Source of the DNA: a virus
Reading direction: 5' to 3' (one strand)
Virus record (IMG/VR): IMGVR_UViG_3300044712_000339
Location: 1 to 48,830 of that record
DNA length: 48,830 bases
The notes beneath the pieces are model-generated. The model did not search any database, was not told the DNA's origin, and worked only from the letters and a program-made list of their open reading frames with translations. Below, piece after piece: positions 1 to 48,830 of the stretch (position 1 is its first letter; each line of letters begins with the position of its first letter). A program made the translations under genes and the position numbers.

Positions 1-23
1 ATTGGTGGCAAACGCCTTGTGTC

Positions 24-269
24 TCAGGACCCCAGACCGGGGGGGCACTCTGTCGGGTGTCCCGCTGTCGGGTGTCCACTAGCTTGGGTGGCTTCCTTCT
101 TCATCGCCCTGCGTGTAGGCAGCGCCAACACATGATCCCTCAATGCCTCTACGCCTGCCTCCCATCGCTCTTGGTTCATTCCATGCAGCTCAACTGCAAT
201 TGCCTTCAGCGCAACGATACGCTCATCTGCCTGCCATTCCTGATCCGTAAGCCCTGTACGCGCAAGCAT
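24..269 (-). CDS. Small hypothetical protein after the tail adhesins
   Basis: An 81-residue protein that I do not recognise. The ATG follows a GAGG ribosome site, and the gene starts 8 bases after the SGNH hydrolase stop, so it is probably the last gene of the tail operon. The first 55 residues look like charged amphipathic helix. The tail carries a short tandem repeat (GHPTA then GHPTE) from an imperfect 15-base DNA duplication. If the genome is circular, this is the gene directly before the terminase, but nothing in it resembles a small terminase helix-turn-helix. The first 23 bases of the window hold nothing recognisable. Confidence 0.6.
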   Translation of the reverse strand: MLARTGLTDQEWQADERIVALKAIAVELHGMNQERWEAGVEALRDHVLALPTRRAMKKEATQASGHPTAGHPTECPPGLGS

Positions 270-277
270 GATGTACC

Positions 278-2635
278 TCAGATGCAGTTGAGGCGATGCC
301 TGACAGTGATGACCTGCCCTGACGTTGGCGTGATCGTGTACTCGACCAAGTAGGCATCGCCCGCCACTGTGAACGCCTGAGTCGTGCTAACATCTGGCGT
401 GTGCCTCATGTTATAGTTGCTCGCTGCCTGATCGCTTTGGAGCGAATCGAAGATCACGCTTGCTACTGTCAGAGCTACGGCAGTATGCCCAACCACTGCC
501 GTGCGTGCATCCTTGTCTTTGGCGTCGAGTAGGTAGATCGTGTAGGCAATGCTCGTGATGTCTGCTTGTTGCGCGTCTGTCCCATCCTCAAGATACACCC
601 TTGCGTACAGCGGCCGGGTAGCATTCTTAAAAACCTGCCCATAGATGTCTGCCGTGGCAACGCCTGCGGATGGCCCAACGCCTCCACTCGTTCCCGTCAT
701 CGTGTATCCAGTCTTCGGGATATTTGAAAACGCCCCTGCCGGGAAAGCCCCCGTAAACTCACTCGCATCCGTCGTACCTCCCGAGTTGTCTGCAATAATC
801 CCCTGGTTCGTCGCGTTATCCGCGAGCGTGACACCGCTTTCCAGCGTGAACCCCGCCCCATTAACCTTCACCAAATCCGCCGAAACCGTCCCCGACGCTA
901 TCTTGGTGCCTGTTGCCGACGCATCCACGGCAGCTTGCACCGGACTCAGAAGTCCAGCGGCAGCAATCGCGTCCAGGATCGCATCGGCGTATCGAGAATA
1001 ACCGAGCGTGGTGAAATGCACGCCATCGCCGTTGTAGGCCGTGATGATGTCCCACAGATTGCCCGCATCGCCGCCCGCACGAAACACACCCAGATAATCG
1101 TCGAGGTCCACTACGATTGCAGTCGAGTAGCTCCCGCACAAGGTCACGACTGCCGCGTTGAACGCATCCCGCGTCTGTAACTGTGTGTTGGTTCCGTTAG
1201 TCCACGGCGCGATCAGGCACACCACAGGGATGATCCCTGCCGCTTGGCAAGCGTTTAGAATCGTGGTCATGTTGGCCACATACGTTGACTGCGAAACGCT
1301 GGTGGCGATGTCATTCACCCCAACCTCGACAATGGCGATTCGCGGATAGAGGTTCACACAGTCCGCTGCAATACGAGCCGCCACGAGTGCCGACGTTTCC
1401 GAGCCGATGCCCATGTTCTGGTAACTGCATTTGAGCCGCTGCCCGACTTTCGCCGTGATCGAGGAATCTGGATCGTCGTCCGTCTCGGAAGTCTGGACGT
1501 AGGAGCCATGCGCGTTTTTGCCGCACATGATCGAATCACCGATACCAACGATCTGCGGGGCTCGTGCGAAGAATGTGATGGGACACACCACACCCGATCC
1601 CTCCTCCATTGGTGCTGCGGTAGAAATGTTCTCAGCACCGATTTCGGCGTTCGTGTAAAATGTCGAGACTCCCGCTTGTCCCGTTCGTGCCGTTAACTGA
1701 TAGGAGCTATTACCCGTTGTAACCACCATGTAGCCATAGTAGTCGCCTTCCCGCACTTCCATCGGCGGAAATCGTACCGTACACGTCGCCGCAGACAGTT
1801 GGTCCGCTAGATCGGGAGTGCGGCCCACTAGCCAGTAATTCGAGCCGATCTTGCGGTAGATTTTCAAGTAGAAATTGGCGGGAACCACTCCGATTCGTAC
1901 TTGAGCGGATTCGATGGTGCAGGTCTGACGAAACTGGTATTTTTTTCCGACCGTAATCATGTCGCGCGTACCGGCCGTTGTCCTTCCCCAGTTCGCAGTT
2001 GCGGTGGAAATCGTGTCGTAGGGGCAGACCTGGACGCGATCTGAGTTGCGAGAGAGATTCAGCAGCGAGGCGTGCTGATCCTGGTCGCCGCCGAAGAACT
2101 GACCGACAAACTTGCGTAGATGGACCGGCCCACCACAGTGAACCGTCTGAGTCTTGATGGTGTCCACGTCCACCTTTTGCGTGGCCGGAACTACAGCCTG
2201 GACCTGTTGCGAGGACAGGGCCAGTGGCGCAACGCCCCGCCATTCGATCAAATCGGTTTCAAGATTGTCGCTGCCAGCGACAAGAGCATCGTAAACCTTG
2301 ACCGGCACGACCTCATACTCGACGGAACTGAACGGCAGGATACCAGTCGCAACGCCATTGACCAACAGCGTTCCTTCGGCGTCGTTTTGTGCGACCGTGA
2401 CTCGCACGAGATAGTAACCGTTGCCAAGTTCCGACCAGTAGTTGTGGTCGGCGTCATCGGTGTTGCTGAGTGTCAGGTCCGTCTTGCTTCCGCTGTTCAC
2501 ACCCTTCTTTACAAGGTCAACTGACATGCCAGCCGCATTGTACGCAACCCCTGTCTCTAGCGTCTTGTAATCCGTGTCGTCAATGAGCGGACCAACGACA
2601 ACCTCGATAACGGTGTCAACTGGGATCTTTGGCAT
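278..2635 (-). CDS. Tail protein with SGNH/GDSL hydrolase domain
   Basis: A 785-residue tail-tip protein. The SGNH esterase blocks are visible: GDS at about 366-368 (nucleophile Ser368), GVND at 439-442, and DGVH at 537-540, giving an Asp/His pair. About 350 residues come before it, including a beta-rich stretch, and about 230 follow. In phages such domains usually deacetylate or cleave host surface glycans during adsorption, and that role is inferred here. The start was chosen at the ATG that overlaps the upstream stop as TAATG and follows a GGAGG ribosome site; a start 11 codons earlier lies inside the upstream gene. It is the largest gene of the adhesin cluster. Confidence 0.88.
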   Translation of the reverse strand: MPKIPVDTVIEVVVGPLIDDTDYKTLETGVAYNAAGMSVDLVKKGVNSGSKTDLTLSNTDDADHNYWSELGNGYYLVRVTVAQNDAEGTLLVNGVATGILPFSSVEYEVVPVKVYDALVAGSDNLETDLIEWRGVAPLALSSQQVQAVVPATQKVDVDTIKTQTVHCGGPVHLRKFVGQFFGGDQDQHASLLNLSRNSDRVQVCPYDTISTATANWGRTTAGTRDMITVGKKYQFRQTCTIESAQVRIGVVPANFYLKIYRKIGSNYWLVGRTPDLADQLSAATCTVRFPPMEVREGDYYGYMVVTTGNSSYQLTARTGQAGVSTFYTNAEIGAENISTAAPMEEGSGVVCPITFFARAPQIVGIGDSIMCGKNAHGSYVQTSETDDDPDSSITAKVGQRLKCSYQNMGIGSETSALVAARIAADCVNLYPRIAIVEVGVNDIATSVSQSTYVANMTTILNACQAAGIIPVVCLIAPWTNGTNTQLQTRDAFNAAVVTLCGSYSTAIVVDLDDYLGVFRAGGDAGNLWDIITAYNGDGVHFTTLGYSRYADAILDAIAAAGLLSPVQAAVDASATGTKIASGTVSADLVKVNGAGFTLESGVTLADNATNQGIIADNSGGTTDASEFTGAFPAGAFSNIPKTGYTMTGTSGGVGPSAGVATADIYGQVFKNATRPLYARVYLEDGTDAQQADITSIAYTIYLLDAKDKDARTAVVGHTAVALTVASVIFDSLQSDQAASNYNMRHTPDVSTTQAFTVAGDAYLVEYTITPTSGQVITVRHRLNCI

Positions 2636-3252
2636 TATCGCCTCCTCCTGGGGAACAGTGACCGCCACGCAATTGTCAGCTTCGGCCGCTTCGTTGTGTC
2701 AGTGGTGTAGTCCGATGAGTAGCAGAACCGATAAGGATTCTGTGCGCCGCCGCCGGCCACGGTTGTCGAATACAAAATGAATCCGTAGTTGTTTGCCTGC
2801 ATCAAACCAAACTCAGTCAGATCGAGCGGAAAATCCTTCCAGCCAACGCTGTTGCTGGGGTTGCCGCTGTACATGTTTTCGGAGGCGTAGTCAGTTCCCG
2901 CCGTCGAGCATCCCGCCGATCCGGCCCAATTGGTTCCTGTTTTGCGAACATTCCACGTCGATTGTGATTCGCTCCAATCGCTATTGCCAGACAGGATTCG
3001 ATTGATGTAGCAGGCAATCGTATCGGTAAGCGTCTGGTAACAGTAGAGCGAGAACGTCGCCGCCGTGATTACCGCACCTGCTGGGATGGATGAAAGATCA
3101 AACTTGATTACGCCGCGATAGTTCGGCGTCCCGGTAGTGCCGCTGCCAACGGCAAAAAACGTCGCAGTCCCACGATTCGTAGTCGCCGCACCGAGGTCCA
3201 GCGTGTTGTCGAGACCCGCCGTCGCGTCAGGTTGAATCGTGAGTGCGGCCAT
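2635..3252 (-). CDS. DNRLRE-domain tail protein
   Basis: A 205-residue protein. Its order of motifs fits the DNRLRE beta-sandwich family: an N-terminal DATAGLDNTLDLG, a central GVIKFDLSSIPAGAVITAATF, and a C-terminal tract ending KRPKLTIAW. These domains occur as surface-binding modules in extracellular proteins. Here the domain is a stand-alone tail gene coupled by a one-base overlap to the genes on both sides. The protein ends in a run of arginines (SLFPRRRR), which is odd and may reflect the overlap with the next ribosome binding site. A structural or glycan-binding role in the tail tip is inferred. Confidence 0.75.
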   Translation of the reverse strand: MAALTIQPDATAGLDNTLDLGAATTNRGTATFFAVGSGTTGTPNYRGVIKFDLSSIPAGAVITAATFSLYCYQTLTDTIACYINRILSGNSDWSESQSTWNVRKTGTNWAGSAGCSTAGTDYASENMYSGNPSNSVGWKDFPLDLTEFGLMQANNYGFILYSTTVAGGGAQNPYRFCYSSDYTTDTTKRPKLTIAWRSLFPRRRR

Positions 3253-3965
3253 TACGTGCCTCCCACGGTAAGAACCAGATATTGCGCACCAGTGACTTCT
3301 AGTGTTCCAACGTAAGCAGACTCCGGGCCGAAGTGTACGCCGTCTTGTACCTCGCTCGTTTCGGCTTCGTGGTACGTGCCCGTATGCGTCAGGATCGTCA
3401 CGCTATCGAGGATGCCCGCAACCGCAGCAGCAACCGCCGCCTTGTCGGTCACGAGTTGGGCGGCGGCTCCGTTGTTGTACCCCACGACAATCGCAGCCGC
3501 GTAATCGTATGTTCCGGCCTGTCCGAGTATTGTCGCGTCATCTTTAATGCTCGCCGCTGCCGCCAACACTACGCCCTGGTCCGTCGCAAGCTGATCCGCT
3601 TGGCCTTCCGTGAATGTGCCTCCGGGCGAATACGTGCCGTCAACATGCGTCGCCCCACTGGTAGCCGTAATCGTCGAACCGTCCTTGATGATGGTCGCTG
3701 AAATAGCCGAAATCAAAACGCTGTCAGTCTTCAATTGGCGCAGGCTGGCATCATAAGTTCCTGCCCCCGCCGCTGTTGTTAGCACCTGGGAAGCATCGTT
3801 ATCTCCATACGTATATCCACCGCCGCCGTAGGTGCCCGTATCGCTCACGTCCACCGCGACGCCAACCTTCACGTCTGCTTTATCCGGCACATGACATGTC
3901 CCCATCGTCGGCCCCTCAGCCGCGAGTTGATCGAGCGTCAATAATGCGATGACATCAAGATTCAT
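3252..3965 (-). CDS. Tail fibre linker protein with GTY repeats
   Basis: A 237-residue protein lying between the beta-helix spike and the DNRLRE gene. It is built of Ala/Thr/Gly-rich degenerate repeats that end in GTY (GTYGG, GTYDA, GTYSPG, GTYDYA, GTYHEA). The last unit, GTYHEA followed by EVQ, GV and FGP, recurs in the 718-residue beta-helix protein at 5646-7802, as do the YTYGD and VLTTA words. The two genes therefore share a module, probably by duplication. The repeats suggest a fibrous spacer. The residues before the first repeat look like a short assembly domain. Function is inferred from position. Confidence 0.65.
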   Translation of the reverse strand: MNLDVIALLTLDQLAAEGPTMGTCHVPDKADVKVGVAVDVSDTGTYGGGGYTYGDNDASQVLTTAAGAGTYDASLRQLKTDSVLISAISATIIKDGSTITATSGATHVDGTYSPGGTFTEGQADQLATDQGVVLAAAASIKDDATILGQAGTYDYAAAIVVGYNNGAAAQLVTDKAAVAAAVAGILDSVTILTHTGTYHEAETSEVQDGVHFGPESAYVGTLEVTGAQYLVLTVGGT

Positions 3966-3966
3966 G

Positions 3967-5634
3967 TCAATAGCCCATGATGATGTAGCTGATCGTGTCG
4001 GTCACGCTGTCCGGCCCGGTGAATGTGATTGATGTTCCATCGGTGAGCGTCACGCCTATCGGGTTCGCGTGATTTGTGACATTGCTAACCACAACCTGAT
4101 AATGGTCCGCCGTGAACACCTGATTGCCGGACAGCGTAACCGTGAGCGTGCTGGGAGTGCCGGAAGCCAGCGAACCCGTGCCCGCAACGATATGCGTGAC
4201 AATGTTGCTGCCGGTCCCCGAGTCTGATACAGGAGTCGTTACCGTGGTGAAATGATGTGATTCAACAACCGTGCCCGTGACGCCCGAGCCGATGGAGATT
4301 CCCGTCGGCAACCCCGAAATGAAATTATCAGCGAGGTAGTTGGAGTCCGTTGCCGACCCGCTACCCTGCGCCAACGAAATGCCAATGCAACTGGTGTTCG
4401 TACCCTGTCCTAAGATTCGATTGCCCGTGATGATGTTGCGCGATGCGGTGCCGGATGTTGTCGTGGCACTGATGAGAATGCCCGCAACCGAAGTGGCGTT
4501 GTTCCGAAACTGAATCACGTTGCCGCTGATTACGTTGTCGGAGTCGGAGCCACTCGGGGCCGAGATAGTGAGATTGATCCCACCGCCGTAGCCAAAATTA
4601 TTGCTGAGAGTGTTGCGGGCGGAATCGAGAAATGTGAACCCATAGACGGAAGTGGTGGCGGTCTGATATGCGACATTGCCCGTGATCGTTGAATCATAGG
4701 TGTCGAGAATCGCAAACCCAGCATAACTTGAGTGGTCGTAACCCTGATCGTTAAACACGTTGCCCGTGAATGAGGATCGAATCATGCCGAACAGGGCATA
4801 GCCATAAGTCCAGCTTGTCGCCGTGCGGTAGACAACATTGTTGGCAATTGTCGAGTCGGCAAATCCTCCATTGGTCGTGTAAATGCCAGGCCCTTTGGAA
4901 TAGATCACGTTGTTCGTGATATGAGCACCAGGGATCGGCGTTGCGGCGTTGTATCCAATGTAAGAAATCGCGGTCTTGTCGGCAGTGGTCTGTTCGATGT
5001 AATTCCCATGAATCGTGACTGCGCTGATCGTTCCGCCGCCCGTCGTGTTGATCGAAATGGAGCAGTTGGGAATCGCCAAGAACTTGTTATCAACTATCCA
5101 AAGTCTTGCACCTGCCGTCTGGCGAATTACACCATTGTCGTAGCTTCCACAGTTTTGGAACTTTACCTGCTCAATACTCACGTCATCTACCGCGACGGTA
5201 ATCATGTATTGCGAGGCAACCGAACCGCCGTCCAGAATGATCCCTTGAAAGCCAGAGTTGGCCGACATCACAAATGCCGTGCTGGCACTGGTGCGTTTGA
5301 TCCCGCCGCCTGGTACGGATCGCACAGAAACATTAGCGGGAATGGTTTGAGCCGACGTGATTACAAGCAGTCCGGTTCCCTTTGGTACAAACACAATCCC
5401 GCCACCAGCCGCATTAGCAGCGGTCAGGGCAGCAGCGAATCCCGTCGTGTCATCAGTGGTCCCGTCCACGGCGCAATTGTATGGGGCCTTCGACACATCA
5501 AAAACACGCCCACCGATGGCGGCTATCAAAGCATCAATGATCGAAAAATTGGCAAGCACATGATCGAAGTCAGTCGTGCCCAGTCCTGAGCCGATCCACA
5601 CACCATTCGAATTTTGTGTTAATGCTCTTACCAT
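3967..5634 (-). CDS. Beta-helix tailspike (pectate-lyase-like)
   Basis: A 555-residue protein. Residues about 40-110 carry the entry motif of the pectate-lyase superfamily: FDVSKAPYNCAVDGTTDDT, then GGGIVFVPKG. From about 140 to 460 there are many parallel beta-helix rungs with N-x-I and G-N-x-I/V words such as HGNYIEQ, TNNVIY, TGNVAYQ and ISGNVIQF. This is the typical fold of phage tailspikes that bind or cut surface polysaccharide. No catalytic residues can be assigned with confidence, so it may only bind. The last 90 residues form a separate beta domain. Its ATG lies 11 bases after the upstream stop. Confidence 0.8.
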   Translation of the reverse strand: MVRALTQNSNGVWIGSGLGTTDFDHVLANFSIIDALIAAIGGRVFDVSKAPYNCAVDGTTDDTTGFAAALTAANAAGGGIVFVPKGTGLLVITSAQTIPANVSVRSVPGGGIKRTSASTAFVMSANSGFQGIILDGGSVASQYMITVAVDDVSIEQVKFQNCGSYDNGVIRQTAGARLWIVDNKFLAIPNCSISINTTGGGTISAVTIHGNYIEQTTADKTAISYIGYNAATPIPGAHITNNVIYSKGPGIYTTNGGFADSTIANNVVYRTATSWTYGYALFGMIRSSFTGNVFNDQGYDHSSYAGFAILDTYDSTITGNVAYQTATTSVYGFTFLDSARNTLSNNFGYGGGINLTISAPSGSDSDNVISGNVIQFRNNATSVAGILISATTTSGTASRNIITGNRILGQGTNTSCIGISLAQGSGSATDSNYLADNFISGLPTGISIGSGVTGTVVESHHFTTVTTPVSDSGTGSNIVTHIVAGTGSLASGTPSTLTVTLSGNQVFTADHYQVVVSNVTNHANPIGVTLTDGTSITFTGPDSVTDTISYIIMGY

Positions 5635-5645
5635 GTCTAAACCTA

Positions 5646-7802
5646 TTAACCGAAGAACACGCCGTATCGAACATTTGCAGGACCTGGAACAATCAATGTA
5701 CCAAGTGGTCCACCTGTATATCGAGGCACTTGATCCCGAACGTCACCAGCAGCCGCAATGCCAGAAATGAGCGTGTAGTTCGCCAATGCAGATAATGCTG
5801 GAGTATAATCATTGCCAGCCGGTCCATATGATCCGGCATCAGAATGTACATAATTGATATTGGGCCAAACTGCTGACGCCAGCGGATCGTAGGTTCCGGC
5901 AACACCACCAATCGAAGCACCAGATTTAATGTTGCCAGCAGCAACATCTGATACGTCATAGGTTCCACTCACTACACCATCAACTCCAAATGTCGCCGTG
6001 CTTATCACTTCGGACGCGTCAGGAGCGTGATAATGTCCTGCTCCTGTTGCCGTTGTCAGAACTTTGTCCGGATTCTCATCACCATAAGTGTAACCGGTTC
6101 CGCCTCCTGTATACTCACCCACGTAGGTTGAGTCGGGGCCAAACATCACACCAGATTGCACTTCCGCCGTCGTAGCTTCGTGGTACGTGCCCGTCACCGT
6201 GTACAATGTCCGACTGCTGAGAATGTCAGCCCTGGCCGCGTAGATGGTCGAAACTACTGTGGCCGTGAGCGTGTAATCGGTTAGGTCAGGCTCAACACGC
6301 TGCACGGCCCCGATGTCGGTGTAGCTCGTCGTCGCGCATCCGGGGAATGCACCAGGGAACCCCAGAGCCTTCATCGCAGTACCGACACCAAAGTTTGATG
6401 ATGCCCCGCCCTTCACCACTCCGTATACGATATCCGTGCCATTGCCCGCCGTTGTTGCGAGCGTCAGGGCCGTGTTGTCGCCACCAGGAGCCACGGCAGC
6501 AATTGCATATACTCCCGCTGTTCCGCCAGTCGTGGCGTGAATCACGAGGCAATCGGCAGCCGTCAGGTCAGAGAAGTTAGCACCAACGCTGGTAAACGCA
6601 GTTCCGGTCGTTGCGCCATTCGTTCCGGAAGCCATTCCGCTGGTGAAACCAGGGTCAACCGCAACGTCGCCATCACCGGCTGTAACGAGTGTCCGATCCG
6701 TAGTGTTGTAGAAATTGTTATATCCCCATCGGCTCCCATCAGTCTTTGTGCTCCAGTTCGCTCCGACATAGCAGCCCGTGATCGAGTTGCTCAGCGACAC
6801 AACGATGCCCGTCGATCCGCTGATTCCCGTGGTGCAATTCCTGATCGTGTTGCCGTAGATGAACTCACGGGCGACCGCACCCACTGAAATACCAGTCACG
6901 CAGCTATCAATGATGTTATCCACGACCGGGCCGAGAGCATTGACGTTCACGCCGTAGTTTGAGTCGTGAACGTAGCAGCCCGCGATCATGGCGTTCGTTC
7001 GCTGATAGATGGCCGTTCCTAGCCGTGATGCTGCCTCGCACGCAATCACCCGCCCGCCTGTGCCGGTGTCGATCGCAATTCTGGAGGCCGATGTCGAGGT
7101 GTTGATCGCAGAGCAGTCTTCTGCGAGGCCATCCTGCCCAACCGTGAGCAGCGCGGCATTGGTTCCGGTGAATGCGATGTTTCGGATCAGCCAGCACGTT
7201 CCACCGACAAATGAATAGCCCACCATATTTAACGATGGTCGATTTGATCCTGTCGGATTGTCTCCGTGCGTGGTGTTGTATCCGCTCAATAAAGCAGGCG
7301 CGGTTACTGCGCAAGCAACTCCTGCCGCTACGTTAGCCCCAGGCGTGTACTCGCTCGCGTTGTGCTTCACCCAGACCTTGTTCCCGGCAACAACTGGCGA
7401 TGTTGCTGCCGCGATGAATGCGGGCACGACGCCTGCCAATGAACCACCAAGATTTCCGGTTCCGTTCGTGCTGTCTGCCCCGCTACCGCACGCCACATTG
7501 AGAGCCGCCACGCCGTCCGCAACGCCCGTGATCTGATAGCGGCCAGTGGTGAATCCCGTACCGCCAGTAATGCAGATTGTATTCCCGACATCATCCGCGT
7601 CAAAGGCGTGCGACCCGCAACTAATATGCGTCCAGTCACCTGCCGCATTGGCAATCGAAGTCATCGCGGTAACAGCTTGATCCGCTCCCCAAGCGTAATT
7701 CTTGCCAGCACCGGCCATCGACGGATCAAAGCCGCCACCGTTATTGGCGTTGCCTGTGGCCGCGTCGATTTCCCATTCTGTGGTTGCGGTGAATGTTGCC
7801 AT
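5646..7802 (-). CDS. Large beta-helix tail fibre/spike protein
   Basis: A 718-residue protein, the first gene of the adhesin cluster. Residues about 150-370 contain beta-helix rungs (IRNIAFTGTNA, IAGCYVHDSNYG, VDNIIDSCVTGI, IYGNTIRNCTTGI, NSITGCYVG), like polysaccharide-binding spikes. From about 540 onward it changes to GTY-type repeats also found in the gene at 3252-3965, with GTYHEATTAEVQ, YTYGD and VLTTATGAGHY. The N terminus (MATFTATTEWEID) is probably the tail attachment part. No clear active-site triad is visible. The coding strand is poorer in G+C near its 3' end than in most neighbours, which hints at module exchange. Confidence 0.75.
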   Translation of the reverse strand: MATFTATTEWEIDAATGNANNGGGFDPSMAGAGKNYAWGADQAVTAMTSIANAAGDWTHISCGSHAFDADDVGNTICITGGTGFTTGRYQITGVADGVAALNVACGSGADSTNGTGNLGGSLAGVVPAFIAAATSPVVAGNKVWVKHNASEYTPGANVAAGVACAVTAPALLSGYNTTHGDNPTGSNRPSLNMVGYSFVGGTCWLIRNIAFTGTNAALLTVGQDGLAEDCSAINTSTSASRIAIDTGTGGRVIACEAASRLGTAIYQRTNAMIAGCYVHDSNYGVNVNALGPVVDNIIDSCVTGISVGAVAREFIYGNTIRNCTTGISGSTGIVVSLSNSITGCYVGANWSTKTDGSRWGYNNFYNTTDRTLVTAGDGDVAVDPGFTSGMASGTNGATTGTAFTSVGANFSDLTAADCLVIHATTGGTAGVYAIAAVAPGGDNTALTLATTAGNGTDIVYGVVKGGASSNFGVGTAMKALGFPGAFPGCATTSYTDIGAVQRVEPDLTDYTLTATVVSTIYAARADILSSRTLYTVTGTYHEATTAEVQSGVMFGPDSTYVGEYTGGGTGYTYGDENPDKVLTTATGAGHYHAPDASEVISTATFGVDGVVSGTYDVSDVAAGNIKSGASIGGVAGTYDPLASAVWPNINYVHSDAGSYGPAGNDYTPALSALANYTLISGIAAAGDVRDQVPRYTGGPLGTLIVPGPANVRYGVFFG

Positions 7803-7804
7803 GC

Positions 7805-8248
7805 CTATTCCTTCACTGTCCCGCTTCTCAGCACATTATGAATCGCGTCGGCTTGTTCATCGCATGGCTTGCCTTGGCCAATGTTTCGTAGTGCTTCCGC
7901 CGCGTGATGCGCCGCCGCCTCCATCTGGATCACGTTGCACGGCCCGCCCGGAACGTGGATGCGGTCGCAACTATCCATGTGTTTTTTCAGCGTCTCGGTA
8001 GTGGTTGTGCTGTTGGCTTCAATGGTCCCGATAAAGGACACTACCCGTTCTGTTATTTGCTTGATTGCAGTCGAAAGGCATCCCGACGGCCCCAGCGTCC
8101 AAGAGAAAATGAGATAGCCCAAAACGGCAAATGCAGCGAGGACGCAGAACACAAGGAATCGGTCGCCACCCAACCACTGGTAATTCATCGGATTCCAGAA
8201 ATCGCCGGATGATGGGGGCGTAATGGTCTGTGCGAGTAAGTGCATCAT
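7805..8248 (-). CDS. Single-pass membrane protein, holin or lysis candidate
   Basis: A 147-residue protein with one strong membrane segment at about residues 31-52 (FLVFCVLAAFAVLGYLIF), then a polar region that looks helical and has two Cys pairs (SCDRIHVPGGPC). It overlaps the small membrane gene before it and ends 2 bases before the beta-helix gene. Small membrane proteins between a peptidase and tail fibres are often holins or spanins, so it is a lysis candidate, but no family signature is recognised. Two adjacent ATG codons are possible starts, at 8248 and 8245; the first is listed. Confidence 0.6.
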   Translation of the reverse strand: MMHLLAQTITPPSSGDFWNPMNYQWLGGDRFLVFCVLAAFAVLGYLIFSWTLGPSGCLSTAIKQITERVVSFIGTIEANSTTTTETLKKHMDSCDRIHVPGGPCNVIQMEAAAHHAAEALRNIGQGKPCDEQADAIHNVLRSGTVKE

Positions 8249-8355
8249 CGTCGGTATCTCCGTCCGAACACGGATTCAATCGTGATCCGCGTGAATACTA
8301 CGGCGGCTAGCAACAGCGCCATGTTTCTCAGGATGTTAAGCCAGTTGCTTGGCAT
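8245..8355 (-). CDS. 36-residue membrane peptide
   Basis: A short reading frame: MPSNWLNILRN, then a hydrophobic stretch MALLLAAVVF, ending GRRYRR. It has a GGGGA ribosome site and overlaps the next gene's tandem ATGs. It begins 13 bases after the terminator hairpin at 8368-8396. The arrangement of short hydrophobic helix and basic tail resembles small holin-like or accessory lysis peptides, but that role is inferred from shape and place only. Confidence 0.5.
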   Translation of the reverse strand: MPSNWLNILRNMALLLAAVVFTRITIESVFGRRYRR

Positions 8356-8367
8356 GGTTGTCCCCAA

Positions 8368-8396
8368 AGAAAAAACCCGCGCCTCCATGCGCGGGA
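8368..8396 (-). terminator. Intrinsic terminator
   Basis: Read on the minus strand, a perfect 7-bp GC stem (CCCGCGC paired with GCGCGGG, 6-base loop) is followed by a run of T. It lies between the stop of the exported protein at 8409 and the start at 8355, so it separates the exported-protein block from the lysis and fibre genes. Confidence 0.8.
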
Positions 8397-8408
8397 GTAG
8401 TCAAGCCC

Positions 8409-8735
8409 TTAACGGGAACGCCTAAAAATCAGAGAGCGTAGCGGTTTGCGCTCGCGGATGCCTCGCACGATGCCGCGTCTGCCCTCGCCTTCGTCCGATG
8501 CTGCCGATTGCGATTGCGTTTGCGATTGCGTTTGTGGATTGCAAACGCCGTTCTTGCAATCGTTCGCCGCAAGCTGATCCGGTACAGGCACGGAGCCCAA
8601 GTCAACGGCCGGCGGCGCGACGATGGCGGAAACTTCAGCGGGCACTTCGATAGAATTGGCGGCGGCGTCCATCAAAAAGATGCCAAGCCCCACGGCCATC
8701 AACATAGCGGACACGAGAAAAAAGAAACCCTTCAT
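8409..8735 (-). CDS. Small exported or membrane-anchored protein
   Basis: A 108-residue protein. Residues 1-26 (MKGFFFLVSAMLMAVGLGIFLMDAAA) are a signal peptide or anchor. A Cys pair follows (NDCKNGVC), then a Gln/Ser/Thr low-complexity stretch with a short tandem repeat (QTQSQTQSQS), and a very basic tail (GIRERKPLRSLIFRRSR). A GGAGAAG ribosome site precedes the ATG. The family is not recognised. It sits between the papain-like peptidase and a terminator, in the block where nearly every protein has an export signal. It could be a spanin-like or envelope-modifying protein, but this is not shown. Confidence 0.55.
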   Translation of the reverse strand: MKGFFFLVSAMLMAVGLGIFLMDAAANSIEVPAEVSAIVAPPAVDLGSVPVPDQLAANDCKNGVCNPQTQSQTQSQSAASDEGEGRRGIVRGIRERKPLRSLIFRRSR

Positions 8736-8752
8736 CGAAACTTCTCCTTTGG

Positions 8753-9526
8753 TTAGGAATTGGAAAACACAGTCGTTCGCACTACGTAGGCTTCCGAAGG
8801 AACTTTCCTCGATCCCTTCAGAACGAATCGCTGGCCCGGTCCCCAGCTATTTGGACCGCTCACGCAAATCTCGCTGCCCTGTATCACCAGTTCATCGAGC
8901 ATTACGGCGTGGCTCCAAAAATTGTAGCCGACGTAAACAGAAAAACCGCACAGCAAAGCCGTGACGGTTTCTTTCCACATGTCGGTATTTCCGAGTTCCC
9001 AGAACTCAGCAACTCTGTGATTTTTTGCCTCTTCCTGCCATCCGGTGCGCCACCTGGAGGGCGTCAGACTGTACTGCGAATCGGGGAATATGTCGTCACA
9101 TGCCCCATGTTCGGCGGCATACTCGATTGCCGCGCCGCAGTAGTTGCCCTGCCGGCGAAAGCCAACCGAGCCGCCAAGAGAAACCGGGGCGAGTGATACC
9201 GTCGGCATCCCGGCGATAGCCCTGCCCGATTCGATGCACTGGCACAATGACCACGCCCAGCAATACGGCAATTGCCCCTGCGACTTGTCGGGCACGGTAT
9301 CGGTGTACAGGTTCCGAATGAACCGCCCTTGCATCGCCGCAATCCTAGCGGGCCATTCACTCTCCGGTATGATTGGCACCGACGCCGAGAATGGTGCCGT
9401 GTACGGCATCGAGCCAAACGGGATGGCTTCGTAGTCACGCGGGATCAACCCGGCGAGGCCGTCGGTCCTGCCGTAATGCTCGTTGAGGAATTGGAGGTAA
9501 TTGGTATCGTCAATCAGATGACTCAT
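8753..9526 (-). CDS. Papain-like (C1A) cysteine peptidase
   Basis: A 257-residue protein with the papain layout in order: QGQLPYCWAWSL at about 83-94 (oxyanion Gln then nucleophile Cys89), WSHAVMLDE at 204-212 (His206), and GPNSWGPGQRF at 224-234 (Asn226). These are the Q-C-H-N residues of family C1, and the NSWG word is particularly diagnostic. No signal peptide is visible, and there is no pro-domain of usual length beyond the first 75 residues. It lies next to membrane and exported proteins and before the tail fibres. It could act in lysis of a protein-rich envelope, in entry, or in processing of tail proteins. The role is inference. It overlaps the upstream gene by 4 bases. Confidence 0.85.
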   Translation of the reverse strand: MSHLIDDTNYLQFLNEHYGRTDGLAGLIPRDYEAIPFGSMPYTAPFSASVPIIPESEWPARIAAMQGRFIRNLYTDTVPDKSQGQLPYCWAWSLCQCIESGRAIAGMPTVSLAPVSLGGSVGFRRQGNYCGAAIEYAAEHGACDDIFPDSQYSLTPSRWRTGWQEEAKNHRVAEFWELGNTDMWKETVTALLCGFSVYVGYNFWSHAVMLDELVIQGSEICVSGPNSWGPGQRFVLKGSRKVPSEAYVVRTTVFSNS

Positions 9527-9930
9527 GGCTTCACCCCCAGTCGTTTGCGAGCGTCAGCTTCAGTGGCGGGCAGCACAAAATCGCTCACGCCGCCACGAGG
9601 TCCAATGAGCACCAAACGCGGGATGCCCTTGATCTTTGCCCGTTCGATGGCCGTTTTCGTGATGGCGGGCGTGTTTCCGTCGCGGTCCACGTCGTTCGGG
9701 TCGGCAACTAGATATGAGATTCCGGCCTTTGCGGCGTCCCTGCGGAGGGCTGGCGAGTTGATCCAGGCTATTTGCGATTGCGACAGCTTGGCCGCGTCCG
9801 CCGATTCACGGACCACGACGGCCACCTTGGGCGTGCCGCCGAACAGGTCCGGCCCGTAATCCAGCACCACCCCGCCCGCAATCAGCACGAGGCATACTAC
9901 CCATGTAGCGGTTAGAGCGAATCGCTTCAT
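9523..9930 (-). CDS. Membrane-anchored protein, unknown
   Basis: A 135-residue protein with a signal or anchor helix at residues 4-24 (FALTATWVVCLVLIAGGVVL). The soluble part follows an alpha/beta pattern: VAVVVRES, ISYLVADPND, and KIKGIPRLVLIGPRGGVSDF. The IP-R-LVLIGP-G stretch recalls the cis-Pro strand of thioredoxin-like folds, but there is no CxxC motif. I therefore regard a degenerate thioredoxin-like or periplasmic binding role only as a possibility. It is coupled by an ATGA overlap to the papain-like peptidase and may help fold or deliver it. Confidence 0.6.
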   Translation of the reverse strand: MKRFALTATWVVCLVLIAGGVVLDYGPDLFGGTPKVAVVVRESADAAKLSQSQIAWINSPALRRDAAKAGISYLVADPNDVDRDGNTPAITKTAIERAKIKGIPRLVLIGPRGGVSDFVLPATEADARKRLGVKP

Positions 9931-9931
9931 G

Positions 9932-10294
9932 TTACGCCCCCTGCGTTGAGGCTACGGGCACTTCGTTGGTCGTCTTGGCCAGTGCCGCTACTTGTGCCGC
10001 GATGTCAGCCAGCGTTACGGCAGGTGTTTGGGCTGGTGTTGGTGGCTTCCAGGACCAAATCGCAACCCAGAGCGAACCAAGCACCTTCACCGTCTCGGTG
10101 TCTCCCCGCTCGGAGAACAGCAGCACCAGCGTTTCCAGGGCCGCAGACGCCGCCGCCTTGTCAACGGCAGTGTCAACCCGGTCGCCCACGGCTTGCACCG
10201 AGGACGGAAACAGGCCGCGAATCTTCGGCCACAGAGCCGAGAGGATCAGCAGTAGAATTCCGCAACCGCCAACAGCAATCAAGATCGTTCCCAT
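9932..10294 (-). CDS. Small membrane protein, unknown
   Basis: A 120-residue protein with an N-terminal membrane helix (ILIAVGGCGILLLILSALW), an amphipathic helix (VQAVGDRVDTAVDKAAASAALETLV), then an Ala/Pro/Thr-rich tail. It has a membrane anchor plus a cytoplasmic or periplasmic helix, which is compatible with a holin or an accessory protein. It is spaced one base from each neighbour in the exported-protein block. No family is recognised. Confidence 0.55.
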   Translation of the reverse strand: MGTILIAVGGCGILLLILSALWPKIRGLFPSSVQAVGDRVDTAVDKAAASAALETLVLLFSERGDTETVKVLGSLWVAIWSWKPPTPAQTPAVTLADIAAQVAALAKTTNEVPVASTQGA

Positions 10295-10295
10295 G

Positions 10296-10805
10296 TTACT
10301 TACCCCAGATTCCTAGTTTTTCCTTCTTTGCCTTTGTCTCTGCCGCCTTCCAAACTTTGTCGGCCGACGGCAAGCACGACGCCATACCCGCCATCACTTG
10401 AGCCAGATTGCAGCAGACGTTCGATTCGCCGTAGACTGTGCCACAGATTGGCCCCCTCGATTCCATTTCCTCGGGTTCGCCGCGAAACAACCCATGCCGG
10501 TCCACCTCGACGCGGATGGTTGCACCCGCCAAACGCTCTAGATTCGCTCGGGACGCCTCGGAAAACGGACTGGATGATTCCGGTGTCGCGATGTCTTGGA
10601 GCGTAACCGTCTCGCTGCGGCGGTCGCGGAGGCCAGCTTTGACCAGGATGGTAGCACCGTTGAGGACGGATGCTACCTCACGTTCCCGGACGATTGGCTT
10701 CGGCTCTGGCCGGCAACCCCAATTGCGTGCTATCACGGCCAACGCGATCAAGCCGACAACGATCAGGGCCAGCACAATCATCGGTTTGGATGTGAGTCCG
10801 AGCAT
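10296..10805 (-). CDS. Membrane-anchored SNase-like nuclease domain protein
   Basis: A 169-residue protein with an N-terminal membrane helix (MIVLALIVVGLIALAVIA), then a domain like staphylococcal thermonuclease. Visible features include GATILVKAGLRDRRSETVTLQDIATPE, matching the family pattern of an OB-fold strand with R-x-x-G/D-I-x-x-P-E, then ANLERLAGATIRVEVDRHGLFRG, and the C-terminal AETKAKKEKLGIWGK typical of SNase domains (A..A+..+-G+W). Some catalytic arginines are not clearly conserved, so activity is uncertain. The start is the ATG after a GAGGA site. A surface nuclease could digest host or rival DNA; this is inferred. Confidence 0.75.
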   Translation of the reverse strand: MLGLTSKPMIVLALIVVGLIALAVIARNWGCRPEPKPIVREREVASVLNGATILVKAGLRDRRSETVTLQDIATPESSSPFSEASRANLERLAGATIRVEVDRHGLFRGEPEEMESRGPICGTVYGESNVCCNLAQVMAGMASCLPSADKVWKAAETKAKKEKLGIWGK

Positions 10806-10963
10806 AGGCGTCCTCAAAAAAGACGCTGCACGGAGCCGGATGACGGGCGTAACGTCAAGCCTGGTGCATGGATGTGCCGCCCCGGCGCAACCGTGCGAGC
10901 GTCAGCCCGCTATTAAGGCAGAAAAAAAAGGAAATGCAATAGAATAAGTGGCTCGAAGTGAAA
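10806..10963. other. Intergenic gap
   Basis: About 158 bases between the HTH protein stop and the nuclease gene. It contains a homopolymer stretch (10921-10928) and scattered short inverted repeats. I see no convincing promoter or terminator. Confidence 0.4.
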
Positions 10964-11449
10964 TCAAAAACTTCGGCGCACTTCCGGCGTGCATTCGGCG
11001 TTGGCTTTCAACGCGAGGCAGATAGGGCACGGGCTAAAGCACGTCGCGTGTCGATTGCAGCAGCGGTGCATACCGATGTTTTTGTAGTCCACGTATTTCG
11101 TTTCCTTGTACGGGTCTTCTTCGATCACTTGCCGCCCGGTGTTTACCGGCTCGGGGCGGATGCCTTCGGAGTAGCAAATCTGCCGGACTGTCTTGCGGCC
11201 AACGTGGGCAGCCTTCGCAATCACCGCGAACTTGTCATTAGCTTTGAGACGCCTGATTATCTCGTCGCGCTTTTCGGCGGACAGTTTGCCCCTCTGTATC
11301 ACATACTCGAATCCATCACGTCGGCACACAACGCGGATGGTGTACCGAGAGCATCCAAGCTCCCGCATGATGTCCACGACTGGCCGCTTTTCAGCCAGCA
11401 GTTTTGCAATCTTTGCGCGGCGTTCCGCGTCGATTGGACGTCCTGCCAT
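10964..11449 (-). CDS. HTH protein with C-terminal cysteine cluster
   Basis: A 161-residue protein with two resolvase/homeodomain-like helix-turn-helix units. The first is at about 5-45 (AERRAKIAKLLAEKRPVVDIMRELGCSRYTIR), the second at about 58-95 (AEKRDEIIRRLKANDKFAVIAKAAHVGRKTVRQI). A cysteine-rich tail follows (HRCCNRHATCFSPCPICLA), probably zinc binding. The ATG after GGAGG is preferred over the upstream alternatives. It lies between the C5 methyltransferase and the nuclease/lysis block, a place suited to a late-gene activator or antiterminator. That role is inference. Confidence 0.7.
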   Translation of the reverse strand: MAGRPIDAERRAKIAKLLAEKRPVVDIMRELGCSRYTIRVVCRRDGFEYVIQRGKLSAEKRDEIIRRLKANDKFAVIAKAAHVGRKTVRQICYSEGIRPEPVNTGRQVIEEDPYKETKYVDYKNIGMHRCCNRHATCFSPCPICLALKANAECTPEVRRSF

Positions 11450-11474
11450 TCTGCATCCTCCGTGCAAAAGAATC

Positions 11475-12533
11475 CTAGCGGGGCACCTGATCCTGCTCCG
11501 CAATCCACTGGTAGATCATTTTGGCGAGCGGGTAGACCCAGCCGTTGCCTGCCATTCGCAGCAGAGCCTTGTTAGCTCGTGAGCGTACTCGTCCGGCCAG
11601 CCCATCAACTGCATCACCCACGCCGAATTGAGCGAGCCTCGGGGCTTCCCAGTCGTGTTGGGGTTCTCCTGGGCGGCTTGGCCAGCGAGTAACAATTCGC
11701 CCTTTCGGTTGCCACTCCGGCTCGTTGCTCCCGCATCGGCAATGCTCGCCGATGGCGTGTTCCAGTTGGCTATCTCTACCTGAAGCCCAAGAGATTGCGT
11801 TTGATTGATTCGCTTCCCGTCTTTGCCGTCCCGATACATCTTGTGTCCGATCTTCGGTTCCGTTCCATCCACTGCCGTCAACTTCTCTAGTGGTGTTCCA
11901 ACATCTGTTGTCGCTGGTGTTCTCCAATTCAGTTCCGCCTGCAACGCCAGATTGACACTTGTTGATCCGCCCCCATGAGTTTGTATCCTGCCGTTCACAA
12001 TTGGGCGATTCCTCCCCTGCATCTGTTCGTCGTGCTTTTGTGGTGTTTTCCAATCGCCCGACAATCCAGACCCTATCCCGTTTGTGTGGCGCACCGACCG
12101 ACCAAGCGCCAACCACCAATGGCCAGCAGGTGTAGCCGATTCTTTCCAGCGGAGCGATAACCCGGTCAACGCCTCGCAGTTTGATAGCAGGTACGTTCTC
12201 AATGAGGAGCCAAGTGGGTCGGACTTGGCGGATAACCCTAAACATCTCGCGCCATAGACCCGACCGGCTGCCCTCAATGCCCTCGCCTCTGCCCGCCGTT
12301 GAGAGGTTCTGACACGGGAAGCCGCCGCTAATGATGTCGATTGGCATGAACTCCCGAAGAGTGGTAGCTGAAACATCGTGAACATCCCTGAACAGCCTTG
12401 CCCTAGGAAACATCTTCTCTAAACAGTAGCAACACGCTGGCTCGCACTCACATTGTGCGGCAGTCACGATCCCGCATTGTTCGGCGGCGTAGTCGCCGAT
12501 GCCGGAGCCAGTGAACAGACTGAGGTGTTTCAT
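11475..12533 (-). CDS. DNA (cytosine-C5) methyltransferase
   Basis: A 352-residue enzyme that methylates cytosine at C5 using S-adenosylmethionine. Motif I is LSLFTGSGIGD at 4-14, motif IV GGFPCQNLS at 70-78 with catalytic Cys74, motif VI ENV at 112-114, motif VIII RDRVWIV at 152-158, and a motif IX-X-like MAGNGWVYPLAKMIY near the C terminus. The start overlaps the upstream stop as ATGA. No restriction enzyme is adjacent, so this is an orphan phage methylase, probably protecting the phage DNA from host restriction. The target recognition region, roughly 160-300, is low-complexity and is overprinted by a long open frame (11516-12385). Confidence 0.92.
   Translation of the reverse strand: MKHLSLFTGSGIGDYAAEQCGIVTAAQCECEPACCYCLEKMFPRARLFRDVHDVSATTLREFMPIDIISGGFPCQNLSTAGRGEGIEGSRSGLWREMFRVIRQVRPTWLLIENVPAIKLRGVDRVIAPLERIGYTCWPLVVGAWSVGAPHKRDRVWIVGRLENTTKARRTDAGEESPNCERQDTNSWGRINKCQSGVAGGTELENTSDNRCWNTTREVDGSGWNGTEDRTQDVSGRQRREANQSNAISWASGRDSQLEHAIGEHCRCGSNEPEWQPKGRIVTRWPSRPGEPQHDWEAPRLAQFGVGDAVDGLAGRVRSRANKALLRMAGNGWVYPLAKMIYQWIAEQDQVPR
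11516..12385 (-). CDS. Overprinted ORF inside the C5 methyltransferase gene
   Basis: A 289-codon open frame in the +1 frame of the methyltransferase, on the same strand. Its translation is not random-looking: it has three W-x-T-P words (DWKTPQ, NWRTPA, NWNTPS), a block LSLRWKESATPAGHWWLALG, and the ending SLNSAWVMQLMGWPDEY. I recall this layout, with repeated W-P-T-P words and a terminal LNP.WVEWLMG(W/F)P, from hypothetical proteins found beside phage cytosine methylases. That recollection cannot be checked here. The same DNA reads L-E-N/H-T/A in the methylase frame at each W-x-T-P site. It may be a real overprinted protein or a constrained shadow. No clear ribosome site was found for its first Met. 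Confidence 0.35.
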   Translation of the reverse strand: MFTMFQLPLFGSSCQSTSLAAASRVRTSQRRAEARALRAAGRVYGARCLGLSAKSDPLGSSLRTYLLSNCEALTGLSLRWKESATPAGHWWLALGRSVRHTNGIGSGLSGDWKTPQKHDEQMQGRNRPIVNGRIQTHGGGSTSVNLALQAELNWRTPATTDVGTPLEKLTAVDGTEPKIGHKMYRDGKDGKRINQTQSLGLQVEIANWNTPSASIADAGATSRSGNRKGELLLAGQAAQENPNTTGKPRGSLNSAWVMQLMGWPDEYAHELTRLCCEWQATAGSTRSPK

Positions 12534-12697
12534 GGAACGTCCCCGCCATATTTCTCCTCCCACCGCTTCCGAAACTCCAACTCTCGTTCGTTGTTCCAGG
12601 CCAACCCGGCGCGGAACTTCTCTAGTTCGATGGCAACATGCAACGCGAAGTCGTGGTCGCCGTGCCCGTAGTCTATGTCGTCTTGGCCGCCGGTCAT
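12530..12697 (-). CDS. Small acidic protein, unknown
   Basis: A 55-residue protein (MTGGQDDIDYGHGDHDFAL...EEKYGGDVP). The N terminus is rich in Asp, Gly and His, followed by a probable helix (HVAIELEKFRAGLAWNNERELEFRKRWEEKY). It is joined by ATGA overlaps to both the gene before it and the C5 methylase after it. That tight coupling supports the start and suggests production together with the methylase. No family is recognised. Confidence 0.6.
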   Translation of the reverse strand: MTGGQDDIDYGHGDHDFALHVAIELEKFRAGLAWNNERELEFRKRWEEKYGGDVP

Positions 12698-13029
12698 CCT
12701 CCCCTCGCTTTCTCCGCAGCTTCGCGGGTGGAAAAACATTCCGACACCAATGGGTATCCACTCGATAGTCCGCCGACCTCGACTGCCCAATAGTCCATTG
12801 CGATCCACTGACCGACGCGACTATCTCTTACGTCGTTAGGGAGATGCGGCTCCAACATTTCACCGGCCAGTGAGTAGCAAGCATCACGAGTCGGGATCAA
12901 TGTCACTCCATCCGCCGTCACGGGCAGCCGCTCGATGATGGCAGCGGCATCTAGTACGGCTCGCTGGTCGATATTTCCATCTGGCTCAAGCGCGAAAGCG
13001 GCTGCTCGTAGTCGTTCTTGTAGGGTCAT
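12694..13029 (-). CDS. Small hypothetical phage protein
   Basis: A 111-residue protein. The first part, MTLQERLRAAAFALEPDGNIDQRAVLDAAAIIERL, is a recurrent phage motif also seen in degenerate form in the next gene upstream (MEEAAAIIERLRKEL). The middle (ACYSLAGEMLEPHLPND..RDSRVGQWIAMDYWAVEVGG) is unrecognised. It is coupled by ATGA overlaps at both ends. The shared AAAIIERL element with its neighbour suggests that these small genes arose by duplication or share a protein-binding helix. Confidence 0.6.
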   Translation of the reverse strand: MTLQERLRAAAFALEPDGNIDQRAVLDAAAIIERLPVTADGVTLIPTRDACYSLAGEMLEPHLPNDVRDSRVGQWIAMDYWAVEVGGLSSGYPLVSECFSTREAAEKARGG

Positions 13030-13301
13030 GGTTTGCCGTCCTCTAATACATTGTCCAGTGTGTCCCAGAGGTGCTGGTTGTCATCGGCCCAGTCGGGATG
13101 CTCACCGTCCAGATACGATCTGGCTTCGGAACACGCGGCACTCGCCTCCGCCAACTCCTTCCGCAGCCGCTCAATGATTGCAGCCGCCTCTTCCATTAAC
13201 TCGGCCTGTCTGGCACGGCTGAATGGACGACAATCGCATAATGGATTGCGGAGCGCATCGGCGCACTGCCGCAGATCGCGTAGTAAATCGTTCGCTGACA
13301 T
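13026..13301 (-). CDS. Small helical hypothetical protein
   Basis: A 91-residue protein with predicted helices (LLRDLRQCADALRN; ELMEEAAAIIERLRKELAEASAACSEARSYL) and an acidic C-terminal part (GEHPDWADDNQHLWDTLDNVLEDG). The ATG at 13301 overlaps nothing but follows the repeated junction GGCGGTGAGTG that also carries the upstream stop codon. A GTG one codon earlier is the alternative start. Function unknown. Confidence 0.6.
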   Translation of the reverse strand: MSANDLLRDLRQCADALRNPLCDCRPFSRARQAELMEEAAAIIERLRKELAEASAACSEARSYLDGEHPDWADDNQHLWDTLDNVLEDGKP

Positions 13302-13304
13302 CAC

Positions 13305-13466
13305 TCACCGCCTTTCTTTCCTTTGCCACATAATCCTACGTCCGCAGTACGGGCAGAACACGAATCCGTTCTCAGCGACACCGTCATTCAGGAACGTGAA
13401 TGCCTGTCCGCACTCCGTATCCCATTTCTCGTGGCCGGAGTCGTACACCCATAAGCATAATGCCAT
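13305..13466 (-). CDS. Small zinc-ribbon protein
   Basis: A 53-residue reading frame. It has W-x-T-E-C-G (KWDTECGQAF) and FCPYCGRRI, giving a CxxG...CPxCG two-knuckle ribbon with a spacing of about 20 residues. This is the architecture of many tiny phage zinc ribbons, including restriction-alleviation (Lar-like) proteins; assignment to Lar is only a possibility. It starts 3 bases before the end of the conserved junction sequence at 13464-13481 and ends inside the next copy. Confidence 0.65.
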   Translation of the reverse strand: MALCLWVYDSGHEKWDTECGQAFTFLNDGVAENGFVFCPYCGRRIMWQRKERR

Positions 13467-13481
13467 CACTCGCCGCCTTTC

Positions 13482-13682
13482 TCATCGTAGATACAGATCA
13501 CACAATTTCCGCGGAAACACCGCAGCAACCTCCGACGTGACTCCTACGCAATGTTCAACGGCCGTCCGCACTAACTCTTCGTCGCTGAACGTGCCGACAC
13601 ACTTCAGCATCTCATCGGATGTCGTTTCTCGGATGACCCTAGCTAGCCTCTCGATCCTGTCCGACGATATGTCAATCTGCAT
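13482..13682 (-). CDS. Small hypothetical protein
   Basis: A 66-residue protein (MQIDISSDRIERLARVIRE...FPRKLCDLYLR), mostly helical and slightly acidic. The ATG overlaps the previous stop as TGATG within the repeated junction. A GTG one codon upstream could also serve. It belongs to the run of tiny genes of unknown function in this part of the early region. Confidence 0.55.
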   Translation of the reverse strand: MQIDISSDRIERLARVIRETTSDEMLKCVGTFSDEELVRTAVEHCVGVTSEVAAVFPRKLCDLYLR

Positions 13683-14164
13683 CACTCACCGCCTTTCTCG
13701 CGTTTGCACGGCACAATCTCAACCTGAGATTTCAGCAACTCGACGGTATTGGCAAATGCCCGCTGTAGCAACTCGCTGGGGAGCTTTAATTCATAAACGC
13801 TTCCGCTCCTCGCCATGCCGGCCATCACACAATCGACAATGTGTTCTAGCACGTCGATTAGATTTACGTCGCTAGGCACACCATCGGCCATGCTGATGTG
13901 ATGGCGGTTCACCTTCCTATGATTGTCCCACCAGCCAGTTTGCTTGAATCCTGTCTGGAAGTCGGCGTGGAATTGGTCGATACCGCTGATCTTATCGTGA
14001 TCGTGGACAACGCCGGCTCCCCAGAGATTGCCTGCGAACCACGCCAACGCAAGTCGCACGTCGCCGATATGCTGCTTGCTCGATTCCAGCAGTTGTTCTT
14101 TGCTTACCGTGGCCCAGTCACACGTCCGCGTGTCAGCCGTTGAGCTTTTCTTAATCTGGATCAT
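13682..14164 (-). CDS. HD-like protein (DUF5662-type)
   Basis: A 160-residue protein. The block HDHDKISGIDQFHADFQTG, the later WWDNHRKVNRHH and the DLIDVLEHIVDC-like stretch (VNLIDVLEHIVDCVMAG) match the layout of small phage proteins in the DUF5662 group. Those have an H-D pair, then N-R-H-H, then D-x-L-E, which suggests an HD-type metal site. If so it could be a small phosphohydrolase acting on nucleotides; this is not demonstrated. The ATG overlaps the previous stop as TGATG, and the N terminus (about 40 residues) is variable-looking. Confidence 0.65.
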   Translation of the reverse strand: MIQIKKSSTADTRTCDWATVSKEQLLESSKQHIGDVRLALAWFAGNLWGAGVVHDHDKISGIDQFHADFQTGFKQTGWWDNHRKVNRHHISMADGVPSDVNLIDVLEHIVDCVMAGMARSGSVYELKLPSELLQRAFANTVELLKSQVEIVPCKREKGGE

Positions 14165-14418
14165 CACTTCACCTTCTCTTTCCGCTCGGCCACAGTCAGA
14201 TCCAGCGTGGACATCGGCCGCAGTTCCTTCCCATACAGATTCTTCAGCCCGACCCGCAGGTATATGTCGCTGTGCCACGTTACTATGGCATATCTGTTGT
14301 ACTTGCCATGCCGCCAAGTGACGCGGCAGCCAACCGGGAACTCGGCGATGGAAGCTTGCAGCAACGCCTCTTCTGCTTTCCGCAGATTTTGTTTCGCTTT
14401 TGCAAATCTATCTTTCAT
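14164..14418 (-). CDS. Small basic protein with SH3-like part
   Basis: An 84-residue protein. The N-terminal 27 residues form a charged helix (AKAKQNLRKAEEALLQAS). The rest alternates beta strands with the pattern FPVGCRVTWRHGKYNRYAIVTWH, like a small SH3/KOW barrel. A similar barrel layout (VGDTVVV, PGDTVLIGGG) occurs in the genes at 16799 and 17143, so these may be distant relatives. It is coupled to both neighbours through type B junctions. Function unknown. Confidence 0.55.
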   Translation of the reverse strand: MKDRFAKAKQNLRKAEEALLQASIAEFPVGCRVTWRHGKYNRYAIVTWHSDIYLRVGLKNLYGKELRPMSTLDLTVAERKEKVK

Positions 14419-14630
14419 TGAGTCACCCTCTCTTTCCGTTCGGCTCGCTCAATTCGTTCTTTCAACTCCTGACAGCCTCTTGCAAACGCAAGATACCGTT
14501 TCTTCACTCGGGCCTTATCTTTTTCCAGCATGTTGTCGTGGGCGTGGACGAATGATTCCTCATTCTGTAAAGCCGAAGCAATTGCGGCATAAATCGTAGC
14601 GATGTCATTCTTTCTCAGGTTTATGATCAC
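14415..14630 (-). CDS. Small helical protein, GTG start
   Basis: A 71-residue protein, rich in helix and charge (NEESFVHAHDNMLEKDKARVKKRYLAFARGCQEL). It starts with GTG overlapping the previous TGA (GTGA), which explains why an ATG start is lacking. The ribosome site lies in the shared CGGAAAGAG junction. Its tail ERAERKERVTQ is encoded by the next copy of that junction. Function unknown. Confidence 0.55.
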   Translation of the reverse strand: MIINLRKNDIATIYAAIASALQNEESFVHAHDNMLEKDKARVKKRYLAFARGCQELKERIERAERKERVTQ

Positions 14631-15205
14631 GTTGCTTCCTTCTCTTTCCGCTCGGACGGTTCCCTGCACGCTTCAGCACACGTCGTAATCCACTCCACCG
14701 CCGCGCGATACTCGGCCAAATACCTCGGATTGTTCACGTGGTGAGTTTCGATCTTCGCGGCGAACTCTTCGAGTGTTCCAGCAAAACAGCCACACTGAAT
14801 CTGTACGGCGTCGGCGAGAATGATAGCGACGGTCGCACGACGTTCGGAACCAATACCGGATAGTTGGATGATGTTCAAGATTTCGACCCCATCCCATTTG
14901 GCCTGCGACAGATTGGCCCGCGACAGATTGGCCCGCGACAGATTGGCCCGCGACAGATTGGCGTGCGACAGATTGGCGTTCTGCAGATCGGCGTTCTGCA
15001 GATTGGCGTACGACAGATCGGCGTGCGACAGATCGGCGTGCGACAGATTGGCGTTCCACAAATAGGCGTTCTGCAGATTGGCGTTCTGCAGATCGGCGTC
15101 CCACAGATCGGCGTGCGATGTCACCGCTGCCTGCAACGTGGCAAGCATCGTTTCCGCCTCACACTCGTATAGCACATGGCCATCAAATCGAGATACTATT
15201 TGCAT
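14627..15205 (-). CDS. Pentapeptide-repeat protein
   Basis: A 192-residue protein. Residues about 33-105 are consecutive A(D/N)L-x-x pentapeptides (HADLW, DADLQ, NANLQ, NAYLW, and onward to RANLS), which fold as a right-handed quadrilateral beta-helix. The C-terminal 90 residues form a conserved-looking domain (GSERRATVAIILADAVQIQCGCFAGTLEEF...YLAEYRAAVEWI) common to phage pentapeptide proteins. The repeats are encoded by a 15-base DNA tandem at 14899-15115 with very little variation, so copy number is probably unstable. DNA mimicry is known for some pentapeptide proteins but is not shown here. The start follows an AAAGGAAAC site. Confidence 0.85.
   Translation of the reverse strand: MQIVSRFDGHVLYECEAETMLATLQAAVTSHADLWDADLQNANLQNAYLWNANLSHADLSHADLSYANLQNADLQNANLSHANLSRANLSRANLSRANLSQAKWDGVEILNIIQLSGIGSERRATVAIILADAVQIQCGCFAGTLEEFAAKIETHHVNNPRYLAEYRAAVEWITTCAEACREPSERKEKEAT
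14899..15115 (+). repeat. 15-base tandem repeat coding pentapeptides
   Basis: About 14 imperfect copies of a 15-base unit (variants of GACAGATTGGCCCGC and TGCAGATTGGCGTTC, plus strand). Neighbouring copies are nearly identical, and four GACAGATTGGCCCGC-type units are adjacent at 14907-14966. It encodes the pentapeptide helix of the gene on the minus strand. Confidence 0.9.
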
Positions 15206-15260
15206 GATTCGGTTTCCTTTTGTTTGTGTTTCTCGGCCAAGAGTCGCTCGGCGAGATCGA

Positions 15261-16802
15261 TCACCCCTGAAACGCCGCCGCATCGACATGATTGGTGTCG
15301 CGCACGTTTCGGCAGGCGTCTCGCCCTCGGGCAATCACCTCTTCCGGCGTCGGCTCGGGTTCTTTCGGCTGCTGTTCGCGGTTGGCCTCCAACTCCGCGA
15401 TCAGTTTGGTCTGCGCGGATACCTGTTCGGCCAGTAGCTGCTGGCTCTTAGTCACTTCATCGCTCGGCCCCCAGCCGGATTGAGCGATACAATCACGGAC
15501 GACTTCCCGAAGTTTCGCAGAGTAATCAACAGTCAGGAATGGCAACACAGAAGCCACTTTAGAATTGATTTCCTCATCGCTCAACACCTTCGGCGGCTGA
15601 CTTACGCAGCCGGATTGTGAGATGATCTTGCGAGCAAAATCTTGGACGAGCTGGTGCCACCCGAGTGGTTGCTCCCACACCTCGTTAGCGATCTCCATTA
15701 TCTCTTCATCCGCCAACACTCGTGGCTTCCGCTCGGCCAGTTGCCGTTCGAGTTTGGCAATCGTGTTGCCGCGGACACTAAGTGTTTCGCGGAGCTTTCT
15801 CGCGTACATATAGGGTTTCGTCGCTTTCTCCTCTTCCAGTTGCCGTTCCAGGTCGGCTACTTTCTTTTCGAGTTCTGCCCGTAAGGCATCTGGCCTCCAA
15901 ATAAAATTGGCCTTTGGCTCGGCTAGTTGCCGTTCCAGGTCGGCAATTCGTGTCTTTGCTTGCAAGATTTTTCCGGCAAGAGTACCTTCGCACGTGCAAT
16001 TGAGATCCGCCGACGTTGTGTTGATCTGGCACTCCAACGTGTGGCCCCGGTTGAACGATCCGCCGAGTGCTTCCACACCGTAATTCTCAATGCCGCAGTT
16101 CGCTAGCTCTCGACCTCGCTTGGCAACTTCCGCTTCCAACTCCTCAATCCGTTTGGACTGCTCATCACTCGTGCCCCAGTCGGATTGCGCGATGATCTTG
16201 CGGGCAAATTGTATGGCTTTGCCGCGATGTATCCACTCCGCGGACAACTTGTATGCCTTCGCGGCGATGTCAACGATCTCATTGTCCGTCAATACCCGTG
16301 GAGGCTGGCCCACACAACAGGATTGCGCGATTATCTTGCGGGCAAAATCTGCGACGAGCTGGTGCCATCCGAGTGGTTGCTTCCATACCTCGTTTGCGAT
16401 GTCCACGATCTCTTCATCCGTCAGCACTCTCGGCTTCCGCTCGGCTAGCTGGCGTGACTGTTCTAGTATCGTGTCGCTAGCCTGCTCTAGTTTCCGATGG
16501 TTAGCGGCAATCTCGGCCTCCAGTTCTTTGATCTTCTTCGATTGCTTGCATAGCGTGCAATCGCACGCATCGCCGACGGACATCATTCGGCAGCCCCCAC
16601 AAACGCTATGTCGCTCCTCGGCTAGTTGCCGTTCAAGGTCGGCAATCGTGGCTTCCAACTCCTCTATCGCCGCCGTGGCGTGTCGCAGGGCGATGCCGGC
16701 ACTGCAATCAATATTGCGGAGTATATGGTTCGCCGGAATGGGATAGTTTCGACTCAGTTCGTCGATCACCGCCGCCCGTAACTGGTCTGTTCGCTCGCTC
16801 AT
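15261..16802 (-). CDS. Coiled-coil protein with four internal repeats
   Basis: A 513-residue protein. Four related repeats of about 40 residues are visible: near 122 and 373 (DEEI.(D/E)IANEVW.QPLGWHQLV.DFARKII.QS, almost identical), near 168 (LTDNEIVDIAAKAYKL), and near 417 (LSDEEINSKVASVLPF). They are joined by heptad stretches with the recurring word LERQLAE. A cysteine cluster (CGGCRMMSVGDACDCTLCKQ) lies near 68-88. The C terminus resembles short phage proteins (EEVIARGRDACRNV). The repeats look like small helical recognition domains strung on coiled coil. It starts with MSERTD, the same six residues as the next upstream gene. Function unknown. Confidence 0.7.
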   Translation of the reverse strand: MSERTDQLRAAVIDELSRNYPIPANHILRNIDCSAGIALRHATAAIEELEATIADLERQLAEERHSVCGGCRMMSVGDACDCTLCKQSKKIKELEAEIAANHRKLEQASDTILEQSRQLAERKPRVLTDEEIVDIANEVWKQPLGWHQLVADFARKIIAQSCCVGQPPRVLTDNEIVDIAAKAYKLSAEWIHRGKAIQFARKIIAQSDWGTSDEQSKRIEELEAEVAKRGRELANCGIENYGVEALGGSFNRGHTLECQINTTSADLNCTCEGTLAGKILQAKTRIADLERQLAEPKANFIWRPDALRAELEKKVADLERQLEEEKATKPYMYARKLRETLSVRGNTIAKLERQLAERKPRVLADEEIMEIANEVWEQPLGWHQLVQDFARKIISQSGCVSQPPKVLSDEEINSKVASVLPFLTVDYSAKLREVVRDCIAQSGWGPSDEVTKSQQLLAEQVSAQTKLIAELEANREQQPKEPEPTPEEVIARGRDACRNVRDTNHVDAAAFQG

Positions 16803-17151
16803 TGTTTCACCTCAACCTTTCCGTGAATGACATCTGTTACGACTGCCGGATGAATCCACATTTCAACTACCTCGCCACGATACGACTTGTAGTCGATAAA
16901 TCGCACCTTGTAGCTAGCCTGTCCAACTACCAGCACTTCCGCCTCATGCCTAACCCAATCGAAACCCATGCCAAGCGGCCCCGCAGCAACTACTACGGTA
17001 TCGCCAACCTCCGGGATTATCATACAGGGGTCGATCAGCAATTGCTGGAAATGTCTTTTTGTTTCGTCTGCCGCTTCATGGTCGCGCCTCATGCTGTCGC
17101 GGAACTCACGGTCATAATCAAAATCGTCATCTGTTCGCTCGCTCATTGTTT
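16786..17151 (-). repeat. Duplicated 22-bp start-region sequence
   Basis: The same 22 bases, covering the bases before the ATG and the codons for MSERTD, occur at 16786-16807 and 17130-17151. They mark the starts of the two adjacent genes 15261-16802 and 16799-17146. A shortened version (GACAATGAGCGAACG) begins the gene at 26638-26811. This is a direct observation; duplication or recombination is inferred. Confidence 0.8.
16799..17146 (-). CDS. Small hypothetical protein with SH3-like part
   Basis: A 115-residue protein. An acidic/basic N terminus (MSERTDDDFDYDREFRDSMRRDHEAADETKRHF) is followed by a beta-rich half (IIPEVGDTVVVAAGPLGMG...EAEVLVVGQASYKVRFIDY...VVEMWIHPAVVTDVI) that looks like a small beta barrel. 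The gene starts with the duplicated 22-bp sequence and overlaps the next gene by 4 bases. Related barrels occur in the two neighbours. No function is assigned. Confidence 0.6.
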   Translation of the reverse strand: MSERTDDDFDYDREFRDSMRRDHEAADETKRHFQQLLIDPCMIIPEVGDTVVVAAGPLGMGFDWVRHEAEVLVVGQASYKVRFIDYKSYRGEVVEMWIHPAVVTDVIHGKVEVKQ

Positions 17152-17361
17152 TAGTCCTTGTTTCACGGCTCGGAAGCCGTCGAACTCAACCGCCTGTTCG
17201 TCGGTGTCCGTTGCCGCTAGATTTCCTGTCGTTTTGTAAAACGTCAAACAGTCACACCCGAAAAACTTTTCCGTTACGTCTGTCACCACCGCCTCTTGCC
17301 ACGGCGAACAGTCGCCGCCGCCGATGAGCACCGTGTCGCCGGGTTTGATGTCAGTGAACAT
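17143..17361 (-). CDS. Small beta-barrel-like protein
   Basis: A 72-residue protein (MFTDIKPGDTVLIGGGDCSPWQEAVVTDVTEKFFGCDCLTFYKTTG...). The pattern GDTVLI...VVTDV resembles the second half of the gene at 16799-17146, suggesting a common small barrel. Its ATG follows an AAGGAG site and overlaps the methyltransferase end by 11 bases. Function unknown. Confidence 0.6.
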   Translation of the reverse strand: MFTDIKPGDTVLIGGGDCSPWQEAVVTDVTEKFFGCDCLTFYKTTGNLAATDTDEQAVEFDGFRAVKQGLKQ

Positions 17362-18298
17362 GAGAGGACTCCTTTTCTTCTGCTAAGTCCCAGAGCATTG
17401 TGTTGCCTTCCCGTGCGTGCACTTCGGCCTTTATGAGATTCTTCTTTGCCGCCTCGTAATATTCCGGCTTGATCTCACAACCGAAAAACCGCCTCGGATT
17501 GGTGATGCTCTTTTTTGTTTTCGGCGAACGGCCACCCAGAGCAACGTAGCCCTCCGAACCAATGCCGGCGAACGGCGAGAATACTAACTCGCCGGGATTG
17601 GAAAACAGAATCACGCAACGGCGAATCACCTCCAACTGCAAAGGGCAGATGTGCTTGGTGTCCTCTTCGCCGCGACCTTCCGAGACATTGAGCGTGTCAG
17701 TCTCGATGATGTCATCCCAACAACCCTCAGCCCACTTGATCCAGTCGTTTCTGGAAACCTCGTTCTTGCTGTTGATTCGGACGGCGTTGTCGCCGGGTGC
17801 CCGAAACTTCAAGAGATAGTCTTGCAGCGTGCCGCGTGTTTTCGCCCGATCCGATTCAAGGCCAGAGAATTGCAACTCCCGGCTTTTGGTTCGGATAGCT
17901 TGTGCCTGCGGGTTCTTGCGAACCATCCAATCGTACTCAAACACTAACCCCGCCCGCTCGGCGATCCGCACATTCAGACCACGAAAATCATGCAGGCCCA
18001 CTTCGCCACTCCGCTTCATCCTCGGTATCTGTGCGACGTGGACAACCATCACGCGGCCCGGTTTCAACACGCGAGCCATGCCACGATAGAAAAATGACAG
18101 GTGTAGCTTCGCTTCGTGGCGAATGTCTTCGCTGTTGCCGATGTCTTCAGCCATCGACGTGTACGAATAAAGTGAGGGAAAGGGGGGCGAGAACACAGAG
18201 AAATCCACGCTCTTGGGTTCCATCCCGCCAACAACGTCCAGCGTCTCAATAATGCTGTCAGTTTGTTTCAACTCCCAATTCTGTCCTTCAGATAGCAT
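17351..18298 (-). CDS. DNA methyltransferase (N4/N6 amino type)
   Basis: A 315-residue enzyme. Motif IV is SPPF at 37-40, typical of N4-cytosine and some N6-adenine methylases. The AdoMet-binding motif I comes late (FSPFAGIGSEG at 240-250), giving the beta-group order. Between them lie motifs with conserved-looking KPGRVMVVHVAQ and a substrate region. The N-terminal residues (MLSEGQNWELKQTDSIIETL) overlap the helicase end by 11 bases. There is no partner endonuclease nearby. It probably modifies phage DNA against restriction, together with the C5 enzyme further down the operon. Confidence 0.87.
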   Translation of the reverse strand: MLSEGQNWELKQTDSIIETLDVVGGMEPKSVDFSVFSPPFPSLYSYTSMAEDIGNSEDIRHEAKLHLSFFYRGMARVLKPGRVMVVHVAQIPRMKRSGEVGLHDFRGLNVRIAERAGLVFEYDWMVRKNPQAQAIRTKSRELQFSGLESDRAKTRGTLQDYLLKFRAPGDNAVRINSKNEVSRNDWIKWAEGCWDDIIETDTLNVSEGRGEEDTKHICPLQLEVIRRCVILFSNPGELVFSPFAGIGSEGYVALGGRSPKTKKSITNPRRFFGCEIKPEYYEAAKKNLIKAEVHAREGNTMLWDLAEEKESSHVH

Positions 18299-19775
18299 TC
18301 TGGCACTCCTTGAAAATGGCTTCCTGTTCTTCGGTATCGTGCTGGACCCGCTTGGCCTTCTTCAGCACGGTTTCGATCATTGGTTCCTCAATGTCAGTCA
18401 CGGGGATATGCACGTTGAGCGGGTACTTCGAGCCGACCCGATTCGACCGCTTGACGCACTGATAAAACGCTTCATACGAATCTTGCAGGCCGGAGAACAC
18501 CTGCCGCGTTGCAATCTGGAGATTCAAGCCAAACCCCATGATCTTCGGCTTGCTGATTGCCTGCTTGCGTCGCCCTGCCTTGAAGTCGTCGATTAGCTCA
18601 CGGCGTTCAGCGAACTTCGTCGAACCTCGCAGACTAGCGGCATCGGGAAACACCGTCTCGATTGTGTCTTGTTCTTTGTCGTACAGACACCATATCAGCG
18701 TCGATTCCTCAGGCCACGACGAAACAAGATCGTGGATGAATGCGGGCTTGTTTGTTTTTACGGGCCGCTTTTTGTACCAACCCTTGGCGATCATGGCCAA
18801 GTTGGTCCGGTTGGAAATGCCGCCAATCCGTGTTGCGATTAGTTGGCCAGTTCGCTGCATCACTAAGTCCTCTTGTTCTCGCGTCATTGGCACATGGTGT
18901 GTATGAACGTGGATCGGAGGGATGTTCGCCGTGTTGTCCTTCCATCCGTATGTCGCCGGATTAGTCAGGAAAATGCACCAATGGGATAGCGAGCGGTAGA
19001 ATGGCCGTAATGCGTGCGGCTTTAGAACCCACCGCTCTTGCGTCTGTCCCTTGTTCACAAAATACTTGGCCAGAAATGCGTTGACGTTCGGCACCTGATC
19101 GAGGAATACGGCATGGTTTGCGAACTCGATCCTGTCGTTCGGTGCGGGTGTGCCAGTTCCGGCGAGCTTCCATTCTAATCCTCGCCCAAACTCGATGACT
19201 TTTGCGCCGTACTTACCATAGTGGCTCTTGAGTAGGCTGGATTCGTCGATTATCAACGCCCCAAGATTGCCTTTTGTCAACTCTTTTCGCATGGCCTCAT
19301 AGTTCGTGATCCCGATTCGCGTCTTGCCCTTGCCATTGAGCCACTCTTGCAGCTTCGACGCCGGTATGCTGGCAATCTTCAATTCGTCGCCGTAGAATCG
19401 CTCGGCCTCGGATAGGGTCTGCTCAACAACCATTAGCGGCGAGACAATCAACACCCGCTTGTGTTTCGGGAGCGACTCCGCCGCGTATTGTGCGAACTCA
19501 AGGAACACCAGCGTTTTGCCAAGGCCGCAATCAGCGAACAACGCAAACCGCTTTTTCTTGATGGCGAGTTTCGCTATCGCCTCTTGGTAGTCGAACAGCC
19601 TTGCCCGTGGCTTGTATTCGATTGGCGTGGTTGCTTCTATTGCGAGCCCGAGTCGTCCAGCGTACTCATCTGGGAACCACGCATTGTGGCCCGTGATGTT
19701 GTAGATCGGTAGCCGCTTGATGGCGAGAAACTGCCGGTATGATTCAACGCTCGAAGTGTCGATTGTTACATTCAT
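18288..19775 (-). CDS. SNF2-like superfamily 2 helicase/ATPase
   Basis: A 495-residue enzyme. Walker A is ADCGLGKT at 81-88, followed by VLIVSPL (motif Ia), GITNYEAM, a Walker B variant IIDESS at 175-180, and AGTGTPAPN (motif III). The second lobe has FSGLQDSYEAFYQCVKRSNRVG (motifs V-VI, with arginine fingers). This is the compact phage SNF2/DEAD-like form that usually sits beside replication and methylase genes. It is inferred to remodel or unwind DNA during replication. The gene overlaps the one before it by 4 bases (ATGA) and the methylase after it by 11. Confidence 0.88.
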   Translation of the reverse strand: MNVTIDTSSVESYRQFLAIKRLPIYNITGHNAWFPDEYAGRLGLAIEATTPIEYKPRARLFDYQEAIAKLAIKKKRFALFADCGLGKTLVFLEFAQYAAESLPKHKRVLIVSPLMVVEQTLSEAERFYGDELKIASIPASKLQEWLNGKGKTRIGITNYEAMRKELTKGNLGALIIDESSLLKSHYGKYGAKVIEFGRGLEWKLAGTGTPAPNDRIEFANHAVFLDQVPNVNAFLAKYFVNKGQTQERWVLKPHALRPFYRSLSHWCIFLTNPATYGWKDNTANIPPIHVHTHHVPMTREQEDLVMQRTGQLIATRIGGISNRTNLAMIAKGWYKKRPVKTNKPAFIHDLVSSWPEESTLIWCLYDKEQDTIETVFPDAASLRGSTKFAERRELIDDFKAGRRKQAISKPKIMGFGLNLQIATRQVFSGLQDSYEAFYQCVKRSNRVGSKYPLNVHIPVTDIEEPMIETVLKKAKRVQHDTEEQEAIFKECQNAI

Positions 19776-20029
19776 CCCACCCGCTCCTTTTCTTCCTGCT
19801 CGATTTTCACGATCGTATCAACCGCCCTACGTATCGCCTCTGTCGCGTCCCGTGGTTCGTGCCACACCGCCGCGACGTGATGGCCCTTGTAAACAAAGTC
19901 GATCATCCACGTACCACGCGGGGCGAGCTTCTGTGCCAACTCGCTGCGCGGGCGACGCCGGGCACAACGGATTGCGAAGTACCGCGACACGGGAATCAGT
20001 AGGGCGAAGATGAGTTGGGCGAGGGTCAT
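19772..20029 (-). CDS. Small hypothetical protein with N-terminal hydrophobic helix
   Basis: An 85-residue protein. The start MTLAQLIFALLIPVSRYFAI is a possible membrane anchor. It is followed by an arginine cluster and a soluble part (GTWMIDFVYKGHHVAAVWHEPRDATEAIRRAVDTIVKI). It is coupled by ATGA to both the ASCH gene and the helicase gene. Function unknown; the coupling suggests expression with the replication genes. Confidence 0.6.
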   Translation of the reverse strand: MTLAQLIFALLIPVSRYFAIRCARRRPRSELAQKLAPRGTWMIDFVYKGHHVAAVWHEPRDATEAIRRAVDTIVKIEQEEKERVG

Positions 20030-20703
20030 ACTGGCACCTCGATTCGCTCGAATGTAATAGCCCACACCCAGGGATTCGCGTCCCAGCCAATGCCACGATT
20101 TTTGTAAATCGAGTCCCATGCGATGCAAAACTCCAATTTATGCGGCGTCCACCCGTGTACCGTTTTGTCCATAACAGCGGTCACGCCTTCCGCGATTGCA
20201 TCCTCCTCGGTGATGTCCTGCAACCGCTCAACGCGAATGTCCGTCACACGAAGACACAGACGGCAGGCCCATCGCGGCATGTGGATTGATGGACGCCATC
20301 TATTACATCGCCGCTTCGACCACGCAATCTGAAAATCTCGGTATGGCAATCTCGGTTCGTGAAAGTCGGTAAACACTTTGCTTTGCATGTCGGCCTGATA
20401 CTGTACGCCACCCTCCGGACCATCGCCTCGGTCCCTGCCATAGAATTTCCACGTCTCACGCACCCACAGCACGTCGCCAATGCGTCCGTGTGGGCATCGA
20501 ACCTCACGGCCTGGATTGATGCAATCGGCGTCGTACCATACTGCACCATCATCGGCCGGGTTCATTCCAATTGTCACATGCCCCATGCCTTCAATCATGT
20601 TGCTGTTTGGTTGTGGCTTCACCACCCGCCGCGTCTGTGTTTTGCGCCCGGCGAGGATTGCTCTCACCATTTCGCCGCTGAATAAGATTGGGTGTTCAGT
20701 CAT
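20026..20703 (-). CDS. ASCH-like RNA/modified-base binding protein
   Basis: A 225-residue protein. The opening HPILFSGEMVRAILAGRKTQTRRVVKPQP is the hallmark of phage ASCH-domain proteins (G.KTQTRR), followed by GRIGDVLWVRETW and ITEEDAIAEGV, and ending NPWVWAITFERI. ASCH domains are PUA-like folds thought to bind RNA or modified nucleotides. Phage copies are very common but mostly uncharacterised. The start at 20703 overlaps the upstream stop (ATGA). Confidence 0.85.
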   Translation of the reverse strand: MTEHPILFSGEMVRAILAGRKTQTRRVVKPQPNSNMIEGMGHVTIGMNPADDGAVWYDADCINPGREVRCPHGRIGDVLWVRETWKFYGRDRGDGPEGGVQYQADMQSKVFTDFHEPRLPYRDFQIAWSKRRCNRWRPSIHMPRWACRLCLRVTDIRVERLQDITEEDAIAEGVTAVMDKTVHGWTPHKLEFCIAWDSIYKNRGIGWDANPWVWAITFERIEVPV

Positions 20704-20858
20704 GGTTCGCGCTCCGTTTCGCAAATCTGCCGCATGTATTCGAGCATTTCACCCTCTCTATCTCGGTTGTCGTTTTCGCGTTCGACATCCTCGTATCGCA
20801 CCCATTCTCCCTCAGGGTGTTCACGCAGCTTGCCTTGAAATAGTCGGTAGCGGGTCAT
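20700..20858 (-). CDS. Small charged protein, unknown
   Basis: A 52-residue frame (MTRYRLFQGKLREHPEGEWVRYEDVER...), highly charged, with an N-terminal beta-like part and a C-terminal helix (EMLEYMRQICETERE). It is supported by the ATGA overlap with the ASCH gene and by good codon structure. The pattern of short beta strands followed by ERE-rich helix is common in phage accessory proteins. Function unknown. Confidence 0.6.
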   Translation of the reverse strand: MTRYRLFQGKLREHPEGEWVRYEDVERENDNRDREGEMLEYMRQICETEREP

Positions 20859-20870
20859 CGCGTCGGCTCC

Positions 20871-21278
20871 TTAAATGTTCACCGCGTGCCACGCACCTTC
20901 CCGCCGCCGCAACATGCGGAACTCTGCCCACGGGTACGCCTCACGGGCGAGCTTGAACTTGATTGCGGAATCGTCACGCAAAAACCCTTTGATCTCGATG
21001 AACACCAACCGGCCATCGGAATACCGCACAAAAAAGTCAGGCGTGTAATGCGTCTTGCGAGCCAGTCGCAGCTTGATGCTTTCAAACTTCCACTCGACCA
21101 CGATGCCCTCGCGTTTTTGCCAGTCGAGTTCGGCGGCAAAAAGAGCCTCGGTCTTGTTCATTCCGTCTGGCGTGCGGCTTTTCGGCTCGGCTTCGGACAG
21201 CGGTTTGCCGTTGATCGTTGCCGCCGCTATCTGCTCCGGCTTCCATCCGAGTTTACGCAAGTCATCGGCGATGGTCAT
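20871..21278 (-). CDS. DUF1064-type PD-(D/E)xK nuclease
   Basis: A 135-residue protein. The core HYTPDFFV, then LVFIEIKGF, then AIKFKLARE follows the D...E-x-K arrangement of the PD-(D/E)xK fold, in the order of phage DUF1064 proteins. These are proposed Holliday-junction or endonuclease-like enzymes used in phage DNA processing. An N-terminal extension (about 30 residues, LRKLGWKPEQIAAA) is similar to that seen in relatives. It lies between the response-regulator-like gene and the ASCH gene in the replication block. Confidence 0.82.
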   Translation of the reverse strand: MTIADDLRKLGWKPEQIAAATINGKPLSEAEPKSRTPDGMNKTEALFAAELDWQKREGIVVEWKFESIKLRLARKTHYTPDFFVRYSDGRLVFIEIKGFLRDDSAIKFKLAREAYPWAEFRMLRRREGAWHAVNI

Positions 21279-21279
21279 G

Positions 21280-21642
21280 TCACCTCACTTCGTTCACAAC
21301 GAGCCATCCAAACGGCCACTCCATCGCTGGATAACCTACCGCCCTCAGTGTGTCTCGCATGTACGCACGTCCTGCCGGATTCAACGAATGCAAAATAATG
21401 AGTCCGATTTCCGGCTTGTTCTCTGCGATCCAGCGTGTTACGTCTGATCCTGTCTCGGCCGTTCCCGGCGCGATGTTCTCCAATAGTCCGAGGTCATGGT
21501 CCAGCCACACTTGATCCCAGGGTCCGTGGAGGTATAAATCTTTGATGCACTCTGACGCCGTGGACACGCATGTTGCCGACGGAACCTGCGAAAGGAACGT
21601 CGCGCGGCGTTGCGGGTCGTCGTCGAGAAATAGAATGTTCAT
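21280..21642 (-). CDS. Receiver-like domain protein (cREC family)
   Basis: A 120-residue protein. MNILFLDDDPQRRATFLS, DQVWLDHDLG and GLIILHSLNPAGRAYMRDTL match the stand-alone receiver domains predicted to act in cyclic-phosphate processing (cREC-type). Three adjacent acidic residues lie near the N terminus (DDD), and the HDLG word sits where a receiver has its phospho-acceptor strand. The family is known only from predictions, so the activity is unproved. The ATG overlaps the upstream stop (ATGA). Confidence 0.75.
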   Translation of the reverse strand: MNILFLDDDPQRRATFLSQVPSATCVSTASECIKDLYLHGPWDQVWLDHDLGLLENIAPGTAETGSDVTRWIAENKPEIGLIILHSLNPAGRAYMRDTLRAVGYPAMEWPFGWLVVNEVR

Positions 21643-22002
21643 GCTTTCGTTTTCCTTGCTTCGTCCACAGCCACCACTGCGGCACAGAGGGCGGCGGGCA
21701 GGGTTTCCACCGCTTCGTTCACCAATGGGAATCCGTCCTCTTGAAACACCACGTACACAAATACGGATGTCGAAGTTTCCTGCGTTCGTTCGCAGCCACT
21801 CAAGCACCGGCTCGCAGACGGATAGACAGGTTGAGACAGGAGGGCAGTCACACCCAAACCACAGGCACGTACCTTTGTTGCTCACACTATCGGGCGGACG
21901 TTTTTCGATCCCGCAGATTCGGCAGACTTGCTCGTCGAGGGTCACGGTCGTGCCTCCGCGTGGACGGGGTGGGGGTTTAACGCTCCGCTGTTTCGTAGCC
22001 AT
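21639..22002 (-). pseudogene. Small cysteine-rich protein, possibly frameshifted
   Basis: Two partial frames occupy this stretch. From 22002 (MATKQRSVKPPPRPRGG) a frame encodes a plausible zinc site (EQVCRICGIEKRPPDS...GTCLWFGCDC). After about position 21775 that frame turns Arg/Gly-rich and non-protein-like, though it stays open into the receiver gene. A second frame then looks coding (VYVVFQEDGFPLVNEAVETL...VDEARKTKA) and ends at 21639 with an ATGA overlap to the receiver gene. Either one gene is frameshifted near 21760-21785, or two short genes overlap; a 72-codon GTG-start frame covers 21639-21857. Confidence 0.4.
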
Positions 22003-22609
22003 TAAACGCATTCTCGTAATTCTTCGGCTTACGCTTGGCGAGCCAATCCCGAAGCGTCTCCTGTTCCCTCGGGTCATCGACACCACCAACGCCAAGCGGC
22101 AGCGTCCAATACGGATCATAGCGGCGAACAGTCGGAAAGCATTTCGCTCGATCGTTTCCGGCTTCGCAACAACATGGCCTTGCGACCGCCTGTAGGCCGA
22201 TAGTCTCTAAAACCCTACCTGTCTGGTGAAACTCCGCAACTGCTTCGTGTGGCCAGCAATGCACCCACCCATAGTCCTCGCATAGTAGGCACCGAAACGC
22301 CTGGTCCCTGCCGTGGTACACCGGGGCCGATTGTCGCCGCGAGGCAGCAAGCCTACGGCAAATCTCAGCGACTTTCGCCGGGTGCCTGTCTGGCCATCCA
22401 GGTTCGCCCTCAAGGCCGGCGTGCATCGCATCCGTGGCCGCCTTTGCATCGTCCAGGCGGCACGACCGGAGCGTAGACGCCCATGCCATTTTTACCTCCT
22501 TGGCGCTCACTGAATCGGGTCCACTGGCCGCCTTATCCAACATGGAGTCAACGGCCGTGAATCTGATCTTGTGGTAACGGAACCATTCCTCGAACTCTTT
22601 CGCGTTCAT
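21977..22609 (-). CDS. Zinc-binding replication-region protein
   Basis: A 210-residue protein joined by an ATGA overlap to the replication initiator. The N-terminal half is helical and has the sort of layout seen in phage helicase-loader or replisome proteins (KEFEEWFRYHKIRFTAVDSML...ATDAMHAGL). The middle has a cysteine site (FRCLLCEDYGWVHCW, then RPCCCEAGNDRAKCFP). I do not recognise an ATPase motif. Its position after the initiator suggests a helper in replication start; this is inference only. Confidence 0.6.
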   Translation of the reverse strand: MNAKEFEEWFRYHKIRFTAVDSMLDKAASGPDSVSAKEVKMAWASTLRSCRLDDAKAATDAMHAGLEGEPGWPDRHPAKVAEICRRLAASRRQSAPVYHGRDQAFRCLLCEDYGWVHCWPHEAVAEFHQTGRVLETIGLQAVARPCCCEAGNDRAKCFPTVRRYDPYWTLPLGVGGVDDPREQETLRDWLAKRKPKNYENAFNGYETAER

Positions 22610-23319
22610 TTCATGGCCTCCAAGTCGGCGTCGGTGATTGTGTCGTCTGTGGTAGCCCTAGTGTTGCGCGGCTTGGCGTTCGCCATTGACGGGTTCACGG
22701 AAAGCCAACCCGCTGCTGTTGCTGCACGCACGGCGTCTGCGAACTCGCTCGGGCTGGAAAACATTTGGGTCAGCGAAACAGTTGCGAGTTCGCGGTCGAG
22801 TGGTGCTCTGTTCTGCCGTCCCAAATAAGAAAACCACATATCGAACACACCCGCACACTCCGTTGTGTCCCACGGCGGCCCGATCTGGCCTAGAACGCTG
22901 GGAGTGTGTGTTGTTCTTTCTTCTCTTCTCTTCTCTTCTCTTCTCTTCTCTGGTAACGCTTTTGTAACGCTTGTGCCGTTACGCGATCGTTTCACGCGGT
23001 CTTTCGTAAGTGCCCTAGATTTAGCGGTTTGGCCGTTGTGCCGGTCAAAATTGGGGACTGATAAGCGGCCATTGCGGCTTATCAGCCAGCCAACAGAGAC
23101 GAGCGCATCGGCGAAGCCGGGGCAGTTAGTGAGACGGTCTAGAAACGAAAGTGTAACGCCAAGATCGTTACCATCAACGCTCTGCAAATCGGACCAAATC
23201 CAAAACCTAAGAAGCTTACCCACGGCCGCGTCGTGGTCGATGCCCAGTGTGTTTGCGATCATCGCAACCTCCGGCTTGTCCGGCATCGTGACTTCAACTT
23301 TGATCCAGTCGCCGGCCAT
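22606..23319 (-). CDS. Phage replication initiator-like protein
   Basis: A 237-residue protein. The N-terminal winged-helix-like domain (GDWIKVEVTMPDKPEVAMIANTLG...GKLLRFWIWSDLQS...LVSVGWLI) is the kind found in phage replication organisers. A disordered linker follows (LPEKRREEKRREERTT), then a C-terminal helical segment (CAGVFDMWFSYLGRQNRAPLDREL). The linker is encoded by six exact copies of a 5-base unit (22921-22950), so gain or loss of one copy would shift the frame. By analogy with lambda O, this repeat region might hold the origin, but that is speculation. ATG follows the wHTH stop directly. Confidence 0.75.
   Translation of the reverse strand: MAGDWIKVEVTMPDKPEVAMIANTLGIDHDAAVGKLLRFWIWSDLQSVDGNDLGVTLSFLDRLTNCPGFADALVSVGWLISRNGRLSVPNFDRHNGQTAKSRALTKDRVKRSRNGTSVTKALPEKRREEKRREERTTHTPSVLGQIGPPWDTTECAGVFDMWFSYLGRQNRAPLDRELATVSLTQMFSSPSEFADAVRAATAAGWLSVNPSMANAKPRNTRATTDDTITDADLEAMK
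22921..22950 (+). repeat. Pentanucleotide tandem repeat (TTCTC)x6
   Basis: Six perfect head-to-tail copies of TTCTC (plus strand) inside the coding region of the replication initiator. They encode the alternating EKRR/EEKRRE linker on the minus strand. The unit is not a multiple of three, so slippage by one unit changes the frame. Confidence 0.95.
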
Positions 23320-23622
23320 TTATTTATCACCCCGTTCCTCCGCCAGTTCATATACTGGCGATCCTCCTGTCGAACCCATCTGCTTCAACGCTCGCCGATC
23401 ATGCAAGCGTCGCACTGCTGCTCTTACCGTCGATTCCGGGTATCGGTGCGTAGTCTTGCATAAGTGCCGCACTAGGGCCTTTTCTGAGAGCCTGCGAAAT
23501 GGACGATCAAGACAAGCCATGCCGCGGTAAATCTTCATGATGACGCGGCAGACCTTCGACATATCGCAGCTCCGGCGAATGTCCCTGGCGATCCTGATCT
23601 GTTCTCGTTCCGCGACATCCAC
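23320..23622 (-). CDS. Winged-helix DNA-binding protein
   Basis: A 100-residue protein. Helices around LSEKALVRHLCKTTHRYPESTVRAAVRRLHDRRALKQMGSTGGSPVYELAEE give the wHTH pattern of phage regulators: helix, turn, recognition helix (ESTVRAAVRRL) and wing. It starts with GTG just after the upstream gene's stop and directly precedes the replication initiator. It might regulate that operon or assist initiation. Confidence 0.65.
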   Translation of the reverse strand: MDVAEREQIRIARDIRRSCDMSKVCRVIMKIYRGMACLDRPFRRLSEKALVRHLCKTTHRYPESTVRAAVRRLHDRRALKQMGSTGGSPVYELAEERGDK

Positions 23623-23625
23623 GCC

Positions 23626-24264
23626 TCACCCCCGAATTTTCACCGCCAGATTTTCCAGCACCGCAGCGGCAACATCCGGTGTTGTCGAGTACCACTCCAT
23701 CCACTTCCGCACGTCAGCTTCGACGGACTCGCCAAACGTCATAGGCGCAACGCTATTGCTCGGCTCGTCTACAGCCTCTTCCGGTTCGCTTTCGTCATCG
23801 GCGCTCGTCTCTGACATCCAGGCGGCTTCTTCGGGGGAATCGTCGGTGTCGTCCTCGTCATCATCCGACTCGGCTTCCAGCACTTCGGCGGCGGCCTTGC
23901 GGATCGCGGCGGCGGTCAACGGTTTGTCGCCAGCCTTTTCGGCCGCCCAATCGAGAACTGCCTCGCGTTTTTCCTCGGGAACTTTTGATAGCGCGTCTAC
24001 CTGCGAGTTGGTAAGCGGGGTGGAAGAAATTTCTTCCACCTGGTGCCTTACCGCGTCCGTCCTGATGAGGTAGTTGGCGTGCTGTTTCGTGTACCCGAAC
24101 TCCTTTTCGCAGCACTCGGCCCACGAGGCGTGCCCCAGGGCAATCCACCCTTTTCCGTCGCGGAGCTGTAGCAGTAGGCCACGGAGGTCTTCCGCTTGCC
24201 GCACGATCCGGTCGCAAAGCTTTCTTGCCGAACGCTCATCGAGTTGGGTCGTCAGTTCGCCCAT
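23626..24264 (-). CDS. ParB/KorB-like HTH protein with acidic linker
   Basis: A 212-residue protein. The region GKGWIALGHASWAECCEKEFGYTKQHANYLIRTDAV holds a helix-turn-helix-like segment of the type seen in phage proteins annotated as ParB-like or DUF3102-like, followed by LTNSQVDALSKVPEEKREAVLDWA. A very acidic linker (DDDEDDTDDSPEE) separates it from a C-terminal helical domain (GESVEADVRKWMEWYSTTPDVAAAVLENL). The ATG follows a GGAGG site. A terminator hairpin lies directly upstream, so it may need read-through or a local promoter. Function inferred: DNA-binding regulator. Confidence 0.6.
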   Translation of the reverse strand: MGELTTQLDERSARKLCDRIVRQAEDLRGLLLQLRDGKGWIALGHASWAECCEKEFGYTKQHANYLIRTDAVRHQVEEISSTPLTNSQVDALSKVPEEKREAVLDWAAEKAGDKPLTAAAIRKAAAEVLEAESDDDEDDTDDSPEEAAWMSETSADDESEPEEAVDEPSNSVAPMTFGESVEADVRKWMEWYSTTPDVAAAVLENLAVKIRG

Positions 24265-24278
24265 GTCAACCTCCGTGT

Positions 24279-24326
24279 CAAAAAGCCCCGGCCCCGGCAA
24301 ACGCCGACCGAAACCGGGGAACTGCT
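24279..24326 (-). terminator. Terminator-like hairpin after the annealing protein
   Basis: On the minus strand, a GC-rich stem formed by CCCCGG and CCGGGG with an inner GCCG-rich hairpin is followed by CTTTTTG. It overlaps the two-base space at the annealing protein stop and precedes the HTH gene. It shares the leading word TAGTAGCA and the CGGCRTTTGCCGGGG-like core with the hairpin at 28625-28672. Confidence 0.75.
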
Positions 24327-24327
24327 A

Positions 24328-25248
24328 CTATCTCCTCAACGCCGCCCGCCTCTTGTTCGCCAGATCATTGACTTTCGACAGCGAATCAGGCGACAGCTTC
24401 CCTTCGCGGGCGTATTGTGCCGCCATTTTCTGGCATTCCACGACTCCCTGATTATCTTCCGCACCGCCAAGCGTCTGGCTGAACTCATCCACCAACGCCG
24501 CTTGATCTGCCGGGTCGAATTGCGGGGCCTGTTGCTTCGGCTCGCTGTCGGCGTAATCGTTCAGGATCGAACGCTTCGGTGTGTTGACGGGTCGGCTCGT
24601 AACGTCGATGGCATCGGCGTCCACTTCTCCATCGGGAATCACGAACGTGGACAGGCGGTTCAAGACGGCGGCATACATCTTCCGCTCCGCTTTGCCAAGG
24701 ATCGCATCGTCGATCATCCCGGAGTTGCGACGAATCGGGATTGCCGTCTTGCCGCGCCGCTCCAACTGGTCCGGCTTGCCGTTCAAGGACCAGGTTGCGA
24801 TTGCGTCCACGTAAGCCGATCCGCCTTTGTCCGTCGGGAATGACAGCTCTAGATTGAATTGCGTCAGTCCAGGCCACTCCAAAACACGCCGCTTGCAGCC
24901 GTCTTTGGCCGCATAGAATCGACCGGCAATAATGTTGACCTCGTTCCCGATCATGCGGAAACCACGCAGCAACGCCTCGCAGGCCACATCCCGCACAATC
25001 TCCATCGGGTATCCTCCGTCTTTGTCCTTGTCGGTGCGGAAGCCCAGCGTTGTTCCCTGCAAGGCCATGATAGGCTTCATCACTTGCGGGGACAAAAGCT
25101 CCTTCAGCTTCGCCGTGCCAGTCGCAAGCATCAAAGTCCGTTCAAGCTGGCCCTTATCCTCGATAGCCGCTAGCCCGTAATCGGTCGCAATAGTTTCGAC
25201 GGCCCTTAACGCGGACATCTGATCGACGGGAATTAGTTCGGTAGCCAT
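24328..25248 (-). CDS. RecT-like single-strand annealing protein
   Basis: A 306-residue protein. The central part (PQVMKPIMALQGTTLGFRTDKDKDGGYPMEIVRDVACEALLRGF...GNEVNIIAGRFYAAKDGCKRRV) follows the RecT/Redbeta pattern of a repeated beta-sheet core; the tail (about 235-306) is probably disordered then helical. It sits directly after an exonuclease gene with a TAATG overlap, the classic two-gene recombination system (exonuclease plus annealing protein). Start chosen at 25248 because it overlaps the upstream stop and follows a GGAGAA site. RecT-family membership is inferred from pattern and partner. Confidence 0.8.
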   Translation of the reverse strand: MATELIPVDQMSALRAVETIATDYGLAAIEDKGQLERTLMLATGTAKLKELLSPQVMKPIMALQGTTLGFRTDKDKDGGYPMEIVRDVACEALLRGFRMIGNEVNIIAGRFYAAKDGCKRRVLEWPGLTQFNLELSFPTDKGGSAYVDAIATWSLNGKPDQLERRGKTAIPIRRNSGMIDDAILGKAERKMYAAVLNRLSTFVIPDGEVDADAIDVTSRPVNTPKRSILNDYADSEPKQQAPQFDPADQAALVDEFSQTLGGAEDNQGVVECQKMAAQYAREGKLSPDSLSKVNDLANKRRAALRR

Positions 25249-26108
25249 TATGCTGTTCTCCATTCTTGAGTGAATCGGTATGCGGAAGTCGGTAAGTCGA
25301 TCTCGTTTATCGTGTCGGCGTCTCTGCAACGCCAATCGTTGGTGTCCAGTCGGTGTTTCAACTCAATGAGAATCTGCCGGTTCTCTTCGCGGCCTAACTC
25401 GATGGCCGGCGGTGCCAGTTCGTATACGTGGCACTCGTGGGCTGGCGTCTTGTTGACCGTAATGAAGCAAAACGCGGGGACATCTTCAATGCCCAGTGAA
25501 TGCACGGCGTCCACATACCACGCCGCTTGCCGATGATAGCCATAGTCAGCGATGGCACGGGAAAACTGGCGGGTATCTTCGGCCCGCGTCGTCTTGATGT
25601 CCGACACAACCCATTCATCGGAGAAGATGGAAATCTTGTCAGGACGTGCCCGCAAGGCAAGTCCCGTTTCTTCGTCGGTCCAAACTATCGAGTGCTCGAA
25701 ATGGCCATCGGCGTCCAGTAACCACGCGGCTTTCTTATGCGAGCGAACGGAATCGACCATTCGCGTTAGTGCGTCGCATTCTTCCGGCTTGCGTTGAATC
25801 TTGTCGTAGTTCTCCACGCTCCACGCTTTCCACGCCGCGCCCTTTCGGTGCCGATCCTCATTCAGTGCTTCGTCGGGGATTATCGCCACCAGATCGCTAA
25901 TTGGGCGACCACTGGAAAGAATGTCATGCACGATGGTGCCGTCGTCGAATACGTCCGACTTCTTTCGCTCGTATTCGTGCGTGATAAACTGGCCAGCGAA
26001 TAGCGGTGGCGAATCAATCAGAACTTCGATCTGGCTGTGTGACCATTCCGCCCGCTGGTGATACTGTTCCAGCGTCAGGCCGGGTATGTGTGTGCCGCGT
26101 GTTTCCAT
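25248..26108 (-). CDS. RecE/exonuclease VIII-like PD-(D/E)xK nuclease
   Basis: A 286-residue protein. Conserved features of the PD-(D/E)xK exonuclease group (DUF3799-like): GTIVHDIL near 58-64 (His61), ARPDKISIF with Asp157, VVSDIKTTR with Asp170 and Lys172, and YHRQAAWYVD at 191-200, the Q-x-x-x-Y motif. It would degrade duplex ends from the 5' side to expose strands for the annealing protein encoded next. The start (METRG) was chosen two bases after the upstream stop; an upstream extension of 31 codons would overlap the preceding gene. Coupling at the 3' end is TAATG. Confidence 0.88.
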   Translation of the reverse strand: METRGTHIPGLTLEQYHQRAEWSHSQIEVLIDSPPLFAGQFITHEYERKKSDVFDDGTIVHDILSSGRPISDLVAIIPDEALNEDRHRKGAAWKAWSVENYDKIQRKPEECDALTRMVDSVRSHKKAAWLLDADGHFEHSIVWTDEETGLALRARPDKISIFSDEWVVSDIKTTRAEDTRQFSRAIADYGYHRQAAWYVDAVHSLGIEDVPAFCFITVNKTPAHECHVYELAPPAIELGREENRQILIELKHRLDTNDWRCRDADTINEIDLPTSAYRFTQEWRTA

Positions 26109-26110
26109 GA

Positions 26111-26398
26111 TTACTTTCCACAATCCCAATCCAGCATGTGTTCGATAGAACCCAGCACGAAAACCGCACATTGTGCCGTATCCCGCGACGGAGCGGACCA
26201 CATCATCAACCCGATGGCTTTCGACACATGGCCGATGCAGTCTGAGATGTCCGACGACACGCCCGCGCGATCAGCGGCGAGAACCAGTTCATCGAGGGCG
26301 TCGTCGAGACGTTCGCCATGCCGCCGCGAACGAATCAGCGTGCGAGCCTCGGCGATGGCGTTGGCTAGTCGTTCCTGTTCCGCGTCGGTCGCTGTCAT
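26111..26398 (-). CDS. Small helical hypothetical protein
   Basis: A 95-residue protein that is almost all helix (DAEQERLANAIAEARTLIRSRRHGERLDDALDELVLAADRAGVSSDISDCIGHVSKAIGLMMW). It has an ATGA overlap with the small gene before it and lies two bases before the exonuclease. The pattern of short helices with Arg/Leu faces resembles small phage regulators that bind host proteins, but nothing identifies a partner. Confidence 0.55.
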   Translation of the reverse strand: MTATDAEQERLANAIAEARTLIRSRRHGERLDDALDELVLAADRAGVSSDISDCIGHVSKAIGLMMWSAPSRDTAQCAVFVLGSIEHMLDWDCGK

Positions 26399-26571
26399 GG
26401 TTTCCTCATTTCAGCCAGTGCCCGTGTCAGGTCCAGCGATGCACGACGCAGGGCAGCAGTATGTTTACACCCCCACACAAGGTCGTCTCCGTTGCATTTC
26501 TTCACGGACTCGATACGCGACAGCAATCGAAACGCTTCTTGTTCAGCTTCTTTGATCTTGTCGATATTCAC
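26395..26571 (-). CDS. Small helical protein, GTG start
   Basis: A 58-residue frame (MNIDKIKEAEQEAFRLLSRIESVKKCNGDD...RRASLDLTRALAEMRKP). A GTG start with an upstream GGGAG site is the best fit, because the only nearby ATG is in another frame. The end overlaps the next gene (ATGA). The predicted structure is two helices with a cysteine/glycine turn. Function unknown. Confidence 0.5.
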   Translation of the reverse strand: MNIDKIKEAEQEAFRLLSRIESVKKCNGDDLVWGCKHTAALRRASLDLTRALAEMRKP

Positions 26572-26637
26572 GGCTCATCTCCCTCGGCGGTTCAGCATCC
26601 AGCCTCCCCGCCGTCGTCGTCAAAGGGCGTCGTGCCC

Positions 26638-26811
26638 TCAGTCGCTTGAATCCACACGAAACTCGTATCCGCACGTATCGCAATAGCAGATCGTGACGCA
26701 ACCACGCTCGCCGAGGTAGCCAATTTCGTGCCCATCTTCGTCGCACTCATTGAGCCGTGGCATTAACGCCGGATTTCCATTTGCCCATCCGAGGTCTTTA
26801 CGTTCGCTCAT
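26638..26811 (-). CDS. Small zinc-knuckle protein
   Basis: A 57-residue frame. It begins MSERKD, as do two genes near 17 kb, and has an EIGYLGERGCVTICYCDTCGYEF segment that looks like a beta strand leading to a cysteine pair. A GGAG site precedes the ATG. The cysteines suggest metal binding. A second short frame overlaps its end and would run to 26590. Function unknown. Confidence 0.5.
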   Translation of the reverse strand: MSERKDLGWANGNPALMPRLNECDEDGHEIGYLGERGCVTICYCDTCGYEFRVDSSD

Positions 26812-26867
26812 TGTCGAAACTCCTTCGCCACCGCTTCCTCAAGTCGCGTGTACGCACGTCCGCAGCC

Positions 26868-27086
26868 CTAGTTGTCGGCGTGGTCTAACGCCTCCTCGCA
26901 CTTGGCCAGCGTGCCGTTGGCGAGTGCGGCGCGAACGGTCTTGATACGCGCGTTGTCGCGTATCACTAGAACCTCCTTTGGAGCTTCAATACCAAGTCTC
27001 ACGCCATCGCGGCCGATTTCCAAAATCTTGACCATCGCTTCTCCAATCTTAGTTACGCTGCCGACTTTCCTCGATAAGATCAACAT
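26868..27086 (-). CDS. csrA: CsrA/RsmA-family RNA-binding regulator
   Basis: A 72-residue protein that starts MLILSRKVGSVTKIGEAMVKIL and continues GRDGVRLGIEAPKEVLVIRDNA, which is the full CsrA core: beta strand 1 with L-I-L-S-R-K, the GIEAPKEV strand and the R-D after it that correspond to the RNA-contacting region. The C-terminal helix is a little longer than usual. CsrA homodimers bind GGA words near ribosome sites and block or promote translation. Its own ribosome site (AAGGAGG) contains such a word, so autoregulation is possible. Lying in the phage early region, it may reprogram host mRNA; this is inference. Confidence 0.93.
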   Translation of the reverse strand: MLILSRKVGSVTKIGEAMVKILEIGRDGVRLGIEAPKEVLVIRDNARIKTVRAALANGTLAKCEEALDHADN

Positions 27087-27115
27087 TGAAACTTCCTCCT
27101 TGAAGTTTGGTATGG

Positions 27116-27403
27116 TTACACGTTCTGCATGCGCTTCGTTGTGAGTTTTTTGACGCGATCTCCCCGAATCCGAAGCGTCTTGCTTGGGCTGTACGAACGG
27201 CGGACAATGCGAGGCGAGCACCACGGCCCCATAGCCATAGCTGCCGGGCCGTTTCCGCGTGGAGCGTAATTCAGAGACATCCGCTCCTTCGGCGCTGGCC
27301 GCCTATGAATATCGCGGCACTCGCTGCCGCAGAAGTTGGGCTTAACCTGCGGATTCTTAGAGAACATCGGTGCGGAACAGATATTGCAAAAACAGTTATG
27401 CAC
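27116..27403 (-). CDS. Zinc-finger-like basic protein, GTG start
   Basis: A 95-residue protein. CFCNICSAPMFSKNPQVKPNFCGSECRDIH is a four-cysteine (CxxC, CxxxC) zinc site, followed by a basic region rich in Arg/Pro and Lys (LRIRGDRVKKLTTKR). The GTG follows an AAGGAG site at a good distance. The pattern suggests a nucleic acid-binding protein. It is the gene immediately before csrA and may form a small regulatory unit with it. Confidence 0.6.
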   Translation of the reverse strand: MHNCFCNICSAPMFSKNPQVKPNFCGSECRDIHRRPAPKERMSLNYAPRGNGPAAMAMGPWCSPRIVRRSYSPSKTLRIRGDRVKKLTTKRMQNV

Positions 27404-27429
27404 GATTCACTCCTTGTTAAGGTGTTCAG

Positions 27430-27501
27430 AGCCGGTGCCCGAATCGAACGGGTTCCTGCTCTCCGCAACAGAGAGCCCTGCTGCCATTACACCAACCCGG
27501 C
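27430..27501 (-). tRNA. tRNA-like gene, probable Asn(GTT) or Gln(TTG)
   Basis: A 72-base element with a cloverleaf pattern on the minus strand: acceptor GCCGGGT/ACCGGC (one bulge), D-arm word GGTGTAATGGC, an anticodon stem GCTCTC/GAGAGC, and a canonical T-arm with loop TTCGATT and stem CCCG/CGGG. The anticodon is ambiguous. If the stem-closing pair is opened the loop reads CTGTTGC (GTT, Asn); if six pairs form, the loop is TGTTGCG (TTG, Gln), but then base 33 is G, not U. There is no encoded CCA. It may be a degenerate or highly diverged phage tRNA. Confidence 0.55.
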
Positions 27502-27505
27502 AAAA

Positions 27506-27559
27506 GCTACGCGCCGGAGTCGCACCGGCCCACCTTGCGATGGTCTGCTATTACGTAGC
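27506..27559 (-). tRNA. 54-base tRNA-like element without a D arm
   Basis: Directly before the previous tRNA. A perfect 7-bp acceptor-like helix (GCTACGT/GCGTAGC, including one G-U pair) extends to 9 bp, and a perfect T stem (GCCGG/CCGGC) carries loop TGCGACT, which equals the canonical loop except for G at position 55. Between them is a short hairpin (ACC/GGT) with loop ATCGCAA, reading CGC (Ala) if it is an anticodon. The D arm is missing, replaced by six bases. It may be a degenerate tRNA, an unusual functional RNA or a processing hairpin. Confidence 0.4.
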
Positions 27560-27630
27560 TTGCAGCCGCCACGGTGTCTTGCAACGCAACGGGGGCTCAC
27601 TGTTCCCCGTATCCGTCGCGGCTGCTGTGT

Positions 27631-27741
27631 TCACTTCACCACCAACTCTCCCAGCTTCGCCTCGATCTCTGCCGCCACGCCCCAAGCTGCGACGATCGCC
27701 GCAACGAGGGTCGTCACTACGCCATGCACTACGTTTCGCAT
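27631..27741 (-). CDS. 36-residue membrane peptide
   Basis: MRNVVHGVVTTLVAAIVAAWGVAAEI followed by EAKLGELVVK. One probable membrane helix, with a strong GGAGG ribosome site 6 bases before the ATG. The longer frame around it starts far upstream without a ribosome site. Small hydrophobic peptides in the early region may be inhibitors of host functions or superinfection-exclusion peptides; this is only a suggestion. Confidence 0.5.
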   Translation of the reverse strand: MRNVVHGVVTTLVAAIVAAWGVAAEIEAKLGELVVK

Positions 27742-27818
27742 CGTAACCTCCGTAGAAAAGAACCACCCGGCAGGCTCGGCCTGCTGCTGCGTCGCTCCGT
27801 GATGGACGGGTGGCTTGT

Positions 27819-28409
27819 TCATTTTCCAACAACGCAAACTGCTTTATCGCCGCGCCGGTCAATCACTACGGCGTATGGCCCGACTGGCTTGCATGGCTCC
27901 GTCGATGAGTAGTGCGAAACGGTCGCCATGTTGTTGGCTGCGGTCACCGTCGAGTTTTCCCGAGCGGTCACCGTCGAGTTTTCCCGAGCGGTCACCGTCG
28001 AGTTTTCCCGAGCGGACACCGTCGAGTTTCCCCAAGCGGACACCGTCGAGTTTTCCCGAGCGGTCACCGTCGAGTTGTAGGCATACGCCTGCTGATCACG
28101 TACATCACGCTCACCAACAACAATAACTTTCGCGTCGAACCACTCCTGCAACGCTATGCGAGCACGCTTTTCAGTGTCCTCTTCCGAGTACCATTTCGGA
28201 TAATCGCGTTGGTCGAGTCGGTAATGCCACTCAACAAGTGGCTTTCGCATGTCGCCGTTCGGTGGTGTGATTTCGACGCGGACAATGTTTGGGCCACGAT
28301 CGCCGTCGGCGTGGAGCTTAAACTCGTCGATGATGTCCTCGTGCGAGTCGCTTCGCCGCGACCAGAACACCGCGTCTTTCGTGAGTACGAAACTTGCTGG
28401 TTCGCACAT
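27819..28409 (-). CDS. Octapeptide-repeat protein
   Basis: A 196-residue protein. The first 110 residues form a conserved-looking domain (DIIDEFKLHADGDRGPNIVRVEITPP...WHYRLDQRDYPKWYSEEDTEKRARIALQEW) that I recognise as typical of phage hypothetical proteins. Next come six or seven copies of an eight-residue unit, N-S-T-V-(T/S)-A-(R/W)-(E/G), probably a beta-solenoid. A short C-terminal domain (EPCKPVGPYAVVIDRRGDKAVCVVG) follows. The repeats come from a nearly perfect 24-base DNA tandem (27942-28079). It is coupled one base to the small gene before it. Function unknown. Confidence 0.7.
   Translation of the reverse strand: MCEPASFVLTKDAVFWSRRSDSHEDIIDEFKLHADGDRGPNIVRVEITPPNGDMRKPLVEWHYRLDQRDYPKWYSEEDTEKRARIALQEWFDAKVIVVGERDVRDQQAYAYNSTVTARENSTVSAWGNSTVSARENSTVTARENSTVTARENSTVTAANNMATVSHYSSTEPCKPVGPYAVVIDRRGDKAVCVVGK
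27942..28079 (+). repeat. 24-base tandem repeat
   Basis: About six copies of a 24-base unit containing CACCGTCGAGTTTTCCCGAG (plus strand), differing at few positions, notably the GCGG(T/A)CA start and one CCCCAAG variant. They encode the NSTVTARE octads on the minus strand. Unlike a CRISPR array, the units are contiguous with no spacers. Confidence 0.95.
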
Positions 28410-28609
28410 TATCTGATTCCTTGTTCAATAATTTCATTTGACGCCTGCACCCACGTTTTGAATGCCTCGTCGTCGATTCTGTCCAGCTCTGCGTCCTGTC
28501 CTATGATTCGCCTCATCACAACTACGTAGTCGAGGTCGGTGTCCGCTAACTCGATGCGCTCGGCGGGGTCGGCCGGCCGGCGGGTGTATGTGTGGATGCG
28601 GTTGGTCAT
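28409..28609 (-). CDS. Small hypothetical protein, first gene after the integrase terminators
   Basis: A 66-residue protein (MTNRIHTYTRRPADPAERIELADTDLDYVVVMRRI...DDEAFKTWVQASNEIIEQ). It is mostly helical and acidic. It is the first gene downstream of two terminators, so it must be reached by read-through or from a nearby promoter. A TATTAT word lies just before the ATG with no ribosome site, so the start may be leaderless or wrong. A TAATG junction couples it to the octapeptide gene. Confidence 0.55.
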   Translation of the reverse strand: MTNRIHTYTRRPADPAERIELADTDLDYVVVMRRIIGQDAELDRIDDEAFKTWVQASNEIIEQGIR

Positions 28610-28624
28610 GGCTATAATATGGCT

Positions 28625-28672
28625 ACAAAAAGCCCCGCGCCCCGGCGCATGCCGAGGAAAACGCGGGGTGCT
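28625..28672 (-). terminator. Intrinsic terminator, second of two
   Basis: Minus-strand hairpin of GC-rich arms (CCCCGCG paired with CGCGGGG, with an inner CGGCATGCGCCGGGG element) followed by CTTTTTG. Related in sequence to the hairpin at 24279-24326, including the leading TAGTAGCA. Confidence 0.8.
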
Positions 28673-28682
28673 ACTAAGTATG

Positions 28683-28760
28683 AAAAGCCTCGCCCGGCCG
28701 GCGTTGTGCCGGAATGCCAAAGCATAGGTGTCGCCAATGAAAGGCAGAACGCGGGCGAGG
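28683..28760 (-). terminator. Long hairpin terminator of the integrase gene
   Basis: Arms CCTCGCCCG and CGGGCGAGG, about 55 bases apart, with an inner CCGGC/GCCGG stem, followed on the minus strand by CTTTTC. It begins 2 bases after the integrase stop, so it is the integrase transcript end. The unusual length of the loop leaves open a structured RNA role. Confidence 0.65.
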
Positions 28761-28761
28761 G

Positions 28762-29652
28762 TTAGCGAGGCCGTGGCGCGGGCGTGATCGCCTGGCACTT
28801 TTCGGGCCGATATACGCGAGGGTCGATATACGCATCCGTCAATCGCGGATGAGAATGTCCAAGACGTGCAGTGGCATCGAGCCCCGACAGTCGCATGTAA
28901 CTGGCTGTCGAGCGGCGAATTCTGTGGAACGCCATGCACGCACCGCGTGGGGCGTAGATTCCCGAGGCGTCGAGTATCCGCCGAAACGCCTTCTGTAACC
29001 AACTGGCGCAGCGGCTGAACCGCCAGAGTAGCGGATGGCACGGATCGTGGATTTCGCGTACCATCGCCATCGTCTCTGGTGAGAGCGGAAACCAACCAGC
29101 CTCTTTGTCCTTTTGGTTTTCCGCTTGGCAGTAGAATCCGTTCTGGTCGAGAAGAACATCGTCCGTCGTCACAGACAGCAATGCCATTATCCTCAGTCCG
29201 GATTCCCAGTCCACTGATAGCAGAGAACGCCACCACAATGCGGCCGGAATGCCACCGACCTCGCCGGTCTGATCGCCGCAGACTTTGATCACTGCTAGAA
29301 ATTCGTCCGCGGTAAGGGCGAGCGGGACATTCTTTGATTCCGCCAGCTTCCGGTATTTCGGTACTCGCCCGATGTCGTCCTCTTCCTCCGCAAATCGCAG
29401 TATCGCCATGAACCGCTTCACGTACTGATTCACCGTGGAAGCCTTGCGTCCCGCTAGCGCCCACTCGGCAAAACGTGCGAGAACTCGCCTGTCTATGTGG
29501 TGAAGCGGCACGCGGCCCGGCCACTGATTCCATACGGCCAGAGCACAGGCGTAGCTCTCCAGCGTTTTTGGAGAGCGGCCGACAAGCTGGATCGGCCGGA
29601 ACGCCGACGTATAATAGTCGATAAGGTGTACGTCCGAAGCTACGCAGATCAA
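28762..29652 (-). CDS. int: Tyrosine integrase
   Basis: A 296-residue recombinase. An N-terminal core-binding domain (PKTLESYACALAVWNQW...STVNQYVKRFMAIL) is followed by the catalytic domain with Arg154 (ESGLRIMALL), a K near 181-183, His243-x-x-Arg246 (HRIRR), His266 (LGHSH) and Tyr275 (TDAYIDP). These are all six residues of the R-K-H-R-H-Y set. The listed start is a TTG without a clear ribosome site; the true start may be slightly elsewhere. It is the basis for calling the phage temperate. It faces away from the operator region, which lies upstream. Confidence 0.9.
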   Translation of the reverse strand: MICVASDVHLIDYYTSAFRPIQLVGRSPKTLESYACALAVWNQWPGRVPLHHIDRRVLARFAEWALAGRKASTVNQYVKRFMAILRFAEEEDDIGRVPKYRKLAESKNVPLALTADEFLAVIKVCGDQTGEVGGIPAALWWRSLLSVDWESGLRIMALLSVTTDDVLLDQNGFYCQAENQKDKEAGWFPLSPETMAMVREIHDPCHPLLWRFSRCASWLQKAFRRILDASGIYAPRGACMAFHRIRRSTASYMRLSGLDATARLGHSHPRLTDAYIDPRVYRPEKCQAITPAPRPR

Positions 29653-29986
29653 GATGGATTCTACGGGATGTGGTGCGGATTTCCACGGGGGCCGGAATGA
29701 ATCCTACCCCTGGAAGGTGCCCTAGGTCCATCAGCAGATATAGGGGGTCCGTCACCGCAAATCTCCCACGCGGTAAATCCGTTTCGCGGATTCCTCGCTA
29801 TGGGCCGGTTTTTCGGATCATTCCAGTTGGGAATGAAGATTGCGCCCTAGCGAAGAGGTCGCCGAAAGAAAAGCAAAATGTTTTTCAATGGCGACTCGCG
29901 TAATTTATCGAGCATCGGAAAAAATTGCAATAGCGAAAAAGGGATTTTCCGAGATTGAAACATAGAATCATTTCCTGTGACGATTT

Positions 29987-30031
29987 ATAGTATGACGCAT
30001 ACGGTCATTTTGCAATGACGATTTTCGTCAT
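29987..30031 (-). promoter_or_regulatory. Two operator dyads over a minus-strand promoter
   Basis: Two copies of ATGAC-N7-GTCAT at 29992-30008 and 30015-30031, repeated with a period of exactly 23 bp. The first dyad occupies the 17-base spacer of a minus-strand promoter (-35 TTGCAA at 30015-30010, -10 TACTAT at 29992-29987). The second covers the upstream side. A repressor dimer on each would block this promoter. The direction of the promoter leads to the integrase and early genes. Confidence 0.65.
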
Positions 30032-30121
30032 CTAGCGTCGGAATCCTGTGGGCCAGGTCTGCGTGTAGTTTGATTCTAAGAGCTTCTACACTGCCTCTAC
30101 AGATCAACCCGATGTAAACTA

Positions 30122-30149
30122 TTGCCGACATTTGGCCGATAACTATAAT
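30122..30149 (+). promoter_or_regulatory. Plus-strand promoter of the lysogeny-side module
   Basis: -35 TTGCCG, a 16-base spacer and a perfect -10 TATAAT, 57 bases upstream of the ATG at 30206. It faces away from the integrase and would drive the plus-strand genes. Confidence 0.6.
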
Positions 30150-30205
30150 GAGAGCAGTGACGAACGAAACCCAGCCGCCAACGCGGCACAACCAGGAGAC
30201 GAGCG

Positions 30206-30532
30206 ATGAAAACGAAACTGCGATCCGCAGATCAGGCGTACCGCCTGGCAGTCGGGTGTGGACAGTCCGCGGCAGATATGCTGCGAATCGAGATTGTGTC
30301 GGTGGTCTGCCTCGACCGCCTCGACATGCTGGACGAGTCGTGCCGGCCGCAGGGGCCGTTTGATCGGCAGATTCTCGGCGATTTGCGAGCCGAGGCCGGT
30401 GAGTTTTCCAGCGATTTCGAGCGCGGCTACTGGGATGGACTGCGGAGCCGGTGTGGCGAGATTGTCGAACGACTGAACACGAACCACGCCGCCAGACTGC
30501 CAGAGCCTGCGCGCACAACCGATAACGAATGA
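30206..30532 (+). CDS. Hypothetical protein, first gene of the plus module
   Basis: A 108-residue protein (MKTKLRSADQAYRLAVGCGQSAADMLR...). Hydrophilic and helical. It has a GGAGACGAG ribosome site and lies downstream of the TATAAT promoter. The words FERGYWDGLRSR recall the GYRDGL of the next gene, so the two may be related. No DNA-binding motif is clear. In many phages this first gene opposite the integrase is a repressor, but nothing shows that here. Confidence 0.6.
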   Translation: MKTKLRSADQAYRLAVGCGQSAADMLRIEIVSVVCLDRLDMLDESCRPQGPFDRQILGDLRAEAGEFSSDFERGYWDGLRSRCGEIVERLNTNHAARLPEPARTTDNE

Positions 30533-30543
30533 GACGGTGACTA

Positions 30544-30798
30544 ATGAACGAACAGCAGTTTCAGTCTGAAATGAGCCGCGCGCAAACGCTGGGGCGACTC
30601 GCCAGCGACCCGATTCAGGCCGACTACTACTCCGGGTACGCTCGCGGAGTCCGTCGCCAATACCACGGCGATCAATTCGGCAGCCAGCAGGAACACGATC
30701 TATGGCTCAGCCTCGTGGACGATACCGACGAATCACGAACGGCGCTTGGGCGTGGCTATCGTGATGGCCTGTTGTTCGGCGATGACCGCGTGGATTAG
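30544..30798 (+). CDS. Hypothetical protein
   Basis: An 84-residue acidic protein (MNEQQFQSEMSRAQTLGRLASDPIQADYYSGYARGVRRQYHGDQFG...GRGYRDGLLFGDD). Its repeated G-Y-x-R/x-D-G motif (SGYARGV, GRGYRDG) resembles the preceding gene. The gap to the previous gene is 11 bases and the ribosome site is weak (GACGGTGA). Function unknown. Confidence 0.55.
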   Translation: MNEQQFQSEMSRAQTLGRLASDPIQADYYSGYARGVRRQYHGDQFGSQQEHDLWLSLVDDTDESRTALGRGYRDGLLFGDDRVD

Positions 30799-30868
30799 GA
30801 TTTACCATCCCCAACCGCCCCGCCCGGCTGGGATGGATTACACGGCGGGAGGCAAGGGAGAATATAAA

Positions 30869-31264
30869 ATGAATCCGGCGACCAAAAAAAAGTGGACCAT
30901 CCGAGACGAATGGCTGTTCAACGCTCGCGAGAGAGCCGAGGCAAAATGCCACGCAATCGCAAAAAAATACGACTACAACATGGGTGCGGGGCTCGCGATC
31001 CACACCGCTCGGGTGGCAATACGCGATGCGATCAACGGCCACGCCGATGCAGCGGCAATCATGCGCGTGATGTTGGAATACGATGCGAAATGCGATCCTG
31101 GCCACATGCAAGAGGCAACGTCGGGACTGTGGAGGCACTTTAGCGGTTCCGGATTTGCCGCAAACGCAATCGCTTCTGGAGTAACTGAATACGCAAACAG
31201 GATTTGCGAAGGGCTAAAAAAAACCGAACGCACCGCATTGTCGCGGCTTGCTGATCGAGGTTAA
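30869..31264 (+). CDS. Hypothetical helical protein
   Basis: A 131-residue protein with a GGGAGAA ribosome site. Mostly helical (EWLFNARERAEAKCHAIAKKYDYN; AIHTARVAIRDAINGHADAAAIMRVML; YANRICEGLKKTERTALSRLAD). An upstream in-frame extension to 30746 lacks a ribosome site and overlaps the previous gene, so the shorter start is preferred. Function unknown. Confidence 0.6.
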   Translation: MNPATKKKWTIRDEWLFNARERAEAKCHAIAKKYDYNMGAGLAIHTARVAIRDAINGHADAAAIMRVMLEYDAKCDPGHMQEATSGLWRHFSGSGFAANAIASGVTEYANRICEGLKKTERTALSRLADRG

Positions 31265-31276
31265 TAATCCTACTCC

Positions 31277-31344
31277 CTGTCCCGCCGCCGAACCCGGCGC
31301 AGGTGGAGAGCGGCGCGCCGCAATGTCGCCTCCCGGCGGGACAG
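31277..31344 (+). promoter_or_regulatory. Long inverted repeat with inner palindrome before the Xre gene
   Basis: Perfect 11-bp arms CTGTCCCGCCG and CGGCGGGACAG surround 46 bases that include a perfect 12-bp palindrome GCGGCGCGCCGC at 31310-31321. It fills the gap between two plus-strand genes and ends 26 bases before the Xre start. It could be an operator, an RNA structure or a weak terminator; there is no T run. Confidence 0.6.
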
Positions 31345-31369
31345 CCTAAAAATCGGATAGGAGCCCCCA

Positions 31370-31576
31370 ATGTTAAATCATACCCTCCTCCGCGAACTCC
31401 GGCAGCGCCGCCGCCTGACTCAACTGGCACTGGCGAACAAAGCTGGAATCTCGCGGCAGTATCTGATAGAATTGGAGTCAGGCCGGTCCGGCAAGTCCCC
31501 CACTGAGGGAGTAGTCTGCCGCCTTGCCGCCGCCCTTGGCACGACAGCGGCACGACTAATTGAGGAGGAGCCATGA
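31370..31576 (+). CDS. Xre-family HTH regulator
   Basis: A 68-residue protein consisting of a single HTH_3 domain: LRELRQRRRLTQLALANKAGISRQYLIELESGRSGKSPTEGVVCRLAAALGTTAARLIEEE. The recognition helix is SRQYLIELESG. It lacks the C-terminal oligomerisation domain of lambda CI-type repressors. It may be a repressor for the operators near 30.0 kb or a small Cro-like protein; the assignment is inference. GATAGGAG ribosome site; the next gene overlaps by 4 bases. Confidence 0.88.
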   Translation: MLNHTLLRELRQRRRLTQLALANKAGISRQYLIELESGRSGKSPTEGVVCRLAAALGTTAARLIEEEP

Positions 31577-31764
31577 ACCAACGTCCCTGGTACGTCCCCG
31601 AGCTGCGCAAGATGAGCCACCCGAGCGGCAAGTGGCCGGAAAATGTGTCGTGTCCCGATTGCCCTAACTGCCCCGAACCAGAGCCATGTCGAGAGGCGGC
31701 AGAGAAGATGGGGCCGGATCGGTTTGCCAGCGCCGGCAAGGCGATCGAGGAGCCCACCCCATGA
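31573..31764 (+). CDS. Small zinc-ribbon-like protein
   Basis: A 63-residue protein with a C-P-D-C-P-N-C-P-E-P-E-P-C cluster (VSCPDCPNCPEPEPC), probably metal binding. It overlaps the Xre gene start (GGAGGAGCC ribosome site) and the following membrane gene by 4 bases each. Function unknown. Confidence 0.6.
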   Translation: MNQRPWYVPELRKMSHPSGKWPENVSCPDCPNCPEPEPCREAAEKMGPDRFASAGKAIEEPTP

Positions 31765-32105
31765 GCCGCATCGTACCGAGTCTGTGTCTGCTGGTGGCTA
31801 TCGCAGGGGTGGCGGGGGCGGTGTTTGCTGGGCATCACGTCAGCATCTTTAGTAACGCCCTCACGTGCGCCGTCGCCATACCGGCCCTGCTTGGCTGCTG
31901 GATGGTCTGGTCGGCGTCAGGTGTCCGCGATCATCGACCAATCGTCGCAGCGTTAGGCGGACTGCTGTGCCTACCTGCGGGCGTCTGGATTGGTCTATGG
32001 CTGTCCCACTTCGGTATCGGCGGTTGCATCGCTGGAATATCCATCCTCGTTACGTGGTGTGCTTTCCTTGGCCATCGTAGTCGGAGAATCGAAAATGAAA
32101 CGTAG
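31761..32105 (+). CDS. Membrane protein with four helices
   Basis: A 114-residue protein with about four hydrophobic segments (IVPSLCLLVAIAGVAGAVF; ALTCAVAIPALLGCWMVW; IVAALGGLLCLPAGVWIGLWL; GIGGCIAGISILVTWCAFLG), so it is an integral membrane protein. It overlaps the pilin-like gene by 11 bases and is probably expressed with it. A lysogeny-expressed membrane protein could act in superinfection exclusion; it could also anchor the pilin-like protein. Confidence 0.65.
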   Translation: MSRIVPSLCLLVAIAGVAGAVFAGHHVSIFSNALTCAVAIPALLGCWMVWSASGVRDHRPIVAALGGLLCLPAGVWIGLWLSHFGIGGCIAGISILVTWCAFLGHRSRRIENET

Positions 32106-32943
32106 AGCCGCGTTTACGTTGGTGGAGTTGCTGGTCACGATTACGATCATCGGTATCTTGGCCGCGATGGTTCTAGGGGCGTTGCAGTCGGCTCGCGAAA
32201 TGGCAAGAGAGTCTGCCACAAAGGCCACAATCGTCAAGCTGCACAACATCATCATGCAGCGGTATGAGTCGTACTTGAATCGAAGAATCGGGTTTGATAC
32301 CACCGGCATGACGGCCGTGCAGATAGACGCCGCCAATCAGGCTGCGCGGGCGAATCCTAAACTTGCGGCACGCTACCGACTCGACGCCATCCGAGATACG
32401 ATGCGAATGGAAATGCCGGATGCCCGTAGCGATATTGTCAACGGCCCTATTGCTTTCGCTTGGGGAAAGGTTCCAGAGCCTGCCCTGCATCGCCTGTATG
32501 CCGCGAGAACTCCGACCGGCAACCTGGACGCGGCGAAGTGCCTCTACCTCGTTGTGTCGATGGGGTCGCCGGAAGCGATGGAGCAATTCAGTCAGACGGA
32601 GATTGGGACCGTTGACGGCGAGCCGGTGTTTGTCGATGGCTGGGGCAAGCCAATCATGTGGCTTCGGTGGGCACCAGGGTATGTGTCGCCAATCCAGACA
32701 GGCAATGCCACCACCGACCACGATCCTTTCGACACGCGAAGCGTGGACGCCTTTGCGTTCCAGCTTATTCCACTCATTTACTCTTCATCGGGTCGCACCA
32801 AAGCCGATGGTACGCCGCAATATGGCATTGACCTTGACGCCGGTTACACGTTCTCCGGGAATCCGTATGGAAGTCCAAATCTCGGAAGGGCTATTCCGGG
32901 AGAGGGCTCGGAAGGCAATATTACAAATCATGCGATTGAGTAG
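32095..32943 (+). CDS. Type IV pilin/pseudopilin-like protein
   Basis: A 282-residue protein that begins with a prepilin leader and methylation motif: MKRRAAFTLVELLVTITIIGILAAMVLG. The sequence has F at mature position 1 and Glu at +5, with Ala rather than Gly at -1. The hydrophobic helix is followed by a long soluble domain (about 250 residues) with a C-terminal WGKPIMWLRWAPG-like segment of the planctomycete pseudopilins. It ends two bases before the convergent tail genes. It would be processed by a host prepilin peptidase. A cargo or surface-changing role is inferred. Confidence 0.82.
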   Translation: MKRRAAFTLVELLVTITIIGILAAMVLGALQSAREMARESATKATIVKLHNIIMQRYESYLNRRIGFDTTGMTAVQIDAANQAARANPKLAARYRLDAIRDTMRMEMPDARSDIVNGPIAFAWGKVPEPALHRLYAARTPTGNLDAAKCLYLVVSMGSPEAMEQFSQTEIGTVDGEPVFVDGWGKPIMWLRWAPGYVSPIQTGNATTDHDPFDTRSVDAFAFQLIPLIYSSSGRTKADGTPQYGIDLDAGYTFSGNPYGSPNLGRAIPGEGSEGNITNHAIE

Positions 32944-32944
32944 A

Positions 32945-33613
32945 TCATACATTTTTGATCGTGATTTCTGTTGGCATAACGCTCGATAAGCTGCCAGCAT
33001 CGCATATGTATTGCGGCACGCCGCCGGGATAGCATATCGGAGTGTTGTTTAGGCTTAAGCGCGAGAGGATAACGCCGTCTCCGTTCATGGCATCTGAATC
33101 CCCAGCGTCCCGATCCTTTCTATATTGAGATGTTATGCCGTTGTATTGGGTGCCGTTAAAAAGAAAACCGAATGCGACATTTAATAGAAAAAAGTAAACA
33201 GCAACATGGTGACAGGTATCGAGGTTAAGAGTTAATCGAATTGGTGATCCGTCAATTTCTCCACACGCGCCACTTGGAACTGTACCAAAATCCGTGCTAT
33301 TCGTATATCTCCAAGAATCGGAGGTGAGGTATGTCGCAATAAATGGGGAGGCAAGTAAGTCGCAGTGAAGACACACTCCGTTAGTAAAAGTTCCATCACT
33401 AAGGTCGATTTCGATATTTGGTGAGAACTCCCCGCCGCATGTAACAGAAATTGGCGGTTCTGTTGTCCCGCAGCAACACCGCCTTCTACTCATCCCTCGC
33501 CACGGCGAAAGCTTTCCCGCGTACCACGGCTTTGGTGGTCGATGCTTCGGCAACGTAATAGAATCCTCCGTGACGATCAAGCCGGATTCGCGTTGTCGGT
33601 ATTGTTTGGCCAT
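32945..33613 (-). CDS. Cysteine-rich tail-end protein, unknown
   Basis: A 222-residue protein, the last gene of the head-tail operon and convergent with the pilin-like gene. It contains a CCC cluster after an Arg run (GMSRRRCCCGTTEPP), then a beta-rich domain with several Cys (VTCGGEF, GVCLHCDLLA, SGACGEIDGSPIRLTLNLDTCHH) that could bind metal or form disulfides. The DNA is more AT-rich than that of the neighbouring tail genes, which suggests a different origin. Start overlaps the previous stop as TAATG. Function unknown; a tail-tip protein is the likely class. Confidence 0.6.
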   Translation of the reverse strand: MAKQYRQRESGLIVTEDSITLPKHRPPKPWYAGKLSPWRGMSRRRCCCGTTEPPISVTCGGEFSPNIEIDLSDGTFTNGVCLHCDLLASPFIATYLTSDSWRYTNSTDFGTVPSGACGEIDGSPIRLTLNLDTCHHVAVYFFLLNVAFGFLFNGTQYNGITSQYRKDRDAGDSDAMNGDGVILSRLSLNNTPICYPGGVPQYICDAGSLSSVMPTEITIKNV

Positions 33614-34005
33614 TACCACTCCCCCAGCTTGCAGTTCTCGGTAGCCATGGCGATCTTGTTGCGAATCGCTGGCCCCTTATTCACGGCGCAGCCGCACTGT
33701 TTACAGCGTCCGTCAACATACTCAGCACACGGACGGCATAGTTCGCGTTCAATTCGATCCACCTCTGCCGGTTCGCGTGTCGGAAACCCCGCAGCGGTCC
33801 ATCGCGCCACAGCGTAGGCGTAGTGAGCCACGTCAGCCATTGAGACGCCGAGCTTGTCGGCTGCCGGTTGTAGGTCGGGACTTTGCCGGCAGTTTCGCCG
33901 AGGCCACTTGCATGAATCGGAGTTCGGTTCACGCGGATAGGTCCAGCCACAATTGGCACATTGCAACTTGCCGTCGGCGTTGAGTTGGAATATGCAGTCG
34001 ATCAT
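33613..34005 (-). CDS. Zinc-finger protein of the tail region
   Basis: A 130-residue protein with two zinc sites: LQCANCGWTYPR near the N terminus and CRPCAEYVDGRCKQCGCAV near the middle. It ends in KIAMATENCKLGEW, a motif (K-x-x-M-x-T-x-x-C-x-L-G-x-W) found at the ends of many small phage tail-region proteins. It overlaps the previous gene by 4 bases. An assembly or hub protein is possible; the function is not known. Confidence 0.65.
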   Translation of the reverse strand: MIDCIFQLNADGKLQCANCGWTYPREPNSDSCKWPRRNCRQSPDLQPAADKLGVSMADVAHYAYAVARWTAAGFPTREPAEVDRIERELCRPCAEYVDGRCKQCGCAVNKGPAIRNKIAMATENCKLGEW

Positions 34006-35045
34006 GCGGTTTTACACGGGAAGTCTAGTGGCCGCCATACGCCGTTTGTTTCATCCCATGCGATGATGCCGTAAGCGTTGTTGTCCGTCTCGAATCCGCT
34101 AGATACCGAAAGCTCCGTGGATGATGAAGCTACAGGACTGTGCCCGCCATCCATTGGTACCACGTTATCTACGGTTGCTAGTGTGTTTCCGCTGGCGATC
34201 TTCGCTTGGCAGTAGCACATCTTTGCCAGCCCCTTCCCGCCGACGATCTGGTTCTTGCCGTTGATCGAGGCGTAGAGCACTTTGGCGGCAGTGGTCGTGT
34301 CGAAGCCGGTATGGTCCGAGCCGTAGCCGCGGAAGTTGCCGGGGTGGGTGTTGTCGAGTGTCAGTTCGTCGGCGTCTTCGTCAGCCGTGCCGTCGGAGGC
34401 AACGGGGTAGGCGGCTATGTCGGTGTCGTCGGGGGCGCAGTCGTCTTTGAGGATGGCAGGGGTAAGGCCGCTTGCCGCTGGCCCAAGCCGCACAATTGCC
34501 CACGCGATCTCCGTCGCCGCCGCGGCAGGATCGAGCCAGAGAATCTGCGCGCCGCTTCCGCCGGTTCCAATGTAGCACCCCTCACCGCCGACATTCTCTG
34601 GGATAATCACGTCGCAGAACTTGTCCGTTGTCGCGTTGACGTACACCCGCAGCGGCACGACGCCAGAAATGCAGCAACGGCCTATCTTTCCGTCGCCCGC
34701 ACATTCGAGCATCACGCCCCACTTGCCGCCAATGTGGTCCGTCGCGTCCGGGTCAACGCCTTTCTGGGATGTCTCGTTGGTCAAGGCGCCGAGCCCGCCC
34801 GCGTCAATGTCGAAGATCGGACCATCAAGGCCAACGGGATCATAGCTGAGTAAGTCCCGGCCTGTCGTGTTTTTTACGCGAAAAACGGACTGGTCCCAAT
34901 CGACGATATTCTTGATCGGCCCGCCGCCTGATGTGGCCTGATTCGTCATCCACCAGTTGAGCATGTCAATGGTGCGATTGTACACCGTTATTGAAAATGC
35001 TGTGACGGGGGAATGTGGCGGGAGTTTTCTGAATGGATTAGCCAT
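34002..35045 (-). CDS. Tail tip/structural protein
   Basis: A 347-residue protein, beta-rich (SVFRVKNTTGRDLLSYDPVGLDGPIFDI; MLECAGDGKIGRCCISGVVPLRVYVNATTDKFCDVI; LYASINGKNQIVGGKG). It lies among the distal tail genes, after the tape measure. The start overlaps the upstream stop as TAATG, and an N-terminal extension in that frame is not needed. I do not recognise a named domain. A structural tail protein is inferred from place and composition. Confidence 0.65.
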   Translation of the reverse strand: MANPFRKLPPHSPVTAFSITVYNRTIDMLNWWMTNQATSGGGPIKNIVDWDQSVFRVKNTTGRDLLSYDPVGLDGPIFDIDAGGLGALTNETSQKGVDPDATDHIGGKWGVMLECAGDGKIGRCCISGVVPLRVYVNATTDKFCDVIIPENVGGEGCYIGTGGSGAQILWLDPAAAATEIAWAIVRLGPAASGLTPAILKDDCAPDDTDIAAYPVASDGTADEDADELTLDNTHPGNFRGYGSDHTGFDTTTAAKVLYASINGKNQIVGGKGLAKMCYCQAKIASGNTLATVDNVVPMDGGHSPVASSSTELSVSSGFETDNNAYGIIAWDETNGVWRPLDFPCKTA

Positions 35046-35857
35046 TATGAAATCATCCCGCTGCCAATGCCGAGCATGGAGAAATTGAAAGCGGTCATCA
35101 CGCGATCGACTTCGGCCTGTATCGCTTTGGGTGTTGTCTTGGACGCGCTTGAATCGTCCTGCGATTCGTATCGCACCCAAAGATAATCCCAGCCGGTTTT
35201 GCTGATGCCGGTGATGTCGCCGACGGTCAAGGCGATCTCCGACGGCGAAACGGAAAAGTTGTAGGCAATTTCGACAATCGTAGATTCCTGCGGAGATTGC
35301 CCGCCACTCGCGCCGTCAAACCGAACCGTGTAGGCCGGGAAGCCGCGAAAATAGGAGGCGTTGACGCGGCCCGTCAGCTCCCCAAGGATTGTCGAGTAGA
35401 AAAAACCATAGCTACCAAGCGGTAACTGCCATGTCTCAGTCCACTTGAAAGCTCGGTCGGGAACGTCCACGCCCTCAACGCTATCGTCGGTCACGCCGAT
35501 TGCGCCGCCGTGGTCGATTGCCGTGCGGCCTGGCGCGGCGTAGGTGGCGACGTGCAGCAAGCCTTGCGTGATATGTTTGGTTGCGCCGGTCGTATCGAAG
35601 CTCCACTTGAAGTTCCCCGCCGCTGGTTCTTGCGAATCGGCCGTCCCATATTCCGCGTCGATGTCCCATGTCTGTGCGCCCTGGTATGAGCACTTCACAT
35701 CCTTGCGGTAGAACGCCCCGCAAGTCAGCGGGATTGCCGCGCGTGCGTAAGTGTCCGCAAGAACGAGGTCCGTTTCGCCAACGAGCCGGTACGGGATCGT
35801 CGCTGATCCTGTCTGCGTCTCAATGCCCGTCGGCCGCAGTCCAAATTGGTACGCCAT
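35045..35857 (-). CDS. Distal tail protein, unknown family
   Basis: A 270-residue protein immediately downstream of the tape measure (TAATG overlap), the usual place of distal tail or baseplate hub proteins. The sequence is beta-rich, with several aromatic strands (FKWTETWQLPLGSYGFFYSTILGELTGRVNASYFRGFPAYTVRF). The C terminus is a probable helix (KAIQAEVDRVMTAFNFSML). Family not recognised. Confidence 0.65.
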   Translation of the reverse strand: MAYQFGLRPTGIETQTGSATIPYRLVGETDLVLADTYARAAIPLTCGAFYRKDVKCSYQGAQTWDIDAEYGTADSQEPAAGNFKWSFDTTGATKHITQGLLHVATYAAPGRTAIDHGGAIGVTDDSVEGVDVPDRAFKWTETWQLPLGSYGFFYSTILGELTGRVNASYFRGFPAYTVRFDGASGGQSPQESTIVEIAYNFSVSPSEIALTVGDITGISKTGWDYLWVRYESQDDSSASKTTPKAIQAEVDRVMTAFNFSMLGIGSGMIS

Positions 35858-37722
35858 TATGCCGCGGCCTCCAAGTTAATCTGCTTCAGTTCATTAAGCT
35901 GTTTGGCCGCGATATTCTTTCCGGCCTCAACGGCTTTGGCGATCCGCTCCTGAACGCCACCGACACCGAGGCCAGATGCAGCCGACGCAGAGAACGTACC
36001 GCGAGAACTCGATTTCGGGCCCTTTGCGGCTTCCAAATCGAGCCCGCCAAGCTTGTCTTGGAAATCAAACTTCGTACCGACGCCGGCCGCAGCGGCGGCA
36101 ACCGCCTCGCCTTTCGCCGCTTGCCATTCTGCCTTGGCTGCATCCACGCTATCCTGCGCTGCCTTGATTGCCGCGTCACGCCCAGCGCCACGTTTTGCAA
36201 GGTCGCCGCCCAGGATGTCGGCTTGCGCCTGTCGGTCTGCTTCAATCTGTGCTTTCTTCGCCGCTGTGCCGGCGTCTATTTTTGCAACCTGCCCGCCTTG
36301 CGCCGCTCGCTGGCCAGCGAAAGTATCTGTGATTGCTTGGTTCGCCTCTTCGATTGTTCCGCCAGTTGCGAGAGCGATCAGTGGGGCCATCATCCTGGTT
36401 AGCGATTCAGTGAATCCGCTGTTGGCGAAACTAAGCCACGTCTTTTGCATCCAGTTGATGAGGTCGGCCCAGATCGTCTGGATTGATGCCGAAGCGTTGA
36501 TCATCCCTAGCGCAAGACCGGTGCAAGCCTCATCGTAGTACCCCTTAAATCCCTCCCATGCCGTCGTGATGAACGCTACACCTTTTTGCCACTCCAGTTT
36601 GACCAGTGCCCAACCAACCTTAGCCGCCGATACGAAATCCCCTGCCGCCATTGACTGTGCAATCACGTCGAATGTGCTAGTCACCTCAGATGAGAGCGTA
36701 GCAAACGTCGAACTAATCCATGTTGCCGCACGTCCGGCTGCACCGGTCGCATAGAGGAGATAGCCGCCGAGTGCAAGGCAAGCCGCTCCAATCAGAACGA
36801 ACGGATTAGCCAAGAGCAGCACGGCCGATTGCAAAAACCCAAACGTGGCAACGGCCGCCTTTGTGATTGTCAGCGCCGACCCGATAGCCACGCCGGCCAG
36901 CGTCACGGCCTTCCCGAGCACAAACAACCCCGCACCTGCCGCAACAGCGGCAGAACCAACAGCGAACGCCGTAACGATCATGGTTTTGTGGTCGCCGATC
37001 CATTGCTTGACTGCCGCCACTCCGGTTGCAATCCGTTCGGCCAGTCCGGTAAGCATCGGGGCTAATGCAAAACCAATGGCCTTGGACGCATACTTGAAAG
37101 ATACCGTCAGTCGCTCCCACGCTTTATCGAGTGCCTCGGCCGCCGCCACTTTTTCTGGACTCATCGACAATCCGAGCCGCACGGCCTCCGCGCGTAGAGC
37201 CTTTACGTCTTTCATCATTGGAATAAGAACCGTGCCTCCACGTCCAAAGATTTCCAGCGCCTTGGCCGCGCGTGTTGTCGGGTCTTGAATTGCCGACATA
37301 CCATCGGCTATCGCCATAAATTGATCCTCTGGGGCCATGCCTTGTAGCCTTTTCAGCGGCCCATCGGTCGCCGCCGAGATGGCATTCTGCATTCGCTTAA
37401 CGCCCGTTTCGACGGCCTCAAGGCTCGATCCAGAGAGCGTTGCCGCGTAACCTAATTCACTGAGGGCGGTAGCCGATATTCCAGTTCGCTCCGACATATG
37501 CGCCAATTCAGAACCAGCCGTCATAAATGATTTCGTCGCGGCCAGCAGCGGCGCGGCGATGCCAGCACCCAAAAGCATGAACTTTTTCCCGAGAGCCGAG
37601 ACACCAGCACCGAACGCCTTTAGGTCGGCTGATACGGACTTGAGCCCCCGGGTCAGCTTCGTCTTGTCGGCGTACACTTCGACGAACGCACGGCCAGCAC
37701 GAATGTCAGATGATCCTGCCAT
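35857..37722 (-). CDS. Tape measure protein
   Basis: A 621-residue protein. It starts with RAGRAFVEVYADKTKLTRGLKSVSADLKAFGAGV, the beta-helical opening of many phage tape measure proteins, followed by long helices and two or more hydrophobic segments (near 245-345, e.g. TAFAVGSAAVAAGAGLFVLGK and ANPFVLIGAACLALGGYLLY). The last 150 residues are Ala/Lys-rich coiled coil (KIDAGTAAKKAQIEADRQAQADI). The length would fit a fairly short tail. It sits after the tail chaperone pair, as in other siphoviruses. Confidence 0.85.
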   Translation of the reverse strand: MAGSSDIRAGRAFVEVYADKTKLTRGLKSVSADLKAFGAGVSALGKKFMLLGAGIAAPLLAATKSFMTAGSELAHMSERTGISATALSELGYAATLSGSSLEAVETGVKRMQNAISAATDGPLKRLQGMAPEDQFMAIADGMSAIQDPTTRAAKALEIFGRGGTVLIPMMKDVKALRAEAVRLGLSMSPEKVAAAEALDKAWERLTVSFKYASKAIGFALAPMLTGLAERIATGVAAVKQWIGDHKTMIVTAFAVGSAAVAAGAGLFVLGKAVTLAGVAIGSALTITKAAVATFGFLQSAVLLLANPFVLIGAACLALGGYLLYATGAAGRAATWISSTFATLSSEVTSTFDVIAQSMAAGDFVSAAKVGWALVKLEWQKGVAFITTAWEGFKGYYDEACTGLALGMINASASIQTIWADLINWMQKTWLSFANSGFTESLTRMMAPLIALATGGTIEEANQAITDTFAGQRAAQGGQVAKIDAGTAAKKAQIEADRQAQADILGGDLAKRGAGRDAAIKAAQDSVDAAKAEWQAAKGEAVAAAAAGVGTKFDFQDKLGGLDLEAAKGPKSSSRGTFSASAASGLGVGGVQERIAKAVEAGKNIAAKQLNELKQINLEAAA

Positions 37723-38000
37723 CTAGGCCACCTTTCCTTGCCATGCCGCCGCAATCTCTGGATCGTATGGCAGAACTCCACCCGCATCTGAAAACAACCC
37801 ATACGGGTCTGCGTCCAGGTCCGCACCTGCCGCCTTTAGTGCCGGCACCGCTGCACGTTGCCATGCACCGCGAGCCATTGCCGTAAGCGTCGCTAAGGTG
37901 TTACGGCCTGGCTCGATTCCAACGACTCCGGCAAGCTCGAAACATCGCCAGTAGATTCTGTCTGCGATGTCTGCGGCTGGCTCGATAGCCGCTCCATCGC
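37723..38000 (-). CDS. Tail assembly chaperone, frameshift extension (GT-like)
   Basis: A frame in the -1 register of the chaperone gene, open well upstream of its end (to 38160). After the overlap it encodes a coherent domain (ADIADRIYWRCFELAGVVGIEPGRNTLATLTAMARGAW...DPEIAAAWQGKVA), about 80 residues, that has no start codon or ribosome site of its own. The layout, two overlapping frames before the tape measure with the second in -1, is the lambda G/GT arrangement. The slippery site must lie between about 37893 and 38160; no perfect X-XXY-YYZ heptamer was found. Listed bounds of the start are approximate. Confidence 0.7.
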
Positions 38001-38417
38001 CTGATCCAGCATCGCATCGAACTCCGTCCCCGCCACCAGCGTCTTGATCTTCTCCGCCGCCGCCTTCTGGTACGCCTTCGCCTTCTCCAGTACCCGTTGG
38101 TGTGCGGGCCGGAGCCCGCGCGGGGAAAAACTTACGACGCCCTCTAACACCGTGCCCCACGCATCCTCTATTCCGTCGGGCGTCATGGCCTTGCCAAACG
38201 CCGCATCATCCACCCCGAGCCGGTCGGCCTGATCCTTGCAAAGCAAATACAGCACATCGACCAATAGGCATGGGTCGGTCAGCCGATCCGCCAGCGTGCT
38301 ATTCGGGAGAATCAATTCCAGCAGGTTGATCCCAAGAGCCGAGCGAACGCGACCAATCGTGACCACGTTCACCTCTGGCTCCCAGGATCGGTTTTCAGCG
38401 TCCAAAAACTTCGGCAC
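37893..38417 (-). CDS. Tail assembly chaperone (G-like)
   Basis: A 174-residue protein (MPKFLDAENRSWEPEVNVVTIGRVRSALGINLLELI...). Helical, ending in a Ser/Gln/Glu-rich stretch (SSQPQTSQTESTGDVSSLPESLESS). Placed between the major tail proteins and the tape measure, and overlapping the -1 frame described at 37723-38000. Both are expected for the G part of a G/GT chaperone that loads the tape measure. The family as such cannot be recognised from the residues alone. Confidence 0.75.
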   Translation of the reverse strand: MPKFLDAENRSWEPEVNVVTIGRVRSALGINLLELILPNSTLADRLTDPCLLVDVLYLLCKDQADRLGVDDAAFGKAMTPDGIEDAWGTVLEGVVSFSPRGLRPAHQRVLEKAKAYQKAAAEKIKTLVAGTEFDAMLDQAMERLSSQPQTSQTESTGDVSSLPESLESSQAVTP

Positions 38418-38427
38418 AAATCACCTC

Positions 38428-39168
38428 CTACGGCGTGCTGTCCTGCAAAACGATGACCTCGAAGGTCGCGGTCGTGACTTCCCACTTGGCCGCGGCGAGG
38501 TCGGTGGCGAACGTGCCGGACGTGTGGGCAATCAGGCACTTATAGAACGTCGTGCCGTTGGTGCGAATGTCGCCGACTACGTAAGCGGTCGAAGTCACCC
38601 AGGCCAAGGTTCCATTTGTCACCATTGCCTTGGTGATTGGGTCGCCGGTGTACGGCGTCGTGGCCATGCTCGAATCCCACATATTCGGCTCGTTGGCAGT
38701 CAGCGAGATTGCCTCGATCGAATCGCCAGCGGAATCCTGGAAGTCCACATGCGCCGGCACGCTTGACAACACGCCGACGATCAAAGCAAGGTCGCCGTCG
38801 ATACTCACGTTCACCTGCTGCTGCTGAACAATAACGCAAGTAGTCGTGCCGTTGGCCGGGAAGTCGGTACCAGTTCCGCCATCGAGTGCAAGGGCATCGA
38901 CCGTCCGCGTGCAATCCACGCCATACCGCATCCCGCCTGCCCACCAAACATCAACCTTTCCAGTCGCAATCGTCGAAGCCGTGGCCACATCACAAGCCGC
39001 GGTGTTGGCGTCGCTCTTGACCCACGACGTTGCCGCCGAACCCTGCGTAAGCGAGATTGGCGCAGCCGTGCCGCCAATCAGCGTTTCGTTGTCGCCGGTC
39101 TTGTCAACGTTCCGCTGCATAATGCGGCCGCCGACAGAGATTGTCTCAGTATGATTTCCAATTCCCAT
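38428..39168 (-). CDS. Tail protein with carbohydrate-binding-like C-terminal domain
   Basis: A 246-residue protein in the tail region. The first half is beta-rich (GGRIMQRNVDKTGDNETL...KVDVWWAGGMRYGVDCTRTVDALALDGGTGTDFPANG). The second half holds AWVTSTAYVVGDIRTNGTTFYKCLIAHTSGTFATDLAAAKW, the pattern of small chitin/cellulose-binding type domains (CBM5/12-like, with W..Y..GD.V...G..Y.C...H.S...W). It may be a tail tube or decoration protein exposed on the surface. Role inferred from position after the tail tube. Confidence 0.65.
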   Translation of the reverse strand: MGIGNHTETISVGGRIMQRNVDKTGDNETLIGGTAAPISLTQGSAATSWVKSDANTAACDVATASTIATGKVDVWWAGGMRYGVDCTRTVDALALDGGTGTDFPANGTTTCVIVQQQQVNVSIDGDLALIVGVLSSVPAHVDFQDSAGDSIEAISLTANEPNMWDSSMATTPYTGDPITKAMVTNGTLAWVTSTAYVVGDIRTNGTTFYKCLIAHTSGTFATDLAAAKWEVTTATFEVIVLQDSTP

Positions 39169-39189
39169 TGAAATGGTCCTTTCGTGTTT

Positions 39190-39606
39190 TTAGACGTACA
39201 GCGACGGCGTGCGAAGGATGCCGTTCGGCGTGAATGTGAAATCAAAGGTCTGCTCGCCGTTGAGATTCCCGCCATACGACTCTTTGACATTCACGTCGCC
39301 GTCGTATCCCTTGCCGGCCGAGTAGTCCTTGAGGCGAATGGCAACAGCGTTTCCGGCCGCGGCAGCCGTTCGCAACGCAAGCAGCACGGCATCGGACGCC
39401 ACGTTTTTCATCTTGAGCGTGGCCGACCACTTGAGCGTGGCAACGCCCTCGGTTTCGACTGGCGGGGCAGTCCCGGCCCCGGCCACCGTCGTTGGTGCCA
39501 TCTGCGGGTCAACGTCGAAAGTCAGATCGACGCGATTGCTGATAAGTGTTGCAGCCGTCGATCCCTTGACGCCGTAATAAGCGAGCCCCTCAAATCCCAT
39601 CTTCAT
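39190..39606 (-). CDS. Major tail tube protein
   Basis: A 138-residue beta-rich protein (MKMGFEGLAYYG..STAATLISNRVDLTFDVDPQMAPTTV...GVATLKWSATLKMKNVASDAVLLALRTAAAAGNAVAIRLKDYSAGKGYDGDVNVKESYGGNLNGEQTFDFTFTPN). The layout of a short N-terminal strand, ring-like beta sandwich and long linker is like small tail tube proteins, and the position between the connectors and the chaperone fits. The ATG is preceded by a GGAAAC site. Confidence 0.7.
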   Translation of the reverse strand: MKMGFEGLAYYGVKGSTAATLISNRVDLTFDVDPQMAPTTVAGAGTAPPVETEGVATLKWSATLKMKNVASDAVLLALRTAAAAGNAVAIRLKDYSAGKGYDGDVNVKESYGGNLNGEQTFDFTFTPNGILRTPSLYV

Positions 39607-39621
39607 GGTGTTGTTTCCTTT

Positions 39622-40074
39622 CTATGGTTTCACGCTGTTGGCCCACATGGGCGGCAGCTTTGGAAGTTCTTTGTTTAGTGCTGGGTGCATGAAAGGACGT
39701 GCCGCAATGTTCGCTGTCGATACAACACGCTTTCCGCCGCGTTGACGACGAACGATCTTTGCCGACCCGCCGTATTCCAATGTTTCTGGTGCTGTTCCAC
39801 TGGTCGAATTAAGCCGCGTTGGCCCAATGACAACGCTCCTGTTTGCGGCGTCGTAGCCGAAGAAAATGAACTGCCGCAACAATCCGGTGTGCGAACTCGG
39901 AGGGCTTCCGGGCACCGACGTTGCCTTTCGCTTGCGAATGCTCGATCGTGCCGCCGTGCGAACGTAAGCACCGAACTTTGACAAGACGCGCCGGGTGGCC
40001 GCATCGACCGACCGAATAACCTTCGGCGCATCGAAAAACGTGCCTTTCGCTTCGTCGAGTTTCAGGCCGATCAT
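39622..40074 (-). CDS. HK97 gp10-like tail completion protein
   Basis: A 150-residue protein. The block AYVRTAARSSIRKRKATSVPGSPPSSHTGLLRQFIFFGYDAANRSVVIGP, then PETLEYGG and ARPFMHPALNKEL, is characteristic of gp10-like proteins that join tail and head connectors. It overlaps the preceding gene by 4 bases (ATGA). The four-base overlap, position between connector and tail tube, and motif all agree. Confidence 0.85.
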   Translation of the reverse strand: MIGLKLDEAKGTFFDAPKVIRSVDAATRRVLSKFGAYVRTAARSSIRKRKATSVPGSPPSSHTGLLRQFIFFGYDAANRSVVIGPTRLNSTSGTAPETLEYGGSAKIVRRQRGGKRVVSTANIAARPFMHPALNKELPKLPPMWANSVKP

Positions 40075-40511
40075 ATTGCCACCGTGGTTAAAAACTCGAC
40101 TCGCACAGCCACCAAAAACACACGCCCACTATCAAGCTCCTCAACCGAAACAAGCGGATTTTGCGAAGGCGGCTTTGAGACAATCGCATCGCCAAATCGC
40201 TCCCGATTCAGTAGCGGCTTGATCTCCTCGCACAACTCCATCAATGCGTCGATCTCGGCCGTTTCCGTTGCGATGCTATTTTGCAGCCGCTTCATAACGC
40301 CGACATCAACGACGATCGTTGCGTTGTCATCTGCCGCCGATCCCATTTCCCGGTCATCGGTGACGGGCACGACTTTCCCTTGAACCATGGCCGCTTCAGT
40401 CGTGTCGAACTTCGGAACCCATACGCGAGTGAATGTGACGGTCTGGCTCAACGTCGCCGCATTCAGCGCCGCAACAATCGCGTCAGCGGTAACGATGGCC
40501 GGAACCGTCAT
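40071..40511 (-). CDS. Head-tail connector or tail terminator protein
   Basis: A 146-residue protein. The layout (VPAIVTADAIVAALNAATLSQTVTFTRVWVPKFDTTEA...VDVGVMKRLQ...EIDALMELCEEIKPLL...LDSGRVFLVAVRVEFLTTVA) of a helix, strands and a central helix, ending in strands, fits tail terminator or gp9-like connectors. It is coupled at both ends by ATGA overlaps. The exact family is not recognised. Confidence 0.65.
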   Translation of the reverse strand: MTVPAIVTADAIVAALNAATLSQTVTFTRVWVPKFDTTEAAMVQGKVVPVTDDREMGSAADDNATIVVDVGVMKRLQNSIATETAEIDALMELCEEIKPLLNRERFGDAIVSKPPSQNPLVSVEELDSGRVFLVAVRVEFLTTVAI

Positions 40512-40882
40512 TGCATCTTTTTCGTGTGAACCCTGATGATCCGCCCGAACGGGTCGCAGTTTGACCAACACTGCTGACCTGCCAGCGGCAGCACCTCGTA
40601 AACCTCCTGCACTCCCGGCGGTACTCGCAATCGTCTGATCTTGTCGCCGCGTGCTGGCTTTGCTATGCCGCCACCCAGAGCCAAATCGTCGGACACTATT
40701 GTCCAGTCAAGGCGTGCATCTTCGATCAGCATTCCAGTTACGGAGTCAACAAGCTCCTCCGGGTTGCTCGGTACGGCCAACACTTCAACACTGCCCGACG
40801 CGCTCTCGTACACGACCGGCTCCGAGAGGTCATCGCGGATCGTGTCGCACAGCGATTCAACAGCGTCGGTCAGGATTGACAT
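40508..40882 (-). CDS. Head-tail connector-like protein
   Basis: A 124-residue protein in the connector block. Helix at the N terminus (SILTDAVESLCDTIRDDLSE), followed by a beta-rich part (VVYESASGSVEVLAVPSNPEELVD...LDWTIVSDDLALGGGIAKPARGDKIRRLR...YEVLPLAGQQ). The pattern of a small beta barrel (TIVSDDLALGG..PARGDKI) resembles phage head-closure proteins, not a specific named family. The start at 40882 is preferred over the upstream ATG within the overlap. Confidence 0.6.
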   Translation of the reverse strand: MSILTDAVESLCDTIRDDLSEPVVYESASGSVEVLAVPSNPEELVDSVTGMLIEDARLDWTIVSDDLALGGGIAKPARGDKIRRLRVPPGVQEVYEVLPLAGQQCWSNCDPFGRIIRVHTKKMQ

Positions 40883-41079
40883 GGCTCGGCCATTACCTTT
40901 ACGAGTTGCTCGCCGGTCATTTCCACCGACCACGATATGGCGGCAAGGTCCACGGATACGTTTTCCGGGTGGACCTTGCCTTCTTTGATCTGCTGCACGA
41001 GTCCCAGCAGCTTTTGGTATTCAGCCAAAAGCCGCTGGTTCTCGATGTACAGCGTGCCAACATGCTCAACGGGATTCAT
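40870..41079 (-). CDS. Small coiled-coil protein of the head region
   Basis: A 69-residue protein (EHVGTLYIENQRLLAEYQKLLGLVQQIKEG...). One long helix of heptad character, then a short strand region (ENVSVDLAAISWSVEM). It is placed between the capsid protein and the connectors and overlaps the next gene by 13 bases. It might be a small scaffolding or head-completion protein; the family is unknown. Confidence 0.55.
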   Translation of the reverse strand: MNPVEHVGTLYIENQRLLAEYQKLLGLVQQIKEGKVHPENVSVDLAAISWSVEMTGEQLVKVMAEPCQS

Positions 41080-41081
41080 GC

Positions 41082-42221
41082 TTACCCCGCAGAGAGCTTG
41101 AGCGTGCCGGAACTGACGTAGACCTGGTTTGCGACGGACGGATCGCTTTCGGGAAGGCCCACCAGAATCAGGGCACCGGAGGCGTAGCCAATCGTGACGG
41201 TCGTAGCCTTATCGGCACCGACGTTGACGGCACCGTTGGCACCCGAGCCGTTCTTTGCACCGCCGGTGATGTTCACGGCTCCGCCGTTTGCGTTGCCTGC
41301 GGACCCGGCACCGCCGGCGACAGTGACCGCGCCGCCAGTCCCCGATGACGAACCGCCGGCACCGCCAGTAACCGCAATCGCTCCGCCTGCGCCGGTGGCA
41401 CCACCTACGCCGCCAACCACGGAAGAGACACCACCTGCCGCCGTACCCTTTCCGGCACCGCCGGTCAGAGATACCGCACCGCCAGCGACGTTGCCGGTGG
41501 AAGCCGACACACCACCAGCGATCGCTACGGTTCCGTTGGCACCGCTGGTTGACCCGCCAGCGCCCGCGGTAATCGTGATTGCACCACCGGCTCCCGTTGC
41601 CCCGCCAGCACCGCCAACGAGCGTACATGCCCCGCCGGCCCCGGAACCGTTTCCAGCTCCGCCGGTACGCGACGTGGCACCGCCGGCCGCATTGGTGTCA
41701 CCGGCACCACCGACGATGACGACAGTTCCGCCAGCCCCTCCGGAACCAGCGATACCGCCGATGGTCAAAGCCGCGTCGGACCCGGTGATGTCGTCCGCGG
41801 TCATGCTCCCTGCCACTGTGGCGATGTTCACGCTTTCGCCGTCGATCAACACCCGGACATAGGTGTCCGTGGCGGCCGATGCTGCGGTTCCGTTCGGCTG
41901 CACTGGAGCGGCCGTGCCCATCAGGTAGTTGCCGGTAGCGGTAGCCGTCGCGCATCCGCTGAGTGCCGTTCCACCGTATGGGCTTCCGTTTTCGTCCCAG
42001 TACACTTTCGTGCCGGCGGAAATCACTTCGCCGTTTTGGGGCACGTCCCACACGCCGGTTGCGGCGAGCGTTCCCAACGGATTCAGGCTGTAGTCGATCG
42101 CGTTTGTCACGATCAACGGCCGCGAACCGATCACGACAACTTCGCCGGCAAGTTTGTCGGCGCTGGCCAGGTATTCGAGCGTCTCGCCCTCATACCGACG
42201 CAAGCAAGGCGTTTGAGCCAT
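41082..42221 (-). CDS. Capsid-associated protein with glycine-rich repeat fibre
   Basis: A 379-residue protein directly after the major capsid gene. The first 130 residues resemble capsid decoration proteins of the DUF2190 type (LAGEVVVIGSRPLIVTNAIDYSLNPLGTLAATGVWDVP, with VYWDENGSPYGGTA). From about 165 to 345 there are glycine-rich repeats (GG-A-G-x-x-x-G-x-G-G words) interrupted by regular beta words (VTVAGG, AVNITGG). Such repeats can form collagen-like or polyglycine helices and project from the capsid. A short C-terminal domain follows. The second ATG is preferred because of ribosome spacing. Confidence 0.72.
   Translation of the reverse strand: MAQTPCLRRYEGETLEYLASADKLAGEVVVIGSRPLIVTNAIDYSLNPLGTLAATGVWDVPQNGEVISAGTKVYWDENGSPYGGTALSGCATATATGNYLMGTAAPVQPNGTAASAATDTYVRVLIDGESVNIATVAGSMTADDITGSDAALTIGGIAGSGGAGGTVVIVGGAGDTNAAGGATSRTGGAGNGSGAGGACTLVGGAGGATGAGGAITITAGAGGSTSGANGTVAIAGGVSASTGNVAGGAVSLTGGAGKGTAAGGVSSVVGGVGGATGAGGAIAVTGGAGGSSSGTGGAVTVAGGAGSAGNANGGAVNITGGAKNGSGANGAVNVGADKATTVTIGYASGALILVGLPESDPSVANQVYVSSGTLKLSAG
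41223..41745 (-). repeat. Degenerate glycine-repeat coding region
   Basis: About 10 imperfect repeats of 45-60 bases coding for G-G-A-G-rich units. On the opposite strand this gives open proline/alanine frames, which are shadows. The regular pattern of GCCGCC-like words is unlike the rest of the gene. Confidence 0.7.
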
Positions 42222-42262
42222 TTTCATATCTCCTCAAAAAAAGTTGGTCAGTTTGGAAAAAC

Positions 42263-42297
42263 GGCAGGGGGCCTTTCGGCCCCGAGCCGGAAAAGTT
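42263..42297 (-). terminator. Hairpin terminator between capsid and decoration genes
   Basis: On the minus strand, CGGC-TC-GGGGCC-GAAA-GGCCCC-CT-GCCG followed by TTTTT: a stable stem with a GNRA-type tetraloop and a short T run. It lies directly after the capsid stop (42302), inside the late operon, and could lower transcription of the distal genes relative to the capsid. Confidence 0.8.
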
Positions 42298-42301
42298 GAC
42301 G

Positions 42302-44323
42302 TTAGGCGGTGGCCTTGAGGCTGCCGCGGTACTCGCCCATGTCCGCTCCGAAGTCGTGATAACCGCGGAACTGAATCCCGAGGGTATCGAAGTCGGCGTC
42401 GGCCGATTCGATGACCGGCTCTTGGCGACCATCGAGGAAAGACGCGATGACCGGCAACATGATCGACGTGAGCAAATACCACGTTGTGGCCGAGTAGCCG
42501 GTGTAGGCACTGTTTCCCAACTCGGGCACAGCCACCGGGCGGAAACTGCCCTGGTAGATGTTGGCCGTGGTGTACTTCGTGCTGGCCGTGGTGTCGCGGA
42601 TTTCGGACGACACGTAGATTTTCTTGGCCGTCGCTTCAAGGGCGGTCGGCACAAGCACGATCTCGGGGTTCAACCCCATCATGTTTCCGTCGGGGCCGGC
42701 CATGTCACGGAACGCCTGCACGGCCGTGTTGAGTCCGGCCTCAGCGAGCGCGGAGCTTGTGACCAAGTTTCCGCGGGCGGCGGTCCAGAACGTGCCGGCA
42801 TTGCTGGCAGTCATAAACGTCTGCCAGATGATTTTCTGAAGCTTGATCTGAGCACCCATACCCAAACGGGTACGGATGTCGTTGAACGCTCCAAGGTCGT
42901 CATTGATGATGTCCTGTCGCGTCAGAGCGAGCATCTTCGCGTAGGTCTTGGCCTGCGCGGTGTAGCTCTCCTGTCCGAGGGTTCCGTGCTTGATCTCGCC
43001 AGCCGGTCCGACCTCTTCGTATTCGAGGCCGGCCGTCATGCGATACAGTGTGACCTGCTTGAAGTCGCTGACCGTGCGGGGAGTGGCGATGGTCCGCCAG
43101 CTCGACGGAATCATATTGAACCCGTCCAAGAGGAGCTTGTTGCCGGCCGTGGTCAGCAACGTAGTCAAGGAGTGCGTCGAGAACGCGGCACGGATCACTT
43201 CGGCAGCGTTGCCGGTGGTAATCGACGACCGGCCGTTGTAGCCGTTGGCGCGAGCGTGGATCAGCAGCAACTCACCGAGGCGGACGCCGCGATATTGCTT
43301 CTCGGCCGCCTCGATTACCTCGGGCTTGTAGTGCTTCTCCGGCGATGCAAGCCCGCCCTGCAAGCACAACGCCGCCTCGATCACCTGCGGGCCGGCTTCG
43401 TGGTTCCCGGCGTGGATCGCGGGTGCCTTCGGCAACTCCGCCTTCAGCACGGCCACTTCGGTCTTGTTCGCGTCCCATCCTTCGCCGATGGCCTGCGCCT
43501 GGATGTCGGGATGGTTCGCACACAGCTTGGAAATGGCCGCGATCCGGGTGGATTCCGCAGCCGCAGCAGCGCGAATCTCGGCAGCCGGATCAGCGGCCTT
43601 GATCGGTGCGGCAGGCGGTTCGGCCGGCTTCTGCAAAGCGTCGTATTTCGCTTGCAGCTTGCCGCGCGACTCTTCGGACAATGTGGCCGGATCAAGGCAA
43701 TACTCGGCCTGTACCCATTTCTCGAATTCGTTCATTTTTGGTTCTCCGTTTGAACATGCGGCAATAGCCGCGACCTTGGCGGATGTTTTGCCGTCGGCAG
43801 CCATCGCCACAAAAGAGACTTCACCGAGGGTTGATTTACGGGCCACATACAGCGGACCCGTAAGCGTTTTTCCATTGACTTTCGTTGTCACGCCTTCGCC
43901 AACAAACTCCATCTTGTCGGGGCGTGCGCCGACCGATGCCTTCCAGGGGAAACCCTGTTTCGAGCTTTCGAGGACTTGGGCCGCTTCGACACTCGCACCG
44001 GAAATCACTCCGGCAAGATCGAGGTTTGAATCACCGGCCGTTACTTCGTCCGCGTGGCCAACCAGCTTGTCCATCGAATGGTTCATCAGGATCGGGAGCG
44101 GTGCCTTCGCAGTGAGCCCGGCCATGTCGATCACCACGGGCGCACCGTAGTAGCCGACGGACATCGGCCCGCCCGTGTAGGCCCGCATCTTGAATCGCTT
44201 CGGGGCGTTATCCGCGGGAGTCTCGGCGCTTGCCTGCACCCACTCGACTGCCGACACGTCGCAGCAGATCGTATGCGACGAATCGGCCGCTCGGATCATG
44301 CGCCGCTTGCTGTGTTTGCTCAT
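42302..44323 (-). CDS. Prohead protease/major capsid protein fusion
   Basis: A 673-residue protein combining two normally separate genes. Residues about 30-190 are protease-like (PILMNHSMDKLVGHADEV, the H-x-N-H area, and STLGEVSFVAM, the serine-strand pattern of prohead proteases). After a linker and coiled-coil (AEIRAAAAAESTRIAAISKLC), residues about 350-673 form a capsid domain with the C terminus PVIESADADFDTLGIQFRGYHDFGADMGEYRGS, typical of the Mu gpT-like capsid group. The two may be separated by self-cleavage. It starts four bases before the portal stop (ATGA). Confidence 0.88.
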   Translation of the reverse strand: MSKHSKRRMIRAADSSHTICCDVSAVEWVQASAETPADNAPKRFKMRAYTGGPMSVGYYGAPVVIDMAGLTAKAPLPILMNHSMDKLVGHADEVTAGDSNLDLAGVISGASVEAAQVLESSKQGFPWKASVGARPDKMEFVGEGVTTKVNGKTLTGPLYVARKSTLGEVSFVAMAADGKTSAKVAAIAACSNGEPKMNEFEKWVQAEYCLDPATLSEESRGKLQAKYDALQKPAEPPAAPIKAADPAAEIRAAAAAESTRIAAISKLCANHPDIQAQAIGEGWDANKTEVAVLKAELPKAPAIHAGNHEAGPQVIEAALCLQGGLASPEKHYKPEVIEAAEKQYRGVRLGELLLIHARANGYNGRSSITTGNAAEVIRAAFSTHSLTTLLTTAGNKLLLDGFNMIPSSWRTIATPRTVSDFKQVTLYRMTAGLEYEEVGPAGEIKHGTLGQESYTAQAKTYAKMLALTRQDIINDDLGAFNDIRTRLGMGAQIKLQKIIWQTFMTASNAGTFWTAARGNLVTSSALAEAGLNTAVQAFRDMAGPDGNMMGLNPEIVLVPTALEATAKKIYVSSEIRDTTASTKYTTANIYQGSFRPVAVPELGNSAYTGYSATTWYLLTSIMLPVIASFLDGRQEPVIESADADFDTLGIQFRGYHDFGADMGEYRGSLKATA

Positions 44324-45837
44324 GAGAGGCTCTCCGCAAATCTGTTGACGAATGCGCCGTTTGCCTTTGCAGGTGGTTGCTGCTTGCTGTCGCCATTGTC
44401 CTGCGGCTTTTGCTGCTGATTCGGTGCGCCGCCCGACTGCTGGAAGTTCGCGTCGAACAGTTTCTTGCGAATCTCCTTGTCGGTAACTCCGTAGTCTTTT
44501 GCGAGTGCGGCGATTCGATCCTCGTAATCCACGCCGTCCTCGGCCGCGAACTCGCTGGGAGCGGCATCACCGCAAGACAACCGAACCTTGCGAGCCTCGG
44601 CGATCTTCGTCGGGTCGCTATGCGGACGGCCCGGCCAGGCCCATCCGTGTTTTGGAGCGGGGAACGGATCGACGTTCCACTTGTTCGCGTCCTGCGCCAT
44701 CGCAAACCACAACGCGAAAATCTTGTCCAGGACCATGCTTTCACAGTCCTGCCGCTCGACGTCGATCGACACGAAATAGGTCTGGTGGTCGAGCTGGCCG
44801 CCGCTATAGCTGTAGCCGCTGGAATCGCAAGCCGCGATGTTGTACGGCATGTTGAGCGGTCGAGCCTCTTCGCAAAGCGTCGTGCGCGTAAACTCCGCGT
44901 GCGTCGTGGTCGGCTGCTCGGCCTTCATCTGCGTTGCCTTCTGCTGGTCAGGCAGGAAGGTCATCGTTCGTTTCTCGATTGGCAGGGTTGTCAACGGCGT
45001 CACGGCATCTTCGCTGTCATCCGCCGGCAAGTTCGATTCGATCAAGGCACACAGATCGGCCGCAGTCTCGGCCGCGGCAACAACGGCCTCGCGGTACCTC
45101 CGGCCGGTGGCAAAGAGGTTGAGCGTGGGTGTCAACTCCGGCACGCCGCGATGCTGGCCAGGTCGATCATCACCACCAAACCAATGGCAGACAAACTTGG
45201 CCGCGTAGGTGTCATACTCCTTATTGAGAGCCGACCACCAAGACGCGCCAGGATGCCGCCGCAAAATGTCGTAGGACTCGGGATTTCCGAACGCATCGAA
45301 GGTGATTCCGTCGATGTAGTTTTCCTTGTCCATCTTGCCGACAGGCGAGGTCACGCGGTCACACTCGACGTTTACGAGATCGAGCTTCACCTCGCCGGAA
45401 ACCATCGGATTCGATACTGCGAGCATGAACGCTTCACCGTCGCCAGTCTTGGCGCGGTTCGCATTTCGCAGTTTTCGGAATAGACCGACGGCCTTGCACC
45501 AATCGAGCCAAGCGGACTCGACCATTGCATTGAAGCCGGGCGAACCCGTCAGCATTTGCAACGTCGGGCCGGTTCCCACGACGTAGTTTGCCTGCGTGCG
45601 AATGATCCCGGCACAATGGCCATTGTTGCCACGTTCATAGCGAGAGCGTTTCCGCAGCTTCGTTCGCACGGCCAGCGAATTGGCCGAATCGGCGTCGAGA
45701 GCATCGGCGGCCGACCAGATGTTGGCTGTCTCATTGCTGTCTTGGGCGGCGTCGTATCGGGCACGGATCGGGCGCGCGACTTCAATCGCCTTGCGTGGCT
45801 GATGCTTGCGACCGAAGAGATTCCCGAAAATGCTCAT
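44320..45837 (-). CDS. Lambda-type portal protein
   Basis: A 505-residue protein. The N-terminal part (RSRYERGNNGHCAGIIRTQANYVVGTGPTLQML, with R-x-R-x-x-x-x-N-N-x-x-x-x-G) is the start of the lambda gpB portal family. Later conserved blocks include DLVNVECDRVTSP, FPAPKHGWAWPGRPHSDPTKIAEARKVRL and DYEDRIAALAKDYGVTDKEI. It forms the dodecameric ring at one capsid vertex. Two ATGs compete (45843 and 45837); the second is better placed after a GGGGG site. It overlaps the capsid fusion by 4 bases and the gpW-like gene by 4. Confidence 0.92.
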   Translation of the reverse strand: MSIFGNLFGRKHQPRKAIEVARPIRARYDAAQDSNETANIWSAADALDADSANSLAVRTKLRKRSRYERGNNGHCAGIIRTQANYVVGTGPTLQMLTGSPGFNAMVESAWLDWCKAVGLFRKLRNANRAKTGDGEAFMLAVSNPMVSGEVKLDLVNVECDRVTSPVGKMDKENYIDGITFDAFGNPESYDILRRHPGASWWSALNKEYDTYAAKFVCHWFGGDDRPGQHRGVPELTPTLNLFATGRRYREAVVAAAETAADLCALIESNLPADDSEDAVTPLTTLPIEKRTMTFLPDQQKATQMKAEQPTTTHAEFTRTTLCEEARPLNMPYNIAACDSSGYSYSGGQLDHQTYFVSIDVERQDCESMVLDKIFALWFAMAQDANKWNVDPFPAPKHGWAWPGRPHSDPTKIAEARKVRLSCGDAAPSEFAAEDGVDYEDRIAALAKDYGVTDKEIRKKLFDANFQQSGGAPNQQQKPQDNGDSKQQPPAKANGAFVNRFAESLS

Positions 45838-46034
45838 CCGCATCCCCCAGGCTTCAGAGCGCGAAATGCAATCCCGCGATGGTTGCGTGACTTTGCGGTA
45901 TTCGCCTTGACGTATTGGTCCGCCGCGATCTGATCCGCGATGGATTGCGACTCAACGGACAGACCATTCACGCTGACCCGTGCCGGCCCTTTTGCGTTTT
46001 TCTCAATCGCTTCCGCAATCGTCTCTGCTGCCAT
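45834..46034 (-). CDS. gpW-like head-tail joining protein
   Basis: A 66-residue protein (MAAETIAEAIEKNAKGPARVSVNGLSVESQSIADQIAADQYVKANTAKS...) between the terminase and the portal, the place of lambda gene W (68 residues). The helical character, length and the D-Q-I-x-A-D-x-Y segment agree with gpW-like proteins. Its ATG comes just two bases after the end of the tRNA-like element, and no ribosome site is visible, so the RNA structure may affect translation. The open frame extends 59 codons further upstream, but only through the tRNA and the terminator. Confidence 0.7.
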   Translation of the reverse strand: MAAETIAEAIEKNAKGPARVSVNGLSVESQSIADQIAADQYVKANTAKSRNHRGIAFRALKPGGCG

Positions 46035-46036
46035 AG

Positions 46037-46105
46037 TGGCGGGTGTTGGACTCGCACCAACCACGCCGGGGATATGAACCCCAGCCGGGCACTTGCCCAC
46101 CCGCT
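46037..46105 (-). tRNA. tRNA-Met(CAT)-like gene with a shortened D arm
   Basis: A 69-base element. Acceptor AGCGGGT/ACCCGCC (six pairs and an A-C mismatch at the first pair), anticodon stem TGGGG/CCCCG with loop TTCATAT (U33, anticodon CAT, A37), a five-base variable region, T stem GTTGG/CCAAC and T loop TGCGAGT. The only irregular part is the D region, a compact GGGC-AAGT-GCCC hairpin in place of the usual arm, and G at position 55. There is no CCA. Met or lysidine-type Ile decoding is possible. Confidence 0.55.
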
Positions 46106-46120
46106 CCCACAGACGAGCGC

Positions 46121-46160
46121 AAATAAAAAGGCCACGCGAGTATGCGACCTCGCATGGCCT
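46121..46160 (-). terminator. Intrinsic terminator before the tRNA-like gene
   Basis: Minus-strand hairpin with arms GGCCATGCGAG and CTCGCGTGGCC (one G-U pair), loop of about 8 bases, and a TTTTTATTT tail. It sits between the small zinc-ribbon region and the tRNA/gpW genes, within the late operon. Confidence 0.85.
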
Positions 46161-46188
46161 TGTATTGCGCTGGTTTCGGCCGGGGTAA

Positions 46189-46299
46189 TTACTCCCGCCC
46201 GTCGTCTGCATCTCGAATCACTCTAGCAACTGCAAAACAAACTTCAATACTGATTCCCTGGTTGGCGCGTGGAATTGGTATGTATGCGAGTTTTCCTAT
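46189..46299 (-). CDS. Possible small protein without a standard start
   Basis: A coding-like frame (IGKLAYIPIPRANQGISIEVCFAVARVIRDADDGRE) that overlaps the zinc-ribbon stop and ends at 46189. No ATG, GTG or TTG is available near its beginning; initiation at ATA or ATC by translational coupling is a possibility. The residues after LAYIPIP look protein-like, and a 253-codon frame runs through here, but its upstream part is a shadow of the zinc-ribbon gene and the terminase gene end. Low confidence. Confidence 0.3.
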   Translation of the reverse strand: MGKLAYIPIPRANQGISIEVCFAVARVIRDADDGRE

Positions 46300-46475
46300 A
46301 AGACGCGAACGATTTCGACCACGGCCGCATTGAACTCGTGCTTGCCACAATGGCGGCAAACACATGATCGGTGCTTCTCGCCAGACTTCACCCACCACGT
46401 CCGAACAACTCGAAAATCTCGGCATCCGCAATGTGGGCACACCGGCCCCGTCGTGCCATCGCCACGCGCCTTCAT
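46296..46475 (-). CDS. Small zinc-ribbon protein near the terminase
   Basis: A 59-residue protein. VCPHCGCRDFRVVRTWWVKSGEKHRSCVCRHCGKHEF gives a CPxCGC...CxCxxC zinc ribbon like those of Ogr/Delta-type late activators and many small phage proteins. The second of two ATGs is chosen for spacing to GGAGG. It lies 20 bases after the terminase stop. Function as a transcription regulator is a possibility. Confidence 0.65.
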   Translation of the reverse strand: MKARGDGTTGPVCPHCGCRDFRVVRTWWVKSGEKHRSCVCRHCGKHEFNAAVVEIVRVL

Positions 46476-46507
46476 CTTCATTTCCTCCGCAGTGATTCGT
46501 GTCCGTG

Positions 46508-48607
46508 TCAAGATCGTCCCCTTGCTTTGGCGGCCAGTTCCACGGCTGAAATGCGACGCCGCTTTGCGGGCCGCTCCATCTCTGGTATCTGGCAACCGAG
46601 CATCGAGGCAGCGACCGCCGACCCGACAAGGCAATCCCACCAGTCGTTATTGACGACGCCCTTGGCCGCCTTCCATTCAGTGACGGTCCTGCCCTTGGCC
46701 GAAACGTCCACCGGCTCCTCTTCGCAAAGGTGGTCAAAAAACATGGCGTGGTCGGCAGGATCATCGCCGAAGATCGTCCATGCCCCCGCTGTGCCAATTG
46801 GCAACGCGAGGCGCGAGGCAGCCATAGACTTCCACCAGTTTGTGTCAACCGTGACCCAGATGTCGCCTTCCCTTGGCGGGCCAAGACGCCAGTGTTCGCC
46901 ACGCTTCGCGCCGTCCTGTTTGTAGCAGTCCATCGGAACCGAGGTGGCACCGAACCCGAACCCCTGTGCAGCGTGCAGAATCCGCCCGTGGTGCTTGTGG
47001 CGACGGCACCAGCCGCGAAGCAGCTTGTTCTTCTCGCCCCATTTGATGTCCACGAGAATCTTTTCGATCGTCATAGACCGGCCATCCTCACGCTGAAACG
47101 ATCGGACGATGAGCATTTCGACGAGCCGGTCGAGTGCCGCTATCAGATAGGCGTCTTGGCTCATGCCGGGATACATGCGGGCGAGGGGGCGCGGGACGTT
47201 TTCCTTGGTCACGTATTTGACGGGCTGCTCGGGCAGTAGGCCGTAGTCGATCGGCCCGCCGGCGAACGTGTCAGACCAGGCCGACACAACCCAGTGCAGC
47301 AGATCACCGCCAACGTCGATGTAGGCTGTCAGGTGTTCGCATTCCTTTGGAACGGTAGACCGTGGTACGCGGGACAGCTTTCCCTTCAGCACGTCCTTGG
47401 TAAGCCGTAGCGGGTGGTTTGCAGACTCGGACAGGTCCAGCGGGCTATTCTGGTACTCGGCGAAGAATGCCGCCTTGTCCCTGGCGTAGAGGTTCATGGC
47501 GTGCTGGATTGCTGACAATTCCTCCGGCAGCTTCCGTTCCTGCCATGATGCCTCTGCACCTTCGTCCAGCGTGTCGCGGTTGAGGGTGTAGTATTCGTTG
47601 GCCGGTCCGATGTCTGGCTCATCACGCCCCATGCAGTCGCGGTAAATCTCGAAATACCGCTCCCATGCCTCCATGTTGGTAGGCATGGACCGAAGCAACT
47701 GAGAGCGGATGCCACGCCAAAGCGGCGTTGTCTTGCGGTTCAATATCCGGTCGGCCATGTCGCCGGGGCGGATGACAGTACACGGCATGACGCCCGAGAT
47801 TGTCTTGCCCGGGCCGGCCATGCCGAGCACAGCGCCCGTCAGTAGCCCGTACCGCGTTTCGTTTTGGCTATCGCTCGCCGCCGATTCGTCGGTTTGCGGA
47901 TCGTCAATCAGGACCAGCGACGGCCGCACCTGCTGTCCCGTGTTGAGCGTGAACAAACTGCCGCGGATGCCCTCGCCCGTGAGCCCCGATGATCCGATGA
48001 CGACTCCCGACGTTGGGGCCATCTTGCCGCGGTATCGGAGATTGGACGGCTTGGGGACCGTCGGCAGCACAAGCCGATCCTTTTCCCATTTGATGCAGGT
48101 CGATTCGCCGCAACATAACTGGCCGGATTGGCGGTTGGCGATACCGTTGAGGGCAATCGCCGCCTGTGAAATCTCAGGGAAATCGGCTGCGTACTTTGAC
48201 AGGAAGCGCACCCACGTCTTGATGGCATCCAAACTGTCTTCGGCTTTGGCGGCCGTGGAACCGATCAGGAACGGGTACGGCGTCAGGGCATAGGAGGCGG
48301 CCCATAGAACGGCCATGCGGCACAGCGTAGTCTTGCCCGAGCCGCGTGGCATAGCGAACGCCTGAAGGAACCCGCCGCGAACGGACCGCTCGATTGCCGC
48401 GATCACGCGAAGATGATCGGCCGACCAATCAAGATAGAACGGCTCGGGGTTGTATGTCTCGCAGAACAGCCGTAGAGATTTTTTGCACTCGTTACGCCGC
48501 CGGACGTTGGCAATGTCGCGGATCGGCCCGATGTCCCGGCCTTTGGCGGCCTGCTCGGCCTGGCGTGCGGCGGCACGGTCTTTGTGCTGATCGTAGTTTC
48601 GAGCCAT
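46508..48607 (-). CDS. terL: Terminase large subunit
   Basis: A 699-residue packaging ATPase and nuclease of the GpA-like type. Walker A is MPRGSGKTT at 86-94, Walker B LVLIDDP at 231-237, and the C-terminal part (TAYIDVGGDLLHWVVSAW, then DIKWGEKNKLL and NDWWDCLVG) contains nuclease-like acidic sites. It cuts concatemers and pumps DNA into the prohead through the portal encoded three genes later. The ATG at 48607 follows a terminator-like hairpin and T run with no ribosome site; an upstream TTG at 48619 is the alternative. No small terminase gene was found. Confidence 0.93.
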   Translation of the reverse strand: MARNYDQHKDRAAARQAEQAAKGRDIGPIRDIANVRRRNECKKSLRLFCETYNPEPFYLDWSADHLRVIAAIERSVRGGFLQAFAMPRGSGKTTLCRMAVLWAASYALTPYPFLIGSTAAKAEDSLDAIKTWVRFLSKYAADFPEISQAAIALNGIANRQSGQLCCGESTCIKWEKDRLVLPTVPKPSNLRYRGKMAPTSGVVIGSSGLTGEGIRGSLFTLNTGQQVRPSLVLIDDPQTDESAASDSQNETRYGLLTGAVLGMAGPGKTISGVMPCTVIRPGDMADRILNRKTTPLWRGIRSQLLRSMPTNMEAWERYFEIYRDCMGRDEPDIGPANEYYTLNRDTLDEGAEASWQERKLPEELSAIQHAMNLYARDKAAFFAEYQNSPLDLSESANHPLRLTKDVLKGKLSRVPRSTVPKECEHLTAYIDVGGDLLHWVVSAWSDTFAGGPIDYGLLPEQPVKYVTKENVPRPLARMYPGMSQDAYLIAALDRLVEMLIVRSFQREDGRSMTIEKILVDIKWGEKNKLLRGWCRRHKHHGRILHAAQGFGFGATSVPMDCYKQDGAKRGEHWRLGPPREGDIWVTVDTNWWKSMAASRLALPIGTAGAWTIFGDDPADHAMFFDHLCEEEPVDVSAKGRTVTEWKAAKGVVNNDWWDCLVGSAVAASMLGCQIPEMERPAKRRRISAVELAAKARGRS

Positions 48608-48646
48608 GAAAAACGGCAACCCGATGATTCCGGCACCGGATTGCCG
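48608..48646 (-). terminator. Hairpin and T run directly before terL
   Basis: Minus-strand arms CGGCAATCCG and CGGGTTGCCG (loop 13 bases, one G-U pair) are followed by TTTTT and, after one base, by the terminase ATG. It has the form of an intrinsic terminator and leaves no room for a ribosome site. Confidence 0.75.
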
Positions 48647-48830
48647 CTATTGCACCTATCCCTCTGCCTGGCCGGGCGGTTGGGTGGTGGTTGGATTAAA
48701 ATGCGTCGGCTTCCTCGTCACCCATCGCCGTCTCGCGGGCGGCAAGGACATTACCGTCAGTCGTTTATTGGCGGCTCACTGACTGGCCAACGTGTTAAGT
48801 TGGGAAAGAAAGTTTGTCCCATATATCGAC
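48647..48830. other. Region upstream of the terminase
   Basis: 184 bases without a recognised gene. On the minus strand a short coding-like frame (TTDGNVLAARETAMGDEEADAF, closed by TAA at both ends) lacks a start codon. It could be the remnant of a small terminase or unrelated. No cos-like or terminal-repeat feature can be recognised. Confidence 0.4.

Follow-up and report, generated by a model that had tools for sequence, protein, structure and literature searches.

C5-cytosine DNA methyltransferases that are divided between two polypeptides have been described previously. The best comparison for the locus considered here is M.EcoHK31I (YGGCCR; Lee, Kam & Shaw 1995, cited in PMC3404938). This C5 methyltransferase is made of two polypeptides, of which the large subunit contains motifs I-VIII, motif X and the predicted TRD, and the small one contains motif IX only (PMC3404938). 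M.AquI is also a split, two-subunit enzyme, with motifs IX and X both located in its small subunit (PMC3404938). A different type of additional reading frame is found in the ShiLan element, an HNH homing endonuclease that is inserted in phage methylases (PMC11855218). Finally, a second open reading frame has been annotated inside a cytosine methylase of two phages: ORF30 of phage K1G (termed an ‘Mte8-like protein’) and gp63 of Paenibacillus phage Lily (termed ‘g62 internal gene’). The ‘Mte8-like’ label probably refers to a UniProt entry for EcoHK31I; the small subunit of M.EcoHK31I, too, is reportedly read from a different frame within the gene for its large subunit. A literature search found no paper on a general overlap of this kind in phages.

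The DNA analysed here (‘the window’) is the whole 48,830-nucleotide stretch of IMGVR_UViG_3300044712_000339, a 48.8-kb virus record belonging to a tailed phage. A preliminary description of its sequence had reported a 289-codon +1 frame inside a C5 methylase, bearing three W-x-T-P words at which the methylase frame reads LENT, LENT and LEHA. The frame is indeed present (11516-12385 (-), within an ORF spanning 11475-12761 (-)), as are the three words at the places claimed for them. The same description had SLNSAWVMQLMGWPDEY as the ending of the frame; that word does occur, at about 11585-11635, with 22 residues still to come after it. The upstream limit of the methylase ORF (alpha) lies at 12761 (-), and its likely true start is the ATG at 12533; for the +1 protein (beta) the start options are the ATG at 12385 or the ATG at 12376, the latter having the better SD. 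Elsewhere in the window, a second methyltransferase-like protein (17351-18298 (-), with phrog_67 and phrog_16 matches) adjoins a helicase gene, and a 673-aa protein (42302-44323 (-)), which has matches to head maturation protease families as well as to major head protein families and is probably a fusion, has a 596-codon open frame antisense to it (41963-43753 (+)). The features of the methylase locus are as follows.

11475..12533 (-): alpha, C5-cytosine methyltransferase, 352 aa, with motifs I-VIII and X and without IX (PF00145)
12495..12518 (-): alpha motif I, LFTGSGIG
12300..12326 (-): alpha motif IV, with the catalytic Cys, GGFPCQNLS
12192..12203 (-): alpha motif VI, IENV
12066..12092 (-): alpha motif VIII, APHKRDRVW
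11529..11555 (-): alpha motif X, MAGNGWVYP
11516..12385 (-): beta, overprinted +1-frame protein, 289 aa (phrog_1008 match, full-length relative, selection tests)
12356..12370 (-): QLPLF, putative beta-sliding-clamp-binding motif at the beta N-terminus
12092..12217 (-): beta helix and beta-hairpin, residues 57-98, LRWKESATPAGHWWLAL, the part confidently predicted by AF2
12041..12052 (-): beta word WKTP (LENT in the alpha frame)
11915..11926 (-): beta word WRTP (LENT in the alpha frame)
11753..11764 (-): beta word WNTP (LEHA in the alpha frame)
11585..11632 (-): C5-MTase motif IX in beta, LNSAWVMQLMGWPDEY, spaced as in M.HhaI (LHPRECARVMGYPDSY)

On the comparative evidence, this locus appears to specify a two-subunit C5-cytosine DNA methyltransferase, written in a single stretch of DNA, that would methylate phage DNA; we place the probability of this reading at roughly 85%. 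The annotated frame would produce alpha, furnishing the AdoMet and catalytic motifs (I-VIII) and motif X, and the +1 frame, presumably read from its own internal start codon, would produce beta, furnishing a variable region of W-x-T-P words as well as motif IX. Alpha and beta would then join, like the polypeptides of M.EcoHK31I, to form a single active enzyme. Both frames are variable where target recognition is expected to lie, so that overprinting would hold matched halves together upon recombination of the gene.

In order to avoid bias, a ‘methylase-first’ set of relatives (76 complete phage genes) was collected by methylase motifs only. In 72 of these 76 genes no stop interrupts the +1 frame between the PCQ motif and the end of the conserved word near the C-terminus of beta, and the +2 frame averages 11.6 stops; the stop test in homologues that had been suggested at the outset thus favors the overprinted frame. 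When synonymous codons were shuffled within each of 71 non-redundant methylase-first genes, a +1 frame open to within 20 codons or fewer of the methylase end was expected in 1.1 genes and is found in 52, the mean number of +1 stops is 0.48 (versus 4.2 after shuffling), and the score against the beta profile exceeds that of all 20 shuffles in every gene (71/71). The +2 frame behaves neutrally in the same genes (11.7 stops versus 11.3). For the window alone, the openness of the +1 frame corresponds to P=0.0016 under synonymous shuffling, and W.TP-like words number 156 in the +1 frame of related genes, against 32 expected. As a control, 80 canonical phage C5 methylases were fetched, of which 76 were usable; none of the 76 has an open +1 frame.

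Both frames are under selection. Across 28 independent pairs, differences at the first, second and third codon positions of the methylase are 0.129/0.074/0.351 in the N-terminal part that is free of overlap and 0.240/0.144/0.258 where the two frames overlap. A segmented version of this test, in which third-position differences were divided by first-position differences in 19 pairs, bore out the extra constraint that the preliminary description had proposed to look for: the ratio drops from 2.57 upstream of the +1 start to 1.74 across the catalytic motifs, to 0.91 within the variable overlap region and to 0.39 at motif IX, and then returns to 1.95 past the +1 stop. (The corresponding values for canonical methylases are 2.09 in the first 52 codons and 1.74 in the remainder.) Within the C-terminal word of beta, no codon position changes more slowly than the wobble base of the methylase. 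The signal of constraint starts and stops with the hidden frame, and the codon-position ratios, together with the open +1 frame in 72 of 76 relatives, support the original suggestion of a real overprinted pair with both frames selected.

What the hidden frame might contribute is indicated by its C-terminal word, LNPxWVEWLMGYPxGW, which has the exact spacing of C5-methylase motif IX (compare M.HhaI LHPRECARVMGYPDSY and Dcm LTPRECARLMGF). The LMG(W/F)P word remarked upon in the preliminary description is, judged by this likeness, motif IX of a C5 methyltransferase, a pointer to function that had been missed. A strict motif IX pattern (L.P.5[LMV][QM]G[FYW]P) is found in the +1 frame of 49 of 69 split-type genes, against 0.14 expected, and in 58 of 69 if a looser version is counted; the strict pattern is found in the alpha frame of none of the 69. 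Canonical genes display the reverse arrangement, with motif IX in frame in 38 of 76 (62 of 76 by the looser pattern) and in the +1 frame in 0 of 76. Alpha itself matches PF00145 (1.5e-35) over profile positions 1-247 (1-243 in a second run) of 324, and its alignment to canonical MTases ends at motif VIII; motif X is retained in the alpha of 67 of 69 split-type relatives. An hhalign comparison of beta with canonical MTases aligns on motif IX, with a match that is weak alone (E 0.16, 19 columns). Because motif IX is present in the +1 protein and absent from alpha, the +1 protein is most likely the beta (motif-IX) subunit of a split enzyme.

The beta family is PHROG 1008, which bears the label ‘DNA methyltransferase’: the window beta matches its profile at 6.6e-10, and each of the 97 betas tested has a match to it. 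The window beta matched no Pfam or NCBIfam family above the cut-off, and the beta profile had no match in the PDB. The early guess that a database family might be made of overprinted frames is borne out by these 97 +1 proteins, since every locus examined is overprinted; the accompanying notion that such a family would partly consist of shadows, as noise, is not, because what is found is rather a conserved protein family. A relative on another IMG/VR contig is 46% identical to the window beta over its full length, with both frames intact, and tblastn searches with the +1 protein also located the frame in Rhizobium phage RHph_X2_25 and phage C72C1, within genes annotated as methylases. A search with the beta profile yielded 80 viral loci. 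The same relative frame within a C5 methylase is occupied at 83 of 83 ‘shadow-first’ viral loci (the window included), and 80 further loci were recovered by scanning bacterial genomes, all 80 of them with the +1 overlap; no free-standing beta was found among these 83 viral and 80 bacterial loci. Phages of Paenibacillus, Escherichia, Klebsiella, Salmonella, Pseudomonas, Xanthomonas, Vibrio and Lacticaseibacillus are among those whose records have the beta frame. The neighbours tested at bacterial loci are phage-like or of function not known, and the ten neighbouring proteins tested include no restriction enzyme (Dam, phage GPA and DUFs were found). At two loci (L054 and L056) the alpha and beta profile matches exchange frames midway, as would follow from one indel, or one sequencing error, where a gene is read in two frames, and at two others (L297 and L310) the alpha profile partly matches in the frame of beta plus an overlapping one, a possible frame junction or fusion.

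A plausible start for beta exists within alpha for most genes. The best candidate is an ATG in 100 of 129, with a median SD energy of -6.4; these figures are descriptive, as the starts were picked partly by SD. Frequent N-termini of beta include MTQxDLF, QQTDLFG and EQLTLF (that of the window is MFQLPLF), and the pattern Q..[LMI]F near the start is found in 50 of 129 betas (approximately 40%), against 3.4 expected from shuffles, with the narrower QL.LF found in 14 of 129 against 0.36 expected. The bacterial clamp-binding consensus is QL(S/D)LF (PMC9690074), and the N-terminal motif of beta (QLPLF in the window, and present in some 40% of betas) is likely, from this resemblance, to be a sliding-clamp-binding motif. 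Such a motif, which many betas share with that of the window, may hold the enzyme at the replication clamp. In one beta subfamily (L058, L052 and L073), the clamp-like motif is instead C-terminal (QRDLFG, QLALFG or QLSLFG). When beta was modelled alone with AF2, the pTM was 0.28 in both runs; pLDDT is about 90 in the helix-hairpin block (residues 57-96 or 57-98 of the window beta), the motif IX helix is also confident and the remainder is poorly defined. This poor lone model would suit an obligate subunit, and also a poorly constrained protein.

Several other accounts of the +1 frame were weighed against a split enzyme. Beta might be a real overprinted protein with a function of its own (for example, a clamp-binding regulator or an anti-restriction factor) and no role as a methylase subunit; its clamp-like N-terminal motif, the large part of it that has no counterpart in canonical MTases and its want of any known domain would all suit such a protein, but beta carries motif IX, in canonical spacing, exactly where alpha has none and is never seen without an overlapping alpha, which makes this reading unlikely. 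Still less probable is a programmed +1 frameshift past motif VIII, creating one fused protein from motifs I-VIII of alpha and motif IX of beta. Although motif IX would thereby be brought back into a single chain, beta possesses its own, usually conserved ATG with an SD, its N-terminal half is conserved where it overlaps motifs IV-VIII and selection reaches there, and the fused product would be without motif X, which alpha retains downstream of the motif IX of beta.

It is scarcely credible that conservation of the methylase, together with codon bias, produced the +1 frame mechanically, as a shadow. The beta profile does partly echo alpha motifs, in that canonical MTases give weak, stop-broken +1 matches to it, but this echo, which is real, is confined to the N-terminal half of beta and is at about shuffle level, so that the argument rests instead upon how open the frame is, upon motif IX and upon position rates. 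Synonymous shuffles fall far short of the real genes in openness, in profile score and in motif IX, canonical MTases never hold the +1 frame open and the codon-position pattern is inverted; a chance shadow is thus ruled out by the shuffles, the canonical control and the codon-position rates.

With the two-subunit enzyme as the favored reading, a very large group of phage C5 methylases apparently comprises two overprinted proteins, and what is usually annotated as one protein would probably be a two-subunit enzyme. Probably, then, many of the phage C5 methylases whose annotation presents them as complete single chains are half an enzyme, and a recoded version of the annotated ORF, expressed alone, should accordingly fail. 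Same-strand overprints of 150-400 codons that are kept across many unrelated phages are rare, and the methylase overprint offers both a functional reading and an internal test, as the hidden frame has the motif missing from the annotated one. A broader proposal, somewhat less probable than its converse, is that these genes represent an ancient, obligately dual-coded class of phage C5 methylases, in which target recognition might be shared by the two frames and beta might anchor the enzyme on the sliding clamp of host or phage. The 5mC marking of phage DNA would then be coupled to replication, a role like the one proposed for PCNA binding in guiding DNMT1. The two-subunit reading would also give PHROG 1008 a role, and clamp-tethered phage methylation becomes directly testable.

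Among the known systems, the ShiLan element likewise places an out-of-frame ORF in a phage methylase gene, but as an insertion, with no overprint of the methylase itself. M.AquI is likewise split, but differs in that alpha here keeps motif X. K1G ORF30 and Lily gp63 were noted case by case, in records that give no function or general pattern, and PHROG 1008 is not described as overprinted, whereas all of its members examined here are. M.EcoHK31I is a single restriction-modification enzyme; the family described here, in contrast, takes in hundreds of loci in phages and prophages, with no restriction enzyme among the tested neighbours, whose betas frequently bear an N-terminal clamp-like motif and W-x-T-P words. 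The embedding of the small-subunit frame within the large-subunit gene, observed at the loci here, is reportedly shared by M.EcoHK31I. As M.EcoHK31I is described in PMC3404938, the division of motifs is also the same, with I-VIII and X in one polypeptide and IX in the other.
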